64,000 nucleotides of DNA. It comes from Glycomyces algeriensis (GTDB lineage: Bacteria > Actinomycetota > Actinomycetes > Mycobacteriales > Micromonosporaceae). The DNA lies in the NCBI RefSeq assembly GCF_027622855.1, contig NZ_JAPZVR010000008.1:1-64000 (forward strand), in the 5' to 3' direction. The notes beneath the pieces were generated by a model. It was not told where the DNA came from, did no database searches, and saw only the letters and a program-made list of their open reading frames with translations. Positions 1 to 64,000 of the stretch are shown here, one piece after another. Within the stretch, counting starts at the first letter, position 1; every line of letters starts with the position of its first letter. The translations under genes and the position numbers were made by a program.

Positions 1-2
1 TT

Positions 3-121
3 TGTTTGGTGGTGAGAGCGGAAGTGACACACCCGGTCCCATTCCGAACCCGGTCGTTACGGCTTCCAGCGCCGATGGTACTGCACTCGAGAGGGTGTGG
101 GAGAGCAGGACACCGCCAAAC
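3..121 (+). rRNA. rrf: 5S ribosomal RNA
   Basis: Structural RNA of the large ribosomal subunit. The 5' end (GTTTGGTGG) pairs with the 3' end (CCGCCAAAC) to form helix I. Between them are the conserved CCATTCCGAACCCGG block of loop B/C and GCGCCGATGGTA of loop E. Length, about 119 nt, is normal for 5S. The 16S and 23S genes must lie to the left of the window. Exact ends are uncertain by one or two bases. Confidence 0.95.
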
Positions 122-134
122 ATTTACGTAAAGG

Positions 135-165
135 AAAGGCCCCCACCTCACGGTGGGGGCCTTTT
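135..165 (+). terminator. Intrinsic terminator of the rRNA operon
   Basis: Perfect hairpin with a 13-base arm (AAAGGCCCCCACC) and its complement around a TCA-centred loop, ending in TTTT. It lies 14 bases after the 5S end and closes the rRNA transcription unit. It may also stop the convergent small gene at 179-328. Confidence 0.9.
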
Positions 166-178
166 CGCATGCTCTGAT

Positions 179-328
179 TCAGGAAGAAGTCGAGAGCGCG
201 TCTCTCATCCTCGCCACACCGACTCCGATGCCGAAGATCGCCCCTGTCACCAGGAATGTCAGTAGCGAGACGGTCACTAGCGCGATCGCGATTCCGATCG
301 CACCTACGACGCTGAAAAATGTGCTCAC
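179..328 (-). CDS. Small membrane peptide, 49 aa
   Basis: Unrecognised short protein. The GTG start at 328 is preceded by a strong ribosome-binding site (GGAGGAGG, 331-338), which makes this a better start than the longer open frame to 388. The peptide has two adjoining hydrophobic stretches (about residues 4-22 and 23-38) and ends in a short basic then Ser-rich tail (ARMRDALSTSS). This suggests a membrane-inserted hairpin or a single long segment. It converges on the 5S gene. I cannot give a function, and the good SD is the main reason to accept it. Confidence 0.5.
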   Translation of the reverse strand: MSTFFSVVGAIGIAIALVTVSLLTFLVTGAIFGIGVGVARMRDALSTSS

Positions 329-437
329 GTGGCCTCCTCCGTTGCAGGCTCGACGACTGGGGTACTTGCCCTCCCTGTATTGTCCCACATCGCTGGATAG
401 GACGTAGCGGGCGTCACAAGTTAGTTAGGTCACAGTA

Positions 438-962
438 GTGGATAGAGATTCAGTTTCGCGTCTTCCTGGCACAGGGCTGCCATCGTCGGCTTCGCGGCGG
501 TTGGCCGCTGTCGGGAGGGATCCGATCAACCTGCATCGAGCACTCGCGCATGCGCCGGCGCTGCTGGCACCGGTGCTCGACCTCATTCATGCGCTGCGGT
601 TCGACGCGGCGGTGTCACGCGGGCTCCGTGAGCTGATGATCTGCCGCATCGCTCAGCTCGAGGACTCCGCATACGAACTGGCGCATCATCTTCCGATGGC
701 GGCCGAGTCCGGTCTGGACTCCGAGCAGCTCGGGGCGCTCGAGCGGTGGCGTGAGGCCGAATGCTTCAGTGCGCCGCAGCGGGCAGTGCTCGGGTACGCC
801 GAGCACCTGGGTGCCGGGGCGGCGCGTGACGACGCGGCGCTCGACGCGTGCTTCAGCCCGTCCGAGCAGACCGAGCTCACGGTCACCGGGGCCACGTACA
901 TCGCGTTGGCGCGGATGCTGCGGGCACTCGATGTGCAGATCGACGAGGGACTTTCCGGTTGA
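438..962 (+). CDS. Carboxymuconolactone decarboxylase (CMD/AhpD-like) family protein
   Basis: About 174 residues from a GTG start. The pattern of an N-terminal helix pair, then RELMICRIAQLEDSAYELAHH, then a second helical half fits the CMD/AhpD fold, whose members act as alkylhydroperoxidase-like or decarboxylase enzymes. The CxxC redox pair seen in true AhpD is absent: the segment has one Cys in MICRIA and Ser/Ala where the pair would sit, so peroxidase activity is unlikely. It stands alone upstream of the sugar transporter with about 110 bases between them. Family assignment is from sequence pattern; substrate unknown. Confidence 0.7.
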   Translation: MDRDSVSRLPGTGLPSSASRRLAAVGRDPINLHRALAHAPALLAPVLDLIHALRFDAAVSRGLRELMICRIAQLEDSAYELAHHLPMAAESGLDSEQLGALERWREAECFSAPQRAVLGYAEHLGAGAARDDAALDACFSPSEQTELTVTGATYIALARMLRALDVQIDEGLSG

Positions 963-1075
963 TCGCATGCCCGGCGGGGTAAGGCTGATTGCGGCAAACA
1001 GTGATCTACAGGGCGAATCCATCTTAGGATTTCGGCACGTATGGTACCGGTTCGAGTCGGCAGCGGGAGTGAATG

Positions 1076-2524
1076 ATGGCCACGGACAATGACGGTCTGA
1101 AGCGCGGGGCGCCCCAGGTGGGCACTGCTTCGGCGGTGTTCGTCTCGATCGCCGCCGCTCTCGGCGGGTTCCTGTTCGGGTACGACACGGCCGTGATCAA
1201 CGGGACCACCGGCGCGCTCGAGACGCAATGGGGGATCGGCTCGGTCGAGACCGGTGTGGTCGTCTCCTCGGCGCTCCTTGGTTGTGCGGTCGGCGCCTGG
1301 TTCGCGGGCTCGCTCGCGAACAAGTTCGGGCGGCCGAGGGTCATGATGCTCGCGGCGGTCATCTTCTTCATCACCTCGCTGGGCAGTGCCTTGGCGACGG
1401 GACCGGTGGACTTGACCGTCTGGCGTGTGGTCGGCGGTCTGGCGATCGGTGCGGCGAGCGTCATCGCTCCCGCGTACATCGCCGAGATCGCGCCGGCGCA
1501 CCTGCGCGGGCGGCTCGGTTCGCTGCAGCAGTTCGCGATCGTGCTCGGTATCTTCTCGGCGCTGCTGGTGAACTACGGCATCCAGGCTTCTGCGGGCGGC
1601 GCGAGCGGTGAGGTCCCTTGGGGCGGTACGGCTTGGCGGTGGATGTTCGCCGCGGCAGCGGTGCCGGCGTTCGTGTACTTCATGTGCTCGCTGAACATCC
1701 CCGAGTCGCCGCGGTACCTCGTGGCGAAGCACCAGGAGGACAAGGCCAAGGAGATCCTGGTCAAGTACGTCGGCGGGGACGTCGACACGAAGATCGTGGA
1801 GATCCGGGAGTCGCTCCACAGCGACCGGCCGCCGCGCATCTCCGATGTGCGCGGTCCGCGCTTCGGGCTCCTGCCGATCGTGTGGGTGGGCATCTTCCTG
1901 TCGATGTTCCAGCAGTTCGTCGGCATCAACGTCATCTTCTACTACTCGACCTCGCTGTGGCAGTCGGTCGGGTTCAGCGAGAACGACGCGTTCCTCACCA
2001 GCGTCATCAACTCGATCGTGAACATCGCCGGTACGATCCTCGCGATCTACCTGGTGGACAAGGTGGGCCGCAAGAAGCTCCTGATGTGGGGCTCGATGCT
2101 CATGTTCATCGCGCTCGGCACGATGGCGCTCATCTTCGCGACGGCGAACGTGGACGCGGAGAACAACCCGGTGCTCGGCGACGCCCAGGGCGTCATCGCG
2201 CTCATCGCGGCGAACGTGTTCGTCTTCGGGTTCGCGTTCACCTGGGGCCCGGTCGTGTGGGTGCTGCTGGGGGAGATGTTCCCCAACCGGATCCGCGCCT
2301 CGGCGCTCGGTGTGGCCGCGGCTGCGCAGTGGATCTCGAACTGGCTCATCACCGTCACGTTCCCGGAGCTCGCGCAGACCGGCCTGTTCCTGGCGTACGG
2401 CCTCTACGCGGCGTTCGCGCTGATCTCGTTCTTCTTCGTGGGCAAGATGATCAAGGAGACCAACGGCGTCGAGCTGGAGGACATGGAGGCGCTCGATTCG
2501 GGCTCCTACAAGTCCGGCATGTGA
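1076..2524 (+). CDS. Sugar porter family MFS transporter
   Basis: Twelve-helix major facilitator of the sugar porter (SP) family, likely a proton symporter for a hexose or pentose. Family marks seen: FLFGYDTAVINGT in TM1, the loop 2-3 signature around NKFGRPR, PESPRYL after TM6, the second repeat around DKVGRKK, and a QQFVGIN motif in TM7, which in this family contributes to sugar binding. Length of about 482 residues is typical. ATG codons occur at 1073 and 1076; the second is better spaced from GGGAG (1065-1069). It is monocistronic and ends at a bidirectional terminator shared with the convergent ABC operon. Substrate cannot be read from sequence. Confidence 0.88.
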   Translation: MATDNDGLKRGAPQVGTASAVFVSIAAALGGFLFGYDTAVINGTTGALETQWGIGSVETGVVVSSALLGCAVGAWFAGSLANKFGRPRVMMLAAVIFFITSLGSALATGPVDLTVWRVVGGLAIGAASVIAPAYIAEIAPAHLRGRLGSLQQFAIVLGIFSALLVNYGIQASAGGASGEVPWGGTAWRWMFAAAAVPAFVYFMCSLNIPESPRYLVAKHQEDKAKEILVKYVGGDVDTKIVEIRESLHSDRPPRISDVRGPRFGLLPIVWVGIFLSMFQQFVGINVIFYYSTSLWQSVGFSENDAFLTSVINSIVNIAGTILAIYLVDKVGRKKLLMWGSMLMFIALGTMALIFATANVDAENNPVLGDAQGVIALIAANVFVFGFAFTWGPVVWVLLGEMFPNRIRASALGVAAAAQWISNWLITVTFPELAQTGLFLAYGLYAAFALISFFFVGKMIKETNGVELEDMEALDSGSYKSGM

Positions 2525-2536
2525 CACGCGCACAGC

Positions 2537-2570
2537 AATGAGGGCCGCCCCTTCCGGGGCGGCCCTCATT
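2537..2570. terminator. Bidirectional intrinsic terminator
   Basis: Perfect hairpin with arms AATGAGGGCCGCCCC and the complement around a short loop, flanked by A/T bases on both sides. It lies between the convergent MFS gene (stop 2524) and the ABC permease (stop 2591), so it can end both transcripts. Confidence 0.88.
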
Positions 2571-2590
2571 CGTTTCCTTGCGGTGAAACG

Positions 2591-5137
2591 CTATTCGTAG
2601 GCGATCGCGCCCAGGATGTTGGTCTTCGCGGCTCTTGCCGCAGGGGCGATGGCGGCGAGGAGTCCGACGAGGACGGCCGCTGCCAGGTACCCGGCGATGA
2701 GCGTGACGGGGACGGCGAAGACGTCGACGCCGCTGTCGGCCAGCGCGTTCTGGAGCGCCCAGCCGAGCCCGAGGCCTACGGCGATGCCGAGGACCGCTCC
2801 GAAGAGGGCGATGGTGACGCTCTCGACGATGACCATGCGGACGGTCTGCCCGCGGGTCATGCCGATCGCCCTGAGCATGCCCAGTTCGCGGGTGCGCTCG
2901 AGGACCGACAGGATCAGCGTGTTGACGACGCCGATGACGGCGACGATCATCGCCAGGCCGAGGAGCAGCTGGATCGCGATGATCGCGAAGTCGAAGAACA
3001 CCGTGACCTCGGCGACGAACTCTTCGTGGTTCTGGGCGCTGACCTCGGGTTCTCCGGCGAGCGCGTCGTCGACGGCCGCGGTGACGGCGTCGATGTCGGC
3101 GCCGTCGGCCACGTCGACCAGGGCCATCATCGGCTTGGTCGTGTAGAACTCCTCGACGTAGGCGGGGGAGACGTACCAGCCGTCGGTGTTCTCGTTGTCG
3201 GCGAGGATCGCGCTGACGGTGAACTCGTGCGCTTCGGTGCCGCGGCTGAAGGTGGCGTTCACGGTGTCGCCGATGCCGACGCCGAGCTCGTCGGCGGCCG
3301 ACTGGTTGACGGCGATCTCGTCGTCGGCGAGTGCCCCGGTGCCGCCGTCGGCGATCTCGCCGCCGAAGAGGTCGACGATCCCGCCGAAGTCGGTGGTGGT
3401 GTTGACGTACTGCTCGGTGCCGTCGATGTCGGCGATGTCGTAGTAGACCTCCACTGCGGCTTCGACGTCGTCGATGGCGCGGATGTCGTCCATGACCGCG
3501 GGGTCGAACGACGCGGGGAGCTCGGATACGGCCGGGCCGGTGACGAAGAGCTCGGCCTTGACCGCTTCGCCGAAGTAGTCCTCGATGCTGGCCTTTACGC
3601 TGGTGAGCAGGGTCGCGGTCGCGGTCACGAGGGTCACGCCGATCATGAGCGCGGAGGCGGTGACGGCGGTGCGCCGCGGGTTGCGTCCGGCGTTTCGGCG
3701 GCCGAGCTTCCCGGCGAAGTTCCACGACCACAGCCGGCCGAGCGCCCCCACGAGGGGCTTGGAGAGCCAGGCGGTGAGCATGGTGACGCCGACGAATACC
3801 AGGCCGGCGCCGACGGCGGTGCCCGCGAGGTCGGCTTTGTCGCCGCCGAGGTTGTGGGTCAGGCCCAGGGCCATGGCCGCGCCGCCCGCGAGGGTGACGA
3901 TCGTGCCGGTGACGGTGATGCCCGTGATCGGCCGGTCGGCCTTGGCGGCGGCGCGCATCGCTTCGACGGGCGGGACCTTGGAGGCCCTGACGGCGGGGAC
4001 GAGGGCGGCCAGCACGGTCACGCCGATCCCGACCGCCAGCGCGGCGAGGATGGCGGTAGGCGGCACGGCGACGCTGACCTGGCCCGCGTCGAGGAACGAG
4101 TTCGCGATCGCGGCGGTCAGGCCGGCGCCTCCCGCGACGCCCACGGCGGCGCCGACGACGGCGGCCACGGTGCCGAGGATGAGGGCTTCGGCGAGGATCG
4201 AGCGCACGACCTGGCCGCGGCCGGCGCCGATGGCGCGCATCATCGCGATCTCCTTGAGGCGACCGGCGATGACGATCGAGAAGGTGTTGGCGATGAGGAA
4301 CACCGAGACGAACACGGCGATGAGGCCGAAGCCGAGCAGGAAGTTGCCGACGAGCCCGGTCAGCTCGGCGGACTGGGCGGTCGCCTCGGCGTTGTAGTCC
4401 TCCCAGGTCCTGACCTGCGATTCGGCGCCGACAACGGGTTCGAGTGCGGCGGCGAGGTCGTCGGCGTCGGTGCCGGGGGCCGCCTGGATGGCGAGGGCCG
4501 AGTAGGCGTCCTCGCCGTCGAAGAGGAGGCGCTGGGCTTCGGCGGTGGTGAAGGTGATCTCGGTGCCGCCGCTGATGGAGTCGCGGCCGCCGGAGTAGCC
4601 GTAGACGCCGACGATCTCGTACGCGGTCTGGTCGGTGGTCGGCGTGTACGCGGTGACCGTCTCGCCCAGGCCGAGGCCGGAGTCGGCGGCGAACTTGGCG
4701 GAGACGGCGACTTCGCCGTCAGCCTCCGGGGCTCGGCCGTCCCGCAGTTCGCGGTCGTGGGCCTCGTCGGCCCAGTTGGCGGCCATGGTGGGGGCGAGCC
4801 CGCCGACGACCTTGCCGTTGTCGCCGATGGCGCTGATCGTGCCGGAGACGGTGAGGCCGATCCGTTCGACGCCCTCGGTGGCTTCGACGTTGGCGAGGGT
4901 CTCGGCGGAGACGCCCTGCTGGATCAGGCTGTCGCCCCGGGATTCGGGTGCGACCGGTTGGACGAGCACGTCGGAGCCGGCGAACGACTCGGCGTTCAGT
5001 GCATCCACAGTGGCCTGGATGGAGGCGGTCAGGACCAGGGCGGCGGCGATGAACGCCGAGCCGAGGACGACCGCGAGACTGGTGAGCGCGAGGCGGGCCT
5101 TGCGGGCCGCCATGCCCTTGAGTGCGGCGCGGAGCAT
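2591..5137 (-). CDS. FtsX-type ABC exporter permease (module 2)
   Basis: 848-residue permease of the MacB/FtsX superfamily with duplicated architecture. There is an N-terminal membrane helix (about 17-37), a large extracytoplasmic domain, a three-helix FtsX core (about 265-395), two central helices, a second extracytoplasmic domain (about 510-690) and a second FtsX core (about 715-840). Both cores carry the ...MRAIG.xRGQ.. coupling motif that contacts the ATPase. The C-terminus NILGAIAYE is nearly identical to that of the paralogue at 6189-8720 (NVLNAIAYE), showing the two modules are duplicates. It starts 4 bases after the ATPase gene. Members export lipids or peptides, or confer antimicrobial-peptide resistance; the cargo here is unknown. 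Confidence 0.88.
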   Translation of the reverse strand: MLRAALKGMAARKARLALTSLAVVLGSAFIAAALVLTASIQATVDALNAESFAGSDVLVQPVAPESRGDSLIQQGVSAETLANVEATEGVERIGLTVSGTISAIGDNGKVVGGLAPTMAANWADEAHDRELRDGRAPEADGEVAVSAKFAADSGLGLGETVTAYTPTTDQTAYEIVGVYGYSGGRDSISGGTEITFTTAEAQRLLFDGEDAYSALAIQAAPGTDADDLAAALEPVVGAESQVRTWEDYNAEATAQSAELTGLVGNFLLGFGLIAVFVSVFLIANTFSIVIAGRLKEIAMMRAIGAGRGQVVRSILAEALILGTVAAVVGAAVGVAGGAGLTAAIANSFLDAGQVSVAVPPTAILAALAVGIGVTVLAALVPAVRASKVPPVEAMRAAAKADRPITGITVTGTIVTLAGGAAMALGLTHNLGGDKADLAGTAVGAGLVFVGVTMLTAWLSKPLVGALGRLWSWNFAGKLGRRNAGRNPRRTAVTASALMIGVTLVTATATLLTSVKASIEDYFGEAVKAELFVTGPAVSELPASFDPAVMDDIRAIDDVEAAVEVYYDIADIDGTEQYVNTTTDFGGIVDLFGGEIADGGTGALADDEIAVNQSAADELGVGIGDTVNATFSRGTEAHEFTVSAILADNENTDGWYVSPAYVEEFYTTKPMMALVDVADGADIDAVTAAVDDALAGEPEVSAQNHEEFVAEVTVFFDFAIIAIQLLLGLAMIVAVIGVVNTLILSVLERTRELGMLRAIGMTRGQTVRMVIVESVTIALFGAVLGIAVGLGLGWALQNALADSGVDVFAVPVTLIAGYLAAAVLVGLLAAIAPAARAAKTNILGAIAYE

Positions 5138-5141
5138 GGGG

Positions 5142-5951
<810 letters not shown>

Positions 5952-6138
5952 GGGAGCGCCTTTCTGATCGGGTGTCTTTCCTGTTGCCACAAGGCTATTG
6001 AGCGCCGCTCCCGGGCGCTTCGGTCCGCGGGCCGGAGTTCCGTCCTCCCCGAGGCGGAGCCTCCGGCGCCGGGTCGGCCGAAAGACGGAGCCCGGAACGG
6101 CCCGTGGCTCGGCCTTCCGGCCGTCCCCGGGCAGACGG

Positions 6139-6168
6139 GAGGGGCGGCGTCTGACAACGCCGCCCCTC
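6139..6168 (-). terminator. GC-rich hairpin between the two ABC modules
   Basis: Perfect 12-bp stem (GAGGGGCGGCGT and complement) around a 6-base loop, 20 bases after the stop of the module 1 permease. It lacks a clear T-tract, so it may be a partial terminator or attenuating structure separating the two ABC gene pairs. The remaining gap (5952-6138) shows nothing else I can name. Confidence 0.5.
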
Positions 6169-6188
6169 ACCTGGTTTCCGGTATGAAG

Positions 6189-8720
6189 CTATTCGTAGGC
6201 GATCGCGTTCAGCACGTTGAGCTTCGCCGCGCGGGCCGCCGGGGCGATCGCCGCGAGGAGGCCCACGGCCACGGCCGCGACCAGGTACGTGACGATGAGG
6301 GCCCACGGGAGCGCGAAGCTCGTCAGGCCCTCCTCCTCGAGCGCCTGCTGCACGGTCCAGCCGAGGCCGATGCCGACCGCGATGCCCAGGACCGCGCCGA
6401 AGAGGCAGATGATGACGCTCTCGACGGTGATCATGCGCCGGGCCTGCCCGCGGGTCATGCCGATCGCGCGGAGCAGCCCCAGTTCCCGGGTGCGTTCGAG
6501 GACCGACAGGACCAGGGTGTTGACGACGCCGATGATCGCGATGATGATCGCCAGCGCGAGCAGGATCTGCACGGACGCCAGGAGGACGTCGAGCTGACCG
6601 GTCTGCTGCTCCACGAACTGGGCGTTGTTGGTGACGCTCACTTCGGGCTCGTCGGCGAGGATGTCCTCCACCTCGGACTGGACCGCGCCGACGTCGGCGC
6701 CGTCGTCGACCTGGATGTACGCCTGCATCGGCTTCGGCACGGTGAAGTTCGGGATCTGCGCCGGCGAGACCCACCAGCCGTCCGTCAGCTGCGAGTCGTC
6801 GAGGATCGCGGTGACCTGCAGCTGCGCGGTGACGTCGTTGGCGAACGCCACTTCGACGGTGTCGCCGAGCGCCAGGCCCCGGTCTTCGGCGGCGGACTCG
6901 TTCACCACGAGGCCGTCGTCCGGGAGGTTCTCGACCGACCCGTCCGCGACGGTGCCGCTGAAGATGCCGAGGCTGGTCGGGAGGTCCTCGCTGGCGTAGA
7001 GCATGGTCGGCTCGGCGTCGATCTCGGCGCCGAAGAACTCGCCGTAGAGGTCGCCGACCGCCGCCACGTCGGGCAGGGCCTTGATCTCGGCGAGTGTCTC
7101 GGGCATGAACGTGGGGATGTTGGCCCCCTGCTGCCCCATGACGATGAGGTCGGACTCGAGGTTGGAGTCCGTGAGCTCCGTCGTGGTCTCCTTGAAGCTG
7201 GAGACGAGCGTGGCGATGCCGGTGACGAGTGCGACGGCGATCATCAGCGCGGACGCGGTGATCGCGGTGCGCCGCGGGTTGCGTCCGGCGTTGAGCTTGC
7301 CGAGGCGGCCCGCGAAGGACCACGACATGACCGCGCCGAGCAGCGCGACCAGCGGCCGCGACAGGATCGGCGTGAGCAGTGTGATGCCGACGAACGCGAT
7401 GCCGACGCCGCTGAGGAACCCGCCCAGGCCGAGGTCGCCGAGGTTGTCGGTGAGGCCGAGCGCGATCAGCACGCCGCCCACACCGGTGACCGCGAGGCCC
7501 GCGATGGTGATGCCGCGCAAGGGCTTCGGCGGGTTGACGGCGTCGCGCATCGCCGCCACCGGCGGCACGCCGGAGGCCTTGATCGCGGGGACGAACGCGG
7601 AGAGCACGGTGACGCCGATGCCGACGGCGAGCGCCCACAGGGCCGTGGCCGGGACCTGCAGCTGGACCGCCAGGCCGCCCATCACGGTGGAGCTGACCAG
7701 CTGGGACAGGCCCCAGCCGAGCAGGACGCCGAGGCCGAGGCCGAGGATGGAGGCGATGACGCCGATGACGGCGGCTTCGGCGAGGACCGAGCCGACGACC
7801 TGGTTGCGGGCCGCGCCGATGGCGCGCAGGAGCGCGAGTTCGCGCTGGCGCTGGGCGACGATGATCGTGAAGGTGTTGATGATGAGGAACACCGAGACGA
7901 ACACGGCGACGAGTCCGAAGCCGAGGAAGATGTAGCCCATGATGTCGGCGACCGCGGCGAAGCCCTGGGCGGCTTCCTCGCTGGCCTCTTCGCCGGTCTG
8001 GACGCGGTAGTCGGAGCCGATCGCGGCGGCGATGTCGTCGGTGGAGGCGTCGCCGCCTTCGACGTAGATCGCCATGTAGGCGTCTTCGCCCTGGGCGAGC
8101 AGGCGCTGCGCCTCGGTGACGGTGAAGCCCATCTGGGTCTCGCCGGCGATGGAGTCGCGGTCGCCGCTGAGGCCGAAGACGCCGACGATCTCGTACTCGG
8201 CGCGGTCGGCGGTGTAGGAGTAGGCGGTGACGGTGTCGCCGATGTCGAGCCCGGCGTCCTTCACGAACTGGGTGGAGACGATGACCTCGTCGTCGGCCTG
8301 CGGGCTGGTGCCGTCGCGGATCTCGTTGAGGCCGGTCGACTGGTCGTTCCAGTTGAAGCCGATGGTGGGGGCGAAGGCGCCGACGAGCTTGCCGTCGTCG
8401 CCGATGGCGTTGATCTGGCCGGAGACGTCGCCTTCGGCGGATTCGACGCCGTCGACGCCGCGGACGGTCTCGAGGACGTCGCCGGGGATGAGGGTCGCGC
8501 TGGGCGTGTTGCCTTGGGCGGCGGCGGGGTCCTCCGCGGAGGACACGACGGCGTCGACGTCGGTGAAGGCGTCGGCGATGACGCCGGTGACCGACTTCTC
8601 CATGGTGGCGGTGAGGATCATCGCGGCGGCGACGAACATCGTGCCGAGGACGACGGCGAGGCTGGTGAGGACGAGGCGGGCTTTGCGGCTCGCCATGCCC
8701 TTGAGGGTGGCGCGCAGCAT
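6189..8720 (-). CDS. FtsX-type ABC exporter permease (module 1)
   Basis: 843-residue paralogue of the 2591-5137 permease with the same duplicated FtsX layout: N-terminal helix (about 17-37), first core near residues 260-390 (GFGLVAVFVSVFLIINTFTI), central helices, second core near 710-835. The coupling segments LLRAIGAARNQ and LLRAIGMTRGQ are present. The first extracytoplasmic domain is the part that differs most from the paralogue, as expected if the modules handle different cargo. It starts 2 bases after the ATPase stop. Likely role: export or extraction of a lipid or peptide at the envelope. Confidence 0.88.
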   Translation of the reverse strand: MLRATLKGMASRKARLVLTSLAVVLGTMFVAAAMILTATMEKSVTGVIADAFTDVDAVVSSAEDPAAAQGNTPSATLIPGDVLETVRGVDGVESAEGDVSGQINAIGDDGKLVGAFAPTIGFNWNDQSTGLNEIRDGTSPQADDEVIVSTQFVKDAGLDIGDTVTAYSYTADRAEYEIVGVFGLSGDRDSIAGETQMGFTVTEAQRLLAQGEDAYMAIYVEGGDASTDDIAAAIGSDYRVQTGEEASEEAAQGFAAVADIMGYIFLGFGLVAVFVSVFLIINTFTIIVAQRQRELALLRAIGAARNQVVGSVLAEAAVIGVIASILGLGLGVLLGWGLSQLVSSTVMGGLAVQLQVPATALWALAVGIGVTVLSAFVPAIKASGVPPVAAMRDAVNPPKPLRGITIAGLAVTGVGGVLIALGLTDNLGDLGLGGFLSGVGIAFVGITLLTPILSRPLVALLGAVMSWSFAGRLGKLNAGRNPRRTAITASALMIAVALVTGIATLVSSFKETTTELTDSNLESDLIVMGQQGANIPTFMPETLAEIKALPDVAAVGDLYGEFFGAEIDAEPTMLYASEDLPTSLGIFSGTVADGSVENLPDDGLVVNESAAEDRGLALGDTVEVAFANDVTAQLQVTAILDDSQLTDGWWVSPAQIPNFTVPKPMQAYIQVDDGADVGAVQSEVEDILADEPEVSVTNNAQFVEQQTGQLDVLLASVQILLALAIIIAIIGVVNTLVLSVLERTRELGLLRAIGMTRGQARRMITVESVIICLFGAVLGIAVGIGLGWTVQQALEEEGLTSFALPWALIVTYLVAAVAVGLLAAIAPAARAAKLNVLNAIAYE

Positions 8721-8722
8721 GG

Positions 8723-9499
<777 letters not shown>

Positions 9500-9636
9500 G
9501 ACGCTCTCGCTTTCGGTGCAGGTGTCGATGTGCCGAGGGATATCGGTGTGTGTTTGGTTTCCCGGTCCGCGAGACGCCGCTCGCGAAGTCGTTGTGCCAG
9601 AGGAGCGCTGACTAATGACGTCGGCTCGCCTGATTG

Positions 9637-9656
9637 TGACATCATACCTGATGTCA
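9637..9656. promoter_or_regulatory. Palindromic operator upstream of the ABC modules
   Basis: Perfect inverted repeat TGACATCA-TACC-TGATGTCA, 8-bp arms and a 4-base spacer, in the 305-base non-coding gap 9500-9804. This is a typical dimer-binding site for a response regulator or repressor. On the minus strand its centre reads TATGAT, a possible -10, so a bound protein could block or position polymerase. The site is about 140 bases upstream of the ATPase start. I see no other feature in the gap. Confidence 0.55.
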
Positions 9657-9804
9657 TTCGGCGTCGTGGCGCTCATGGCCATGTTCGACGATATTGGACG
9701 GCGGGCAGGCGCGCATCCGCTTCGCGGACGGTCTTCGTCTACGTCGAGAGGCGGAGTCGGGAGGCGAGGCGCGGTACCGGGGTAGGACGGACCCGGGGGC
9801 GGCC

Positions 9805-10482
9805 TCAGTCGGTGCTGCCGGGCTTGACCAGGCCGCTCTCGTAGGCGAGGACGACGGCCTGGACGCGGTCTCGGACGCCGAGCTTGGTGAGCAGGTGGCC
9901 GACGTGGGTCTTCACGGTGGTCTCGCCGACGGTGAGGGTCTCGGCGATCTCCGCGTTCGTGAGGCCTTTCGCCAGGAGCAGCAGGACCTCGCGCTCGCGG
10001 GCGGTCAGGCAGTCGACGATCGCGGGCTTGACGTCGCCGTCGCTGCCGCGGTGCTCGGCGAAGCGCCCCAGGAGGGTCGAGAGGATGTGCGGCGCGACGA
10101 CCGCGCCTCCCCTGTGGACGGTGCGGATGGCCTCGACCAGGTCCGCGGCGGGCGCGTCCTTGGTGAGGAACCCTGCCGCGCCGGCCCGCAGCGCCCCGAC
10201 GACGTACTCGTCGAGGTCGAACGTGGTGAGCACGAGGACCCGGGTGGGCAGGTTGGCCTGCACGATGTCGGCCGTGGCGGCGACGCCGTCGCGGCGGGGC
10301 ATGCGGATGTCCATGAGCACGACGTCGGGCACGAGCCGCCTGGTGAGGTCGAAGGCCTCGACGCCGTCGCCGGCCTCGCCGACGATGTCGATGTCGGTCT
10401 CGGCGCCGAGGACCATCTTGAAGCCCGCGCGCAGCAGCTGCTGGTCGTCGGCGAGGAGGAGGCGGATCGGCCGGTCGTTCAA
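9805..10482 (-). CDS. NarL/LuxR-family response regulator
   Basis: 225-residue two-component response regulator. Receiver domain (about 5-125) has the acidic pair ADD, phosphoacceptor Asp58 in VVLMDIRMP and the conserved Lys in LTKDAP. The C-terminal LuxR-type HTH (about 158-215) contains LTAREREVLLLLAKG..NAEIAETL. The TTG start overlaps the kinase stop by three bases (TTGA) and is preceded by GGGAG, so the two are translationally coupled. It most likely activates or represses the FtsX-type ABC genes directly downstream, possibly through the palindrome at 9637-9656. Confidence 0.9.
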   Translation of the reverse strand: MNDRPIRLLLADDQQLLRAGFKMVLGAETDIDIVGEAGDGVEAFDLTRRLVPDVVLMDIRMPRRDGVAATADIVQANLPTRVLVLTTFDLDEYVVGALRAGAAGFLTKDAPAADLVEAIRTVHRGGAVVAPHILSTLLGRFAEHRGSDGDVKPAIVDCLTAREREVLLLLAKGLTNAEIAETLTVGETTVKTHVGHLLTKLGVRDRVQAVVLAYESGLVKPGSTD

Positions 10483-11714
10483 CGTATGACTCCCTGGAGG
10501 TGGGCGTTCTTGGGGAAGCGGGCCTCGACGAGGTAGCCGCCGCCGGGCCGGGGCCCGGCTTCGAGGGAGCCGCCGTACAGCGTGGCGCGCTCCCGCATGC
10601 CGATGAGGCCGTGGCCGCCGGAGAACCCCGAGACGACGGGAGCGCCGTGGCCGGAGTCGCCCACGGAGATCCGGAACTCGGCGTCGCCGTAGTCGACCAC
10701 GACGCCGGCCCTGGCCTGCGGCCCGGCGTGCTTGATGGTGTTCGTGAGGGCCTCCTGGGCGATGCGGTAGACCGCCAGGCTCACGCCCGTCGGCAGCGGG
10801 TACTCCTCGCCGCGGACGGTGTAGCGCACCGGCAGGCCGGCGTCCTTGGTCTGCGCCACCAGCGCCCGCAGCGAGTCCACTGTAGGCTGCGGCTCGAGGT
10901 CGGCGCTGCCGCCTTCGTCGCGTCCCTGCCGCAGCACGGTGAGGATGTCCCGCATCTCCCGCAGTGCGGTGCGCGCGGTCTGGTTCACCGTGGTGAGCGC
11001 GTCCTCGGCCGCCTCGGGGTCGTGGCGAAGGACCCGCTTGGCCCCTTCGGACATGACCCCGATGACCGAGATGTGGTGGGCGACCACGTCGTGCAGCTCT
11101 CGGGCGATGCGCCGCTGCTCGTCCGCGACGGCCTGCGCCGCGAGCGCCTCCTGGCGCTCCTCGGCGAACCGGGCGCGCTCGGAGAGCTCCACGACCTTCT
11201 CGCGCCGGTTGCGGATGACCCAGCCGATCCAGAAGACGGTGGACGCCAGGGCGATGTTGAGCATCGTGATCAGGGAGCTCGTGAGGTGGTCCCCGCCCCT
11301 GAAGGCGGCGGACTGCACGAACAGCACCACCGGCACCCAGATCGCGGCAGCGGCCACCAGCGCCCGGGGAAGCGGCAGGTACGCGGCGGCGGTGTAGGTG
11401 AGGACGAACATGCCGACGCCGCTGTCCATCACCATGCCCTCCAGCGGCGCGACGAAGAACGCGACGCCCATGACGAGCAGCGACAGGACGATGCCGCCCC
11501 ACAACCACGCGCGGCGCAGGCTGATCGCGGCGAACGGGACGGCCATGAGCCCGGCCTGGGCCCAGGTGAGCGTCAGGTCGGGGGTGAGTGCCGCCGAGAC
11601 CCCGTAGAAGCCGAGGTACCCGGCGGCGGAGACGATCGCCAGGAGCGTGTCGGCCAGGAGCGGCCGCTCGCGGATCCGGCGCTTCAGGCGTGTGAAAGTG
11701 GAGGCGGCATGCAC
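10479..11714 (-). CDS. Sensor histidine kinase, HisKA_3 (NarL/DesK type)
   Basis: 411-residue membrane kinase. The N-terminal half has six hydrophobic segments (about residues 20-165) with no large extracellular loop, an arrangement typical of kinases that sense in or at the membrane. A coiled linker is followed by the HisKA_3 box RRIARELHDVVAHH with phospho-His at 208, and an HATPase domain with NTIKHA (N-box) and GHGLIGMRER (G-box). The GTG start at 11714 sits 7 bases after TACGGT, consistent with a leaderless transcript. Partner of the overlapping response regulator; together they resemble modules that watch over peptide-exporting FtsX transporters. Confidence 0.9.
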   Translation of the reverse strand: MHAASTFTRLKRRIRERPLLADTLLAIVSAAGYLGFYGVSAALTPDLTLTWAQAGLMAVPFAAISLRRAWLWGGIVLSLLVMGVAFFVAPLEGMVMDSGVGMFVLTYTAAAYLPLPRALVAAAAIWVPVVLFVQSAAFRGGDHLTSSLITMLNIALASTVFWIGWVIRNRREKVVELSERARFAEERQEALAAQAVADEQRRIARELHDVVAHHISVIGVMSEGAKRVLRHDPEAAEDALTTVNQTARTALREMRDILTVLRQGRDEGGSADLEPQPTVDSLRALVAQTKDAGLPVRYTVRGEEYPLPTGVSLAVYRIAQEALTNTIKHAGPQARAGVVVDYGDAEFRISVGDSGHGAPVVSGFSGGHGLIGMRERATLYGGSLEAGPRPGGGYLVEARFPKNAHLQGVIR

Positions 11715-11779
11715 GCTCTACACCGTATCCGCCGTTCCCGCCCGTTTCATCGAACGCGAGAATGATCCGCGAGTACGCC

Positions 11780-12637
11780 TCAGGTAGGAGGAGTGCCCTC
11801 CACCGGCAGCCCGTCCACGGGCATCGCCAGGCCCGGCAGCACGGTCGTCAGCGGGTACGCCGGCGGCTCGCCGCCGAACTCCGGGCACAGCTTCTGGTGC
11901 GCGCACCAACCGCACAGCTTCGACTTCTGCGGCCGGAAGTCGCCGGTGGCGATCGCCTCGCGCATCACCGACCACAGTGCCTTGAGGGTCTTCTCGAACC
12001 CCTCCAGCTCGCGCTCGTCGGGGGAGTAGTCGAGCATCTGCCCGTCCCCGAGGTACATGAGCCGCAGCAGGGTCGGCACCGTCCCCCGGGTGCGCCACCA
12101 CACGAGGGCGTAGAACTTCATCTGGAACAGCGCCTTGTCCGCGAACCGGTCCGGCGGGCGCTTCCCCGTCTTGTAGTCCACGAGCCGCACGAGCCCGGCC
12201 GGATTGACGTCGGCGCGGTCGATGAACCCCTTGAGCGAGGTGCCGTCGTCCAGCGTGGTCGTCACCAGGCACTCGGTGCGGTGCGGCTGGAGCCGCTGCG
12301 GGTCCTCCATCGCGAAGTACGTCTCGACCAGGCGCCGCACGTTCCGCAGCCAGTCCGACTCGTCGTCGAGCCCTTCGAACAGCGCCGCGTACTCGCCCGA
12401 GGCCTGGAGCTTCGCCCATTCCGGCTCGATCATCGCCAGCGCCTGCCGCGGGGTGCGCCTCCCGGCGTCCAGCTCGTACAACCGCTCGAGCACCGAGTGC
12501 ACGAGCGTGCCCTGCACCTGGGCCTTCGACGGCGGCTCCGGCAGGCGGTCGACCGCCCGGAACCGGTACAGCAGCGGGCACTGCTTGAAATCCCCGGCGC
12601 GCGAAGGGGAGAGCTGGGTCGGACGGGTGGCTGCCAT
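11780..12637 (-). CDS. RecB-family PD-(D/E)XK exonuclease with Fe-S cluster cysteines
   Basis: 285-residue single-domain nuclease of the RecB/Cas4-like family. Catalytic core: GxxxHxxLE near residue 45-50 (GTLVHSVLERL), GFIDRAD and VDYKTGK. One Cys in FKQCPL and the C-terminal set CGWCAHQKLCP match the four cysteines that hold a 4Fe-4S cluster in AddB-type nucleases. The mycobacterial orthologue Rv2119 also sits beside trmI, so position supports identity. The ATG at 12637 follows TATGCT by 6 bases, marking a leaderless start. It is divergent from the methyltransferase at 12716. Cellular role is not established for this family. Confidence 0.85.
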   Translation of the reverse strand: MAATRPTQLSPSRAGDFKQCPLLYRFRAVDRLPEPPSKAQVQGTLVHSVLERLYELDAGRRTPRQALAMIEPEWAKLQASGEYAALFEGLDDESDWLRNVRRLVETYFAMEDPQRLQPHRTECLVTTTLDDGTSLKGFIDRADVNPAGLVRLVDYKTGKRPPDRFADKALFQMKFYALVWWRTRGTVPTLLRLMYLGDGQMLDYSPDERELEGFEKTLKALWSVMREAIATGDFRPQKSKLCGWCAHQKLCPEFGGEPPAYPLTTVLPGLAMPVDGLPVEGTPPT

Positions 12638-12715
12638 GCCCCGAGCATATGACGGGCCCCCGACATCCCGGCTCGCCGCACCCCCAACCAAACATAACGC
12701 GTGTACTGTTTAGAC

Positions 12716-13462
12716 ATGACCATCGACGCGAACGCCGCCCGCTCCTTCGGCCCCGCCGCCGACCTCTACGACGCCATCCGGCCCACCTACCCCGCCGAAG
12801 CCCTCCGCTGGCAGACCGGCGACACCCCGCAGGACATCGTCGACCTAGGCGCCGGCACCGGCCTCCTCACCCGCGGCCTCATCGCGCAAGGCCACCGCGT
12901 CACCGCCGTCGAACCGGACGACCAGATGCGCGCCAAGCTCACCGCCTCCAGCCCCGGCCTCGCCGCCGCCCACGCCGGCGCCGCCGAAGCCCTCCCGCTG
13001 CCCGACGCCAGCGCCGACATCGTCACCGCCGGCCAGGCCTTCCACTGGTTCGACCGCGAACGCGCCCTCCCCGAGATCCGCCGCGTCCTGCGCCCCGGCG
13101 GCCTCCTCGCCCCCATCTGGAACGTCCGCGACGACCGCACCGGCTGGGTCGGCGCCCTCACCGTGGCCATCGGCTCCTCCCAAGGCGAGCGCGACGCCCT
13201 CGCCGCCACCGAGCCGGGCTACTTCGGGCACGGCTTCGGCGAACCCGAGTACCGCGTCTTCCGCCACGACATGCCTCTCGACCGGGCCGGCCTCCGCCGC
13301 CTCGTGCAGTCCCGCTCCTACTACCTCACCGCCGACGACAATGGGCAGGAGCGCATCCTCGCCGTCGTCGACGAGGTCGCCGACACCCACCCCGACCTCC
13401 GCGGCAGGGAGACCTTCGCGATGCCGTACCAGACGTACGCGATCAAGGTCCGCCCCGCCTAG
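12716..13462 (+). CDS. Class I SAM-dependent methyltransferase
   Basis: 248 residues with the Methyltransf_11 core: motif I VDLGAGTGLL, acidic end of strand 2 in VTAVEPDDQM, ALPLPDASADIVTAGQAFHWFD and the RRVLRPGG turn. These bind S-adenosylmethionine. The N-terminus (RSFGPAADLYDAIRPTYP) resembles the group of small-molecule or lipid methyltransferases of the UbiE/Tam type. Start at 12716 is set by TACTGT six bases upstream, a leaderless arrangement, and no SD is present. Substrate unknown. Confidence 0.82.
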   Translation: MTIDANAARSFGPAADLYDAIRPTYPAEALRWQTGDTPQDIVDLGAGTGLLTRGLIAQGHRVTAVEPDDQMRAKLTASSPGLAAAHAGAAEALPLPDASADIVTAGQAFHWFDRERALPEIRRVLRPGGLLAPIWNVRDDRTGWVGALTVAIGSSQGERDALAATEPGYFGHGFGEPEYRVFRHDMPLDRAGLRRLVQSRSYYLTADDNGQERILAVVDEVADTHPDLRGRETFAMPYQTYAIKVRPA

Positions 13463-13543
13463 GGGATCGGAATCCTCTCAGGCTCGCCCGCCCGCATGGT
13501 TCCCCAGGGCCGCGAGGCGGGCGGGCGCGTAGCATTGCCGCCG

Positions 13544-14650
13544 ATGTCGACTGCAAACGCGCTGGCCTTCCGCCGATCCGGATTCACCCTGGTCCGCTTC
13601 AAGGGCATCCCCGTCACCCTCGGCTACACCTGGCTGCTCCTGGCCGCCGTGGTCGTGGTCGTCTACGCCCCGATCGTGCAGCGCTCGGTCCCGGGACTGA
13701 GCACCGGCGCCGCGCTCGTCGTCGCGGCCCTGTTCGCCGTCACCCTCCTCATATCGGTGTTCCTCCACGAGCTCGGCCACGCCCTCGTGAGCCTGCGCGC
13801 CGGCATCGGCGTGCGCCAGATCAACCTCGACGCCCTCGGCGGCTTCACCGAGATGGAGCGCGAGGCCCCCCGGCCCGGGACGGCCGCCGCGATCGCCCTC
13901 GCCGGGCCGGCCGTCTCCGCCGTCCTCGGCGGCATCGGCCTCGCCGGGCTCTTCCTCACCGAACCGGGCTCCCTCATCTGGCAGTTCGCGTTCCAGATCT
14001 GCGTCGCCAACCTGCTCGTCGCCGTCTACAACCTGCTCCCGGGGCTGCCGCTCGACGGCGGCAAGGCCCTCCAGGCGGGGATCTGGGCCGCCACCGGCGA
14101 CCGCTGGACCGGGTTCCGCGTCGCGGGGTGGGCCGGGCGCGTCGTCGCCGTCGGCACCATCGCGGCCGGCCTGTGGCTGTACGCCTCGAACTGGTTCTCC
14201 GCGTTCGGCCTGATCCTCCTCATCTTCGTGGCCTTCGAGCTGTGGCGCGGCGCGACCAGCGCGATCCGCGCCGCCCGCATGGGCCCGCGCGTCAAGGCGC
14301 TCGACGCCGCACTGCTGGCCCGACCGATCGTCCTGGTGCCCGCCTCGGCGACGCTGGGGGAGGCGCTGAGCGCCGCTGAGGGGCGCGAGATCGTCGCCGT
14401 CGACGGCAAGCCCGTCGGCGTCCTCGACCGCGCCGCCGCCGAGGCGGTCCCCGCCGACCAGGTGGCCGCGATGCCCCTGTCCGGGCTGCTGCGCTCGGCC
14501 GGGCAGGTCCCGGGGCTCAAGGCCGAACTCAAGGGCCAGGCGCTGGTGGACGTGATCGGCAAGAGCGGCGCGGAGCGGTTCTTCGTGGTCGATGAGGGCC
14601 GCCTGACAGGGCTGCTCTACACCGCAGACGTGGTCAAAGCCCTCCGTTAA
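13544..14650 (+). CDS. Site-2 protease family (M50) intramembrane metalloprotease
   Basis: 368-residue membrane zinc protease. HELGH (His75, Glu76, His79) in the second hydrophobic segment supplies two zinc ligands and the catalytic Glu; NLLPGLPLDGG near residue 165 supplies the Asp ligand. Around six membrane segments precede a cytoplasmic C-terminal part (about 270-368) that looks like a degenerate CBS pair. No PDZ domain, so it belongs to the Rip3/SpoIVFB-like group that usually cleaves membrane regulators or anti-sigma factors. Start taken at ATG 13544. The stop lies 33 bases before trmI, as in other actinobacterial proteasome loci. Confidence 0.87.
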   Translation: MSTANALAFRRSGFTLVRFKGIPVTLGYTWLLLAAVVVVVYAPIVQRSVPGLSTGAALVVAALFAVTLLISVFLHELGHALVSLRAGIGVRQINLDALGGFTEMEREAPRPGTAAAIALAGPAVSAVLGGIGLAGLFLTEPGSLIWQFAFQICVANLLVAVYNLLPGLPLDGGKALQAGIWAATGDRWTGFRVAGWAGRVVAVGTIAAGLWLYASNWFSAFGLILLIFVAFELWRGATSAIRAARMGPRVKALDAALLARPIVLVPASATLGEALSAAEGREIVAVDGKPVGVLDRAAAEAVPADQVAAMPLSGLLRSAGQVPGLKAELKGQALVDVIGKSGAERFFVVDEGRLTGLLYTADVVKALR

Positions 14651-14668
14651 GATGCTTCGGACCTATAG

Positions 14669-15607
<939 letters not shown>

Positions 15608-15659
15608 CGATCCGGTCACATTCTGAGTCGGATTCACGACTCTGCAAGTGCTGAAACGA

Positions 15660-15699
15660 GATTCGGGCGGGTGACGCGATCGCGTCACCCGCCCGAATC
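15660..15699. terminator. Bidirectional terminator, 40-base perfect palindrome
   Basis: Uninterrupted palindrome beginning GATTCGGGCGGGTGACGCG and centred on GCGATCGC. It lies between trmI (stop 15607, plus) and the ferredoxin gene (stop 15709, minus), so it can stop transcription from both sides. Cruciform formation is possible. Confidence 0.85.
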
Positions 15700-15708
15700 C
15701 GGTTCCCG

Positions 15709-15996
15709 CTAGTCGTCCGCGCCGGGGCCGGCGACTGCGGTCTTGTCCTGCCGGTCGCGGACGTAGATGCACTCGCCGGGGCAGTCGTGGGCCGCGTTCA
15801 CGATGTCCAGGCGCAGGTGTTCGGGCACGTTGACTTGCGAACCGGCCGTAGTCAACAGCTCACCGTTAGGATCTTTCACGTAGGCGAGCCCGTCGATGTC
15901 GAACTCGAAGACCGAGGGCGCGTACTGCACGCAGAGCCCGTCGCCGGTGCAGGCGTCCTGGTCGATCGATACCTCGAGTTCACGTTCCTCAGCCAT
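15709..15996 (-). CDS. Single-cluster ferredoxin, probably [3Fe-4S]
   Basis: 95-residue soluble electron carrier. Cysteines occur as CTGDGLC near the N-terminus and DCPGEC near residue 80. The wide first spacing (C-x5-C) followed by a CP motif is the pattern of actinobacterial [3Fe-4S] ferredoxins that serve P450s; the extra C-terminal Cys could allow a 4Fe cluster. ATG at 15996 has a GGGGGA site 3 bases upstream. It is transcribed against its neighbours, between trmI and mpa. No P450 or reductase is nearby, so its partner is unknown. Confidence 0.88.
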   Translation of the reverse strand: MAEERELEVSIDQDACTGDGLCVQYAPSVFEFDIDGLAYVKDPNGELLTTAGSQVNVPEHLRLDIVNAAHDCPGECIYVRDRQDKTAVAGPGADD

Positions 15997-16114
15997 GTCC
16001 CCCAGATTAAATGAACTCAAGATGGTGGACCAATGTCGGTGTCGAGTCTTACTATTGGCCTCCCCAGCCAGCTACGGTTGGAGTAAGAAAACCATCTCCT
16101 GGGAGGTGTGACCC

Positions 16115-17896
16115 GTGGCACGAAGCAACGATGACCGTCGACAGAACCTGGGCCAGGGCTCAGAGCACGACGAACTGTCTGGACAGGTCGAAGAGCTCCA
16201 GGAAGAACTGGCCGCGGCGCGACGCCGTCTCACCGAAACGCCCCGACACATGCACATTCTGGAGGAGCGGCTCGCTGCAGCCCAATCCCAGATCGACCGC
16301 CTGTCGGAGCAGAACGAGCGGCTCGTGGCCACCTTGAAGGAGGCCCGCGAGCAGATCGTCTCGCTGAAAGAGGAGATCGACCGGCTCGCACAACCGCCGT
16401 CCGGTTACGGCGTATTCCTGGGCGCCCGTGAGGACGGCACTGTCGACGTCTTCACCTCCGGGAGGAAGTTCCGCGTCTCGCTCGCGCCGTCGATCGACGT
16501 CGAAGAGCTCGAACGCGGCCAGGAAGTCCTGCTCAACGACGCCATGAACGTGGTCGAGGTGCTCGCGTACGAGCGCATCGGCGAGGTCGTGACGCTCAAG
16601 GAGCTCATCGAGACCACCGACGGCAGCCCGCCGGACCGTGCGCTGGTGACCAGCCACGCCGACGAGGAGCGGGTCGTGCTGCTCTCCGAGGCGCTCATCA
16701 ACGGGCCCCTGCGCGCCGGCGACTCGGTCATGATCGAGCCGCGCGCCGGGTACGCCTACGAGCGCATCCAGAAGAGCGAGGTCGAAGAGCTCGTCCTCGA
16801 AGAGGTCCCCGACGTCGACTACTACGACATCGGCGGCCTCGACGGACAGATCGAGATGATCCGGGACGCGGTGGAACTGCCGTTCCTGCACGCCGACCTC
16901 TTCCGCGAGCACGAGCTGCGGCCGCCGAAGGGCATCCTGCTGTACGGCCCGCCGGGCTGCGGCAAGACGCTCATCGCCAAGGCCGTCGCCAACTCGCTGG
17001 CCAAGAAGGTCGCCGAGATGCGCGGCGAGGAGGCCTCCGGCCGGAGCTACTTCCTCAACATCAAAGGCCCCGAGCTGCTGAACAAGTACGTCGGCGAGAC
17101 CGAGCGGCACATCCGCCTGGTCTTCCAGCGGGCCCGCGAGAAGGCCAGCGAGGGCATGCCCGTCATCGTCTTCTTCGACGAGATGGACTCGATATTCCGC
17201 ACCCGCGGATCGGGCGTCTCCTCGGACGTCGAGAACACCATCGTCCCCCAGCTCCTGTCGGAGATCGACGGCGTGGAGGGCCTGGAGAACGTCATCGTCA
17301 TCGGCGCCTCGAACCGCGAGGACATGATCGACCCGGCGATCCTGCGGCCCGGCCGCCTGGACGTCAAGATCAAGATCGAGCGGCCCGACGCCGAATCGGC
17401 GAAGGACATCTTCTCGAAGTACATCACCTCGACCCTGCCGCTGCACGACGACGACCTCGCCGAGCACGACAAGGACCGCGACGCCACCGTGCAGTCGATG
17501 ATCCAGGCGGTCGTCGAGCGGATGTACTCCGAAGTGGACGAGAACCGCTTCCTGGAGGTCACCTACGCCGACGGCGACAAGGAAGTGCTCTACTTCAAGG
17601 ACTTCAACTCCGGCGCGATGATCGAGAACATCGTCGCGCGGGCGAAGAAGATGGCCATCAAGGACTTCCTGACGCACCAGTCGAAGGGCATCCGGATGAG
17701 CCACCTCATCGACTCCACAGTCGACGAGTTCCGCGAGAACGAGGACCTCCCCAACACCACCAACCCCGACGACTGGGCCCGCATCTCCGGCAAGAAGGGC
17801 GAGCGGATCGTCTACATCCGCACGCTCGTCTCCGGCAAGGGCGCGGACTCCGGCCGCAGCATCGACACCGTGTCGAACACCGGCCAGTACCTGTAG
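16115..17896 (+). CDS. mpa: Proteasome-associated AAA+ ATPase (Mpa/ARC)
   Basis: 593-residue hexameric unfoldase that binds pupylated proteins and feeds them to the 20S proteasome. Order of parts: charged N-terminal tail, coiled coil (about 20-95) that recruits Pup, tandem OB domains (about 95-235), AAA+ domain with Walker A GPPGCGKT (about 277-284), Walker B VFFDEMD (about 350) and [15 protein letters not shown] arginine-finger region. The last residues are QYL, the C-terminal Tyr-Leu type signal that docks to the proteasome alpha ring. GTG start with GGGAGG upstream. Followed by a strong hairpin, so probably its own transcript. Confidence 0.96.
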
Positions 17897-17917
17897 TACC
17901 CGCAACGACCAGCGCTT

Positions 17918-17949
17918 CGATCGGCCGGCGGACGCCCGCCGGCCGATCG
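17918..17949 (+). terminator. Hairpin terminator after mpa
   Basis: Perfect 14-bp stem (CGATCGGCCGGCGG and complement) with loop ACGC, 22 bases after the mpa stop. No T-tract follows, which is common for actinobacterial terminators. Confidence 0.65.
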
Positions 17950-18103
17950 GCGCACCTCAGAACGTGTCAGACCCCGCGGCACCGGGTAACCGGTCGCCAT
18001 GAGGACCCAGAACCTGAACGGTGCGAGACTCGGCGGCCCGGAAAACCAAACGTCTCCGATCGGAGGGAGCGCCGCCGCGCCCGAAGGGACTAGGCTCGAG
18101 AGC

Positions 18104-19609
18104 ATGACCGTACGCCGCATTATGGGCACCGAGATCGAATACGGGATCTCCGTGCCGGGCCAGCCGGGCGCCAACCCGATGGTGACCTCCTCCCAGATCG
18201 TGAACGCCTACGCCGCCCGCCCCGAGCTCTCCAAGGGCGGACGGGCCAGGTGGGACTACGAGGAGGAGACCCCCCTGCGCGACGCGCGCGGCTTCACCTA
18301 CACCGGGGCCCTCTACGACCCCGCGGAGAACCTCGCCGACGAGGACTCCGGTCTCGCGAACGTCATCCTCACCAACGGCGCCCGCCTCTACGTCGACCAC
18401 GCGCACCCCGAGTACTCGACCCCCGAGGTCACCAACCCGCGCGAGATCGTCCTCTTCGACAAGGCCGGCGAGATGACCATGGCCGAAGCCGCCCTCCGCG
18501 CGGCCCACACCCCCGGCATCGGTCCGATCAACCTGTACAAGAACAACACCGACAACAAGGGCGCCTCCTACGGCGCGCACGAGAACTACCTCATGTCGCG
18601 CCAGACCCCCTTCGCCGACATCGTCGCCCACTTCACGCCGTTCCTGGTCACCCGCCAGATCTACTGCGGCGCCGGGCGCATCGGCATCGGCCAGGACGCC
18701 TCCGAGCACCGCTTCCAGATCTCCCAGCGCGCCGACTTCTTCGAAGTCGAAGTGGGCCTGGAGACCACACTGAAGCGGCCCATCATCAACACCCGCGACG
18801 AACCGCACGCCGACGCCGAGCGGTACCGCCGCCTCCACGTCATCATCGGCGACGCCAACCTCGCCGAGTACGCCACCTTCCTCAAGGTCGGCACCGCCTC
18901 CATCGTGCTCGCCATGATCGAGTCCGGCGCCTTCGACGGCACCCTCGGCATCGCCGAGCCCGTCGCCGAACTCCGCGCCGTCAGCCACGACCCCAGCCTC
19001 AAGCACAAGATCGAACTGCGCAACGGCAAGCGCGTCACCGCCATCGAACTCCAGCAGTCCATCCTGGAGCAGGCCGAGGCCTACTGCGGCGCCGACGCCG
19101 ACCCCGACACCCGCGAGGTCCTCGACCAGTGGGCGTACGTGCTCGACGCGCTGGCCCGGGACCCCATGGAACTGGCCGACATGCTCGACTGGCCCGCCAA
19201 GCTCTCGCTCCTGAACCGCTACCGCGAACGCGAGAACCTCGACTGGGGCGCCGCCAAACTCCAGGCCATCGACCTGCAGTACCACGACGTGCGCCCCGAG
19301 AAAGGCCTCTACCACCGGCTCGTCGCCCGCGGCAAGATGAAGCGGCTCCTCACCGACACCGAGATCATCGACGCGATGACCGAGCCGCCCAGCGACACCC
19401 GCGCGTTCTTCCGCGGCCGCTGCCTCGCCCGCTACCCCTCCGAGGTCGTCGCGGCCTCCTGGGACTCCGTCATCTTCGACGTGGGCGCCGACTCGCTCGT
19501 GCGAGTGCCCATGATGGAGCCCGAGAAGGGCACCAAAGCCCATGTGGGGGAGTTGTTCGAGCGCTGCGAGGCCGCCAAGGACCTCCTGGACATCATCACC
19601 GCCGAATGA
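18104..19609 (+). CDS. dop: Pup deamidase/depupylase Dop
   Basis: 501 residues of the glutamine-synthetase/carboxylate-amine ligase fold. Dop converts the C-terminal Gln of Pup to Glu and also removes Pup from substrates. Seen: N-terminal MGTEIEYGIS (Glu binding Mg-ATP and Asp-rich nucleophile region further on), NGARLYVDHAHPEYSTPE, NNTDNKGASYGAHENYL and [18 protein letters not shown]. The loop between SQIVNAYA and LTNGARLY is about 40 residues longer than in PafA; this Dop-loop separates the two paralogues. ATG at 18104 lies 7 bases after TAGGCT, pointing to a leaderless mRNA; a longer open frame to 17999 is not supported. Confidence 0.95.
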   Translation: MTVRRIMGTEIEYGISVPGQPGANPMVTSSQIVNAYAARPELSKGGRARWDYEEETPLRDARGFTYTGALYDPAENLADEDSGLANVILTNGARLYVDHAHPEYSTPEVTNPREIVLFDKAGEMTMAEAALRAAHTPGIGPINLYKNNTDNKGASYGAHENYLMSRQTPFADIVAHFTPFLVTRQIYCGAGRIGIGQDASEHRFQISQRADFFEVEVGLETTLKRPIINTRDEPHADAERYRRLHVIIGDANLAEYATFLKVGTASIVLAMIESGAFDGTLGIAEPVAELRAVSHDPSLKHKIELRNGKRVTAIELQQSILEQAEAYCGADADPDTREVLDQWAYVLDALARDPMELADMLDWPAKLSLLNRYRERENLDWGAAKLQAIDLQYHDVRPEKGLYHRLVARGKMKRLLTDTEIIDAMTEPPSDTRAFFRGRCLARYPSEVVAASWDSVIFDVGADSLVRVPMMEPEKGTKAHVGELFERCEAAKDLLDIITAE

Positions 19610-19720
19610 GGCGCATGGTTCGTCCGCGGGAATAAAGCACGGCAGTGCAGCGTCGTATCTGGCGTGCTGTCGTACTCTCGCGGTACGGTTTAGGCACCGT
19701 CAAGGTAGAAGGGAACACCT

Positions 19721-19936
19721 ATGGCAGCGAAGGACTCCGGCGGGCAGTCGCAGTCGCAGCGGTCGCGGCAGGAAGCAGATGCCGAGGCCACCGAGGCCGC
19801 TGTAGACCCCGAGATTGCCGAACGCCACGAAGCCATCACCGAAGAAGTAGACGACCTGCTCGACGAGATCGATGAAGTCCTGGAGACCAACTCCGAGGAG
19901 TTCGTCCGCTCGTTCGTGCAAAAGGGCGGCCAGTAG
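19721..19936 (+). CDS. pup: Prokaryotic ubiquitin-like protein Pup
   Basis: 71-residue disordered tagging protein. The N-terminal half is polar (Gln/Ser/Arg), as needed to enter the ATPase pore; the C-terminal half (about 30-65) has the LLDEIDEVLE helix that binds the Mpa coiled coil. It ends in GGQ, so Dop must deamidate it to GGE before PafA can use it. AGAAGGG lies 11-17 bases before the ATG. First gene of the pup-prcB-prcA unit; a 154-base gap separates it from prcB. Confidence 0.96.
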   Translation: MAAKDSGGQSQSQRSRQEADAEATEAAVDPEIAERHEAITEEVDDLLDEIDEVLETNSEEFVRSFVQKGGQ

Positions 19937-20090
19937 CAGCCCCCCTGCCGGTGTAGGGCCACCTGATGCGACGCCTAGAGGCGCATCGGGGGCTCTGCCC
20001 CACCCAGGCCCTCCGGCCCCCCGGGTCCGAAGCGGCCAACCGCGCCGCAGCCGGCGCACTTTCTAAATAGAGGACTAGGGAGGTCATGTC

Positions 20091-20927
20091 GTGACAGGTC
20101 AAGGATTCCCAGGCAAACTGCCCAACGCGTATATGACGGCTGGAACCTCCTCCTTCTCGGAGTTCCTCATGCAGGTGGCACCCGAAATGCTGCCGGGGCG
20201 CAGGCCCCTGCCGCCCGGCGACTTCGCCGCCGTCAGCGCCCACGCCACCACCATCGTCGCCCTGCGCACCGCCGAAGGCGTCGTCATGGCCGGCGACCGC
20301 CGCGCGACCATGGGCAACTACATCTCCAGCCGCGACATCGAGAAGGTCTTCCCGGCCGACGGCTACTCGCTCGTCGGCATCGCGGGCACGGCCGGCCTCG
20401 GCATCGAACTGGTCAAGCTCTACCAGCTCGAACTCGAGCACTACGAGAAGATCGAAGGCGCCCCGCTCACCTTGAACGGCAAGGCCAACCGCCTCGCCAC
20501 CATGCTGCGCGGCAACCTCGGCATAGCCCTCCAGGGCCTCGCCGTCGTCCCCCTCTTCGCCGGCTTCGACGTCGACGCCGACACCATCGAGGAAGCCGGC
20601 AAGATCTACAGCTTCGACGTCGTCGGCGGCATCTACGCCGAACGCGACTTCGACTCCATCGGCTCCGGCTCCATGTTCGCCAAGAGCTCCCTCAAGAAGC
20701 GCTACCGCCGCGACATCGGCACCGACGAAGCCGTCAAGATCGCCGTCGAATCGCTCTACGACGCGGCCGACGACGACTCCGCCACCGGCGGACCCGACCC
20801 GACCCGCGACCTCTACCCCGTCGTCATGACCGCCACCGCCGAAGGATCCAAGCGGATCGACGAGGCCGTCGTGGCCGACGTCGCCCGCACGGTCATAGCC
20901 GCCCGCACCGAGAACCCCTACGGATAA
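20091..20927 (+). CDS. prcB: 20S proteasome beta subunit PrcB
   Basis: 278-residue precursor of the catalytic subunit. The propeptide (about residues 1-52) is removed before Thr53 in HATTIVAL, creating the N-terminal nucleophile; Asp and Lys of the active site follow in [11 protein letters not shown] and the DIEKVF region. The mature part has the Ntn-hydrolase pattern through [16 protein letters not shown] start at 20091 preceded by GGGAGG (20078-20083). It sits 15 bases before prcA, so both are co-transcribed and made in equal amounts. Confidence 0.96.
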
Positions 20928-20942
20928 GGAGAGGAGCCGGAC

Positions 20943-21704
20943 ATGGCCATGCAGTTCTACACCAGTCCCGAGCAGATCATGCGGGACCGGGCCGAGTTCG
21001 CCCGCAAGAACATCTCCCGCGGCCGCAACGTCGTGGTGGTCTCCTGCGCGGACGGCGTCCTCCTGGTCGCCGAGAACGTCTCCTCGGCCCTCCACAAGGT
21101 CTACGAGCTCTACGACCGCATCGGCTTCGCCGCCGTCGGCAAGTACAACGAGTTCGAGAACCTCCGCACCGCCGGCGTCCGGATGGCCGACCTGCGCGGC
21201 TACTCCTACGACCGCCGGGACGTCAACGCCGCCAGCCTCGCCAAGGCCTACGCCCAGACCCTCGGCGCGATCTTCTCGGAGCAGACCAAGCCCTTCGAGG
21301 TCGAGATCTGCGTCGCCGGAGTCGGCACCGGACCCGAAGCGGACGAGCTCTACCGGCTCACCTTCGACGGCTCCATCAACGACGAGCCAGGCTACCTCGC
21401 CATGGGCGGCGACGCCGACCAGCTGAAAGAGGTCCTGGCCGACGGCCACGACCCCGAGGCCCCGCTCGCCGACGCGTTCGCGCTGGCGCTGCGGGCGCTC
21501 TCCAGCTCGGGCGGCAACGGCACGCCGCGCGAGCTGACCAAGGAGGTCCTGGAGGTGGCGGTCCTGGAGCGGGCGCGCCCCGGCCGGGCCTTCCGCCGCA
21601 TCGAGGGCCTGGCCCTGGACGCGCTGCTGGCCGGTCCCGCATCGGCGGCCGAACCCGAGGCCGAAGCGGCCGCGGACGAGGCCTCGGAGACCGACGAGGC
21701 CTGA
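20943..21704 (+). CDS. prcA: 20S proteasome alpha subunit PrcA
   Basis: 253-residue structural subunit forming the outer rings that gate entry and bind Mpa. N-terminal [20 protein letters not shown] is the gating helix region found in actinobacterial PrcA. It keeps the Ntn fold but no N-terminal Thr. The C-terminal 30 residues are Ala/Glu-rich and disordered. AGGAGAGGAG precedes the ATG; ATG codons at 20943 and 20949 are both possible. Ends the pup-prcB-prcA operon. Confidence 0.95.
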
Positions 21705-21730
21705 CGGCCGCCCTGCAACGCACCGCTTGA

Positions 21731-21780
21731 GGCCGGGCCGAGCGGGTACCCGCGCTTCCGCGGGCCCGCCGGCCCGGCCG
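21731..21780 (+). terminator. Large GC hairpin after prcA
   Basis: Nested structure with outer arms GGCCGGGCCG/CGGCCCGGCC, then GCGGG/CCCGC after a bulged A, and an inner CCCGCG-CTTC-CGCGGG stem-loop. It begins 27 bases after prcA and probably ends that operon. The rest of the 288-base gap before pafA shows only the promoter described at 21981. Confidence 0.6.
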
Positions 21781-21980
21781 GCAACCGCCCCAGGCGATTG
21801 CCGGCTTCGACCGACCGACACTCCTTCGAGTACCTGCCGTCCCTCTCAAGTGGACGGACCGTCCCGGCGGGACCGCACCAAGCCAGGTGCATACCGCCGT
21901 AAATCGAACAATCTCCATAGTGCCCGTCGCGGTATGGAACCGTTCGACCGCGAGGGGTGTTCTCCTCAACCGAATCGGGG

Positions 21981-21986
21981 TAGGGT
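21981..21986 (+). promoter_or_regulatory. Putative -10 box of a leaderless pafA transcript
   Basis: TAGGGT followed by exactly six bases (TTCGAC) and the pafA ATG. The distance puts transcription start on or next to the A of the start codon. No convincing -35 is visible. The same arrangement recurs at sixteen other genes in this window, which supports it. Confidence 0.55.
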
Positions 21987-21992
21987 TTCGAC

Positions 21993-23351
21993 ATGGACAG
22001 GCGCATTTTCGGACTGGAGACCGAATACGGGGTCACTTGCACTTTTAGGGGACAGCGCCGCCTGTCTCCGGACGAAGTGGCCCGCTACCTCTTCAGGCGT
22101 GTGGTCTCCTGGGGCCGCTCCTCCAACGTGTTCCTCCGCAACGGCGCCCGCCTCTACCTCGACGTGGGCTCCCACCCCGAGTACGCCACCCCTGAGTGCG
22201 ACTCGATCGAGGACCTGGTCAAGCACGACCGGGCCGGTGAACGCATCCTCGAAGGCCTCATGATCGACGCGGAGAAGCGCCTGCACGACGAAGGCATCGC
22301 CGGGGACATCTACCTGTTCAAGAACAACACCGACTCCGCCGGCAACTCGTACGGCTGCCACGAGAACTACCTCGTCAGCCGCCACGGCGAGTTCGGGCGC
22401 CTCGCCGAGGTGCTCATCCCGTTCCTGGTCACCCGCCAGCTCATCTGCGGGGCCGGGAAGGTCCTCCAGACCCCGCGCGGCGCGCGCTTCTGCCTGTCGC
22501 AGCGCGCCGAGCACATCTGGGAGGGCGTCTCCTCGGCCACGACCCGCTCGCGGCCGATCATCAACACCCGCGACGAGCCGCACGCCGACGCCGAGCGGTA
22601 CCGCCGCCTGCACGTCATCGTGGGGGACTCGAACATCAACGAGGTCACCACGATGCTCAAGGTCGGCTCGGCCGACCTGGTGCTGCGGATGATCGAGACC
22701 GGTGTGACGATGCGCGACCTCACCCTGGAGAACCCGATCCGGGCTATCCGCGAGATCAGCCACGACACGACCGGCAAGCGCCTGGTGCGCTTGGCGAGCG
22801 GCCGCGAGGCGTCCGCACTGGACATCCAGCGCGAGTACCTCGAGAAGGCCATCGACTTCGTCGACCAGCGCGGTGCCGACGCGGGCACCAAGCGGGTCAT
22901 CGACCTGTGGGGCCGCGTGCTCCAGGCCGTGGAGTCCGAGGACCTCGACTCGGTCTCGCGCGAGATCGACTGGGTCGCGAAGTACAAGCTCATCGAGCGC
23001 TACCGCGAGAAGCGGGGCCTGGCGCTCTCGAGCCCGCGCGTGGCCCAGCTCGACCTGGCGTACCACGACATCCGGCGCGGCCGGGGCCTGCACCACCTGA
23101 TGGAGAAGCGCGGCGAGGCCGAGCGGATCACGCACGACGTGGAGGTCTTCGAAGCGAAGGAAGTGCCGCCGCAGACCACGCGGGCGCGCCTGCGCGGGGA
23201 GTTCATCCGCAAGGCGCAGGAGAAGCGCCGCGACTTCACTGTGGACTGGGTGCACCTGAAGCTCAACGACCAGGCGCAGCGGACGGTCCTGTGCAAGGAC
23301 CCGTTCCGGTCGCGTGACGAGCGGGTCGACAAGCTCATCGCCAGCATGTGA
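21993..23351 (+). CDS. pafA: Pup-protein ligase PafA
   Basis: 452 residues; activates the C-terminal Glu of Pup with ATP and joins it to substrate lysines. Paralogue of Dop with the same fold: [11 protein letters not shown] (first metal-binding Glu), [18 protein letters not shown] with the catalytic Asp, [17 protein letters not shown], and [18 protein letters not shown]. It lacks the long loop of Dop after VVSWG, as expected of the ligase. The C-terminal domain (about 380-452) contains the conserved basic end. Own leaderless promoter (TAGGGT). It overlaps or abuts the small membrane protein that follows. Confidence 0.96.
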
Positions 23352-23359
23352 GGCGAGCG

Positions 23360-23614
23360 ATGACCGATCGGAACGGCGCGGCCGAGCCGCAGCACGCCGA
23401 GGAGCCTGCAGGGGAGGGGCGAGGCCCGGCAGGGCGCCGCCCGGACCCGCTGAGCTCGCTCGACCCGGTGGCCGCCTACGAGCGGCGCACGACGCGGATC
23501 CGCGACGAGATCGCACGCAACCGCCGCGGCGAGTACACGGTCCCGACCTGGGTCCTGGCCGTGGCACTGGCAGCGGTCGTCGGCCTCTGGCTCCTGGTCC
23601 TCTTCGTGCTCTAG
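23360..23614 (+). CDS. Small single-span membrane protein next to pafA
   Basis: 84 residues from the ATG at 23360 (a GTG at 23348 overlapping the pafA stop would add four). The first two thirds are polar and Pro/Gly/Arg-rich with a basic patch (YERRTTRIRDEIARNRRG); residues 62-84 form one hydrophobic helix that ends the protein (WVLAVALAAVVGLWLLVLFVL). Predicted tail-anchored, cytoplasmic N-terminus. Unrecognised. Tight coupling to pafA suggests co-expression but does not show a shared function. It is followed by a strong terminator. Confidence 0.6.
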   Translation: MTDRNGAAEPQHAEEPAGEGRGPAGRRPDPLSSLDPVAAYERRTTRIRDEIARNRRGEYTVPTWVLAVALAAVVGLWLLVLFVL

Positions 23615-23634
23615 CAACAACACCGATCGATGAA

Positions 23635-23666
23635 CGCCCCGCCCGCGCTACAGCGCGGGCGGGGCG
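23635..23666 (+). terminator. Intrinsic terminator of the pafA transcript
   Basis: 15-base arms CGCCCCGCCCGCGCT and complement with a very short loop, 20 bases after the stop of the small membrane gene. Confidence 0.75.
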
Positions 23667-23693
23667 GTTCGCGTTCGGGGCACACCGAGTGTC

Positions 23694-23779
23694 CGATCGG
23701 CGCCGGGGAAGGGCCCCCGGTTGCAAAGGTAGTGCGGCGATCCTGAAGGGGAGCTGAAGCACCTGACATGCGGTCCGCG
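23694..23779. repeat. Direct repeat copy 1 (86 bp)
   Basis: First copy of an imperfect tandem repeat, offset 118 bases from the second. Shared blocks in order: CGATCGGCG, GGGCCCCCGGTT, CCTGAAGGGGAGCTGAAGC (19 identical bases), TGACAT and CGGTCCGCG. The bases between blocks vary. It lies in the 341-base non-coding gap 23615-23955 between convergent genes. No protein is encoded and no hairpin dominates it. The gap holds the terminator and both repeat copies. Confidence 0.75.
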
Positions 23780-23811
23780 AAGTGCAGTGGTTGCGGCGCA
23801 CGCCAAGAGCG

Positions 23812-23900
23812 CGATCGGCGCTGGGAAAAAGGGCCCCCGGTTTCGAGGCTAGTTCCCTGAACCTGAAGGGGAGCTGAAGCGGGATGACATCCGGTCCGCG
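23812..23900. repeat. Direct repeat copy 2 (89 bp)
   Basis: Second copy of the repeat described at 23694-23779, with the same five conserved blocks in the same order and a few inserted bases. It ends 56 bases before the stop codon of the DUF3866 gene on the other strand. Function unknown; it could be a dispersed intergenic element of this genome or a pair of protein-binding sites. Confidence 0.75.
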
Positions 23901-23955
23901 GACCACCGTCTGCGCTGCGCTTGCGCGGGTGTTCGGCGCGGTGGGGGAGCTGTGC

Positions 23956-25047
23956 TCAGTCGCGGCGGGTGGCTATCTGGGCCGCGTGCCTTCCCGCTGC
24001 GGCTGCGGCGACGAAGTACACCCGGTCGCGGTCGAGGCCTCTGCCCATGGTGGACAGCTTGACCGGCAGGGCCTCCATGGCCTCGACCAGGCCGGAGCAG
24101 TCGATCTCGATCTGGCGGTGCCGCTCCGGGAGCTCCGAAAGCTGGCGCCTGATGCGGCCTTCGAGGGCCGCCGGGAGCTCGTCAGGCACCGGCACATCGG
24201 CCGCCGCCAGCGCGACCTTCGCGTACGCCGTCATCGAGTGGTGCGAGATGCCCTGGTGCCGTTCGCGCGCATCGCCTTCGGAGATCCGCAGCGACGCCAC
24301 GGGCCTGCCGCCGAGTACCGACGCGGCGTTGACCGCTTCGCCCGCCGCGGTCCCCGAGAAGCCCCACACCGTGCCGGTCCCGAGGTTCCCCGGTCCCTGC
24401 GCCACGATCGCGATGTCGGCGCCGCCGACCACCCGCGCCGCGATCAGCGCATTGTGGACGTTAGTGGCCTCGAGGTCCCCGCCGAAGCACTGACCCGCGG
24501 TCACCGTCGTGCAGAGCCGTGGCGAGAGCTGGTCGAGCTGGCGCGAGAACCACGCCGGCAGCGCACCGCCGTCGGTCATCACATAGGCGACCCGCGCCTC
24601 CGGCGCGGTCGCGTGGATGCCGGCGAGCACCGGGGCGAGCGCCGAGTGCAGGTCCGCCACGACCACGGGCATCCCGCCGAGGTCCTCGCAGGCCTCCACG
24701 GCCGCACGGTGCGGCGAGTCGTCCTCGTCTACGGCCAGGCGCATCGCCTGCATCGGCGTGTACCGGGCCTTGACGATGTGCCCCGGCCCCTCCACGTCCG
24801 CAGGGAGCCGGTCCGGCACGGCCACGACCAGCGCGTACCCGCCCGTGCCCAGGCCCTTCGCGATGGCGTTGCAGTTGAGCAGCACCCGGTCGCCGACCTC
24901 GGGCGCCCCCACGAGCTCGTCGTACGCCAGGCCCCGGCACGAGAACGCGTCCTCGCCCTCGCGGGCCTCGACATCGACTTCGAGTTCGGTGCACCCGCGC
25001 CAACCGCCGCGCACGCCGGTGACGGTCCCGTTTCGCCATCTGATCAC
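23956..25047 (-). CDS. DUF3866 family protein
   Basis: 363 residues without membrane segments. The sequence runs MIRWRNGTVTGV at the start, YDELVGAPEVGDRVLLN, HIVKARYTPMQ, then a central region with GMPVVVADLHSALAP, VMTDGGALPAWFSR and GQCFGGDLEATNVHNALIAA. These are features I associate with the actinobacterial DUF3866 family, which is found beside the Pup-proteasome genes but has no known function. GTG at 25047 follows TACTGT by six bases. It is divergent from pafB, sharing a 130-base promoter region. Confidence 0.78.
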   Translation of the reverse strand: MIRWRNGTVTGVRGGWRGCTELEVDVEAREGEDAFSCRGLAYDELVGAPEVGDRVLLNCNAIAKGLGTGGYALVVAVPDRLPADVEGPGHIVKARYTPMQAMRLAVDEDDSPHRAAVEACEDLGGMPVVVADLHSALAPVLAGIHATAPEARVAYVMTDGGALPAWFSRQLDQLSPRLCTTVTAGQCFGGDLEATNVHNALIAARVVGGADIAIVAQGPGNLGTGTVWGFSGTAAGEAVNAASVLGGRPVASLRISEGDARERHQGISHHSMTAYAKVALAAADVPVPDELPAALEGRIRRQLSELPERHRQIEIDCSGLVEAMEALPVKLSTMGRGLDRDRVYFVAAAAAGRHAAQIATRRD

Positions 25048-25177
25048 GCCCGGACAGTATCAAGCGCAACCGGAACCGGTGCAGCACGGCGAGCCCGCAC
25101 CGGCCCCCGCCCGGTCCCGCCACGCGCGCGGGCAGGCGTGCTGGCAGCGCCTCCACCGCCTGGCATAGGCTGGGCGG

Positions 25178-26155
25178 GTGTCCAACGATCGCACTGAACG
25201 ACTGGTGAACCTGGTGCTCTGCCTGCTGTCCTCGCGGCGGTTCCAGACCTCCACCAAGATCGCCAGGACCGTGCCCGGCTACGAGCACAACCACGACGAC
25301 AAGAAGGCCCACGACGCGTTCCAGCGCAAGTTCGAACGCGACAAGGCCGAGCTGCGCCGCATCGGCATCCCGCTGCAGTCCGGCATCGACTACCTCGGGG
25401 ACGGCGAACCGGGCTACCGGATCGCCCGCTCCGACTTCGAGCTGCCGCAGATCGAGTTCACCGACGCCGAGGCCGCCGCCGTGGCCGCCGCCGCGCGCCT
25501 GTGGCAGCAGCCCGAGCTCCAGTCCGGCTCCTCCGACGCGCTCCGCAAGCTCCGGGCCGCCGGCATCGACGTCGAGTCGCACGCCGCCGCGTCCCCGGTC
25601 AAGTCCCTGCCCGGCGCCGAAGCGGCCCTCGCGCCGTTCCTCGAAGCGGTCGCCTCGCGCCGCGTCGTCGTCTTCGACTACTTCGGCCCCCGGGACGAGT
25701 CCGCCCAGCAGCGCCGCATCCAGCCCTGGGGCTGCGCGGCCTGGCGCGGCCGCTGGTACGTCGCCGGCTACGACCTCGACCGCGGCGCCCAGCGCTGCTT
25801 CCGGCTCTCGCGCATCAGCGGGAAGGTCCGCCTCACCGGCCCTGAAGGCGCCTTCACGATCCCCGACGGCGTGGACGTCCTCGGTTTCGCGTCCGCCTCC
25901 GAGGAGCACCAGCTGCCGAGCCGCGCCACGGTCCTCGTCCGGCCCAAGCGCGCCTGGGGCGTGCGCCGCCGCGCCGACCAGATCGGCCCGCGCACCGCCG
26001 AAGGCGACCAGGCCTGCTTCTCGTACACCGACACCGCCGCGACCGCCGCCTGGCTGGCCTCGTTCGGCGCGGACGTCCTCGTGACCGAACCGCCCGAACT
26101 GGTCAAAGAGACCATCGCCTGCCTGCAGGCCCTCGCCGACGAGGAGACCCCGTGA
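25178..26155 (+). CDS. pafB: WYL-domain transcription regulator PafB
   Basis: 325 residues: N-terminal winged HTH (about 1-75), helical linker, WYL domain (about 150-240; the signature appears as RGRWYVAGYD) and the C-terminal WCX extension. With PafC it forms the PafBC activator that in mycobacteria drives the LexA/RecA-independent DNA-damage response; despite the name it is not needed for proteasome function. GTG at 25178 is six bases after TAGGCT. The stop overlaps the pafC start (GTGA). Confidence 0.93.
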   Translation: MSNDRTERLVNLVLCLLSSRRFQTSTKIARTVPGYEHNHDDKKAHDAFQRKFERDKAELRRIGIPLQSGIDYLGDGEPGYRIARSDFELPQIEFTDAEAAAVAAAARLWQQPELQSGSSDALRKLRAAGIDVESHAAASPVKSLPGAEAALAPFLEAVASRRVVVFDYFGPRDESAQQRRIQPWGCAAWRGRWYVAGYDLDRGAQRCFRLSRISGKVRLTGPEGAFTIPDGVDVLGFASASEEHQLPSRATVLVRPKRAWGVRRRADQIGPRTAEGDQACFSYTDTAATAAWLASFGADVLVTEPPELVKETIACLQALADEETP

Positions 26156-27084
26156 CCCAGAACCGGCTCGCCCGCCTGCTCAACCTCGTCCCGTACCTCG
26201 TCGCCCGGCCCGAAGGGGTCCCGATGGCCGAGCTCGCGGCCGACTTCGGCGTCGACGCCGACCAGATCCAGTCCGACCTCACCATGCTGTGGATGTGCGG
26301 ACTGCCCGGTTACGGCCCCGGCGACCTCATCGACCTCGCGTTCGACGCCGACGAGGTCCGCGTCCTGTTCGCCGCCGGCATGGACCGCCCGGTCCGCCTC
26401 GCCGCCCACGAGGCCCTCGCGCTCTCGGTCGCCCTGCGGGTCCTCGCCGACACGCCCGGCGTCGGCGACCGCGCCGCGATCGCCTCAGCGCTCGACAAGC
26501 TCGCCGCCGCCGCGGGCGAGGCCCCCGCCGACGTCACCGTCCGCGACACGGTCACCGACCCCCGGGCCGAACGGTATGCGGCGCTCGTCGCCTCCGGACA
26601 CGCCGCCCGCATCACCTACTACTCGGCCAGCCGCGACACCACCTCCGAACGCGTCGTCGACCCCATCGAGGTCGTCGCCGCCGACGGGCACGCCTACCTG
26701 CGCGCCTGGTGCCGCACGGCGGGGGAGATCCGGCAGTTCCGCATCGACCGCATCGACGCGTGCTCCGAACTCGACGAGCCCTCCGAACCGCTGCGCCTCA
26801 CCAACCAGCCCGCGCCGACCGCGTTCCTCGCCTCCGAGCTGCCGCGCATCCAGCTGCGGCTCGGGCCCGGCGCGAAGAACGTCATCGACTCCTACCCGTG
26901 CGACGAGGTCCTCGGCGAGAGCGACGGCCGCCGCCGCGTCACCATGCGCGTCCGCGACCTCGACTGGGCCCGCCGCTTCGTCCTCGGCCTCGGCGGCGAA
27001 GCCGAAGTCCTCGCCCCCGAGGAACTGCGCGACGCCGTCCGCCAGACCGCCCGCGCCGCGCTGGCCCGGTACCAGCCCGCCTGA
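26152..27084 (+). CDS. pafC: WYL-domain transcription regulator PafC
   Basis: 310 residues, same layout as PafB: HTH at the N-terminus (RLLNLVPYLVARPEGVPMAELAADFGV), WYL domain (about 130-215, with DGHAYLRAWCRTAGEIRQFRIDR broken into the usual strands) and WCX (about 225-310). Its GTG start overlaps the pafB stop by four bases, so the two subunits are translationally coupled and form one activator. Probable class: single-stranded-DNA-responsive regulators, by analogy with mycobacteria. Confidence 0.92.
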   Translation: MTQNRLARLLNLVPYLVARPEGVPMAELAADFGVDADQIQSDLTMLWMCGLPGYGPGDLIDLAFDADEVRVLFAAGMDRPVRLAAHEALALSVALRVLADTPGVGDRAAIASALDKLAAAAGEAPADVTVRDTVTDPRAERYAALVASGHAARITYYSASRDTTSERVVDPIEVVAADGHAYLRAWCRTAGEIRQFRIDRIDACSELDEPSEPLRLTNQPAPTAFLASELPRIQLRLGPGAKNVIDSYPCDEVLGESDGRRRVTMRVRDLDWARRFVLGLGGEAEVLAPEELRDAVRQTARAALARYQPA

Positions 27085-27174
27085 GGGCGTTCCCGGAACC
27101 CGGGCTCCCGAACTCCGGCCGACCCGCCGCCGGGCCCGCTCGAACCGGGCGGCGCCCGGCGCTAGACTGACCCG

Positions 27175-27384
27175 ATGATCTGGGCGATATCGGTCGTGCT
27201 GGCACTCGCCGGACTCGTGCTTCTGGCCATAGCTGCCACACGCCTCCTCGGCGGCCTCAAACAACTCGGATTCGGCCTCGAACGTGTCCAAGAACGCGCC
27301 GGAGAGCTACAGGACCTGCAAGAACGCCTGAACGCGACGCTCGCGGAGGCCGAACGCACGGCCGCGTCACTCCCCAAGAAGTGA
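27175..27384 (+). CDS. Small membrane protein with coiled-coil tail
   Basis: 69 residues: one N-terminal hydrophobic helix (about 2-24) followed by an amphipathic stretch with heptad-like repeats (LERVQERAGELQDLQERLNATLAEAERT), ending in PKK. Signal-anchor topology with a cytoplasmic or surface coiled coil is likely. ATG lies six bases after TAGACT, a leaderless start. It stands between pafC and tatA. The layout (one TM, then amphipathic helix) echoes TatA/TatB in size but it lacks the FG hinge motif, so I do not call it a Tat subunit. Confidence 0.65.
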   Translation: MIWAISVVLALAGLVLLAIAATRLLGGLKQLGFGLERVQERAGELQDLQERLNATLAEAERTAASLPKK

Positions 27385-27612
27385 CGCATCTCCGTCTCCG
27401 CCGCCACATTCTGATAAAGATCAGGGTTCCCGAAGCCTCCAGTGTTGACGGAAGTGTCAAACGTCGGTCATGCTTGTCCGGCTCGACGATGTCGTAGCCA
27501 CGCCACCGCAGGTGAACCCGGTACCAAGCCGAGACTCAGCCTCCGTGGCAGCCGCCTCCCAAGCGGCATACGATGGTTAACGTCACCGACATATATCCGG
27601 AGGGACCGAACA

Positions 27613-27891
27613 ATGGGTGCATTGAAGCCCTGGCACATCATCATTCTCGTCGTTGTCATCTTGCTGGTGTTCGGCTCCAGGAAGCTTCCCGACATGGCGC
27701 GTGGTCTGGGTCGCTCTATGCGGATCCTCAAGTCGGAGACCGAGGCCATGAAGAAGGACGGGACCAACCCCGACGACGACGGCGACACCCGCGCTGAGCC
27801 CAAGCACACGCGCGAGCCGCTCGACCCGCCGGCGCCGGTCAACGAGTCCGTGATCGACGGCGAATCGGTCGACCACAAGAAGACCCGCTAG
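27613..27891 (+). CDS. tatA: Sec-independent translocase subunit TatA
   Basis: 92 residues; pore-forming component of the twin-arginine pathway for folded proteins. N-terminal MGALKPWHIIILVVVILLVFG membrane helix, the FGSRKLPD hinge with the conserved Phe-Gly, and an amphipathic helix MARGLGRSMRILKSE, followed by an acidic, Pro-rich tail. Start chosen at the ATG 27613 with CGGAGGGA upstream, rather than the frame-open region before it. TTGACG at 27445 could be a -35 for the tatA-tatC unit; it overlaps TTGAC-N6-GTCAA, a small inverted repeat. Confidence 0.94.
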   Translation: MGALKPWHIIILVVVILLVFGSRKLPDMARGLGRSMRILKSETEAMKKDGTNPDDDGDTRAEPKHTREPLDPPAPVNESVIDGESVDHKKTR

Positions 27892-27913
27892 CCCGGAATC
27901 GGCCGTAACGAAT

Positions 27914-28906
27914 ATGGCTGACGCACCGCCGAGGCGTGCCAGGCGAGAACGCCAACCGTCGAAGTTCCAGCGCGCCGCCGACGGCTCCATGACACTCATG
28001 GAGCACATCGCCGACCTGCGGAACCGCTTGCTCATCTCGGTCATCGTGATTCTGGTCGGCACCGCTGTCGCGTTCTACTTCGCCGACGACCTCATCAAGT
28101 TCCTGTCGGCCCCGTACTGCTCGGCGCTCGGCTCCGGGGGGGTCGAGGAGACGGGGGACGGGGCGAAATGCGAAGCGGTGCTGAACTCGCCGATCTCGCA
28201 CATCACCCTGATGCTGAAGATCGCGCTCTACTCAGCGCTCGTCGGGACGGCGCCGGTCTGGCTGTACCAGCTGTGGGCCTTCATCGCGCCCGGCCTGCAC
28301 CGGAACGAGCGCAAATACGCCTACCTGTTCATCGGCATCGCCGCCCCGCTGTTCCTCGCGGGCGCAGTCCTCGCCTACTTCGTGGTCGCCCACGGCATGG
28401 AGTTCATCATGCTGCTGGCGAGCCAGGATTTCGTCATCCTGCTGAACCTCGAGGACTACCTCACCTTCTTCATCTCGGTGATGATGGTGTTCGGCATCGG
28501 CTTCGAGTTCCCGCTGATCATGTTGATGCTCAACGTGATCGGGTTGGTCAACGCCAAGCGGATGCTCGGCTGGTGGCGGATCGTGGTCGTGGTGAGCTTC
28601 ATCTTCACAGCGGTCTTCACACCGACGCCCGACCCGTTCGGCATGACGGCGCTCGCGATCTGCATGCTCATCCTGTACCTGGCAGCCTGCGGTGTCGCGT
28701 TCCTCAACGACAAGCGCAAGGGCATCACCTACGACGACGACGGTCTCGACGACGAAGAGGCCAGCGACATCGGTTCCTCCGATGTAGACCTGGCCGCTGA
28801 CGCCAGCATCGGCGCCAGCAGCCTTGACGACGATGACTATCCCGGGGAGCCCGAGCGGCGAGGCCGCTTCGGACGCCGCGCGGAAGGCTACGACGACATC
28901 ACCTGA
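27914..28906 (+). CDS. tatC: Sec-independent translocase subunit TatC
   Basis: 330-residue receptor for twin-arginine signal peptides. Begins MTLMEHIADLRNRLL, the cytoplasmic E-x-x-x-L-R-x-R signature, and has six membrane helices through about residue 265, including FEFPLIMLMLNVIG and FTPTPDPFGM. The C-terminal 60 residues form an acidic Asp/Glu-rich tail ending in a basic patch, longer than in E. coli. It is 22 bases downstream of tatA; no tatB is nearby, and a separate tatB elsewhere is usual in actinobacteria. Confidence 0.95.
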   Translation: MADAPPRRARRERQPSKFQRAADGSMTLMEHIADLRNRLLISVIVILVGTAVAFYFADDLIKFLSAPYCSALGSGGVEETGDGAKCEAVLNSPISHITLMLKIALYSALVGTAPVWLYQLWAFIAPGLHRNERKYAYLFIGIAAPLFLAGAVLAYFVVAHGMEFIMLLASQDFVILLNLEDYLTFFISVMMVFGIGFEFPLIMLMLNVIGLVNAKRMLGWWRIVVVVSFIFTAVFTPTPDPFGMTALAICMLILYLAACGVAFLNDKRKGITYDDDGLDDEEASDIGSSDVDLAADASIGASSLDDDDYPGEPERRGRFGRRAEGYDDIT

Positions 28907-28935
28907 GTCCGCTGAGGACACAGGATCGAGCACTG

Positions 28936-28973
28936 AATGAGGGCCCCACTGCAAAAGCGGTGGGGCCCTCATT
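28936..28973. terminator. Bidirectional intrinsic terminator
   Basis: 14-base arms AATGAGGGCCCCAC and complement around a loop with AAAA. It lies between tatC (plus, stop 28906) and the HAD gene (minus, stop 29004), with A/T bases at both edges. Confidence 0.88.
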
Positions 28974-29003
28974 GCGTCTGAACTTGCGTCTGGAAAGCGC
29001 CGG

Positions 29004-29741
29004 CTAGCAGCCGCTGCGCACCAGCCGTAGCACCGCGTCGAGGCCGACCATCCGGCCCGCCTCGGCGTGCGGCAGCAGGTAGCAGCGGGCGCCGATCCGC
29101 GCCGCGCCCGCGTCGGCCATGGTGTCGCCCACCATGAGCACCCGGCTCGGCTCCACGTCGAGCGCGTGGCAGGCCGCGTAGAACATCTTCTCGTCAGGCT
29201 TGCAGTAGCCGACCTCGTAGGACAGGATCCACTCGTCGATGAACCGGTCGATGCCCAAGCGCCGCAGAATCGGACGCGCGTCGAAACCGATGTTCGAGAC
29301 CAGCGCGATCGGATACCCCTGGGCCTTCAGCGAGACGAGGGTGCCGATCGTGTCGGCGTACGCGACCCAGCCCTCAGGGGAGGCCATGCGGTCGTACAGC
29401 GCCTCCGCGAGGCCCTCGAACACCCCGTGGGCCTGCCCCGCGAGCTCGGAGTACGCCTCGCGGTGGGCGTCCTCGTCGAGGTCGCGGTCGGCCCAGGCGT
29501 CGGCGAAATGCGGCCGCACCCGCGGCTCCATGCCCGAACCGGGCCAGCCCTGCGCGCCGATCGCATCCGCCAGCGCGGTCACGGCGAGCGGGTTCAGCCG
29601 CTTCCCGCAGGACTCGGCAGCGAGCGACACCGAACGGGTCAGTGGTTCGAGCTGCGCCAAGGTGCCGTGGAAATCGAACAGGACCGCGTCGACCCCACCG
29701 CGTCCCGCATCGTCATCTCCTGGTGAGGAATCCCGGTGCAC
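29004..29741 (-). CDS. HAD-superfamily hydrolase
   Basis: 245 residues of the haloacid dehalogenase fold: motif I DAVLFDFHGTL (nucleophile Asp and second Asp replaced by His two residues later, a variation worth noting), motif II VSNIG with Ser/Thr, motif III Lys in GYCKPDEKMF, motif IV MVGDTMADAGAA. Cap domain between about residues 35 and 120. Probably a small-molecule phosphatase. GTG at 29741 follows TATCGT by six bases. It is divergent from helY. Substrate unknown. Confidence 0.82.
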   Translation of the reverse strand: MHRDSSPGDDDAGRGGVDAVLFDFHGTLAQLEPLTRSVSLAAESCGKRLNPLAVTALADAIGAQGWPGSGMEPRVRPHFADAWADRDLDEDAHREAYSELAGQAHGVFEGLAEALYDRMASPEGWVAYADTIGTLVSLKAQGYPIALVSNIGFDARPILRRLGIDRFIDEWILSYEVGYCKPDEKMFYAACHALDVEPSRVLMVGDTMADAGAARIGARCYLLPHAEAGRMVGLDAVLRLVRSGC

Positions 29742-29839
29742 AAACGGACGATACCCGGCCGTGTAGGCGTCGTCACAGCCGGGTACGGAAGCGCGTTACC
29801 GGAGTGCTCTTGTCGGGGCGGCAGACTAGTGTTGTGGCC

Positions 29840-32569
29840 ATGGTTACCGCCGACGTTCCTTACGCCGACGACCGCTCCCCGGCACAACGCCACGCCGCCG
29901 CGCAGGCGCGTCGGCAGTGGCCGCAGCTGGCGGCCTTCGCAGGGGACTACCCGTTCGAACTCGACGACTTCCAGGTCGAGGCCTGCCGCATCCTCGAGAG
30001 CGGCCACGGCGTGCTCGTGTGCGCGCCCACGGGCGCGGGCAAGACCGTGGTGGGCGAGTTCGCCGTGCACCTGGCGCTGGCCGAGGGCCGGAAGTGCTTC
30101 TACACCACCCCCATCAAGGCGCTGTCGAACCAGAAGTTCAACGACCTCGTCGCCGCGCACGGCGCCGAGAACGTCGGGCTGCTGACCGGCGACACGGTCG
30201 TCAACGGCGAGGCCCCGATCGTCGTGATGACGACCGAGGTGCTGCGCAACATGATCTACGCGGGCTCCTCCACATTGCAGGGACTGCGCTATGTGGTCAT
30301 GGACGAGGTGCACTACCTCGCCGACCGCTTCCGCGGGGCCGTGTGGGAGGAGATCATCATCGAACTCCCGCAGGAGGTCCGGGTCGTCTCCCTCTCGGCG
30401 ACGGTCTCGAACGCGGAGGAGTTCGGCGACTGGCTCAAGAGCGTCCGCGGCTCCACTGAGGTCGTGGTCTCCGAGACCCGCCCGGTGCCGCTGTGGCAGC
30501 ACATGATGGTGGGCGGCGCGCTGCTCGACCTGTTCGAGCCCGACGGCGACTACGTCTCCAAGGAACTGCTCAAGAAGGACGCCCGTGCGCGCGAGCGCAA
30601 CGAGGGCCGCACCGGCGGCCGGCGCCGCGGCGGACGCCCCTATGTGGACCGCGGCCGGGTGATCTCCCGGCTCGACCAGGCGTCGCTGCTGCCGGCCATC
30701 TACTTCATCTTCTCGCGCGCCGGTTGCGATGCGGCCGTTGACGAATGCGTGCGCGCCGGACTGCGGCTCACCGACGGTCGCGAGCGGGACGAGATCGTGG
30801 GCTACGCGACCGGCTCCGTCTCCCACATCGACCCCGCCGACCTCGAAGCGGTCGGTTTCGAGCGGTGGCTCGCGGGCCTGGCGGCCGGCATCGCCGCCCA
30901 CCACGCGGGGCTCCTCCCCGTGTTCAAGGAGGTCGTAGAGAAGCTCTTCGAGCGCGGCCTCCTGAAGGCCGTCTTCGCCACCGAGACGCTCGCGCTGGGC
31001 ATCAACATGCCCGCGCGGTCGGTGGTCCTGGAGCGGCTCATCAAGTACGACGGGTCCGACCACGTCATGCTCACCCCCGGCCAGTACACGCAGCTGACCG
31101 GCCGGGCCGGGCGGCGCGGCATCGACGTCGAGGGCCACGCCGTCACCGTCTGGGCCGAGGACGTGCGCCCTAAGGAGCTCGCCGGGCTCGCCTCCAAGCG
31201 CACCTACCCGCTGAACTCCAGCTTCGCGCCGTCGTACAACATGGCCGTGAACCTCATCGGCGCCGCTGGAGTCGAACGCGCGCAAGAGGTGCTGGCCTCA
31301 TCCTTCGCGCAGTTCCAGTCCGACTCCGAGGCCGTGCACATCGCCGAGCAGGCCCGCACGCTCAACCGCCGGGCCGCCGAGGCCGCCGAGGCGGCCTCCT
31401 GCCACAAGGGCGACTTCCTCGCGTACTACGACATCACGCAGCAGCTCGCGCAGGCCGAGCGCGGCGCGCAGAAGCGCCGCAAGGGCGCACTGCGCGACGA
31501 GGCGCGCACCAACCTGGAGAAGCTCCGCGGCGGCGACGTCATCTGGATCTCCCGCGGCAAGCGCACCGGCTGGGCCGTGTTCCTGCGGCCCACCGGCGGC
31601 TCGCGCCACCACGACCCGCGCTGGTCGGTGCTCACCGCCGACGGCTGGGCCGGGACGCTCGAGAGCGCCGCGTTCGACGGCGGCGTCGAGGTCGCCACCC
31701 GCATCAACGTGCCAAAGCGCTTCGACCGGCGCGACCCGAAGTCCCGCACCGACCTCGCCTCGAGCCTGCGCGAGGCCACGCGCGACCGCTCGCGGCCGAC
31801 CCGGCGCGGCGGCGCGGCCGAGACCCCGGAGATCGCGCGCCTGCGCGAGGAGGTCAAGGACCACCCGTGCCGGTCCTGCCCGGACGCCGGGCAGCACACC
31901 GTGCACGCGTCCCGCTGGTCGCGGCTCAAGCGCGAGGCGGAGCTGCTGCGCAGCCGCTCCGAGCGGCGCGAGCACTCGCTGGCGCGGCAGTTCACGGCCG
32001 TTCGCGAGGTCCTCAGCGAGTTCGGGTACCTCGACGGCGAGACCGTCACCAGCGACGGGCGGCTGCTGCGCAACCTGTTCGTGGAGACGGACCTCCTGGT
32101 CGCGCAGTGCCTGCGCGACGGGATCTGGGAGGGTCTGGACGCGCCGTCGCTGGCGGCGATCGCGTCGACGGTCATCTACGAGTCCCGGTTCGAGGAGGAC
32201 GAGTTCTTCGTGGCGGTGCCCGGGCCGATCGTGGACCCGGTGGCCAAGACCGTGCGGCGCTGGGAGGCGATCCGGCGCGCGGAGAACACGCGCGGCCTGT
32301 CGCTGATCTCGCGTCCGCAGATGGGTCTGGCCTGGCCGATCTACCGGTGGACGCGCGGCGAGGAGCTCTCGAAGGCGCTGGCGGCGGCCGACGGCCCGTG
32401 GCCGATGCCCGGCGGCGACTTCGTGCGGTGGGCGCGGCGCACGGCCGACCTGCTGCACCAAATGGGGACTGCTGCAAGATATCTCGACACCGAGTCATCC
32501 CATAAGCTTGCGGACGCCGCTTACGACGCGGTCGACGCGATCCGCCGAGGCGTCGTCGCCGACGTCTGA
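29840..32569 (+). CDS. helY: Ski2-like DEAD/DEAH-box RNA helicase HelY
   Basis: 909-residue superfamily 2 helicase. Walker A APTGAGKT (about residue 63), TTPIKALSNQKF (motif Ia), DEVHY (motif II, about 154), SATVSN (motif III), and the helicase C core ending in QLTGRAGRRGID (motif VI). The long C-terminal half includes the arch-like and DSHCT-type helical region of Mtr4/Ski2 relatives. Orthologue of Rv2092c, which also lies next to tatC. ATG 29840 is seven bases after TAGTGT. Likely role in RNA turnover or remodelling; not shown directly. Confidence 0.92.
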   Translation: MVTADVPYADDRSPAQRHAAAQARRQWPQLAAFAGDYPFELDDFQVEACRILESGHGVLVCAPTGAGKTVVGEFAVHLALAEGRKCFYTTPIKALSNQKFNDLVAAHGAENVGLLTGDTVVNGEAPIVVMTTEVLRNMIYAGSSTLQGLRYVVMDEVHYLADRFRGAVWEEIIIELPQEVRVVSLSATVSNAEEFGDWLKSVRGSTEVVVSETRPVPLWQHMMVGGALLDLFEPDGDYVSKELLKKDARARERNEGRTGGRRRGGRPYVDRGRVISRLDQASLLPAIYFIFSRAGCDAAVDECVRAGLRLTDGRERDEIVGYATGSVSHIDPADLEAVGFERWLAGLAAGIAAHHAGLLPVFKEVVEKLFERGLLKAVFATETLALGINMPARSVVLERLIKYDGSDHVMLTPGQYTQLTGRAGRRGIDVEGHAVTVWAEDVRPKELAGLASKRTYPLNSSFAPSYNMAVNLIGAAGVERAQEVLASSFAQFQSDSEAVHIAEQARTLNRRAAEAAEAASCHKGDFLAYYDITQQLAQAERGAQKRRKGALRDEARTNLEKLRGGDVIWISRGKRTGWAVFLRPTGGSRHHDPRWSVLTADGWAGTLESAAFDGGVEVATRINVPKRFDRRDPKSRTDLASSLREATRDRSRPTRRGGAAETPEIARLREEVKDHPCRSCPDAGQHTVHASRWSRLKREAELLRSRSERREHSLARQFTAVREVLSEFGYLDGETVTSDGRLLRNLFVETDLLVAQCLRDGIWEGLDAPSLAAIASTVIYESRFEEDEFFVAVPGPIVDPVAKTVRRWEAIRRAENTRGLSLISRPQMGLAWPIYRWTRGEELSKALAAADGPWPMPGGDFVRWARRTADLLHQMGTAARYLDTESSHKLADAAYDAVDAIRRGVVADV

Positions 32570-32618
32570 GTCCTGACGCCGCGGTCCGCCCGCAGGCGCT
32601 GAACCGGAAGGAATCCCT

Positions 32619-32996
32619 GTGCACCGCAGTCGAATCTCGACCGTCCTGATCGACACGCAGGAAGCCGACGCGGCGACGGCGTTCTGGTCTGCCGCGCTGG
32701 GCGTGCGGGCGCGGCCGAACGCGGGGGAGGAGCAGTTCACCGAACTCGAAGGCGCGCTGCCGGGACTCGTGACCGTGGTGCAGCGCCTCGACGACGGCGA
32801 GCCGCGCATGCACGTCGACATGGAGACCGACGACCTCGACGCCGAGACCGCACGGCTCATCGCGCTGGGCGCCACCGAGGTCTCGCGCTGGCTCGAGTGC
32901 CGGACCCTGCGGGCGCCGGGCGGCCACATCGTGTGCGTGATCCCGGTCCACTCGGACCGCGCGGAGTTCGAGGCGGCGGCGACGGTCTGGGAGTAG
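32619..32996 (+). CDS. VOC-family (glyoxalase/dioxygenase-like) protein
   Basis: 125 residues, one vicinal-oxygen-chelate module: beta-alpha-beta-beta-beta pairs from ISTVLIDTQEADAATAFWSAALGV to MHVDMETDDLDAETARLIALGATEV and GHIVCVIPVHS. Metal ligands expected at His and Glu positions are only partly kept, so it may bind a ligand rather than catalyse. GGAAGG lies 11 bases before the GTG start. It follows helY by 49 bases and may be co-transcribed. Confidence 0.75.
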   Translation: MHRSRISTVLIDTQEADAATAFWSAALGVRARPNAGEEQFTELEGALPGLVTVVQRLDDGEPRMHVDMETDDLDAETARLIALGATEVSRWLECRTLRAPGGHIVCVIPVHSDRAEFEAAATVWE

Positions 32997-33158
32997 CCGG
33001 AGGGGTGGGGCGGACGGCGTGCGGCCGGCGCCGCCCGCCTCAACCGGGTGCCCCGGGTTACCCGCCCATTCCCACCTTCACCACTACCAGTGAAATAAGG
33101 CTACTGTCCCATACGGGTACGACAACAGACCTGAACTGCGAAAACGCTTGATACCGGG

Positions 33159-34064
33159 CTAGTGGACCGGGGCTTCGATCGCCTCGTGGAACCGCTTGAG
33201 GGCCGAGCCGACGCCCCATGCTGCCGCGAGGGCTTCGACCTGCGCGGGGTCCTTCGGGGCCTTCGGCAGGGTCGCGTCGATCAGGGGGACGTCGACGTCC
33301 GCCACCACCGTGGAGGCCCTGACCGCCCTGTCGAGGTAGTCGCCCGCCTCGATGATCGCCTTGCGCTGGCGGTCGGGCAGGTCCGAGCCGTCGTCGGCCG
33401 CAGCCGCCTTGAGACCCGCGATGCCGCCGAAGGTGTTCACGAGCGTGACGGCGGTCTTCGCGCCGATGCCCTTGACGCCCGGGAGCCCGTCGGACGGGTC
33501 GCCGCGCAGCACCGCGAAGTCCACGTAGTGCGCCGGGGCCACGCCGAACTTCGTCGCGACCGCCTCGCCGCCGAACAATTCTGCTTTAGATATCCCGCGC
33601 GCGAGGTATACGACCTTGCGGTCGCGCTCGTCGTCGACGAGCTGGAACAGGTCCCGGTCGCCGGTCACCACCAGCACCGGTTCGGCGGTGCGCGCCGCGA
33701 GCGTCGCGATCACGTCGTCCGCTTCGTACTCCGGGTGCGTCGCCGTCGCGATGCCCAGGGCCGGCAGCAGCGCTTCGATGGCCGCGACCTGGTCGTCCAT
33801 GCCCTCCGGGGTGTCCTCGGAGCCGTCCGGGAGCGCCCGCGCGGCCTTGTACCCGGGCATCAGGTCGATCCGCCAGTCCGGCCGCCAGTTCCCCTCCAGG
33901 CAGCACACCATGCCGGTGGGCTCGTACTTGCGCGCCAGCACGGCCAAGCCGTCGAAGAAGCCCCGCACCGCCCCCGAGCGCCGCCCGTCCGGAGCCTTGA
34001 TCGAGGAGGGGAGCCCGTAGTAGGCGCGGTACCACAGCGAGGCGGCGTCGATGAGCATCAGCAT
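33159..34064 (-). CDS. 5'-3' exonuclease (FEN / Pol I N-terminal family)
   Basis: 301 residues corresponding to the 5' nuclease domain of DNA polymerase I as a free-standing protein. Metal-binding acidic residues are seen in MLIDAASL, YEADDVIATLA and VTGDRDLFQLV, then LRGDPSDGLPGVKGIGAKTA, the helix-hairpin-helix that binds DNA. Cuts RNA primers or flaps. Orthologue of Rv2090, which closes the same neighbourhood in mycobacteria. ATG 34064 chosen; a GTG pair just upstream is possible. Convergent with the VOC gene. The 162-base gap to its right end (32997-33158) shows no feature. Confidence 0.87.
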   Translation of the reverse strand: MLMLIDAASLWYRAYYGLPSSIKAPDGRRSGAVRGFFDGLAVLARKYEPTGMVCCLEGNWRPDWRIDLMPGYKAARALPDGSEDTPEGMDDQVAAIEALLPALGIATATHPEYEADDVIATLAARTAEPVLVVTGDRDLFQLVDDERDRKVVYLARGISKAELFGGEAVATKFGVAPAHYVDFAVLRGDPSDGLPGVKGIGAKTAVTLVNTFGGIAGLKAAAADDGSDLPDRQRKAIIEAGDYLDRAVRASTVVADVDVPLIDATLPKAPKDPAQVEALAAAWGVGSALKRFHEAIEAPVH

Positions 34065-34286
34065 GCCCACCACTGTCTCACGACTGTGCACATTGTCGGT
34101 CCGCAAGCACCCTCGCGGACCATGCGAACCGCGAATCGGCTCCGCCGTGCCGCGACACAGCGTGAGAACGCCGCTTCGACCCCTTGATTTAGTGCGAAAC
34201 CTGCCACATTTTCCACCGGCTGGAACAACGATGGGGGTGTCCGGCCGGAATGATCGGCGCATCAGCGAACTATGAGGAGCCCTCAG

Positions 34287-35072
34287 GTGAACACCAACGC
34301 CCGCCGCGCCGCCGCCGCACTGGCCCTGATCGGGACCGGTCTGGCCGGCGCCGCCTGCACGTCGGACTCCGGCGACGACTCCACCCTGACCGTCTGCACG
34401 AACGTCCCGTTCGAGCCGTTCGAGTACATGGACGGCAGCGACTACGTCGGCTTCGACATGGACCTCATGAACCTCCTCGCCGAGCGGCTCGACCAGACCG
34501 TCGAGGTCGTCGAGATCGACTTCGACTCCATCGGCTCCGGCTCGGCCCTGAACGCCGGCACCTGCGACATCGCCGCCGCCGGCCTCTCCATCACCGAGGA
34601 GCGCCAGGAGGCCATGGGCATGTCCGAGGCCTACTACCGCGCCGACCAGGCACTCGTCGTCCCCGGCGGGTCGAGCGTCGCCGCCCTCGAGGACCTCTCC
34701 GGCATGCGGGTCGCCGTCCAGTCCGGCACCACCGGCGAGACCTGGACCAACGACCACGCCGAGGAGTACGGCTACGAGCCCGTCGCCTTCGAGACCATGG
34801 GCGACATCGCCTCCGCGCTCACCTCCGGCAGCGTCGACGCCTCCATCGCCGACCTCGCCACCTGGAACGCCATGATCGCCAACACCCCCGAACTCACCCT
34901 CGTGCAGCCCATCGAGACCGAGGAGCACTACGGCTTCGCCGTCCAGAAGGACGACACCGAGCTCCTCGACGAGGTCAACGCCATGCTCAAGGAGGCCTTC
35001 GAGGACGGCACCTACGCCGAGCTGTACGAGAAGTGGATCGGCGAGCCCTACACCGGGGACGCCGGTCAGTAG
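34287..35072 (+). CDS. Amino-acid ABC transporter substrate-binding lipoprotein
   Basis: 261 residues, SBP_bac_3 family. The N-terminus has a basic start, hydrophobic core and lipobox LAGAAC, so it is a lipoprotein anchored outside the membrane. The mature part shows [42 protein letters not shown] and [19 protein letters not shown], all typical for polar amino-acid binders. GTG 34287 has GAGGAG seven bases upstream; ATG 34272 would also be in frame but has no site. First gene of a three-gene importer. Exact amino acid unknown. Confidence 0.9.
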
Positions 35073-35887
35073 TGGGCGCCGCAACCGAAGCCACCGAACG
35101 GCGCATGACGCCGACCCAGCGCCGCCGCCTCTCCCGCGGCATCCAGTACGCCGTCGTCGCCGCCGTCGTGATCGCGCTGGCGGTCGTGGCCGACTGGGGC
35201 CGCATCGCCGACTCCTTCTTCCAGGTCGACATCGCCGCCGCGATGTTCCCCGAGGTGTGGACGCCGTTCTGGAACACGATCGTCTACACCCTGCTCGCGT
35301 TCGTGTTCGGCATGGTCGTCGGCGTCCCGATCGCGCTCATGCGAGTCTCGGACTTCGGCCCCTACCGGTGGTTCGCCACCGCCTACGTCGAGGTCTTCCG
35401 CGGCCTGCCCGCACTGCTCGTGCTGTTCCTCGTCGGCTTCGGCGTGCCGGCGGCCTTCCCGGGCATCCAGTACCCCGGCGGGGTCTACGGCCAGGTCGCC
35501 ATCGGCCTGGGCCTCACCTCCTCGGCCTACATCGCCGAGAGCGTCCGCGCCGGCATCCAGGCCGTCCCCAAGGGCCAGGTCGAGGCCGCCAGGTCGCTGG
35601 GCATGAGCCACACCCGCACCATGATCACCGTGGTCCTGCCGCAGGCCCTGCGGATCGTCATCCCGCCCCTCACCAACGAGCTCGTGATGCTCACCAAGGA
35701 CTCCAGCCTCGTGTTCGTCCTCGGCGTCACCACCGCGACCATGGAGCTGTCCAAGTTCGCCCGCAACGAGCTCACGTCGGAGGCCAACGCCACCCCGCTG
35801 CTCGTCGGCGGCCTGCTCTACCTGCTGCTGACCATCCCCCTCGGTCTGCTGGCCCGCCGCCTGGAGAAGCGAGGAGAAGCCCGATGA
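35072..35887 (+). CDS. Amino-acid ABC transporter permease
   Basis: 271 residues, HisM/GlnP type. The N-terminal helix (about 25-45) is followed by the BPD_transp_1 core with [34 protein letters not shown] and the EAA loop [16 protein letters not shown] that docks to the ATPase. The GTG at 35072 overlaps the previous stop (TAGTG); ATG at 35105 is an alternative without the first 11 residues. One permease gene implies a homodimer. The stop overlaps the ATPase start (ATGA). Confidence 0.9.
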
Positions 35888-36639
35888 ACACCGAAGCGAC
35901 CCCGATCGTCGAGATCCAGGGCCTGCACAAGCGATTCGGCGACAACGAGGTCCTCAAGGGCATCGACCTCCAGATCGCCGAAGGCGAGGTCGTGTGCCTC
36001 ATCGGCCCCTCCGGGTCCGGCAAGTCCACGCTCCTGCGCTGCGTCAACCTCCTGGAGACCCCCACCGAGGGCACCATCGTCGCGGCCGGCCACGACTTGA
36101 CCGCCCGCGACGCCGACCTGGACCTCGCCCGCCGCGACATCGGCATGGTGTTCCAGCACTTCAACCTGTTCAGCCACATGACGATCCTCGACAACCTCGT
36201 CGTGCCGCAGGTGCGCGTCTGCAAGATCCCCAAGGCGAAAGCCGTCGCCGAGGCCCGGCGGCTCCTCGCCGAGGTCGGCATCGAAGGCAAGGAGCAGGCC
36301 AAGCCCTCGCAGCTGTCCGGCGGGCAGCAGCAGCGCGTCGCCATCGCCCGCGCCCTCGCCGTCAAACCCCGGCTCATGCTCTTCGACGAACCCACCAGCG
36401 CCCTCGACCCCGAGATCGTCGGCGAAGTCCTCGCCGTCATGAAAGGCCTAGCGGCCGAAGGCATGACGATGCTCGTGGTCACCCACGAGATGAGCTTCGC
36501 CCGCGAGGTCGCCGACCGCGTGCTGTTCCTCGACGGCGGCGTCATCGTCGAATCCGGGCCGCCCGCCGACGTCCTCGCCAACCCCAAGACCGAACGGGCC
36601 CGCAGCTTCCTCCACCGCGTCCTGCACCCCGTCGACTGA
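35884..36639 (+). CDS. Amino-acid ABC transporter ATP-binding protein
   Basis: 251 residues, GlnQ/HisP type. Walker [11 protein letters not shown]-loop MVFQHFNLF, signature LSGGQQQRV, Walker [16 protein letters not shown]-loop [14 protein letters not shown]. The ATG overlaps the permease stop by four bases. Energises uptake by the lipoprotein-permease pair upstream. Five bases downstream the amidohydrolase gene starts, probably in the same transcript. Confidence 0.93.
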
Positions 36640-36643
36640 CATC

Positions 36644-38242
36644 ATGGGAGGCATGAGCCTCCTCCAGAAGACCGTTCCCGCAACGGCCGAGCGCGTCCTG
36701 TGGCGCGGCGGCCGCGTGCTCAGTCCGACGAGTCCCGCCGCCACGGCCCTGCTCACCGTCGCCGACCGCATCACCTGGGTCGGCCCCGAAGCCGACGCAC
36801 CCGCCGCCGACCGCACCGAAGACCTCGGCGGCGGGCTCGTGACCCCCGCGTTCGTCGACTCCCACGTGCACCTCACCGCCACCGGCGGCGCCCTCGCGGG
36901 CCTGCACTTCGCCGCCGACCGCTCCGCCGCCGCCGTCCTCGACCACCTCGACGCCTTCGCCCGCACCGCCCCCGCCGACGCGCTCATCCTCGCCGGAGGC
37001 TGGGACGAGACCACCTGGGACGACCCCGCCCTCCCGACCGGCGAAGCGATCGAACGCGCCGCCGGCGGACGCGTCGCCTACCTCTCGCGCGCCTGCGGCC
37101 ACACCGGCATCGCCACCCCCCGCCTCCTCGCCGAGCACCCCGAACTCGCCGCACACGACGGCTACGACCCCTCCGGCGTGCTCACCCGCGCCGCCCACAA
37201 GGCCGCCCGCGCCACCCTCGGCGCCCGCGTCCCCGTCAGCCAGCGCCTCGCGCTCGCCGAGTACGCGCTGGCCCGCGCCGCCCGCAGCGGCATCGCCGCC
37301 GTCGTCGAGCACTTCATACCGGTCGCGGCCGACCCCTTGGGGGAGAAGGAGTTCCAAGGCCTCGTCGAGCTCGGGCAGCAGCCCGGCAACCCCTCCGTGC
37401 ACGGCTGGTGGGGAGAGCTGCGCGCCGCCGCGAAGGCCCGCGACCTCGGCGCCCACGGCTGCGGCGGCGACCTCTCCGCCGACGGCTCCCTCGGCGCCCG
37501 CACCGCGTTCCTGCGCGAGCCCTACCGCGACGCCGACACCCTCGGCGCCGAGTACCTGACCGCCGCCGACGTCGCCGCGCACCTCCTCGACTGCCACGAG
37601 GCGGGCCTGCCCGCGGCGTTCCACGCCATCGGCGACGGCGCGATCGCCAACGTCCTCGCAGGTCTGGACGCCGTCGAGCCCGTGCTCGGGCTCGACGCGA
37701 TCCGCCATGCGCGCCACCGGATCGAGCACGCCGAACTGCTCGACGCCGCGCTCATCGCCCGCATGGTCCACCACGGCGTCCACGCCTCCGTGCAGCCCGC
37801 GTTCGACGCCGCCTGGGGCGGCCCCGACGGCATGTACGCGACCCGGCTCGGGCGCGAGCGGGCCCTCGCCGCGAACCCGTTCTCGAAACTCGCCGGCGTC
37901 GGCGTCCCGCTCGCCTTCGGATCCGACGCCCCGGTGACCGCCCTGGACCCCTGGGGCGGCGTGAGAGCCGCCGTGCGCCACCGCAACCCGGTTTCGCGGC
38001 TCGCGATGGCCGCGGCCTTCACCGCGGCCACCAGAGGCGGCTGGAGGGCCCTGGGGGTGGACGACGCCGGGGCGCTCGCCCCGCACACCCGCGCGAATTT
38101 CGCGGTGTGGGAGCTCACGGACGGGGGACTTCCAGACCTGAGCGACCCGCACGTCCCCGATCCGAAGTGCTCGATGACCGTCGCCGACGGCCAGCTGATC
38201 TGGTCGGCTGCCTGGCCAGCGCCGACTCCGCGCGACCACTGA
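36644..38242 (+). CDS. Amidohydrolase family 3 (YtcJ-like) metal-dependent hydrolase
   Basis: 532 residues. Metal site elements: TPAFVDSHVHLTATG (HxH), a central segment with HAIGDGA, RHRIEHAELL and the late Asp in FGSDAPVTALDPWGGV. These fit Amidohydro_3, which hydrolyses N-acyl or formamide-type compounds. The mobile segment GGWDETTWDDP near residue 115 is also typical. ATG 36644 sits five bases after the ATPase stop; ATG 36653 is possible. Being last in an amino-acid importer operon suggests it may release an amino acid from an imported conjugate (inference). Confidence 0.83.
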   Translation: MGGMSLLQKTVPATAERVLWRGGRVLSPTSPAATALLTVADRITWVGPEADAPAADRTEDLGGGLVTPAFVDSHVHLTATGGALAGLHFAADRSAAAVLDHLDAFARTAPADALILAGGWDETTWDDPALPTGEAIERAAGGRVAYLSRACGHTGIATPRLLAEHPELAAHDGYDPSGVLTRAAHKAARATLGARVPVSQRLALAEYALARAARSGIAAVVEHFIPVAADPLGEKEFQGLVELGQQPGNPSVHGWWGELRAAAKARDLGAHGCGGDLSADGSLGARTAFLREPYRDADTLGAEYLTAADVAAHLLDCHEAGLPAAFHAIGDGAIANVLAGLDAVEPVLGLDAIRHARHRIEHAELLDAALIARMVHHGVHASVQPAFDAAWGGPDGMYATRLGRERALAANPFSKLAGVGVPLAFGSDAPVTALDPWGGVRAAVRHRNPVSRLAMAAAFTAATRGGWRALGVDDAGALAPHTRANFAVWELTDGGLPDLSDPHVPDPKCSMTVADGQLIWSAAWPAPTPRDH

Positions 38243-38278
38243 CGCGAGAAAATTTGTGGAACCAAAATTCCGACCCGG

Positions 38279-38309
38279 TTGACGCCATCGGCGCAGTTTG
38301 GCTTACGGT
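38279..38309 (+). promoter_or_regulatory. Putative promoter of the ncRNA
   Basis: TTGACG (38279-38284) as -35 and TACGGT (38304-38309) as -10, spaced 19 bases, slightly long. TACGGT also appears as -10 at the sensor kinase gene and the DAHP-synthase leader in this window. Start of transcription would be near 38316. Confidence 0.4.
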
Positions 38310-38315
38310 GGTCTG

Positions 38316-38652
38316 GTCCTCGGCGGACGACCGGAAACGGAAGCCCGCCGAACGTCGGGGGCGACTCGACTTGCTTTGCTCCCACGCAGACTGGACAAGG
38401 TGGCAGCGCGGCCGCACTGCTACCGGCGGCCAGGTCCAGATCGCGGGGGTCGGCGGAGGAAGGCGGGCCGGTCGCCGGTGGTGGACCCGCAGCAGACGCA
38501 GGAGATCCCTAGACAACAGCTCGTAGACGCTCAGCCAGACGGGTGCGAGTTGGTCCGAAGATCACCAGCTGACGCGGCAGGGGACACCGGCCGTACAGGG
38601 ACTGGGAGAAACCCGTGCGAGGGGCGTAGCCGGACACAGCTACGCCCCTTTG
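38316..38652 (+). ncRNA. Candidate structured non-coding RNA, about 340 nt
   Basis: The 499-base gap 38243-38741 has no credible reading frame, but holds a promoter-like pair and a strong intrinsic terminator about 340 bases apart. Structure seen: TCGGCGG (38320-38326) pairs with CCGCCGA (38345-38351), enclosing CCG-GAAA-CGG, a GNRA-capped stem; GTCTG (38311-38315) can pair with CAGAC (38387-38391). I looked for RNase P, tmRNA, SRP RNA, cobalamin and c-di-AMP riboswitch signatures and found none. The size would suit an actinobacterial 6S-like (Ms1-type) RNA, but I cannot show that. An alternative is the long 5' leader of lnt with a premature terminator. Confidence 0.45.
38620..38652 (+). terminator. 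Intrinsic terminator in front of lnt
   Basis: 11-base arms AGGGGCGTAGC and GCTACGCCCCT, 8-base loop, followed by TT. It lies 90 bases before the lnt start, with no coding gene ending just upstream on this strand; the amidohydrolase stop is about 380 bases away. This is the best evidence for a separate RNA or for attenuation of lnt. Confidence 0.8.
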
Positions 38653-38741
38653 CCATACCCGAAGTAGGCTAGAGCCCCGAAGGCGAGGGCCCCTCGCCGC
38701 AGCCGTGGCCCGGCACCGCGTACCAGCGAGGAGCGCCCTAC

Positions 38742-40436
38742 TTGAGCACCGTGATCGACGACGACCGCGACGCCGCCCCCGCGCCCGAGGCGACGCCTCC
38801 CGCGCCCAAGCGCCGCCCGCTCCTGCTGACCGACTCCCCGCTCGGCCGCCGTCTCACCCTCCCCGCCGCGCTCGTGCTCGCGATCGCCTCCGGCCTCCTG
38901 GCCGTCCTCGCCTTCCCGCCCTACGGCGCCTGGCCCCTCGCGGCCGTCTCCGTCGCCGGATTCGGCGCCGCCGTCCACCGCCGCGCCCCCGGCGGCCTCG
39001 GCGCCGCCTTCGGCATTGGTTTCGTCTATGGGATGGCGTTCTTCCTGCCCCTCCTCGCCTGGTCCTCCACGCAGGTCGGCCAGTGGCCCTGGCTGTTCCT
39101 GTGCGCGCTCGAAGCACTCGGCATGGGCCTGCTCGGCATGTTCCTCGCCGCCTGCTCGCGCCTCGTCGACACCCGCCGCTGGACCCTCGCGCCCCTCACC
39201 GGCGTCGCCTGGGTCGCCGAAGAGGCCCTGCGCTCACGCCAGCCCTTCGGCGGCTTCCCCTGGGGCAACCTCGCCTTCAGCCAAGCCGAATCGCCCACCG
39301 CGGCCGCCATCTGGCTCGGCGGCGCCCCCTTCCTGAGCTTCCTCGTCGCCCTCTCCGGCGGCCTCCTCCTCGCCGCGGGCTTCGCGCTCGGCAGGCACCT
39401 CCAGGGCCCCCAGGACGCCCCTCGCGGCGCCGGGATCCGCAAGGCCGCCGCCTTCACCGCCGCCGCGGCCCTGACCGCGCTGGCCCCCCTGGCCCTGCCG
39501 GTCAACGCGACCGCCCCCGACGGCGACACCGTCAACGTCGCGGTCGTCCAAGGGAACGTCCCGCGCCTGGGCCTCAGCTTCAACGAGCAGCGCCGCGCGG
39601 TCCTCGACAACCACGTGCAGGCCACCCTCGACCTCGCCGCCGACGTCGACGAAGGCCGCGCCGAACGCCCCGACCTCGTCATGTGGCCCGAGAACGCCTC
39701 CGACATCGACCCCCTCGCCAACCAGGACGCCTACGACCTCATCAGCGAGGCCGCCGCCGCGATCGACACGCCCATCGTCCTCGGCGGCATCGTCCACAAC
39801 GAGGACGGCACCCGCTCGAACATGACCATCGTCTGGGACCCCGAAGACGGCCCGGTCTACATGTACTCCAAGCGCCACCCCGTGCCCTTCGCCGAATACG
39901 TCCCCTACAAGGGCTTCTTCAGCACCGTCGCCGGATGGATCGACCCGCGCATGTCCGAAGGCCTCGACAACGTCGCCGGATTCGAGCACGGCCAGAACGC
40001 CGGCATCGTCGAGGTCGGCGACTACACCCTCACCGGCCTCATCTGCTTCGAGATCGCCTTCGACGCCGAGACCCGCGACTCCGTCCGCGACGGCGCCCAA
40101 CTCATGGCCGTCGGCACCAACAACGCCACCTTCGACACCAACGAGGCCCAGCAGCAGCTCGCCATGGTCGCCCTCCGCTCCATCGAGCACGGCCGCGACG
40201 GCCTCATGGCCTCCACCGTCGGCGTCTCCGCCTTCACCAGCCACACCGGCGAGGTCTCCCAGGCCACCGAGTTCAACACCGCCGCCGTCATCCAATCGGA
40301 TCTGACCCTCTCTGACCGCTCGACTCCTGCCTCCACAGTGGGTATCCTTCCTGAAGCGGTCCTCACCGGAGCGGCACTGGTGGCCCTGGCCTGCGCCATC
40401 TTGACCAACCTCAAGCACCGCCGCAGCCAGACCTAG
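38742..40436 (+). CDS. lnt: Apolipoprotein N-acyltransferase Lnt
   Basis: 564-residue membrane enzyme that adds the third acyl chain to lipoproteins. Six or seven N-terminal membrane helices (about 38-245), then a nitrilase-fold domain outside the membrane (about 260-510) and a last helix near 530-555. Catalytic triad visible: Glu317 in MWPEN, Lys377 in YSKRHPVPF, Cys435 in LICFE. The conserved aromatic loop FGGFPWGNLAFSQ is present. TTG start at 38742 with AGGAG about 10 bases upstream. It precedes ppm1 by 12 bases; in M. tuberculosis the two are one polypeptide. Confidence 0.93.
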   Translation: MSTVIDDDRDAAPAPEATPPAPKRRPLLLTDSPLGRRLTLPAALVLAIASGLLAVLAFPPYGAWPLAAVSVAGFGAAVHRRAPGGLGAAFGIGFVYGMAFFLPLLAWSSTQVGQWPWLFLCALEALGMGLLGMFLAACSRLVDTRRWTLAPLTGVAWVAEEALRSRQPFGGFPWGNLAFSQAESPTAAAIWLGGAPFLSFLVALSGGLLLAAGFALGRHLQGPQDAPRGAGIRKAAAFTAAAALTALAPLALPVNATAPDGDTVNVAVVQGNVPRLGLSFNEQRRAVLDNHVQATLDLAADVDEGRAERPDLVMWPENASDIDPLANQDAYDLISEAAAAIDTPIVLGGIVHNEDGTRSNMTIVWDPEDGPVYMYSKRHPVPFAEYVPYKGFFSTVAGWIDPRMSEGLDNVAGFEHGQNAGIVEVGDYTLTGLICFEIAFDAETRDSVRDGAQLMAVGTNNATFDTNEAQQQLAMVALRSIEHGRDGLMASTVGVSAFTSHTGEVSQATEFNTAAVIQSDLTLSDRSTPASTVGILPEAVLTGAALVALACAILTNLKHRRSQT

Positions 40437-40448
40437 AAAGCCGAAGCC

Positions 40449-41240
40449 ATGAGCCAGCAACCGGACCGGTGCCCCGCCGGCACTGACACCAGTCCGGCCA
40501 TTGTGGCCATTCCGACGTACAACGAGCGCGACAACATCGAGACCACCGTCGACCTCGCCCTCACCGGCTGCGACCGCATCGACATCCTCATCGTCGACGA
40601 CTCCTCGCCCGACGGCACCGGCGACATCGCCGACGCCCTCGCCGCCGCCCACGACCGCGTCCACGTCCTCCACCGACCCCAGAAACAGGGCCTCGGCGCC
40701 GCCTACCTCGCCGCCTTCGACTGGGCCGCGCAGCGCGGTTACCGCACCGTCGTCGAAATGGACGCCGACGGCTCCCACGACCCCGCCGACCTGCCCCGGC
40801 TCCTCGCCGCCCTCGACGACGGCGCCGACGTCGCCATCGGCTCCCGCTACATCCCCGGCGGCGCCGTCCGCAACTGGGCCCGCCACCGCCTCCTCCTCTC
40901 CCGCGGCGCCGGCGTCTTCACCCGCGCCATGCTCGGCCTGCGCGTCAAGGACGTCACCGCCGGCTACCGCGCCTACCGCCTCGACGGCCTCCAGAAACTC
41001 CAGCTCGACACCGTCAACTCCGTCGGCTACTGCTTCCAGATCGACCTCACCTGGCGCGCCGTCAAAGCCGGCTTCGACATCCGCGAAGTCCCCATCGTCT
41101 TCACCGAGCGCCGCGCCGGCGCCTCCAAGATGAGCGGCGCCATCACCGTTGAGGCCCTTTGGAACGTGAGCCGCTGGGGCCTGGCCCACCGCGCACGCCA
41201 ACTCAAGAGCGCCCTCCGGCGTGGCAGAATCGAAGGGTGA
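40449..41240 (+). CDS. ppm1: Polyprenol-phosphate-mannose synthase (GT2)
   Basis: 263 residues, soluble family 2 glycosyltransferase that transfers mannose from GDP-mannose to polyprenyl phosphate, the donor for glycolipid and protein O-mannosylation. Seen: AIPTYNERDNI, VDDSSPDGTGDIA, the DxD motif in EMDADGSHDP, GSRYIPGG, VTAGYRAYR and the membrane-contacting KMSGAI helix. No membrane helix of its own; in mycobacteria the fused Lnt domain anchors it. Here it may rely on the neighbouring Lnt. The stop overlaps the next gene (GTGA). Confidence 0.93.
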   Translation: MSQQPDRCPAGTDTSPAIVAIPTYNERDNIETTVDLALTGCDRIDILIVDDSSPDGTGDIADALAAAHDRVHVLHRPQKQGLGAAYLAAFDWAAQRGYRTVVEMDADGSHDPADLPRLLAALDDGADVAIGSRYIPGGAVRNWARHRLLLSRGAGVFTRAMLGLRVKDVTAGYRAYRLDGLQKLQLDTVNSVGYCFQIDLTWRAVKAGFDIREVPIVFTERRAGASKMSGAITVEALWNVSRWGLAHRARQLKSALRRGRIEG

Positions 41241-41791
41241 CGTACCAGCAGCAGCCTCCCGCGGCGCCCAAACGCGCTCCGCTCGCCTTCCGGCTCGCGC
41301 TGGCCGCCTGGGTCATCGCCGAGGCCGCCGCCTTCTTCGGCCTGGCCTACCTCATCGGCTTCTTCTACACGATCCTCATCGCCGTGGGCACCACCGTGCT
41401 CGGCGTGGTCCTGGTGACGAACGCGGGCAAGAAGTCCTTCCGGGCCGCCCGCGACTACCTCAACTCCGGCGGCGACCCCACCCGCGAGCTCCCGAACGGC
41501 TACGTGATCGCCGGTGCCGTGTGCCTCATCATCCCGGGGTTCGTCACCGACTTCGTCGGCCTGCTCCTGTTCTTCCCGCCCACCCGGCTGATCTTCCGGG
41601 GCCTCGGTCGCTGGCTCGCCGCGAGCGCCCCGGTGATGCGCTTCGGCGGCGGGGACGTCATCGACGGCGAAGTGATCGACGAGCGCAGCGCAGGCGACGT
41701 GAGGACAGGCGAGCGCGGCTTCGACGCGGACGCGCCGGTCAAGTACGGGGACACGAAAAACGGGCCCAGGTCCATCGACCCGGGCCCGTGA
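41237..41791 (+). CDS. fxsA: FxsA family membrane protein
   Basis: 184 residues with three hydrophobic segments near residues 20-70 and 90-120. The motif GYVIAGAVCLIIPGFVTDFVG is diagnostic for FxsA/YtzA, small inner-membrane proteins first known as suppressors of F-plasmid exclusion of phage T7. The tail is acidic and ends in a charged stretch. GTG start overlaps the ppm1 stop by three bases. Role in actinobacteria unknown; co-expression with lnt-ppm1 points to the envelope. Confidence 0.87.
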   Translation: MTYQQQPPAAPKRAPLAFRLALAAWVIAEAAAFFGLAYLIGFFYTILIAVGTTVLGVVLVTNAGKKSFRAARDYLNSGGDPTRELPNGYVIAGAVCLIIPGFVTDFVGLLLFFPPTRLIFRGLGRWLAASAPVMRFGGGDVIDGEVIDERSAGDVRTGERGFDADAPVKYGDTKNGPRSIDPGP

Positions 41792-41819
41792 GCCTCATCG
41801 GCGCCCGATCACGGGCGCC
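41761..41819. terminator. Two consecutive hairpins between fxsA and rbpA
   Basis: The first hairpin (41761-41788, arms CGGGCCC/GGGCCCG) overlaps the last codons of fxsA. The second (41800-41819, GGCGCCCG-ATCA-CGGGCGCC) is a perfect tetraloop stem in the 68-base gap. Either could end the convergent fxsA and rbpA transcripts. Confidence 0.7.
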
Positions 41820-41859
41820 TCGCGTTCGCTAGCCCTCGACCGCGCTATCGGGCGGCTCG

Positions 41860-42201
41860 CTAGCGCTCGCCGCGACGCGCGCGCATCTCCTGCAGGCGCT
41901 CGTCGAGGATCTCCTCGAGCTCCTCCATCGAGCGGCGCTCCAGCAGCATGTCCCAGTGGGTGCGCGGCGGCTTGACCTTCTTGGTCTCCGGCTCCTCGCC
42001 GTCGACCAGCTTGGCCGTGGAGCCGTCGAGACGGCACTCCCACGTCAGCGGGATCTCTGCTTCGACCGCGAACGGCACCTCGAAGCGGTGCCCCTGCGGG
42101 CAGACGTAGTCGCGGGTCTGGCGCGGGGCCAGCTCCGTGTTGCGGTCAGACTCGTAGCTGACGGCACCGAGACGGGAGCCCCTCAGCATTCTGTCGCCCA
42201 T
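41860..42201 (-). CDS. rbpA: RNA polymerase-binding protein RbpA
   Basis: 113-residue actinobacterial transcription factor that binds RNA polymerase and the principal sigma factor and stabilises open complexes. N-terminal tail with RGSRLGAVSYE, core domain with CPQGHRFEVPF and WECRLDGS (the Zn or structural cysteines, one of which is lost in some species), basic linker KKVKPPRTHWDMLLERRS and the sigma-interacting helix EELEEILDERLQ. ATG 42201 has GGGGAA upstream. Convergent with fxsA, as for Rv2050 beside Rv2051c in M. tuberculosis. Confidence 0.95.
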   Translation of the reverse strand: MGDRMLRGSRLGAVSYESDRNTELAPRQTRDYVCPQGHRFEVPFAVEAEIPLTWECRLDGSTAKLVDGEEPETKKVKPPRTHWDMLLERRSMEELEEILDERLQEMRARRGER

Positions 42202-42322
42202 GTTCCCCTGCACTTCCTCTGGAGCAATCGCTCTGCCACACGCTCGCCGGCCCGGTCAGCCCTGGGCCTGCGCATTCTCTCCCCAGCCGATCACGCCGAT
42301 TCCTGGGGTTTTCGCTTCGTAC

Positions 42323-42350
42323 AACGCCGGGACGCGGCCGGATCCTTCCC
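42323..42350 (-). promoter_or_regulatory. Possible SigR-type promoter of rbpA
   Basis: On the minus strand GGGAAG is followed after 19 bases by GTT, close to the disulfide-stress consensus GGGAAT-N18/19-GTT. It is about 120 bases before rbpA. In Streptomyces rbpA is known to be a SigR target, so the match is sensible, but one base differs and the spacing is at the long end. The rest of the 482-base gap 42202-42683 also contains TAGGGT at 42619-42624, a likely -10 for the Hsp70-like gene on the other strand. Confidence 0.35.
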
Positions 42351-42683
42351 GGCACCGCCCGTACCGGGCGCCGCTGTCGCGATGCGGACCCCCAAGTGTG
42401 GCCCGGCGCTCCTGCGGCCGCCCACGGACGTCCCCTTGAAGTGTGACACAACACCGGTCGGTATCCGCGCGACCGAGCACGTGAGATGCCGCTCGTCCCG
42501 TTCCGCGCCCGGGATCCCCCTGGTAAACGCCGTCCAGCCTGCTCTCGCCGGGCGGGTGCGAAGGGGGCGCGGGGGACCGGTGAACGCCGAACGGGTCGCA
42601 CCAGGCGTGGAGGCGCCCAGTAGGGTGTGCATCAGGCTAGACGCGTTCACTGCTCGCAAGCGTCGCCCAGAGGGAGTATTCAC

Positions 42684-44048
42684 ATGCACGTTCTTGGAAT
42701 CGACTTCGGAACCTCGAACACCGTTGCGGTTCTGCGTTCGGCCGACGGACGCGTACGACCCCTGCTGTTCGACGGCGCCCCCATCCTGCCCTCGGCGGTG
42801 TACTACAACTCCGACGGCCGCATGCTCGTCGGCCGCGACGCCGAGCGCAACGCCCGCATGGACCCGGCCCGCTTCGAGCCGAACCCGAAGCGCCGCATCG
42901 ACGACGGCTCCCTGTTCCTCGGCACCTCCGAGATCCCGGTGCCGCAGGTCTTCGCATACGTGCTGCAGCAGGTGGCCCTCGAGGCCCAGCGCCAGGCGGG
43001 CCAGATGCCCGGCCAGGTCCGCCTCACCCACCCCGCCCGCTGGGGCGAGCGCCGCCGCTCCATCCTCGTCGACTCCGCCCGCCTCGCCGGACTCCCCGCC
43101 CCCCAGCTCATCCCCGAGCCCGTGGCCGCGGCCTCCTACTTCACCTCGGTGCTCGGCACCGCCGTCCCGCCCGGGCGCTCGCTCGCGATCTACGACCTCG
43201 GCGGCGGCACCTTCGACGCCACTGTCGTGCGCCGCACCCAGACCGGGTTCGAGGTCCTCGCGGAAGAGGGCATCGGCGACATCGGCGGCCTCGACTTCGA
43301 CCACGGCATCGTCGAGCACCTCGGCAAGACCTACGGCGCCTCCCACCCCGACGACTGGAAGCGCCTCCTCAGCCCCGCCGACGACCGCGACCGCCGCTAC
43401 CGCCGCATGCTCTACGAGGACGTGCGCGGCGCGAAGGAGACCCTCTCGCGCACCGCGAGCGCCGACATCCACCTGCCCGCGCTGGAGGTCGACGCCCACC
43501 TGACCCGCGCCGAGTTCGAGGAGATCGCCCGCCCGCCGCTGGAACGCACCGTGGACTGCCTCCAGCGCGCGATCCAGGCCGCCCGCATGAACCCGGCCGA
43601 CCTCGTCGGCATCTTCCTCGTCGGCGGCTCCTCGCGCATCCCCGCGATCTCCCAGCTCATCCACTCCAAGCTGGGGGTCCCGCCGCAGACCTTCGAGCAG
43701 CCCGAGACCGTCGTCGTCGAAGGCGCCGTGCGCGCCGCCTCCGGCCCGGCCCCCTCCGAGCAGCCGATGACCCGCCCCACCTCGGGCGGCCCCGTCTCGC
43801 CCGCCGGGCACATGTCCGCGCCCCGCCCGCCGGTCCAGGCGCCCGTCCAGGCCCCGCAGATGCTGCCGCCCCAGACGAACTACCCGCAGCCGTCCCAGGC
43901 CCCGCAGCAGACCTACCAGCAGCCGCAGGCGCAGCACCCTGTGAAGCGACCGCTGACGCAGGAGCCGGCGGTCCTGGTCACGGGCGCCGCTGTGATCGTC
44001 CTGATCGTCATCTTCTTCGTGCTCCTGTCGACGATCCTCAACGGCTAG
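42684..44048 (+). CDS. Hsp70-like ATPase-domain protein with C-terminal membrane anchor
   Basis: 454 residues. The N-terminal 360 form an actin/Hsp70 nucleotide-binding domain: GIDFGTSNT (phosphate 1), IYDLGGGTFDATVV (phosphate 2), FLVGGSSRIP (adenosine motif). There is no substrate-binding domain: after about residue 365 comes a Pro/Gln-rich linker with PVQAPVQAP-type repeats, then one hydrophobic helix (about 430-452) ending the protein. This makes it a tail-anchored cytoplasmic ATPase, not a classical DnaK. AGAGGGAG precedes the ATG. Neighbour PadR is convergent. Function unknown; perhaps an envelope-associated scaffold. Confidence 0.82.
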   Translation: MHVLGIDFGTSNTVAVLRSADGRVRPLLFDGAPILPSAVYYNSDGRMLVGRDAERNARMDPARFEPNPKRRIDDGSLFLGTSEIPVPQVFAYVLQQVALEAQRQAGQMPGQVRLTHPARWGERRRSILVDSARLAGLPAPQLIPEPVAAASYFTSVLGTAVPPGRSLAIYDLGGGTFDATVVRRTQTGFEVLAEEGIGDIGGLDFDHGIVEHLGKTYGASHPDDWKRLLSPADDRDRRYRRMLYEDVRGAKETLSRTASADIHLPALEVDAHLTRAEFEEIARPPLERTVDCLQRAIQAARMNPADLVGIFLVGGSSRIPAISQLIHSKLGVPPQTFEQPETVVVEGAVRAASGPAPSEQPMTRPTSGGPVSPAGHMSAPRPPVQAPVQAPQMLPPQTNYPQPSQAPQQTYQQPQAQHPVKRPLTQEPAVLVTGAAVIVLIVIFFVLLSTILNG

Positions 44049-44072
44049 CGCGACACCGCCGCGCCCGGAGCG

Positions 44073-44624
44073 TCACCGCGAGGCGGTGAAGCCGGCGCGG
44101 CGGTTCAGTTCGCCGATCTGGCGGTCGAGCCAGTCGATCTCCGTGAGGTTCGTCGACCGGTGGATCTGCATGAGGCCCTTGCGGAACGGTGAGTCGAGCC
44201 GCTCGGGCGGAATCGGTACGCCCTGCTCGTCGAAGAACAGCTGCGCGGGCTGGTCGAGGAACTCGCGCCGGCGCGCGAGCACGAGCGCCTGCTCGCGCGG
44301 GTTCTCCAGGTGGTGCAGGAACGCGAGCAGCACGTACCACTTGTTGTCGTCGGTGATGAACCCCGCCTCGGGGTCGCGCAGCCACCGGCGCAGCTGGTCG
44401 GTGCCCGACTGGGTGATCTCGAGCATGTGGCGCGGCGCCGCGACCGACCCCGGCGCGGTGCGCCGGGTGAGGCACTCCGCGTCCTCGAGCTTCTTGATCG
44501 TGGGGTAGAGCGTCCCGTCGGCGACCGGCCTGACGTGCCCGGCGAGGCTCGCGACCCGATTCTTGAGGTCGTAGCCGTGGAGCGGGAAGTCCCGCAGGAA
44601 TCCGAGAATGGCCATCTTCAGCAT
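44073..44624 (-). CDS. PadR-family transcriptional regulator
   Basis: 183 residues. N-terminal winged HTH (about 1-85): MLKMAILGFLRDFPLHGYDLKNRV, GTLYPTIKKLEDAECLTRR, and the wing around PRHMLEITQSG. C-terminal part is the Vir_act_alpha_C-type dimerisation helices (about 95-180). Usually senses phenolic or cationic compounds and represses nearby genes. No transporter is adjacent, so autoregulation is likely through the palindrome at 44663-44679. ATG 44624 chosen; ATG 44615 is alternative. CATAAT six bases before the start suggests a leaderless transcript. Confidence 0.87.
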   Translation of the reverse strand: MLKMAILGFLRDFPLHGYDLKNRVASLAGHVRPVADGTLYPTIKKLEDAECLTRRTAPGSVAAPRHMLEITQSGTDQLRRWLRDPEAGFITDDNKWYVLLAFLHHLENPREQALVLARRREFLDQPAQLFFDEQGVPIPPERLDSPFRKGLMQIHRSTNLTEIDWLDRQIGELNRRAGFTASR

Positions 44625-44662
44625 GCGTCCATTATGGCAGTAATAACAAGATATATCGACTC

Positions 44663-44679
44663 CGAGGTAGAATACCTCG
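44663..44679. promoter_or_regulatory. Inverted repeat upstream of padR
   Basis: Perfect palindrome CGAGGTA-GAA-TACCTCG centred 47 bases before the padR start. Size and place fit an autoregulatory operator, though it does not match the classic PadR ATGT/ACAT half-sites. Confidence 0.45.
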
Positions 44680-44753
44680 TTGTCAGTCAACGTGATCGGT
44701 CGTCGAGCAGCACGAGCACGGGCTTCGCCCGCGCACTCGCCAAGAAGGACAAA

Positions 44754-44793
44754 GCCTCCCGTTTTCGCTGCTCAGCAAGCGAATACGGGAGGC
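44754..44793 (-). terminator. Intrinsic terminator
   Basis: Hairpin with GCCTCCCGT/ACGGGAGGC outer stem and CGCT/AGCG inner stem (one internal mismatch). On the minus strand it is followed by TTTG. It lies 23 bases after the stop of the 44817 gene. The remaining sequence to padR shows only the palindrome. Confidence 0.8.
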
Positions 44794-44816
44794 ATAGGCG
44801 GCGCTCTCGAGGGGCG

Positions 44817-45395
44817 TCAGAGGATGTCGAAGAACCAGAGGGCGAGATAGCCTGCGGCGGCGATGAATGCGATGACCGCGAGGAGGACGAGCCATCCGGC
44901 GGCGGCTTCCATGATGCCGGGGCGGCCGCTGTCGCCGGTCGCGGCGGCGACGGGCTCCCAGACGGTGTCGTCGATGATCCGCATGGGGGCCAGGGCTTTC
45001 GCGGGCGGGTACCAGGCGCGCGCCTGCGATTTGACCGCGGTGCGGTTGGCGGGCTGCAGGCGCCCGCGCCGGTTGTAGGCGAACAGGGCCACTTCGGACT
45101 CGTCCGCGAGGGCCGCGATGTCGGGGTCCACGGGCATCGTGGCGTATAGGCGCCGTTTGCGGTCGGGGGAGCCGGTGCCGACGATCATCGGGATGTCGGC
45201 GGCCGTGATCGCCAGCCCGGGGGACTTGGCGGCGACCACGGACTTCGTGGACTCGACGGTCGCCTCCCACTGGGGGCTGCCGATGACCTCGCCTTCGACC
45301 TTGTCGAGGTGCTTGAGGTGGGCCTGGACGAGGCTCAGGAGCGCAAAGGTCTGCGGCGGCACATCGGACGGCATGTTCATGTGTGGAAGTGTCAC
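44817..45395 (-). CDS. Hypothetical protein with C-terminal membrane helix
   Basis: 192 residues from a GTG; ATG codons at residues 6 and 8 are alternative starts. The first 165 residues are soluble and unrecognised, with IVGTGSPDRKRRLYATMPVDP and VALFAYNRRGRLQPANRTAVKSQ. The last 25 form one hydrophobic helix (WLVLLAVIAFIAAAGYLALWFF), so the protein is probably tail-anchored with its bulk in the cytoplasm. It is downstream of the murA-like gene on the same strand with 45 bases between, and ends at a good terminator. Confidence 0.68.
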   Translation of the reverse strand: MTLPHMNMPSDVPPQTFALLSLVQAHLKHLDKVEGEVIGSPQWEATVESTKSVVAAKSPGLAITAADIPMIVGTGSPDRKRRLYATMPVDPDIAALADESEVALFAYNRRGRLQPANRTAVKSQARAWYPPAKALAPMRIIDDTVWEPVAAATGDSGRPGIMEAAAGWLVLLAVIAFIAAAGYLALWFFDIL

Positions 45396-45440
45396 ATACG
45401 GTCGGGCTCGGTCCGCGACCGTGCTTCTGCGCGCCGTGGT

Positions 45441-46784
45441 TCAGAAGGGCTCGATCTCGGCCCCGAGCAGTTGGAGCCGCTGGGCGAGCTGCTCGTAGCC
45501 GCGGTGGATGACGTCGACGTGCCGCAGTTCGGAGGTGCCCTGCGCGCGCAGCATCGCGAGCAGGAGCACCACGGCCGGCCGCAGCGCGGGCGGGCACACG
45601 ACCTCGGCGCCGGTCCATTGCACCGGGCCTTCGACCTGGAGCCGGTGGGGGTCGAGCAGCCGCACCTTCGCGCCGAGCCGGTTGAGCTCGGTCAGGTAGA
45701 TCGCGCGGTTCTCGTACACCCAGTCGTGGATCATCGTCCCGCCCTTGGCGCAGGAGGCGATGACCGCGAAGAACGGCAGGTTGTCGATGTTGAGGCCCGG
45801 GAAGGGCATCGGGTGGATCTTGTCCGCCGCCGCGCGCAGGGGCGAGGGGTGGACGGTGAGGTCGACCAGGCGGGTGCGGCCGTTGGCGGCCAGGTACTCG
45901 TCGCTCCTGGAGTACGCCAGGCCCATCTCCTCGGCGAGGGCGAGCTCGATCTCCACGAACTCGATCGGAGTGCGGCGCACGGTGATCTCGGATTCGGTGA
46001 CGATCGCGGCCGAGACGAGGCTCCAGGCCTCGATCGGGTCCTCGGCGGGCGCGTAGTCCACGGTCGTGTCGATCTCGGCGCGGCCGTAGACGGTGAGGGT
46101 CGTGGTGCCGACGCCGTCGATGCGCACGCCGAGCTTCTCGATGTACCAGCACAGGTCCTGCACCTGGTAGTTGCAGGAGGCGTTGCGGATGACGGTGACG
46201 TCGGGGAAGCGGGCGGCGGCCATGATCGCGTTCGCGGTCACGGTGTCGCCGCGTTCGGTCAGGACGATCGTGCCGGGCCGCTCCACGTGCTCCTTGACGG
46301 TGGCCCGGTAGCTGCCCTGCGAGCGTTCGACGGAGAGCCCGAAGCGGCGCAGGGCGGTGAGGTGCGGTTCGACGGTGCGGTCGCCCAGTTCGCAGCCGCC
46401 GGCGAAGGGCAGCTCGAACTCGGGGTAGTCGTGCAGGAGCGGCCCGAGGAACATGATGATCGAGCGGGTGCGGCGGGCCGCGTCCGCGTCGATGCGGGTG
46501 AGGTCGAGGCGTTCGGGCGGCTGGAGGCGCAGGTCGCCGTCGGGGCCGAGCCATTCGTAGGCGACGCCCATGGAGCCCAGGACCCGTAGGATGCGGTTGA
46601 CCTCCTCGATGCGGGCGACGCGCCGCAGCACGGTCGGGCCCCGGTTGAGGAGGCTGGCGCACAGGAGTGCGACCCCGGCGTTCTTGGAGGTCTTCACGTC
46701 GATCGACCCGGTCAGGGCGGTGCCTCCGCGCACGCGCAGGTGCCGGGGGCCGGTGTGCGCGGGATCGCCGCCGTAGTCGAACAT
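45441..46784 (-). CDS. UDP-GlcNAc 1-carboxyvinyltransferase (MurA) family protein
   Basis: 447 residues of the EPSP-synthase fold; MurA transfers enolpyruvate to UDP-GlcNAc in the first committed step of peptidoglycan synthesis. Kept features: Lys-Asn pair in KTSKNAGVALL, the active-loop Cys at residue 131 in FAGGCELGDRTVEPHL (the fosfomycin target; Asp in mycobacteria), and PGLNIDNLPFF near the C-terminus where typical MurA has a PTD motif. Overall the sequence looks divergent from housekeeping MurA, so it may be a second copy or act on another sugar. ATG is six bases after TACGCT. Confidence 0.82.
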   Translation of the reverse strand: MFDYGGDPAHTGPRHLRVRGGTALTGSIDVKTSKNAGVALLCASLLNRGPTVLRRVARIEEVNRILRVLGSMGVAYEWLGPDGDLRLQPPERLDLTRIDADAARRTRSIIMFLGPLLHDYPEFELPFAGGCELGDRTVEPHLTALRRFGLSVERSQGSYRATVKEHVERPGTIVLTERGDTVTANAIMAAARFPDVTVIRNASCNYQVQDLCWYIEKLGVRIDGVGTTTLTVYGRAEIDTTVDYAPAEDPIEAWSLVSAAIVTESEITVRRTPIEFVEIELALAEEMGLAYSRSDEYLAANGRTRLVDLTVHPSPLRAAADKIHPMPFPGLNIDNLPFFAVIASCAKGGTMIHDWVYENRAIYLTELNRLGAKVRLLDPHRLQVEGPVQWTGAEVVCPPALRPAVVLLLAMLRAQGTSELRHVDVIHRGYEQLAQRLQLLGAEIEPF

Positions 46785-46877
46785 TCGCTCAGCGTAACGG
46801 AGTTCAGTGTCCAGTAGGGTCGATCACGTTCACTGGTTAGCCCAGCTCAGCACTGGTGTACGCGGCCGCGCCGCAGC

Positions 46878-47816
46878 TCACGCCTGCGTTTCCGGAAGCG
46901 GCCCGATGCCCTCTGCGGCGCGCACCTGCTCGTTCAGCAGGTCCATGACGGCCGCGACGGAAGGGCGCCGCGCGCCTCCGCGGAGCGTCACGGCCTGGAA
47001 GTGCCGGAACGGGGTGAACGGCCCGGAGACGGGGACGCGCACGAGGTCGAGGTGGTGGGGGAGGTCGACGAGGCGGGGGATGAGCGCGACGCCCATCTTG
47101 TGGGCGACCATGACGGCGATGACGTTCCACTCGCGCGCCTCGCCGGTGACCGTGGGCCGGAACCCGGCGTTCGAGCAGGCGGTGAGGACGTGGCGGCGGT
47201 GCATGGAGCCGGGCACGCCGATGATCCACGGCTCGCGCTCGAGTTCGCGCAGGTCGACCGCCTCGCTCTCGGCGCACCAGTGCCCGCCGGGCACGACGAG
47301 GTCGAAGGGGTCGTTGAAGACCGTCTGGGCGTCGAAGCGGATGTCCTCGGGCGGCGGGTTGTCGGGCGTGGCCTCGACGAGCGCGAGGTCGCCCTCCCCG
47401 GCGAAGAGCAGGTCGAAGCATTCCGAGGCCTCGGCCTCGCGCAGCCGCAGTTGGAGCGCGGGGTACCGCTCGCGGGCGGCGTCGACCAGCGGCGCCAGCA
47501 GTGTGGCGATGGCCGTGGGGAACCCGCACAGGCGCAGCATCCCGGACGGCTCGCCCTCGGTGGCCTGGAGTTCGGCCTCGGCCAGGCGCCACATCGCCTC
47601 GATGGCGTCGATGTGGGCGATGAGGACCTGCGCGGCCGAGGAGAGCCTGACGCCGCGCCCGACCGGTTCGAGGAGCGACACCCCGAGGTCCTTGGCGAGC
47701 AGCCGGATCTGCTGCGACGCCGCTGAAGTGGACATGTGCAGGGCTTTCGCCGCGCCGGAGACGGTGCCGTGGTGGGCGATCGCCCGCAGCACGTGCAGTC
47801 TCCTCAGGTCGATCAC
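46878..47816 (-). CDS. LysR-family transcriptional regulator
   Basis: 312 residues. N-terminal winged HTH (about 1-60): LRRLHVLRAIAHHGTVSGAAKALHMSTSAASQQIRLLAKDLG. Effector domain of the periplasmic-binding type (about 90-300). GTG start. It sits beside the MurA-like gene on the same strand, upstream of it, with 93 bases between stop and start, so control of that gene is possible but not shown. Divergent from the small gene at 48014; the 197-base gap probably holds its promoter and operator. Confidence 0.9.
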   Translation of the reverse strand: MIDLRRLHVLRAIAHHGTVSGAAKALHMSTSAASQQIRLLAKDLGVSLLEPVGRGVRLSSAAQVLIAHIDAIEAMWRLAEAELQATEGEPSGMLRLCGFPTAIATLLAPLVDAARERYPALQLRLREAEASECFDLLFAGEGDLALVEATPDNPPPEDIRFDAQTVFNDPFDLVVPGGHWCAESEAVDLRELEREPWIIGVPGSMHRRHVLTACSNAGFRPTVTGEAREWNVIAVMVAHKMGVALIPRLVDLPHHLDLVRVPVSGPFTPFRHFQAVTLRGGARRPSVAAVMDLLNEQVRAAEGIGPLPETQA

Positions 47817-48013
47817 GGTGTGGCCCCAATCGCTTAAGTGTTCGCTTCACGATGAGTTTCGCAAACTAGCGTCACCGAGGTGTTGTAGCCCGGACGATTG
47901 GGACCTTAACCTCGTATTGAGCGTGAGAACGGTGCGTGAATGCCGCTGCGGGCGGTATCGGCCGGCGCTCATCCCTGGAACGAAACCCGAAGCCTTGTAA
48001 GGAGGACGCGGTG

Positions 48014-48208
48014 ATGCAGTGCTGCCCGTTTTGCGGTTGGCCCGACGACGATCCGGTGACGACCGTGTCCCGGCACCGGAGCGCCTCGGGCGTGACGGTG
48101 TGGACGCGCTGCATCTGCGGGTCGCTCCAGACGCGCATCCTGCGCGGGGCGGTCATGGAGGTCTGCGCGCGGAGCAGACTGAGCGGCCATCCGGCCGCGA
48201 CCCTGTAA
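48014..48208 (+). CDS. Small zinc-ribbon-like protein
   Basis: 64 residues. Cysteines are arranged as CCPFCGW at the start and CICG after about 30 residues, a plausible four-Cys zinc knuckle; the rest is polar and basic (SRHRSASGVTVWTR, LQTRILRG). AAGGAGG lies 9 bases before the ATG; a GTG three bases earlier is also possible. Unrecognised. It precedes the membrane gene at 48306 by 97 bases. It may bind nucleic acid or serve as a metal-holding partner. Confidence 0.6.
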   Translation: MQCCPFCGWPDDDPVTTVSRHRSASGVTVWTRCICGSLQTRILRGAVMEVCARSRLSGHPAATL

Positions 48209-48305
48209 CCCCTCGGTCCTCCTCCTCTCTTCTCCTTGACGCCACCGCGCCATCGCCGGCGCGGGGCACCTTCCTGCCTGCCTTTCGTTCTTTCGAGGAA
48301 ACCTC

Positions 48306-48686
48306 ATGCACGACTTCGACATCCGCATCATGTTCCAGATCATCGGTGCGCTCCTCTACATCACCAACTTCCTGCTCCTGCAGACCCACCGCATCCACGC
48401 GACCAAGCCGGCCTCGCTGCTGCTGGTCATCTCCGCCTGCTCGATCCTGCTCACCGCCGCGATCATCGGCCACGACTGGGGCCTGATCCTCCTCGAGGGC
48501 ACCTGGCTGTTCCTGGTGACCACGACCTTCGCCATCCGGCAGCGGTCGGCCCGCCGCCAGGCCGTCCTCGAGCGCGAGGCCGCGGACTCGGCCGTGGCGC
48601 CGATCCGCCCGGCCCCCGTGGTCGAGCTCGAGCCGGTGCAGGCGCCTGTGGTGCGCGAGCGCGAACTGGCGGGCGCCGCCGCCTAG
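48306..48686 (+). CDS. CBU_0592-like small membrane protein
   Basis: 126 residues. Three hydrophobic segments (about 8-28, 36-53, 58-77) with GALLYITNFLLLQ and GLILLEGTWLFLV, the pattern of the CBU_0592 membrane domain. The C-terminal 45 residues are Arg/Glu/Pro-rich and soluble. GAGGAAA precedes the ATG. The family occurs alone or fused to transporters or sensors and has no known function. 26 bases separate it from the orphan response regulator, which has its own TAGGCT box. Confidence 0.65.
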   Translation: MHDFDIRIMFQIIGALLYITNFLLLQTHRIHATKPASLLLVISACSILLTAAIIGHDWGLILLEGTWLFLVTTTFAIRQRSARRQAVLEREAADSAVAPIRPAPVVELEPVQAPVVRERELAGAAA

Positions 48687-48712
48687 CGGCCGGAGCCGGT
48701 TAGGCTCGGGGC

Positions 48713-49360
48713 GTGGCAATCCGAGTGCTGATCGCAGACGACCAGGAGATGGTCCGGGCAGGGTTCCGGGCCATCATCGACGCCCAGCCCGACATGGAAG
48801 TGGTGGCCGACGCCCCGGACGGGGTGGTCGCGGTGTCCGAGGCGCGGCGGCTCAAGCCGGACGTGTGCCTCTTCGACATCCGCATGCCGCGCCTGGACGG
48901 GCTCGAGGCCACCCGCACGCTGCTGGCCGGGGCGAACGGCACCGCCCCGCGGATCGTCGTCGTCACCACGTTCGACACCGACGAGTACGTGTACGGCGCG
49001 CTGCGCTCGGGCGCGACCGGGTTCCTGCTCAAGGACTCCGGGCCGACCCTGCTGGTCGAGGCGGTCCGCGCCGCGGCGAGCGGCGAGTCGCTCATCTCCC
49101 CGTCCGTGACGGTGCGTCTCCTCGAGCGACTCACCGAGCCGGTCCCCGAGGGGCCCAAGGCCTCACACGTGCTGACCGAGCGCGAACTCGACGTCGTGGA
49201 ACTCGTGGCGCGCGGCAAGACCAACGCCGAGATCGCCGAGACCCTGTTCGTCTCGGTCTCCACGGTCAAGACGCACCTGGAGGCCGTGCGCGCGAAGCTC
49301 GGGGTCCGCAACCGCGTGGGCATCGCGGCGTGGGCCTGGGAACACGGCGTCGTCGGCTGA
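48713..49360 (+). CDS. NarL/LuxR-family response regulator (orphan)
   Basis: 215 residues. Receiver: ADD acidic pair, phospho-Asp55 in CLFDIRMP, Lys in LLKDSG. Output: LuxR-type HTH (about 150-205) with LTERELDVVELVARGKTNAEIAETL. No kinase gene adjoins, unlike the 9805-11714 pair. GTG at 48713 lies six bases after TAGGCT, leaderless. The YigZ gene starts one base after its stop, so the two are co-transcribed. Confidence 0.9.
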   Translation: MAIRVLIADDQEMVRAGFRAIIDAQPDMEVVADAPDGVVAVSEARRLKPDVCLFDIRMPRLDGLEATRTLLAGANGTAPRIVVVTTFDTDEYVYGALRSGATGFLLKDSGPTLLVEAVRAAASGESLISPSVTVRLLERLTEPVPEGPKASHVLTERELDVVELVARGKTNAEIAETLFVSVSTVKTHLEAVRAKLGVRNRVGIAAWAWEHGVVG

Positions 49361-49361
49361 C

Positions 49362-49973
49362 ATGCGCACGCTCGCCGTCGCCAGCGCGGAGACCGAGACC
49401 GTGGTGAACCGGTCGCGGTTCGTCTGCACGCTCTACCGGGTCGGGTCCGATGCCGAAGCGCGGGAGCGTATCGGTGCGCACCGGCGGTTGCATTGGGAGG
49501 CGTCGCACAACTGCACGGCTTATGTCCTGGACGACGGGCAGTCGGCTCGTTCCAGTGACGACGGCGAGCCGGCGGGGACTGCGGGTGTGCCGATGCTGGA
49601 GGTGTTGCGGGGGCGTGGTCTCACTGATGTGCTGGCGGTGGTGACCCGTTATTTCGGTGGGGTGAAGCTGGGTGCGGGCGGGTTGGTGCGGGCGTACGGT
49701 GGGGCGGTCTCGGCTGCGGTGGATGCGGCGGGGACGGTGGAGTTGGCGCATTGGCAGCGTTTGACGGTGCGGGTGGATTACGGTCCGGCGGGGAGCATCG
49801 AGGGTCTGCTGCGGTTGCGTGAGGACGTGCGTCTTGTCAACGTGGAGTTCGGTGCCGAGGTGGTGTTCGACGTGGCCTGCTCGGACGTGGAGTTGCTGGT
49901 CGACTGGTTTGCGTCCCAGTCTGCGGGCGCGGCTGAGGTGGAGCCTGCGGGGACGTTCCGGGTGGAGTTGTAG
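49362..49973 (+). CDS. YigZ/IMPACT family protein
   Basis: 203 residues: N-terminal UPF0029 (IMPACT) domain (about 1-120) with SRFVCTLYRV, HNCTAYVLDDG, SSDDGEPAGTAGVPMLEVLRG and VTRYFGGVKLGAGGLVRAYG, and a C-terminal DUF1949-like alpha-beta domain (about 130-200). Conserved from bacteria to eukaryotes; proposed to act in translation stress control, but the bacterial function is not settled. Tight spacing links it to the response regulator before and the GH43 gene after. Confidence 0.9.
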   Translation: MRTLAVASAETETVVNRSRFVCTLYRVGSDAEARERIGAHRRLHWEASHNCTAYVLDDGQSARSSDDGEPAGTAGVPMLEVLRGRGLTDVLAVVTRYFGGVKLGAGGLVRAYGGAVSAAVDAAGTVELAHWQRLTVRVDYGPAGSIEGLLRLREDVRLVNVEFGAEVVFDVACSDVELLVDWFASQSAGAAEVEPAGTFRVEL

Positions 49974-49974
49974 C

Positions 49975-50958
49975 ATGCCAGTTGTGACCGATAACAAGAC
50001 TGTTGCTGAGCTCCCGAACCCGTTCATCCTCGAGCGCGCCGATCCGCAGATCACCAGGCACACGGACGGGCGGTACTACTTCACCGCCACGGTTCCTGCC
50101 TATGACCGGATCGTGCTGCGCGGGGCCGACTCCCTGCTGGGGCTTCGCGATGCCGAGGAGACGACGATCTGGGTCCAGCACCCGGAGGGCCCGATGGGTT
50201 CGCACATCTGGGCTCCGGAGCTGCACTGGATCGACGGCGCCTGGTACGTGTACTTCGCGGCGGGCGAGGCCGAGTCGGCCACCGCCGATGTGTGGCGGAT
50301 CCGCATGTACGTCCTCGAGAACCGCAACCCCGACCCCCTGGTCGGCGAGTGGACCGAGAAGGGGCAGATCGAGACCCCGATCGACTCGTTCTCCCTGGAT
50401 GCGACGACGTTCGCGCACAACGGCGCCCGCTACCTGTGCTGGGCGCAGCACGACCCGGGTCTGGAAGGGTCGAACACGAGCCTGTTCCTGGCCGAGCTCG
50501 CGGACCCGTGGACGATCAAGGGCGCGCCGGTGGAGCTCTCCCGTCCGGAGCTGGCGTGGGAGACGATCCGGTTCGCCGTCAACGAGGGGCCTTACGCGAT
50601 CGTGCGCAACGGCAGGGTCTTCATCACCTACTCGGCGTCCGGTACCGGTGCCGAGTACTGCATGGGGCTGCTGACCGCCGATGCGGATGCGGACCTCCTG
50701 GACCCTGCTTCGTGGACGAAGCACCCGGAGCCGGTGTTCACGACGAACGCGGCGAACGGGATCTTCGGGCCCGGGCATAACGCGTTCACGGTGGACGAGG
50801 ACGGGAACGACCTGCTGGTGTTCCATGCGCGTGCGTATGAGGAGATCGTGGGCGACCCGCTGGACAACCCCGATCGGCACTGCCGGGTGCAGCCGTTCGG
50901 CTGGAACGAGGACGGCACGCCCGACTTCGGGGAGCCGCTTCCGGAGACCGAGGAGTAG
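49975..50958 (+). CDS. Glycoside hydrolase family 43 (arabinofuranosidase/xylosidase type)
   Basis: 327 residues, five-bladed propeller. The three catalytic acids can be placed: Asp23 in RADPQI (base), Asp142 in SLDATTF (pKa modulator) and Glu204 in NEGPY (acid). Also SHIWAPELHWIDGAWYVYF, the usual second blade. No signal peptide, so it works in the cytoplasm on imported arabinose- or xylose-containing oligosaccharides. It starts one base after the YigZ stop and ends 3 bases before the SDR start; the operon mixes unrelated functions. Confidence 0.88.
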   Translation: MPVVTDNKTVAELPNPFILERADPQITRHTDGRYYFTATVPAYDRIVLRGADSLLGLRDAEETTIWVQHPEGPMGSHIWAPELHWIDGAWYVYFAAGEAESATADVWRIRMYVLENRNPDPLVGEWTEKGQIETPIDSFSLDATTFAHNGARYLCWAQHDPGLEGSNTSLFLAELADPWTIKGAPVELSRPELAWETIRFAVNEGPYAIVRNGRVFITYSASGTGAEYCMGLLTADADADLLDPASWTKHPEPVFTTNAANGIFGPGHNAFTVDEDGNDLLVFHARAYEEIVGDPLDNPDRHCRVQPFGWNEDGTPDFGEPLPETEE

Positions 50959-50961
50959 TAC

Positions 50962-51780
50962 ATGACCGACCGGACCATCGTCATCACGGGTGCGACCGAC
51001 GGGCTCGGCCGCGCCCTCGCCACTGTTCTCGCCCGTGAACCCGACACGCTGATCCTCCACGGCCGCAACCAGGCCCGGCTGGACGAGCTCGCCGGGGAAC
51101 TGGCCGACGCTCCGGCGGTGGTGCACACCGTGCGGGCCGATCTCGCCGAGCTCGCGCAGGTGGACGACCTGGCCGATGCGGTCGCGGGGATCACGGACCG
51201 GGTCACGGTCCTGGTGAACAATGCGGGGATCGGCGGCGGTGAACCCGACGGGGAGGACCGGCGGGTGAGCGCCGACGGGTACGAGCTGCGTTTCGCCGTG
51301 AACCACCTCGCGGCGTTCGCGTTGACGCAGCGGCTGCTGCCGCTGCTGGAGCGGGGCGCTCCCGCGCGGGTCGTGAACGTGGCGTCGCTCGGCCAGGTGC
51401 CGATGGACTTCGACGACCCGTTCATCGAGCGCGACTACTCGGGGGCGCGGGCGTACCGCCAGTCGAAGCTGGCGATGATCACGACCGGGTTCACACTCGC
51501 CGAGCGGTTGGACGCCGCGCGGGTGACGGTGAACAGCCTGCATCCGGCGACGTACATGCCGACGAAGATGGTCCTCGAGTGGGTCGGGCACAGCGTCGAT
51601 TCGCTGGAGACGGGTGTGGCGGCGACGCTGCGGCTCATCCTGGACCCGGAGCTCGACGGGGTGACGGGGGAGTTCTTCGATCGCATGACCCTGTCACGGG
51701 CGCTGCCGGAGGCCTATGACCCGGAGGTGCGGCGGCGGCTGTGGGATCTGAGCGTCCGGCTGACCGAGCGGGCGGCCTAA
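50962..51780 (+). CDS. Short-chain dehydrogenase/reductase
   Basis: 272 residues, classical-type SDR. Cofactor motif TGATDGLG (about 9-16), LVNNAGIG, active Ser142, Tyr165 and Lys169 in AYRQSK. Arg35 after the second strand (HGRN) favours NADPH. Resembles retinol-dehydrogenase-like SDRs. ATG 50962, three bases after the GH43 stop, with GAGGAG at the end of that gene as its site. Substrate unknown. Ends five bases before the convergent arfB stop. Confidence 0.88.
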   Translation: MTDRTIVITGATDGLGRALATVLAREPDTLILHGRNQARLDELAGELADAPAVVHTVRADLAELAQVDDLADAVAGITDRVTVLVNNAGIGGGEPDGEDRRVSADGYELRFAVNHLAAFALTQRLLPLLERGAPARVVNVASLGQVPMDFDDPFIERDYSGARAYRQSKLAMITTGFTLAERLDAARVTVNSLHPATYMPTKMVLEWVGHSVDSLETGVAATLRLILDPELDGVTGEFFDRMTLSRALPEAYDPEVRRRLWDLSVRLTERAA

Positions 51781-51785
51781 ATCAA

Positions 51786-52205
51786 TTAGTCGTCGGTGCT
51801 GCGGCGCAGCTTCTTGACGTCCGAACGGCGGCGCTTGTCCTCCAGGCGTCGCCGTTTCGCGCCCTTGGAGGGCTTCCGGTCCTTGCGCGGGGGCGGGGGT
51901 GCGGCGATGGCGCGGCGCATGAGTTCGGCGAGGCGTTCCTGGGCGGCTTCGCGGTTGCGCAGTTGGGAGCGGAACTCTGAGGCGGCGATGACGACCGTGC
52001 CGTCGACGAGCCGGTCGCCGAGGCGCGCGAGGGCCCGTTCGACGAGTGCGGGCGGGAGTGCCTTGGTGCCGGCGAGGTCGAACACGAGCTCCACGCGGGA
52101 GTCGGTGGTGTTGACGCCTTGGCCGCCGGGCCCTGAGGACCGCGAGAAGCGCCACCGCAGTTCGCTGTCGGGGAGGGCGATGGTCTCGGTGATCTGGACG
52201 GGCAT
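51786..52205 (-). CDS. arfB: Alternative ribosome-rescue factor ArfB (YaeJ-type peptidyl-tRNA hydrolase)
   Basis: 139 residues. Single release-factor domain 3 with [20 protein letters not shown]; Gly-Gly-Gln at 27-29 is the catalytic motif that hydrolyses peptidyl-tRNA on stalled ribosomes. The C-terminal tail (about 105-139) is very basic ([17 protein letters not shown]), as needed to enter the empty mRNA channel. No codon-recognition domain. It is 9 bases after the phosphotransferase gene on the same strand, so probably co-transcribed with it. Confidence 0.92.
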
Positions 52206-52214
52206 GGCGGTCTC

Positions 52215-53261
52215 TCAGCGGTCGAGGGCGGTGTGGGCCCAGCGGACGAGCATGTCGAAGATCGGGCGGCGGCGGTCGAGCACTGCGGCGTCCTCGGCGG
52301 CGGTGTCGTAGTCGGCGCTGGCGATCGGCCGGCCCGCGGCGAGTCCGGTGAGCATCGCCGGGGCGAGCCAACAGTACTTGGCGGCGCCGGTGGCGGCGAC
52401 GGCTTTTCGGGTGGCGGGTTCGTCGCGGATCCCGGCTTCGGCGAGGCCGGCGAGGTAGGCGTCGGTGAGGGCGGCTTCGGTCTCGGCGAGGCGCTCGACG
52501 GGTTGGAGGCCGTCGAAGAAGGTGTCGGCGATGAGGTTGGCGAGGTCTTCGCCGATGGCGCCGCGGCCGGTGAAGGACCAGTCGAGGAGGACGGGCTGCT
52601 CGCCGCGCCGGACGAGGTTCATGGGCCAGACGTCGAGGTGGCAGCTGGTCTGCGGGAGGTGTTCGGCGATGTGGAAGAGGTCGTCTCGGCGTTCCCAGAT
52701 CAGGCGGAGGCCCTCGCGGGTGTCCTTCGGCCAGTGGGCGGCGGCTGCCGGGTGGTCCCAGGGGATCGCGGGGAAGTCGCGGCGGCCCGCGTACTGGCGC
52801 AGGAAGCGGCGTGACTGCCAGGGCTGCTCGGGTTTGTCGCGTTGCAGCGCTTGGACGATGCCGAGGCGATGGGCGAAGTCGGCGAGCATCGGCACGGTCC
52901 AGTCGCGGCCGTGGACGCCGTCGACGGCTTCGAGCCAGAGTTCGCGGCTGCCGTCGGGGCGTTCGCCCGCGGCGAGGAGCGCGGGCGCCCCGATGCCGGC
53001 TTCGGCACCGTAGGCCGCGGCGAATCCGGTGGTGTAGGCGAGGTATTCGCGCTGCCAGGAGTTCCAGTGCCGGGGGTCGGCGGAGGCCTTCCAGTGCTCG
53101 CCGCCGGTGCCGTTCGGGGTGAGGTGCTTGAGGACCGCGTCGCCGCCGGGTCCGGCGACGCGCCAGATGCCGCCGGTGGCCTGGTTGCCGGTGTTGTGCT
53201 GGAGTGCGGCGGCCGTGTGGACCGCGGCGCCGATGGGGGAGTGGAGGAGGTCGGTGAGCAC
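52215..53261 (-). CDS. Aminoglycoside-phosphotransferase-like (APH family) kinase
   Basis: 348 residues. Kinase-like fold with VLKHL in the N-lobe (ATP Lys), catalytic loop TSCHLDVWPMNLV (Brenner motif, catalytic Asp) and metal-binding VLLDWSFTGRGAIGEDLANL. Likely phosphorylates a small molecule; actinobacterial genomes hold many such genes, so antibiotic resistance should not be assumed. GTG start at 53261. 45 bases separate it from the secreted-protein gene upstream. Confidence 0.82.
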   Translation of the reverse strand: MLTDLLHSPIGAAVHTAAALQHNTGNQATGGIWRVAGPGGDAVLKHLTPNGTGGEHWKASADPRHWNSWQREYLAYTTGFAAAYGAEAGIGAPALLAAGERPDGSRELWLEAVDGVHGRDWTVPMLADFAHRLGIVQALQRDKPEQPWQSRRFLRQYAGRRDFPAIPWDHPAAAAHWPKDTREGLRLIWERRDDLFHIAEHLPQTSCHLDVWPMNLVRRGEQPVLLDWSFTGRGAIGEDLANLIADTFFDGLQPVERLAETEAALTDAYLAGLAEAGIRDEPATRKAVAATGAAKYCWLAPAMLTGLAAGRPIASADYDTAAEDAAVLDRRRPIFDMLVRWAHTALDR

Positions 53262-53306
53262 CGGCCGATTCTGCCACCACTCCCGCAGACCGCTTGCACG
53301 GCCGGG

Positions 53307-54413
53307 CTAGTGGCCGGTTTCGAGGAGTTCGGCCGTCGATTCGGCGGCCCGGCCGCCGTTGCCGCGGCTCGGAGGCGTGATGTCGTCGCCGGTGCACGAG
53401 GCGGTCTCGGTGCCGCAGGAGCGCACGTCGAAGGCGACGATCGTGCGCAGCGGACCGGGCCCGGGCTCGGCGACGTTGTAGCGGGTCCAGGCGGCGAAGG
53501 CGCTCGGCGCGGCCTGGAGGTACGGGTCGGTGGCGTAGGCCTGGCCGGTGCGGGGGTCGCCGGACCAGTCCTCGTTGACGGGGACGCAGGCGGGGACGAA
53601 CAGCGCGCCCGGTTCCGGAGCGACCCGGACCGGTCCTCGGACGACCGTGCCCGGAGCGCCCTGGTGCTCGGTCGGGATCGCGTACTCGGGCCGCAGGTGG
53701 AGGTCTTCGAGGGCCGCGTACAGGTTCGGATCGTCGCAGTCGTGGTACTGGCCGCCCATCATGGGGCTCCACCAGTTCGGGCCCCACACGCCGGTCTCGT
53801 CGGAGTCGCCCAGGTTCAGGCCGACGCCGAGGTGGTCGACGAGGGCGGTGCCGTCGGCGGGGTCGAGCGCGGCCGTCTGGGTGACGAAGAGCTTGTCGGG
53901 GTCCCACTTGCCCGGCTCCGGGTGGAGCGGCGGGTGCCGGTCGCTGCGCGAGCAGGCCTGGACCGCCGTGGTGCCGCCAGGGGTGGCGAGCCGGGCGTTG
54001 AGGCAGTTCGTCCCCGCTGCGGTGGTGGCGTCCGCGGCGATCGCGAGGCGGTGGCCGCTCCCGAACGCGTCGGTGTAGGCCTCGACGCGGACCTCGGTGA
54101 GCGCCAAAGGTGCCTCCCACGCGAGTTCGAGGACCAGCTCCCCGGATTCGAGCCGCGCGGTCGCGGCACTCGCGGGCTCGTCGATGCCGCCGGTCAGGCC
54201 GGCGGTGTCACGGACCGCGGGCGCGGCGGCGATCTCCGCCGCATTCCAGTCGCGGCGCTCGGTCTGCGCAGGAGCGAGGCCGCGCACACCGTCCCAAGCG
54301 GCCGCCCAGTCGGTGTGCCACGCGGTCAGTGCGAGCACGGCCGCCAGGATCGCGGTCCACCGGGCCCGCACGGGCGGGCCGTCGAGAGCGTCCTTGTGGA
54401 GGAGTCGGGGCAT
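53307..54413 (-). CDS. Exported hypothetical protein
   Basis: 368 residues. One hydrophobic helix near residues 20-40 acts as signal anchor or uncleaved signal. The rest is soluble, rich in Asp, Pro and Trp, with six or more Cys (NCLNARL, ACSRSD, HDCDDP, PACVPV, SCGTETASCTG) that probably form disulfides outside the cell. The region around LVLELAWEAPLALTEVRVEAYTD resembles a beta-sandwich. Not recognised. ATG is six bases after TAGCAT, a leaderless start. It is between a helicase gene and a kinase-like gene on the same strand. Confidence 0.7.
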   Translation of the reverse strand: MPRLLHKDALDGPPVRARWTAILAAVLALTAWHTDWAAAWDGVRGLAPAQTERRDWNAAEIAAAPAVRDTAGLTGGIDEPASAATARLESGELVLELAWEAPLALTEVRVEAYTDAFGSGHRLAIAADATTAAGTNCLNARLATPGGTTAVQACSRSDRHPPLHPEPGKWDPDKLFVTQTAALDPADGTALVDHLGVGLNLGDSDETGVWGPNWWSPMMGGQYHDCDDPNLYAALEDLHLRPEYAIPTEHQGAPGTVVRGPVRVAPEPGALFVPACVPVNEDWSGDPRTGQAYATDPYLQAAPSAFAAWTRYNVAEPGPGPLRTIVAFDVRSCGTETASCTGDDITPPSRGNGGRAAESTAELLETGH

Positions 54414-54455
54414 CCGGCGATGCTACCGACTCCCCGGTTCCCTTGGGGGCCAGCG

Positions 54456-56948
54456 CTAGTCGGTGAAGTCTTCCAGGGACATGACGACGGTGCCGGTCTC
54501 GTCGGAGGCGTCGAGGTCGACCTTGAAGACCATCGCCCAGTCCTTGTCGCCGGCCGGGTCGTCGATGGTCTGGCGCCAGGTCCAGGTCCGGCCGGTCTTG
54601 GCGATGTCGTAGTAGTCGTTGCCGCGGGCGGGGCCGGCGGTGCCGATGTCGTCGTGGGCTTGGAAGTACCGCTCCAGGGCGGCGTCCCATTTGGAGACGG
54701 GCCAGCCGGTGTCGAGTGCGGCCAGGGCGTCGACGCGGTCGGCGGCGGCGAGTTCGACGTGGCGGAACGCGGCGTTGCGGACGGCGATGGTGAAGGCCCG
54801 CTCGTTGTCGGTGAACGCCCGGGCGGGGCGGCCGGTGTCGAGGTTCTCGTCTTCGGCGGGGTTGGTGAGCTGCTCCCACTCGTTGATGAGGGAGGAGTCG
54901 GTCTGGCGGATGGTCTCGCCGAGCCAGGCGGTGAGGTCGTCGAGTTCGTCGCCGCCGGTGTGCTCGGGGAGTGTCTGGATGAGTGCCTTGTAGGCGCTGG
55001 AGAGGTAGCGCAGCAGCAGGCCTTCGCCGCGCTGGATGCCGTAGAGCCCGATGTACTCGCCGAAGCTCATGCGGCCCTCCCAGATCTCGCGGAGGATCGA
55101 CTTGGGTTCGAGCTGGTAGTCGGCGGCCCACGGGTGGCTGGTGCGGTAGGCGCTGAAGGCGTCGTCGAGGAGTTCGGCGAGTGGCTTCGGGTAGTCCACT
55201 TCGGCGTCTTCGAGCTGGTTCATGCGGTCGTAGTAGTCGAGGCCGTCGGCTTTCATCGCCTCGATCGCGGCGCCTTTGGCCTTGCTGCGCTGCGCGGCGA
55301 GGATCTGCCCGGGGCCTTCCAGGGTGGCTTCGACGATGGAGACGACGTCCATCGCGTACGTGTCCGACTCGGTGTCGAGCAGTTCCAGGGCTGCGAGGGC
55401 GAACGGGGCGAGCGGCTGGTTGAGTGCGAAGTGGTCGGGCATGTCGACGGTGAGGTCGACCTTGCCGTCCTCGATGAGGATGATCCCGGCGTCGCGGAGG
55501 GTGCGGGCGATGGTCAGTGCGGTGCGGGCCATCTTCAGCTGGGTGGCGCGGTCGGCGTGGGAGTCCTCGATGAGGGTCCGCACGTGCGTGAAGGTGTTGC
55601 CGGGGCGGGCGAGGAGGTTGATGAGCATCGCGTGGGTCATGCGCATGCGCGACTGCAGCGGTTCGGGGGGTGCCTCGGAGAGTGCGGCGAACGTCTCGTC
55701 GGACCATCCGACGAACCCCTCGGGGGGTTTCTTCTTCGCCATCTTCTTGCGCTTCTTGGGATCGAGGCCGAACTTCTGCATGGCCTTCTCGTTCTCGACT
55801 ACGTGGTCGGGGGCCTCGCAGACGACGAAGCCCTCGGTGTCGAACCCGGCGCGGCCGGCGCGGCCGGCGATCTGGTGGAACTCGCGCGAGCGCAGGCGGC
55901 GCGTGCGGCGGCCGTCGTACTTCGTGAGGCCGGTGAACAGGACGGTGCGGATCGGCACGTTGATGCCGACGCCGAGCGTGTCCGTGCCGCAGATGACCTT
56001 GAGCAGGCCTTGCTGGGCGAGGCGTTCGACGAGGCGCCGGTATTTCGGGAGCATGCCGGCGTGGTGCACGCCGATGCCGGAGCGGACGAGCCGGGCGAGG
56101 GTCTGCCCGAACTTGGTGGTGAACCGGAATCCGCCCAGGGCGGCGCTGATCGCGGTCTTCGCGTCCTTGTCCACGAGGTTGAGGCTGGACAGCGCTTGCG
56201 CGGTATCCAGGGCCGAGGCCTGCGTGAAGTGCACGATGTACGCCGGGGCGCGGTTGTTGTCGACGAGGTTCTCGACGGTCTCGTGCAAGGGGGTCTTGCG
56301 GTACTCGTAGTGCAGGGGCACGGGGCGGGTCGCGGAGGCGATGAGCGCGGTCTCGCGCCCGGTGCGGCGGGTCAGGTCGGTCTGGAAGAACTCGGTGTCG
56401 CCGAGTGTGGCGGACATGAGCGTGAACTGGGCGCGGTGGAGCTCCAGGAGCGGCACCTGCCAGGCCCAGCCCCGGTCGGGTTCGGCGTAGAAGTGGAACT
56501 CGTCGGCCACGACCGAATCGCAGTCCAGGGCCGCGCCCTCGCGGAGTGCGAGGTTCGCGAGGATCTCGGCGGTGCAGCAGATCAGCGGCGCGTCGGGGTT
56601 GACCGCGGCGTCGCCGGTGAGCATGCCGACGTTCTCGTGCCCGAACTGCTCGCACAGCTCGAAGAACTTCTCGCTCACCAGCGCTTTGATCGGCGCGGTG
56701 TAGAAGGAGGTGCGCTGGTTCGCGAGCGCGTTGAAGTGCGCGGCGGCGGCGATGAGGGACTTGCCGGACCCGGTGGGGGTGCTGATGATCGTGTTCTGGC
56801 CGGTGCAGATGGCCAGGAGGGCCTCTTCCTGGTGCTCGTAGAGGACGATCCCGGTGTCTTCGGCCCATTGCGCGAAGGCCGTGTAGACGTCGTCGGGTTC
56901 GGGCGTGTTCGAGGACGGCAGGTAGTCGATGAGGCTCACGGGGTTCAA
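54456..56948 (-). CDS. DEAD/DEAH-box helicase with DUF3516 domain
   Basis: 830-residue superfamily 2 helicase of the Ski2-like class. Walker A STPTGSGKS, FYTAPIKALVSEKF, DEFHFY (DExH), SATLGDT, then HHAGMLPKYRRLVE, GTDTLGVGINVP and QIAGRAGRAGFD. The C-terminal half (about 400-830) is the DUF3516 region, found only in actinobacteria as far as I know. It is the second Ski2-like helicase in the window besides HelY. TTG at 56948 is the only start that keeps the N-terminus; a GTG nine bases further in is possible. RNA or DNA substrate unknown. Confidence 0.87.
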   Translation of the reverse strand: MNPVSLIDYLPSSNTPEPDDVYTAFAQWAEDTGIVLYEHQEEALLAICTGQNTIISTPTGSGKSLIAAAAHFNALANQRTSFYTAPIKALVSEKFFELCEQFGHENVGMLTGDAAVNPDAPLICCTAEILANLALREGAALDCDSVVADEFHFYAEPDRGWAWQVPLLELHRAQFTLMSATLGDTEFFQTDLTRRTGRETALIASATRPVPLHYEYRKTPLHETVENLVDNNRAPAYIVHFTQASALDTAQALSSLNLVDKDAKTAISAALGGFRFTTKFGQTLARLVRSGIGVHHAGMLPKYRRLVERLAQQGLLKVICGTDTLGVGINVPIRTVLFTGLTKYDGRRTRRLRSREFHQIAGRAGRAGFDTEGFVVCEAPDHVVENEKAMQKFGLDPKKRKKMAKKKPPEGFVGWSDETFAALSEAPPEPLQSRMRMTHAMLINLLARPGNTFTHVRTLIEDSHADRATQLKMARTALTIARTLRDAGIILIEDGKVDLTVDMPDHFALNQPLAPFALAALELLDTESDTYAMDVVSIVEATLEGPGQILAAQRSKAKGAAIEAMKADGLDYYDRMNQLEDAEVDYPKPLAELLDDAFSAYRTSHPWAADYQLEPKSILREIWEGRMSFGEYIGLYGIQRGEGLLLRYLSSAYKALIQTLPEHTGGDELDDLTAWLGETIRQTDSSLINEWEQLTNPAEDENLDTGRPARAFTDNERAFTIAVRNAAFRHVELAAADRVDALAALDTGWPVSKWDAALERYFQAHDDIGTAGPARGNDYYDIAKTGRTWTWRQTIDDPAGDKDWAMVFKVDLDASDETGTVVMSLEDFTD

Positions 56949-56987
56949 TGGTGCCCGTTCGCTCTGGCGCGGGGCGAGCCGGGTCGC

Positions 56988-57785
56988 TCAGTGGTCGTAG
57001 GTCACCAGGACGGGGGCGTGGTCGGACCAGCGCTGGTCGTGGGCGGCGGCGCGGTCGACCCAGGCTTTGGTGGCCTTGTCGGCGAGGGGGGTGGTGGCGA
57101 CGTGGAGGTCGATGCGCCAGCCGGCGTCGTTGTCGAAGGCGCGGCCGCGGAAGGACCACCAGGAGTAGGGGCCTTCGACGCCGGGGTGGAGGGCGCGGAC
57201 GACGTCGACGAAGGTGCCGGTGGCGTAGAGGTCGGTGAGCCAGGCGCGTTCGTTGGGGAGGAAGCCGGCGGTCTTCTTGTTGGACTTCCAGTTCTTGAGG
57301 TCGGCTTCGGCGTGGGCGATGTTCCAGTCGCCGCAGACGAGGAGTTCGCGGCCGGCGGCCTGGGCTTTGGGGGCGGCTTCGGCGAGGTATTCGGCGAAGA
57401 CGGCCATGAAGCGCTCCTTCTCGACCTGGCGGGGGGTGTCGGTCTCGCCGGAGGGGAGGTAGAGGCTGGCGACGGTGAGGCCGGGGAGGTCGACTTCGGC
57501 GTAGCGGCCGTGGTCGTCGAAGCCGCCGCCGAAGCCGGTGCGGACCGCTTCGGGTTCGGTGCGGGTGAGGACGGCGACGCCGGCGCGGCCTTTGGCGACG
57601 GTGGAGGGGGCGACGTGCCAGTGCCAGCCGCCGGCTTCGAGGGCTTCGGCGGGGATCTGGTCGTGGGCGGCGCGGACTTCCTGGAGGAGCACCACGTCCG
57701 CTTGGGTCTGCTCGAGCCAGGGGATGATGCCCTTCTTGGCGGCGGCTCGGATTCCGTTGACGTTGGCGGTGGCGATGGTGCGCAT
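56988..57785 (-). CDS. Exodeoxyribonuclease III (AP endonuclease family)
   Basis: 265 residues of the EEP fold. Marks: TANVNGIRAA, LLQEVRA (metal Glu), LYLPSGE (Tyr), CGDWNIAH (Asp-x-Asn), and SDHAPV (catalytic Asp-His) near the end. Cuts abasic sites in base excision repair and trims 3' ends. ATG is six bases after TAGGCT. Paralogue of the gene at 60235-61014 but clearly distinct. Divergent from the large membrane protein gene, sharing a 114-base promoter region. Confidence 0.88.
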   Translation of the reverse strand: MRTIATANVNGIRAAAKKGIIPWLEQTQADVVLLQEVRAAHDQIPAEALEAGGWHWHVAPSTVAKGRAGVAVLTRTEPEAVRTGFGGGFDDHGRYAEVDLPGLTVASLYLPSGETDTPRQVEKERFMAVFAEYLAEAAPKAQAAGRELLVCGDWNIAHAEADLKNWKSNKKTAGFLPNERAWLTDLYATGTFVDVVRALHPGVEGPYSWWSFRGRAFDNDAGWRIDLHVATTPLADKATKAWVDRAAAHDQRWSDHAPVLVTYDH

Positions 57786-57899
57786 CGGCCCAGCCTAACG
57801 CGGTCGGGGGCGGTCGACTGGACGCGGCGCGGCGGGGTGTGGCGAAGGTCCGGCGGCCAGGGAGCCGGAGGGGGCGCCGGGACCCCATAGACTGCTGGC

Positions 57900-60179
57900 A
57901 TGACTTGGGAGGCGGGCGTGCTGGTGCGCCGGGGCGGTGCGTGGGTGCGGGGTTGTGCGGCCGTGCTGGCGGTGGTCTGCGCGGTGCTGGCGGCGCCTCC
58001 TGCGGTGGCCGCGGCGGCCGAGGAGGACGAGGCCGCGGGCATCATCGTGGTCGGGGTGCCGGGCCTGGCGTGGACGGACCTCGACGCGTCGGTGACGCCG
58101 AACATGTGGGCGATGGCGGGCGCGGGGGCGTCGGCGTCGATGAGTGTGCGCACCATCGGGTCGTGGACGTGCCCTGAGGCGGGCTGGTTGAGCTTGGGCG
58201 CGGGTGAGCGCGCCGGCGGTGCGGCACCGCGCGATGCGCAGTGCGCGGCGCAGTCGCGGCTGCCGGCGCCGGTGGAGGACGGCGAGGGCTGGTCGGTTCA
58301 GGACTGGCAGGCGCTCGTGGACGCGAACGAGTCGTTCAACTACGGGGCCCGGTTGGGGTCGCTGGCCGATGCGGTGGCGGCGATGGCCGCCGAGCAGGAG
58401 GCGGCGGCCTTGGAGGCCGAGCATGCGGGCGAGCCGGTCGTGGCGCCTGATCCGGGCGCGTGCGTTGCGGGCATCGGCGACGGCGCCGCGCTGGCGGCTG
58501 CGGACACGGCCGGGCGGATCTCGTTCTGGGCGCCCGATCTGGGGTCGCTGGGTGCGGCCATGAGTACGTGCGATGTCGTGGTCGTGGACCCGGGCGTGAT
58601 CGTGGGCGACACGGCCGACGAGGCGCCGGACACGGGCACGGACTACGACCAGTTGGGTCAGGACGACGTCGGCGTCGGGTCGGACGAGCCGTCAGGTGCG
58701 CTCGACGACGGCGAGATCGAACCGGAGGCGGCGTCGGTGCGCGAGCGCGCGGCCGCCGAGGCCGACGCGGCGGTCGGTGAAGTGCAGGCGGCGCTCCCGG
58801 AGGACTGGCGGCTGCTGGTCGCCGGTGTCGCGGACGCGTCGGCGCCGTCGGCGCTGCACCCGGTCCTGTACTCGGGTGCCGGTGTGGAGCCCGGTGAGCT
58901 GACGTCGGCGACGACGGGCCGTGACGGGTACGTGCAGCTGGTGGACGTGACGGCGACGGCGCTGGGCGCGATCGGCGCTGACGTGCCCGCGACGGTGGCG
59001 GGCGCCCCGATCCAGGTGCTGCCCAACGGGGACCATTCGAGCGCGTCGGCGGTCGCGCGGGGCATCGACGAGACGGACGCGTCGCAGTCGGTGATCGCGG
59101 TGAGCTTCGTGTTCTATTCGGTGCTGTCGGCGCTGGGCGTGCTCGGGGTGGCGGCGGCCGTGTGGCTGCTGTGCGGCTCGGACCGGTTCCGGGGCTTGGC
59201 GCGGACCGTGTGCCTGGCGGTCGCGGCGATGCCGGTGGCCGGCGTGGCCGCGGGCATCCCGCACTGGTGGCGGGCCGAGGAGCCGACCCTGGCGTTCTGG
59301 GGACTCATCGCCGGCGGCATGGCCGTGCTCACGGTGGCGGCGTCACTGCCGTGGACGCGGCACGGCGCCCGACCGGTCCTGGTGATCGCCGGGACCGCGG
59401 CACTGCTGATCGCCGTGGACCAGGTGTCGGGCGCGACCTGGCCACTGCACACCCCCATGGGGTACACGGCGCAGGCCGGCGCGCGCTTCACGGGCCTGGG
59501 CAACTACGCGTTCAGCATCTTCGCGGCCGCCGTGATCCTCCTGGTCGCGTTCCTGCCGTGGAAGGGCCGGGCCCGCGTCTGGGGGCCGGTCGCCATCGGC
59601 GTGTGCGCGGTGGTCATCGTCGGCGCCCCGAACCTGGGCCGGGACATGGGCGGGACCCTCACCCTCGTGGCCGCCGGCATCCTGTGCTGCTGGAAGCTCT
59701 GGGGCCGCAGACTCACCGTCAAAGCCGTGATCCTGGCCGGCGGCATCGCGTTCGCGGTGTTCGCCATCGGCGGGTTCCTCGACTACCTGCGCCCGCAGGA
59801 GGACCAGACCCACCTGGGCCGGTTCGTCGGCTCGGTCCTGGACGGGACCGCCGCCAACATCCTCATCCGCAAGGCCGACGCCGCCATCGGCACCATCGGG
59901 CGCCCGCTCACCTGGTTGTCGCTCGCCGCGCTCATCGGCGCGGTCGTCATCTGGCGCCGCCGCGCCCCGATCCGCACCGACGAAGTGGGCGCCGCCGTCA
60001 TCGGCCTCACGGCCGTCGCCGTCCTCGGCGCGGTCGTCAACGACTCCGGGATCGCCGTCACCGGGTTCACCACCGCCCTCGGCTTCGGCCTCCTCGCCGT
60101 CGCCGTCGGACCCCGCACCGAACGTGCCCAACCGGCCACACCGGACCCCGTCGCAGCCGCCCCCACCAGCGGAAACTGA
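57900..60179 (+). CDS. Large membrane protein with AlkP-like extracellular domain
   Basis: 759 residues. A signal peptide (about 1-38, ending PPAVAAAA) precedes an extracellular domain (about 40-395) that begins IIVVGVPGLAWTDL...TPNMWAMA and GSWTCPEAGWLSLGAG; spacing resembles the start of alkaline-phosphatase-superfamily proteins, though the full metal set is not visible. The second half (about 400-740) has about ten hydrophobic segments with GRDMGGTLTL between them. Actinobacterial family of unknown function; an envelope enzyme or transporter is plausible. TAGACT six bases before the ATG marks a leaderless start. Confidence 0.75.
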   Translation: MTWEAGVLVRRGGAWVRGCAAVLAVVCAVLAAPPAVAAAAEEDEAAGIIVVGVPGLAWTDLDASVTPNMWAMAGAGASASMSVRTIGSWTCPEAGWLSLGAGERAGGAAPRDAQCAAQSRLPAPVEDGEGWSVQDWQALVDANESFNYGARLGSLADAVAAMAAEQEAAALEAEHAGEPVVAPDPGACVAGIGDGAALAAADTAGRISFWAPDLGSLGAAMSTCDVVVVDPGVIVGDTADEAPDTGTDYDQLGQDDVGVGSDEPSGALDDGEIEPEAASVRERAAAEADAAVGEVQAALPEDWRLLVAGVADASAPSALHPVLYSGAGVEPGELTSATTGRDGYVQLVDVTATALGAIGADVPATVAGAPIQVLPNGDHSSASAVARGIDETDASQSVIAVSFVFYSVLSALGVLGVAAAVWLLCGSDRFRGLARTVCLAVAAMPVAGVAAGIPHWWRAEEPTLAFWGLIAGGMAVLTVAASLPWTRHGARPVLVIAGTAALLIAVDQVSGATWPLHTPMGYTAQAGARFTGLGNYAFSIFAAAVILLVAFLPWKGRARVWGPVAIGVCAVVIVGAPNLGRDMGGTLTLVAAGILCCWKLWGRRLTVKAVILAGGIAFAVFAIGGFLDYLRPQEDQTHLGRFVGSVLDGTAANILIRKADAAIGTIGRPLTWLSLAALIGAVVIWRRRAPIRTDEVGAAVIGLTAVAVLGAVVNDSGIAVTGFTTALGFGLLAVAVGPRTERAQPATPDPVAAAPTSGN

Positions 60180-60234
60180 CCCGCGCACCCCGGGTCCGCC
60201 CAGCGCGGGCCCGGCGCCGGGTAGGGTGAGGCCC

Positions 60235-61014
60235 ATGCGCGTGGCCACGTGGAACATCAACTCGCTCAAAGCCCGCCTCGACCGGCTCCTCGCCTGGCTC
60301 GAGACCGCCGAGCCGGACGTGGTCTGCCTCCAAGAACTCAAATGCGCCGACGCGGACGTGCCGATCGAGGCGATCAGCGCCGCCGGGTACGACACGGCGT
60401 CGTGGGGCCTTGGCCGCTGGAACGGCGTCGCGATCCTCTCCAAGGTCGGCATCGCGGACGTGCGCCGCGGCATCAGCGGCCAGCCCGCGTTCGGCGACGA
60501 GACCGAACCGCGCGCGATCACCGCGACCTGCGGGCCCGTGCGCGTCCAGTCCCTCTACATCCCCAACGGCCGCGACGTCGCCGACCCGCACTTCCCGTAC
60601 AAGCTCGCGTTCCTCAAGGCCCTCGCCGCGGACGCCGCCGCCGACGCCGCCGGCGATCTCCCGTTCGCCGCCATGGGCGACTTCAACATCTGCCCCACCG
60701 ACGACGACGTGTGGGACGTCGACGAATGGCCGGGCACCACCCACGTCACCAAGGATGAACGCGACGCCCTCGCCGCCGTGCAGGCCGCGGGGCTCGCCGA
60801 CGTCTTCCCGCGCCCCCTCAAGCACGCGCACCCGTTCACGTTCTGGGACTACCGCAACCTCGACTTCCCGAAGAACCGCGGCCTGCGCATCGACCTGGCG
60901 CTGGCCAACCCCGCCTTCAAGGCGGCGGTCACCGACGCGTACGTCGACCGCAACGAACGCAAAGGCAAAGGCGCCTCCGACCACGCCCCCCTCGTGGTCG
61001 ACCTCGACCTGTAA
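60235..61014 (+). CDS. xth: Exodeoxyribonuclease III
   Basis: 259 residues, EEP nuclease closest to bacterial XthA. Seen: VATWNINSLKARLDRLL, CLQELKC (metal Glu), LYIPNGRDV, MGDFNICPTDDDVWD (Asp-x-Asn) and SDHAPLVVDL. Contains the extra FWDYRNLDFPKNRGLRIDL segment of XthA-type enzymes. Acts in base excision repair. ATG 60235 lies seven bases after TAGGGT; the frame upstream is open but Pro-rich and not part of the protein. Confidence 0.9.
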   Translation: MRVATWNINSLKARLDRLLAWLETAEPDVVCLQELKCADADVPIEAISAAGYDTASWGLGRWNGVAILSKVGIADVRRGISGQPAFGDETEPRAITATCGPVRVQSLYIPNGRDVADPHFPYKLAFLKALAADAAADAAGDLPFAAMGDFNICPTDDDVWDVDEWPGTTHVTKDERDALAAVQAAGLADVFPRPLKHAHPFTFWDYRNLDFPKNRGLRIDLALANPAFKAAVTDAYVDRNERKGKGASDHAPLVVDLDL

Positions 61015-61073
61015 ACCCGGCCGCCGCCCCGCCAGGGCGGACGACCCGACCCTCCGGAAGTAGACCTCCACCC

Positions 61074-62039
61074 GTGCGCAGCAAGCAGATCCTCCCCGTA
61101 GTACTCCTCGCCGTCCTCGTGGCGTTCTTCCCGGCGCCGGCCTCGGCCGAACCCGACGAGAAGACCCTCGAATCGGACCTCGCCGCGGCCATCGACAAGG
61201 TCGCCGACGCCGAGGACGCGGTCGACGCCGCCAACGCGCGCGCCGCCGAACTCGAGGTCAAGATCGCCGACACGCAGGCGCTGTTCGACGAACTCACCGT
61301 CGACCTCAACGAGTACGCGGTCTACCTCCACACCGAGGGCGAACTCGAGACCACCAACGCGATCCTCTCCTCCGAGAACAGCCGCGACCTGGTCGACGCC
61401 ATGACCTACACCGGGTTCCTCGGCAGCGAGCGCGCCGCGCTCATGAACGAGGCCGGGGCCCTCCTCGACGAGCTCGAGGCCCAGCGGGCCGCGCACGCCG
61501 ACGAGATCAAGACCGCCGAGGACGCCCTCGAGGACGCCGAGAAGGCCGCCGACGAGCTCGAAGAGCAGCTCGAGGACCTGCGCGCCGAAGAGGCCGCCGG
61601 GCCCGGCTCCGACGGCGGCGCCCCCGCCGCCGAAGGCTACGGCGGCGACGGCGGCGGCTGCACCGAGGACGACCCCACCACCGACGGGTGCCTCACCCCC
61701 CGCACCCTCCACATGTACAACGAGACCAAAGAGGCCGGGTTCGACCACTACGTGTCCTGCTACCGCTCCGGCGGCAGCGGCGAGCACCCGCTGGGCCGGG
61801 CCTGCGACTGGGCCGCCGACGAGTCCGGGTTCCAGAACGAGGACGCCTCCGGCTCCGACAAGGAGTACGGCGACCAGCTCGCCGCCTGGTACGTCAACAA
61901 CGCCGACAGCCTCGGCGTCGAGTACGTGATCTGGTACCGCGAGTTCTGGTCCTCCTCCTCGGGCTGGCGCTCCTACTCCGGCGCCGGCGGCGACCCCGCC
62001 TCCGACCACACCAACCACGTCCACGTCTCCATGCGCTAG
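61074..62039 (+). CDS. Secreted coiled-coil protein with conserved C-terminal domain
   Basis: 321 residues. Cleavable signal peptide (about 1-25, ending PAPASA). Residues 30-185 form coiled coil with very acidic heptads. A Gly-rich hinge (about 185-205) leads to a C-terminal domain (about 210-321) with LTPRTLHMYNETKEAG, HPLGRACDWA, EYVIWYREFWSS, and a final HTNHVHVSMR. That domain is the ARB_07466-like type seen in actinobacterial exported proteins; the His and Asp residues suggest a hydrolase-like metal site. The N-terminal layout recalls PcsB/NlpC-type wall-associated proteins. GTG start. Confidence 0.75.
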   Translation: MRSKQILPVVLLAVLVAFFPAPASAEPDEKTLESDLAAAIDKVADAEDAVDAANARAAELEVKIADTQALFDELTVDLNEYAVYLHTEGELETTNAILSSENSRDLVDAMTYTGFLGSERAALMNEAGALLDELEAQRAAHADEIKTAEDALEDAEKAADELEEQLEDLRAEEAAGPGSDGGAPAAEGYGGDGGGCTEDDPTTDGCLTPRTLHMYNETKEAGFDHYVSCYRSGGSGEHPLGRACDWAADESGFQNEDASGSDKEYGDQLAAWYVNNADSLGVEYVIWYREFWSSSSGWRSYSGAGGDPASDHTNHVHVSMR

Positions 62040-62050
62040 AAGGCGACACG

Positions 62051-62689
62051 ATGACCAGCATCCGCGACCAGTACCGCACCGCCGCCCGCACCGCCCTCGC
62101 CCTCGTCGAGGACACCGCGGTCGCCAAGGCCTGGGCCGAGCCGTCCGCGCTCGCGGGTTTCACCGTCGGCGGCCTCGCCGCCCACCTCGCCCAGCAGATC
62201 ACCTCGGTCACCGCCGGCCTCGCCGCCGACCACGCCGGCAAAGCGCACGTGACCCTGTTCGAGCACTACGACCGGGCCGCCTGGCTCGCCGCCGACCTCG
62301 ACAACGACTACAACACCGGCATCCGCGACGGCGGTGAGCAGGCCGCCGAAGCCGGACCCGCCCACGTCGCCGCCCAGACCCGGGCCGCCCTCACCGCGCT
62401 CGACACCGCCCTCGCCGTTATGGACGGCACCGAGACCAGCGGCAACACGCGCTGGCCGTACGCGATGACCCTCGACGACTTCCTGCGCACCCGCATCATG
62501 GAGATCGTCGTCCACGGCGACGACCTCGCCTACTCCGTCGCGATCGACACCCCCGCGTTCGACCAGGACGTGTTCGACACGGCCGCGTGGATGCTCGCCC
62601 GCCTCGCCGCCAAACGCCACGGCCAGGCGAACCTCGTGCGCGCCCTCGCCCGCGCCGAGCGCGCCCCGGAGTCCATCAGCGGCCTGTGA
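62051..62689 (+). CDS. Maleylpyruvate-isomerase N-terminal (DinB-like) domain protein
   Basis: 212 residues, four-helix bundle of the DinB/MDMPI_N superfamily. Helix 2 has VGGLAAHLAQQI (first His ligand) and a later helix has RIMEIVVHGDDLAYS (second His ligand) which in relatives bind a metal and use mycothiol. The C-terminal region (WMLARLAAKRHG) is also family-like. Starts 11 bases after the secreted-protein stop with GAAGGCG upstream. Mycothiol-dependent chemistry is plausible in an actinobacterium but not shown. Confidence 0.72.
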   Translation: MTSIRDQYRTAARTALALVEDTAVAKAWAEPSALAGFTVGGLAAHLAQQITSVTAGLAADHAGKAHVTLFEHYDRAAWLAADLDNDYNTGIRDGGEQAAEAGPAHVAAQTRAALTALDTALAVMDGTETSGNTRWPYAMTLDDFLRTRIMEIVVHGDDLAYSVAIDTPAFDQDVFDTAAWMLARLAAKRHGQANLVRALARAERAPESISGL

Positions 62690-62729
62690 CGCCCCGCCCA
62701 GGGTGTGGCCGCCCGCTTTCGGGGTGTGC

Positions 62730-62735
62730 TACGGT
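62730..62735 (+). promoter_or_regulatory. Putative -10 box of the DAHP-synthase leader transcript
   Basis: TACGGT, seven bases before the ATG of the leader peptide, which would be translated from the very 5' end of the RNA. The -35 region is not recognisable. Confidence 0.5.
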
Positions 62736-62742
62736 TCGCCCC

Positions 62743-62814
62743 ATGTCTACGGCAGTTCGTTGGTATCGCGGCTTTACGCCGGCTCCGGGTGGAGCCAGGC
62801 GGCGCACGCGCTGA
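62743..62814 (+). CDS. Aromatic-amino-acid leader peptide, 23 aa
   Basis: Short frame MSTAVRWYRGFTPAPGGARRRTR, ended by TGA at 62812. Trp7, Tyr8 and Phe11 stand within five codons, all three products of the pathway whose first enzyme, DAHP synthase, is encoded downstream. Clustering of the regulatory amino acids just before a set of alternative stem-loops is the mark of an attenuator leader peptide. It is too short to be found by length criteria. No relation to a known peptide is claimed. Confidence 0.6.
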   Translation: MSTAVRWYRGFTPAPGGARRRTR

Positions 62815-62867
62815 CCGACGAACACACCCGGAGCCAGCAAGGCAGCGACACGAGTCGCTGCCTTTCG
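62781..62867 (+). promoter_or_regulatory. Transcription attenuator in front of DAHP synthase
   Basis: Within the 256-base gap 62690-62945. GGCTCC (62781-62786) pairs locally with GGAGCC (62791-62796) around GGGT. Alternatively, GGCTCCGGGTG (62781-62791) pairs over 11 bases with CACCCGGAGCC (62825-62835). Just after this is a terminator hairpin: AAGGCAGCGA (62839-62848), loop CACGAG, TCGCTGCCTT (62855-62864), then TTC. Ribosome stalling at the Trp/Tyr/Phe codons (62761-62775) would change which helix forms. Which helix serves as antiterminator I cannot decide by eye. Confidence 0.55.
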
Positions 62868-62945
62868 TCGTAAGGCGGGGCCGGCACCGGGGAGACCACG
62901 AGTGGACGGGACCCGCCTCGCCACCAGAGATGGGAACCGCACCCG

Positions 62946-64000
62946 ATGACCGCCGACCGCTCACCGCAGACCAACGACCTGCGCGTCACCGCCTTCCAGC
63001 CGCTCGTCGCACCCGCCGCGCTCCGCGCCGAACTCCCGCTCGGCGACGCGCGCGCCGCCCTCGTCGAACGCACCCGCAATGAGGTCAAAGCCGTCCTCGA
63101 CGGCACCGACGACCGCCTCCTGGTCGTCGTCGGCCCCTGCTCCGTGCACGACGCGGTCGCCGCCAAGGACTACGCGCAGCGCCTCGCCGCCGCCGCGGCC
63201 CCGCTCGGCGACGCGCTCATGGTCGTCATGCGCGTCTACTTCGAGAAGCCCCGCACCACCGTCGGCTGGAAGGGCCTCATCAACGACCCCCACCTGGACG
63301 GCACCCACGACGTCGAGCTCGGCCTGCGCCTGGCCCGCCAAGTGCTCCTCGACGTCCTCGACACCGGCCTGCCGGTCGGCTGCGAGTTCCTCGAGCCCAC
63401 CAGCCCGCAGCACATCGCCGACGCCGTCTCCTGGGGCGCGATCGGCGCCCGCACCACCGAGTCCCAGGTGCACCGCCAGCTCGCCTCGGGCCTGTCGATG
63501 CCCGTCGGATTCAAGAACACCACCGACGGCGACCTGGCCTCGGCCATCGACGGCTGCCGCGCCGCCGCCGGCGACCACGTGTTCTTCGGCGTCGACGAGG
63601 ACGGGCGCGCCTCCATCGTCTCCACCAGCGGCAACCCCGACTGCCACATCATCCTGCGCGGCGGCCGCGGCGGCCCCAACTACGGGCCCGACGACGTGCG
63701 CGACGCCCTCGCGCTCCTGGCCAAGCACGACATGCCGCAGCGCCTCGTCGTGGACGCCAGCCACGCCAACTCCGGCAAGGACCACGTCCGCCAGGCCGAG
63801 GTCGTGCGCGAGGTCGCCGCCCGCATCGGAGCGGGGGAGCAGGGCATCGCCGGCCTGATGATCGAGAGCTTCATCGAACCCGGCCGCCAAGAGCCCGCCC
63901 CCCTCGAGACCCTCGTCTACGGCAAGTCCGTGACCGACGCCTGCGTCGGCTGGGACGACACCGAAGCGCTCCTGGGCGAACTCGCCGCAGCCGTCCGCCA
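62946..64000 (+). CDS. aroG: 3-deoxy-7-phosphoheptulonate (DAHP) synthase, class I; runs off the window
   Basis: 351 codons are in the window, starting at ATG 62946; the stop lies beyond 64000, though only a few residues should be missing since the family is about 350-360 long. Joins phosphoenolpyruvate and erythrose 4-phosphate, the first step of aromatic synthesis. Class I (AroFGH) motifs: VVGPCSVHD with the metal Cys, MRVYFEKPRTTVGWKGLINDP, EFLEPTSPQ, GARTTESQVHR, GFKNTTDG and DASHANSGKDH. Probably regulated by the leader and terminator just upstream; feedback control by an aromatic amino acid is also usual. Confidence 0.93.
   Translation, partial: MTADRSPQTNDLRVTAFQPLVAPAALRAELPLGDARAALVERTRNEVKAVLDGTDDRLLVVVGPCSVHDAVAAKDYAQRLAAAAAPLGDALMVVMRVYFEKPRTTVGWKGLINDPHLDGTHDVELGLRLARQVLLDVLDTGLPVGCEFLEPTSPQHIADAVSWGAIGARTTESQVHRQLASGLSMPVGFKNTTDGDLASAIDGCRAAAGDHVFFGVDEDGRASIVSTSGNPDCHIILRGGRGGPNYGPDDVRDALALLAKHDMPQRLVVDASHANSGKDHVRQAEVVREVAARIGAGEQGIAGLMIESFIEPGRQEPAPLETLVYGKSVTDACVGWDDTEALLGELAAAVR

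Follow-up and report, generated by a model that had tools for sequence, protein, structure and literature searches.

A leader peptide with Trp, Tyr and Phe codons and a predicted chain of alternative RNA helices upstream of the DAHP synthase gene aroF in Glycomyces algeriensis and related Actinobacteria

The aroF gene of Glycomyces algeriensis begins near the end of the window (the whole stretch of DNA analyzed, 64,000 nt of contig NZ_JAPZVR010000008.1) and raises the question of how the sequence ahead of it might sense aromatic amino acids and act on the gene. An earlier sequence-only reading pointed to a 23-codon frame with Trp, Tyr and Phe within five codons, an 11-base long-range pairing that competes with a local hairpin, and a terminator, all before a class I DAHP synthase gene. 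These parts are all present. The frame has the pattern W-Y-x-x-F, segment A pairs perfectly with C over 11 bp while the first six of its bases have B as a second partner, and a terminator-like hairpin (D:E) with a poor T-tract precedes a class I aroF. The features on the forward (+) strand are as follows.

62730–62735, +, -10-like hexamer TACGGT, 7 nt 5′ of the leader ATG
62743–62814, +, leader open reading frame, 23 codons, ATG at 62743, stop TGA at 62812–62814
62761–62763 (W), 62764–62766 (Y) and 62773–62775 (F), +, regulatory codons of the leader, W-Y-x-x-F
62755–62772 (62755–62764 and 62769–62772), +, segment Z, over the Arg-Trp-Tyr codons, partner Z′ (from MFE and swap test)
62781–62791, +, segment A, 11 bp with C, or first 6 nt with B
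62793–62798, +, segment B, local partner of A (swap test)
62810–62823, +, segment Z′, spans the leader stop codon and the bases after it (MFE, swap test)
62825–62835, +, segment C, partner A or F (covariation, swap test)
62839–62864, +, terminator-like hairpin D:E, 11 bp, loop ACGA, tail TCGTCGT (covariation), missing in type 2
62874–62892, +, segment F, 62883–62891 with C, 62874–62890 with H
62896–62923, +, segment H, 62906–62923 with F, 62896–62915 with S
62932–62949, +, segment S, covering the aroF start codon and the end of the Shine-Dalgarno region
62946–64000, +, aroF, class I DAHP synthase, continues beyond the window end

The leader peptide translated from 62743 is MSTAVRWYRGFTPAPGGARRRTR. 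Ninety-four leaders were tabulated, 77 from loci matched by the covariance model R1 (see below) and 17 others; 66 start with GTG and 28 with ATG. A TAnnnT hexamer is found 6, 7 or 8 nt 5′ of the start in 24, 67 and 3 leaders, respectively (94/94 overall), but this hexamer guided the choice of start among the in-frame codons, thus the figure shows that the hexamer exists in each leader and is not an unbiased spacing. The leader is probably translated leaderless, with the transcription start expected at or adjoining 62743.

Alignment with relatives, proposed in the sequence-only reading, shows that the regulatory codons are conserved: Trp is present in 90, Tyr in 94 and Phe in 93 of the 94 leaders, and 89 have all three. 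The four leaders without Trp (L009, L010, L015 and L016) are from one genus, and in some others the Trp is displaced (KYWRF, GYWRF). Leaders of the VRRYPYF type or with RYF are found before class I aroF in family f105 (L185, L186, L188–L195, L197, L199, L201 and L202); these have no Trp in the regulatory stretch, similar to the four Glycomyces relatives. A conserved APGGA stretch of the leader is encoded by the pairing bases of A and B, and nascent-peptide arrest was considered. In the 27-row alignment the arms of both A:C and D:E covary. The locus thus displays what is typical of an amino acid attenuator, a conserved short open reading frame with end-product codons 5′ of a biosynthetic gene. 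Leader-peptide attenuation that senses aromatic amino acids is a well supported prediction from codon conservation, the covarying arms and the location before one gene. The leader RNA appears to measure Trp, Tyr and Phe together. A single leader peptide would then combine the signals of all three end products at the enzyme that opens the shikimate pathway; in E. coli this task is split among isozymes and repressors.

An aroF match was found in 22 of the 41 genomes compared. The leader is present in all 19 of the same-genus genomes that have aroF, as the sequence-only reading would require of near relatives, and also in L020 and L021; none was seen upstream of the L022 gene (aroF 44% identity). 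It is also found in named records of Catellatospora, Cellulosimicrobium and two actinobacterial MAGs. The element of L043, a record titled Sphaerisporangium cinnabarinum, differs very little from the Cellulosimicrobium elements (L042, L044, L045), and the label or placement of this record may be wrong. Of L049–L102 (54 loci, whose record titles are mostly non-actinobacterial), the upstream-region comparison covers L067.

R1 was built from 27 sequences after removal of six near-identical loci. In the phylum sample it finds the element in 11 of 396 genomes (two hits are false), in the order sample in 78 of 298, in the class sample in 49 of 296 and in genus g297 in 4 of 81 (one hit is false, at E 0.05). 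The hits at L112 and L113 are false, with no aroF in the fetched stretch and a tRNA-like appearance of L113 by eye; L162 (E 0.05) lacks the leader by eye, and L215, L217 and L218 are false hits without a leader. Weak opposite-strand matches of 18–31 bits (G857:C8, G920:C12 and several Glycomyces loci) are expected of near-palindromic arms. The gene downstream is aroF in 44 of the 46 loci first checked and in all 21 class-level loci returned directly by the R1 search; it is aroF in none of 14 weaker class-level loci fetched later. A class I aroF scores over the cut-off in 170 of the 298 order-sample genomes. Twenty aroF loci, hand-picked from about 92 order-sample genomes that have aroF and no R1 match, show an aromatic leader in 17 cases (L179, L180 and L182 are without one). 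By these matches the element is widespread in Actinobacteria. The Rfam 15 scans gave no family above the gathering threshold at 60000–64000 of the window and no match to the element at eight loci; annotation of the element would be feasible in many families of Actinobacteria. The sole Rfam match in the window, gyrA (18.5 of 45 bits, 62868–62936, over the F-H hairpin), was taken as chance.

In the E. coli trp and phe attenuators, a ribosome stalled on the regulatory codons covers the first segment and alters downstream folding, and the antiterminator overlaps the terminator. The present leader is similar in that the stalled ribosome would sit on the first segment (here Z), but differs in that no overlapping antiterminator was found and the chain of helices is longer. 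The region 62743–62872 folds with an MFE z of -4.77 relative to shuffles. In swap tests, A:B gave 4/5000 (type 1) and 84/5000 (type 2), and Z:Z′ gave 0/5000 in 36 type-1 sequences and was uninformative in type 2; these permutation counts do not remove relatedness, and coding and non-adjacent pairs serve as controls. The shuffle z of Z:Z′ is only -0.99, and the HB:Zp row of the type-1 swap test is invalid (positive energies).

Past the hairpin, the distance to the best complement of C is 12–21 nt in 36 of the 43 representatives (hand-picked for clade spread), 4–8 nt in four, 27–29 in two and 59 in L158, which was left out of the relay tests. Its strength relative to shuffles has a mean z of -1.7, with p below 0.05 in 18 of the 43; in six (L009, L010, L129, L140, L151 and L158) it is no better than shuffles. 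In the swap test (n = 28), C gave -16.1 against its own downstream 41 nt and -13.7 against those of others (0/20000), and showed no own-sequence preference against the aroF codons and the next stretch. One pairing test preselected F by its pairing with C; the 41-nt swap test and the hold-out (region R) are free of this preselection. Examples of C/F pairs are CCCGG/CCGGG (Glycomyces), CCCAG/CTGGG (Catellatospora), TCGAGCCGGC/GCCGGCTCGA (f1 g4) and CATCCCGG/CCGGGATG (L136). A:C and C:F share C and are mutually exclusive, i.e. they are alternative helices tied to the ribosome, as in attenuators, and C:F is predicted to be lower with the ribosome stalled in 78 of 87 sequences. There is good support for C:F, whose F arm lies past the terminator, as the conserved helix that competes with A:C.

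The co-evolution continues as a chain: C changes with F, F in turn with H, and H with the Shine-Dalgarno region of aroF. The preference of H for S was not repeated in the hold-out set, from which 9 of 21 loci were dropped and which includes L204, a genus-mate of L107. Accessibility of the aroF Shine-Dalgarno as an equilibrium readout is not supported, for folding gives no change between states. Thus H:S is a weak candidate for the last step of the chain.

Of the 17 loci that carry a leader but are not matched by R1, 14 (L164–L168 and L170–L178) represent a terminator-less type (type 2). Here D:E is missing and the helix chain is kept. C folds directly onto F in a local hairpin, its GAGCCG and CGGCTC being 4–15 nt apart, and the bases just 5′ of CGGCTC change jointly, by reading, with those of H before the Shine-Dalgarno (AAGC/GCTT, GGAC/GTCC, AGAC/GTCT, GAAC/GTTC). 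The core that both types share is thus the leader, A, C, F and H. C:F was also considered as a type-2 terminator; a T-rich stretch follows the hairpin, by eye, only in L164, L165 and L168. The suggestion of the sequence-only reading that the mechanism may differ from the textbook model is borne out by this type and by the position of C:F.

Two mechanisms are to be weighed above all. In the one preferred, a relay of mutually exclusive helices would run from the stalled ribosome through A:C versus C:F to F:H, H:S and aroF translation, and the competing helices could let a ribosome switch the gene on from far upstream; we give this relay about an even chance. In the other, which is possible but doubtful, control would be transcription attenuation at D:E with no overlapping antiterminator and a minor role for F and H: A:C would, by a presumed steric effect, bar closing of the stem inside RNA polymerase, and stalling would give read-through. 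D:E covaries, the end of A:C is 0–1 nt from the base of D:E in 58 of the 71 predicted structures and no more than 3 nt away in any of them, and the C. glutamicum system discussed below is transcriptional according to a review. Against this are the loss of D:E in type 2, the co-evolution of C:F and F:H past the terminator, and the T-tract, whose poverty explains why a simple terminator scan (at least 5 T in 8) is negative at D:E despite the covarying 11-bp hairpin. The leader stop codon is 8–15 nt from C in 70 of 77 sequences, and the footprint of a terminating ribosome would end about at this gap.

The sequence-only reading found the antiterminator not obvious, and the wider comparison agrees: it turned up no conserved competitor of the terminator stem such as defines a classical attenuator. 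Mean P(D:E) in 76 sequences is 0.949 with the ribosome stalled upstream of A and 0.951 with it at the stop codon (near zero in both positions in L157); D:E is thus predicted equally in both states and no ordinary antiterminator emerges. That one was missed by the predictions, being e.g. kinetic or protein-assisted, is unlikely. Equilibrium folding does ignore co-transcriptional order, and CGCTGACC:GGCAGCG is able to form in the window; however this candidate is rejected: it is lost in relatives whose terminator arm is altered, P(D:E) does not change with the position of the ribosome, and no common partner of D was found in 30 sequences. A further proposal, that segments A–F act after transcription on mRNA processing or decay (putative), with C:F and D:E as one long hairpin and no effect on initiation, is consistent with C:F enclosing D:E, with the conserved tail between them and with the lack of a Shine-Dalgarno effect at equilibrium. 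It leaves the F:H and H:S preferences unexplained and is very improbable. A chance frame with chance pairings in GC-rich DNA has only base composition in its favour, and is rejected by conservation and covariation and has a negligible probability. If the relay is right, its chain of alternative helices is longer than that of the textbook model, and illustrates a way in which an attenuator might trade a transcriptional readout for a translational one.

The sequence-only reading knew of no description of a single leader reading all three aromatic amino acids for this enzyme in an actinobacterium, and this holds in part. A leader before a DAHP synthase gene has a precedent, the C. glutamicum aroR leader (Phe-Tyr-Phe) which precedes aroF (Neshat et al. 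2014, as relayed by a review and a primary paper, PMC11802643 and PMC4046766); according to the review, stalling under Phe limitation raises transcription. Both are aromatic-codon leaders before an actinobacterial class I gene; unlike aroR as described there, the present element has Trp, Tyr and Phe (89/94), segments F and H, and a terminator-less type. Four loci in g297 (L158–L160 and L163), a genus we infer to be Corynebacterium, have R1-like leaders with WRFYF, which contains Phe-Tyr-Phe. Leaderless cysteine-rich small ORFs of mycobacteria are proposed to attenuate downstream genes (PMC4633059). They are similar in being short and leaderless, but use cysteine codons and precede other genes. 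For Streptomyces lividans, the relevant part of the catalogue gives eight leaders, none for DAHP synthase (PMC8079986), and a 2005 actinobacterial survey, in its corresponding part, reports conserved structures for none of the other amino acid pathways (PMC1262725). The leaders listed in these two works, for trp, ilv, leu and other genes, are likewise leaderless and have terminators, but none of them is before a DAHP synthase gene. A search of mainly open-licence literature turned up no description of the Trp-Tyr-Phe version, the downstream helices or any occurrence of the element beyond Corynebacterium. As a kind, a leader-peptide attenuator ahead of DAHP synthase is known; what is new is that no ordinary antiterminator is found, the C-F-H-S co-evolution and the Trp-less leaders before genes other than aroF.

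The latter are found at 11 loci where the element precedes a gene that is not class I aroF, ten in family f103 (L205–L214) and one in family f105 (L216). Phe is present in all 11 leaders, Tyr in seven and Trp in none. Downstream genes were checked at five of the 11. DAHP_synth_1 is found in L205, L212 and L216 and is below the cut-off in L210 (the fetched stretch truncates L210 and L212), and the chorismate mutase domain CM_2 is found in three of the five, L205, L216 and, alone, L214. The genes behind these leaders thus include fusions of a DAHP-synthase-like part with a chorismate mutase, and a chorismate mutase on its own. Trp-less leaders before such genes offer a natural test of sensing. 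The G. algeriensis genome also codes for a class II DAHP synthase (G000:C12:429183–430466, 626 bits).
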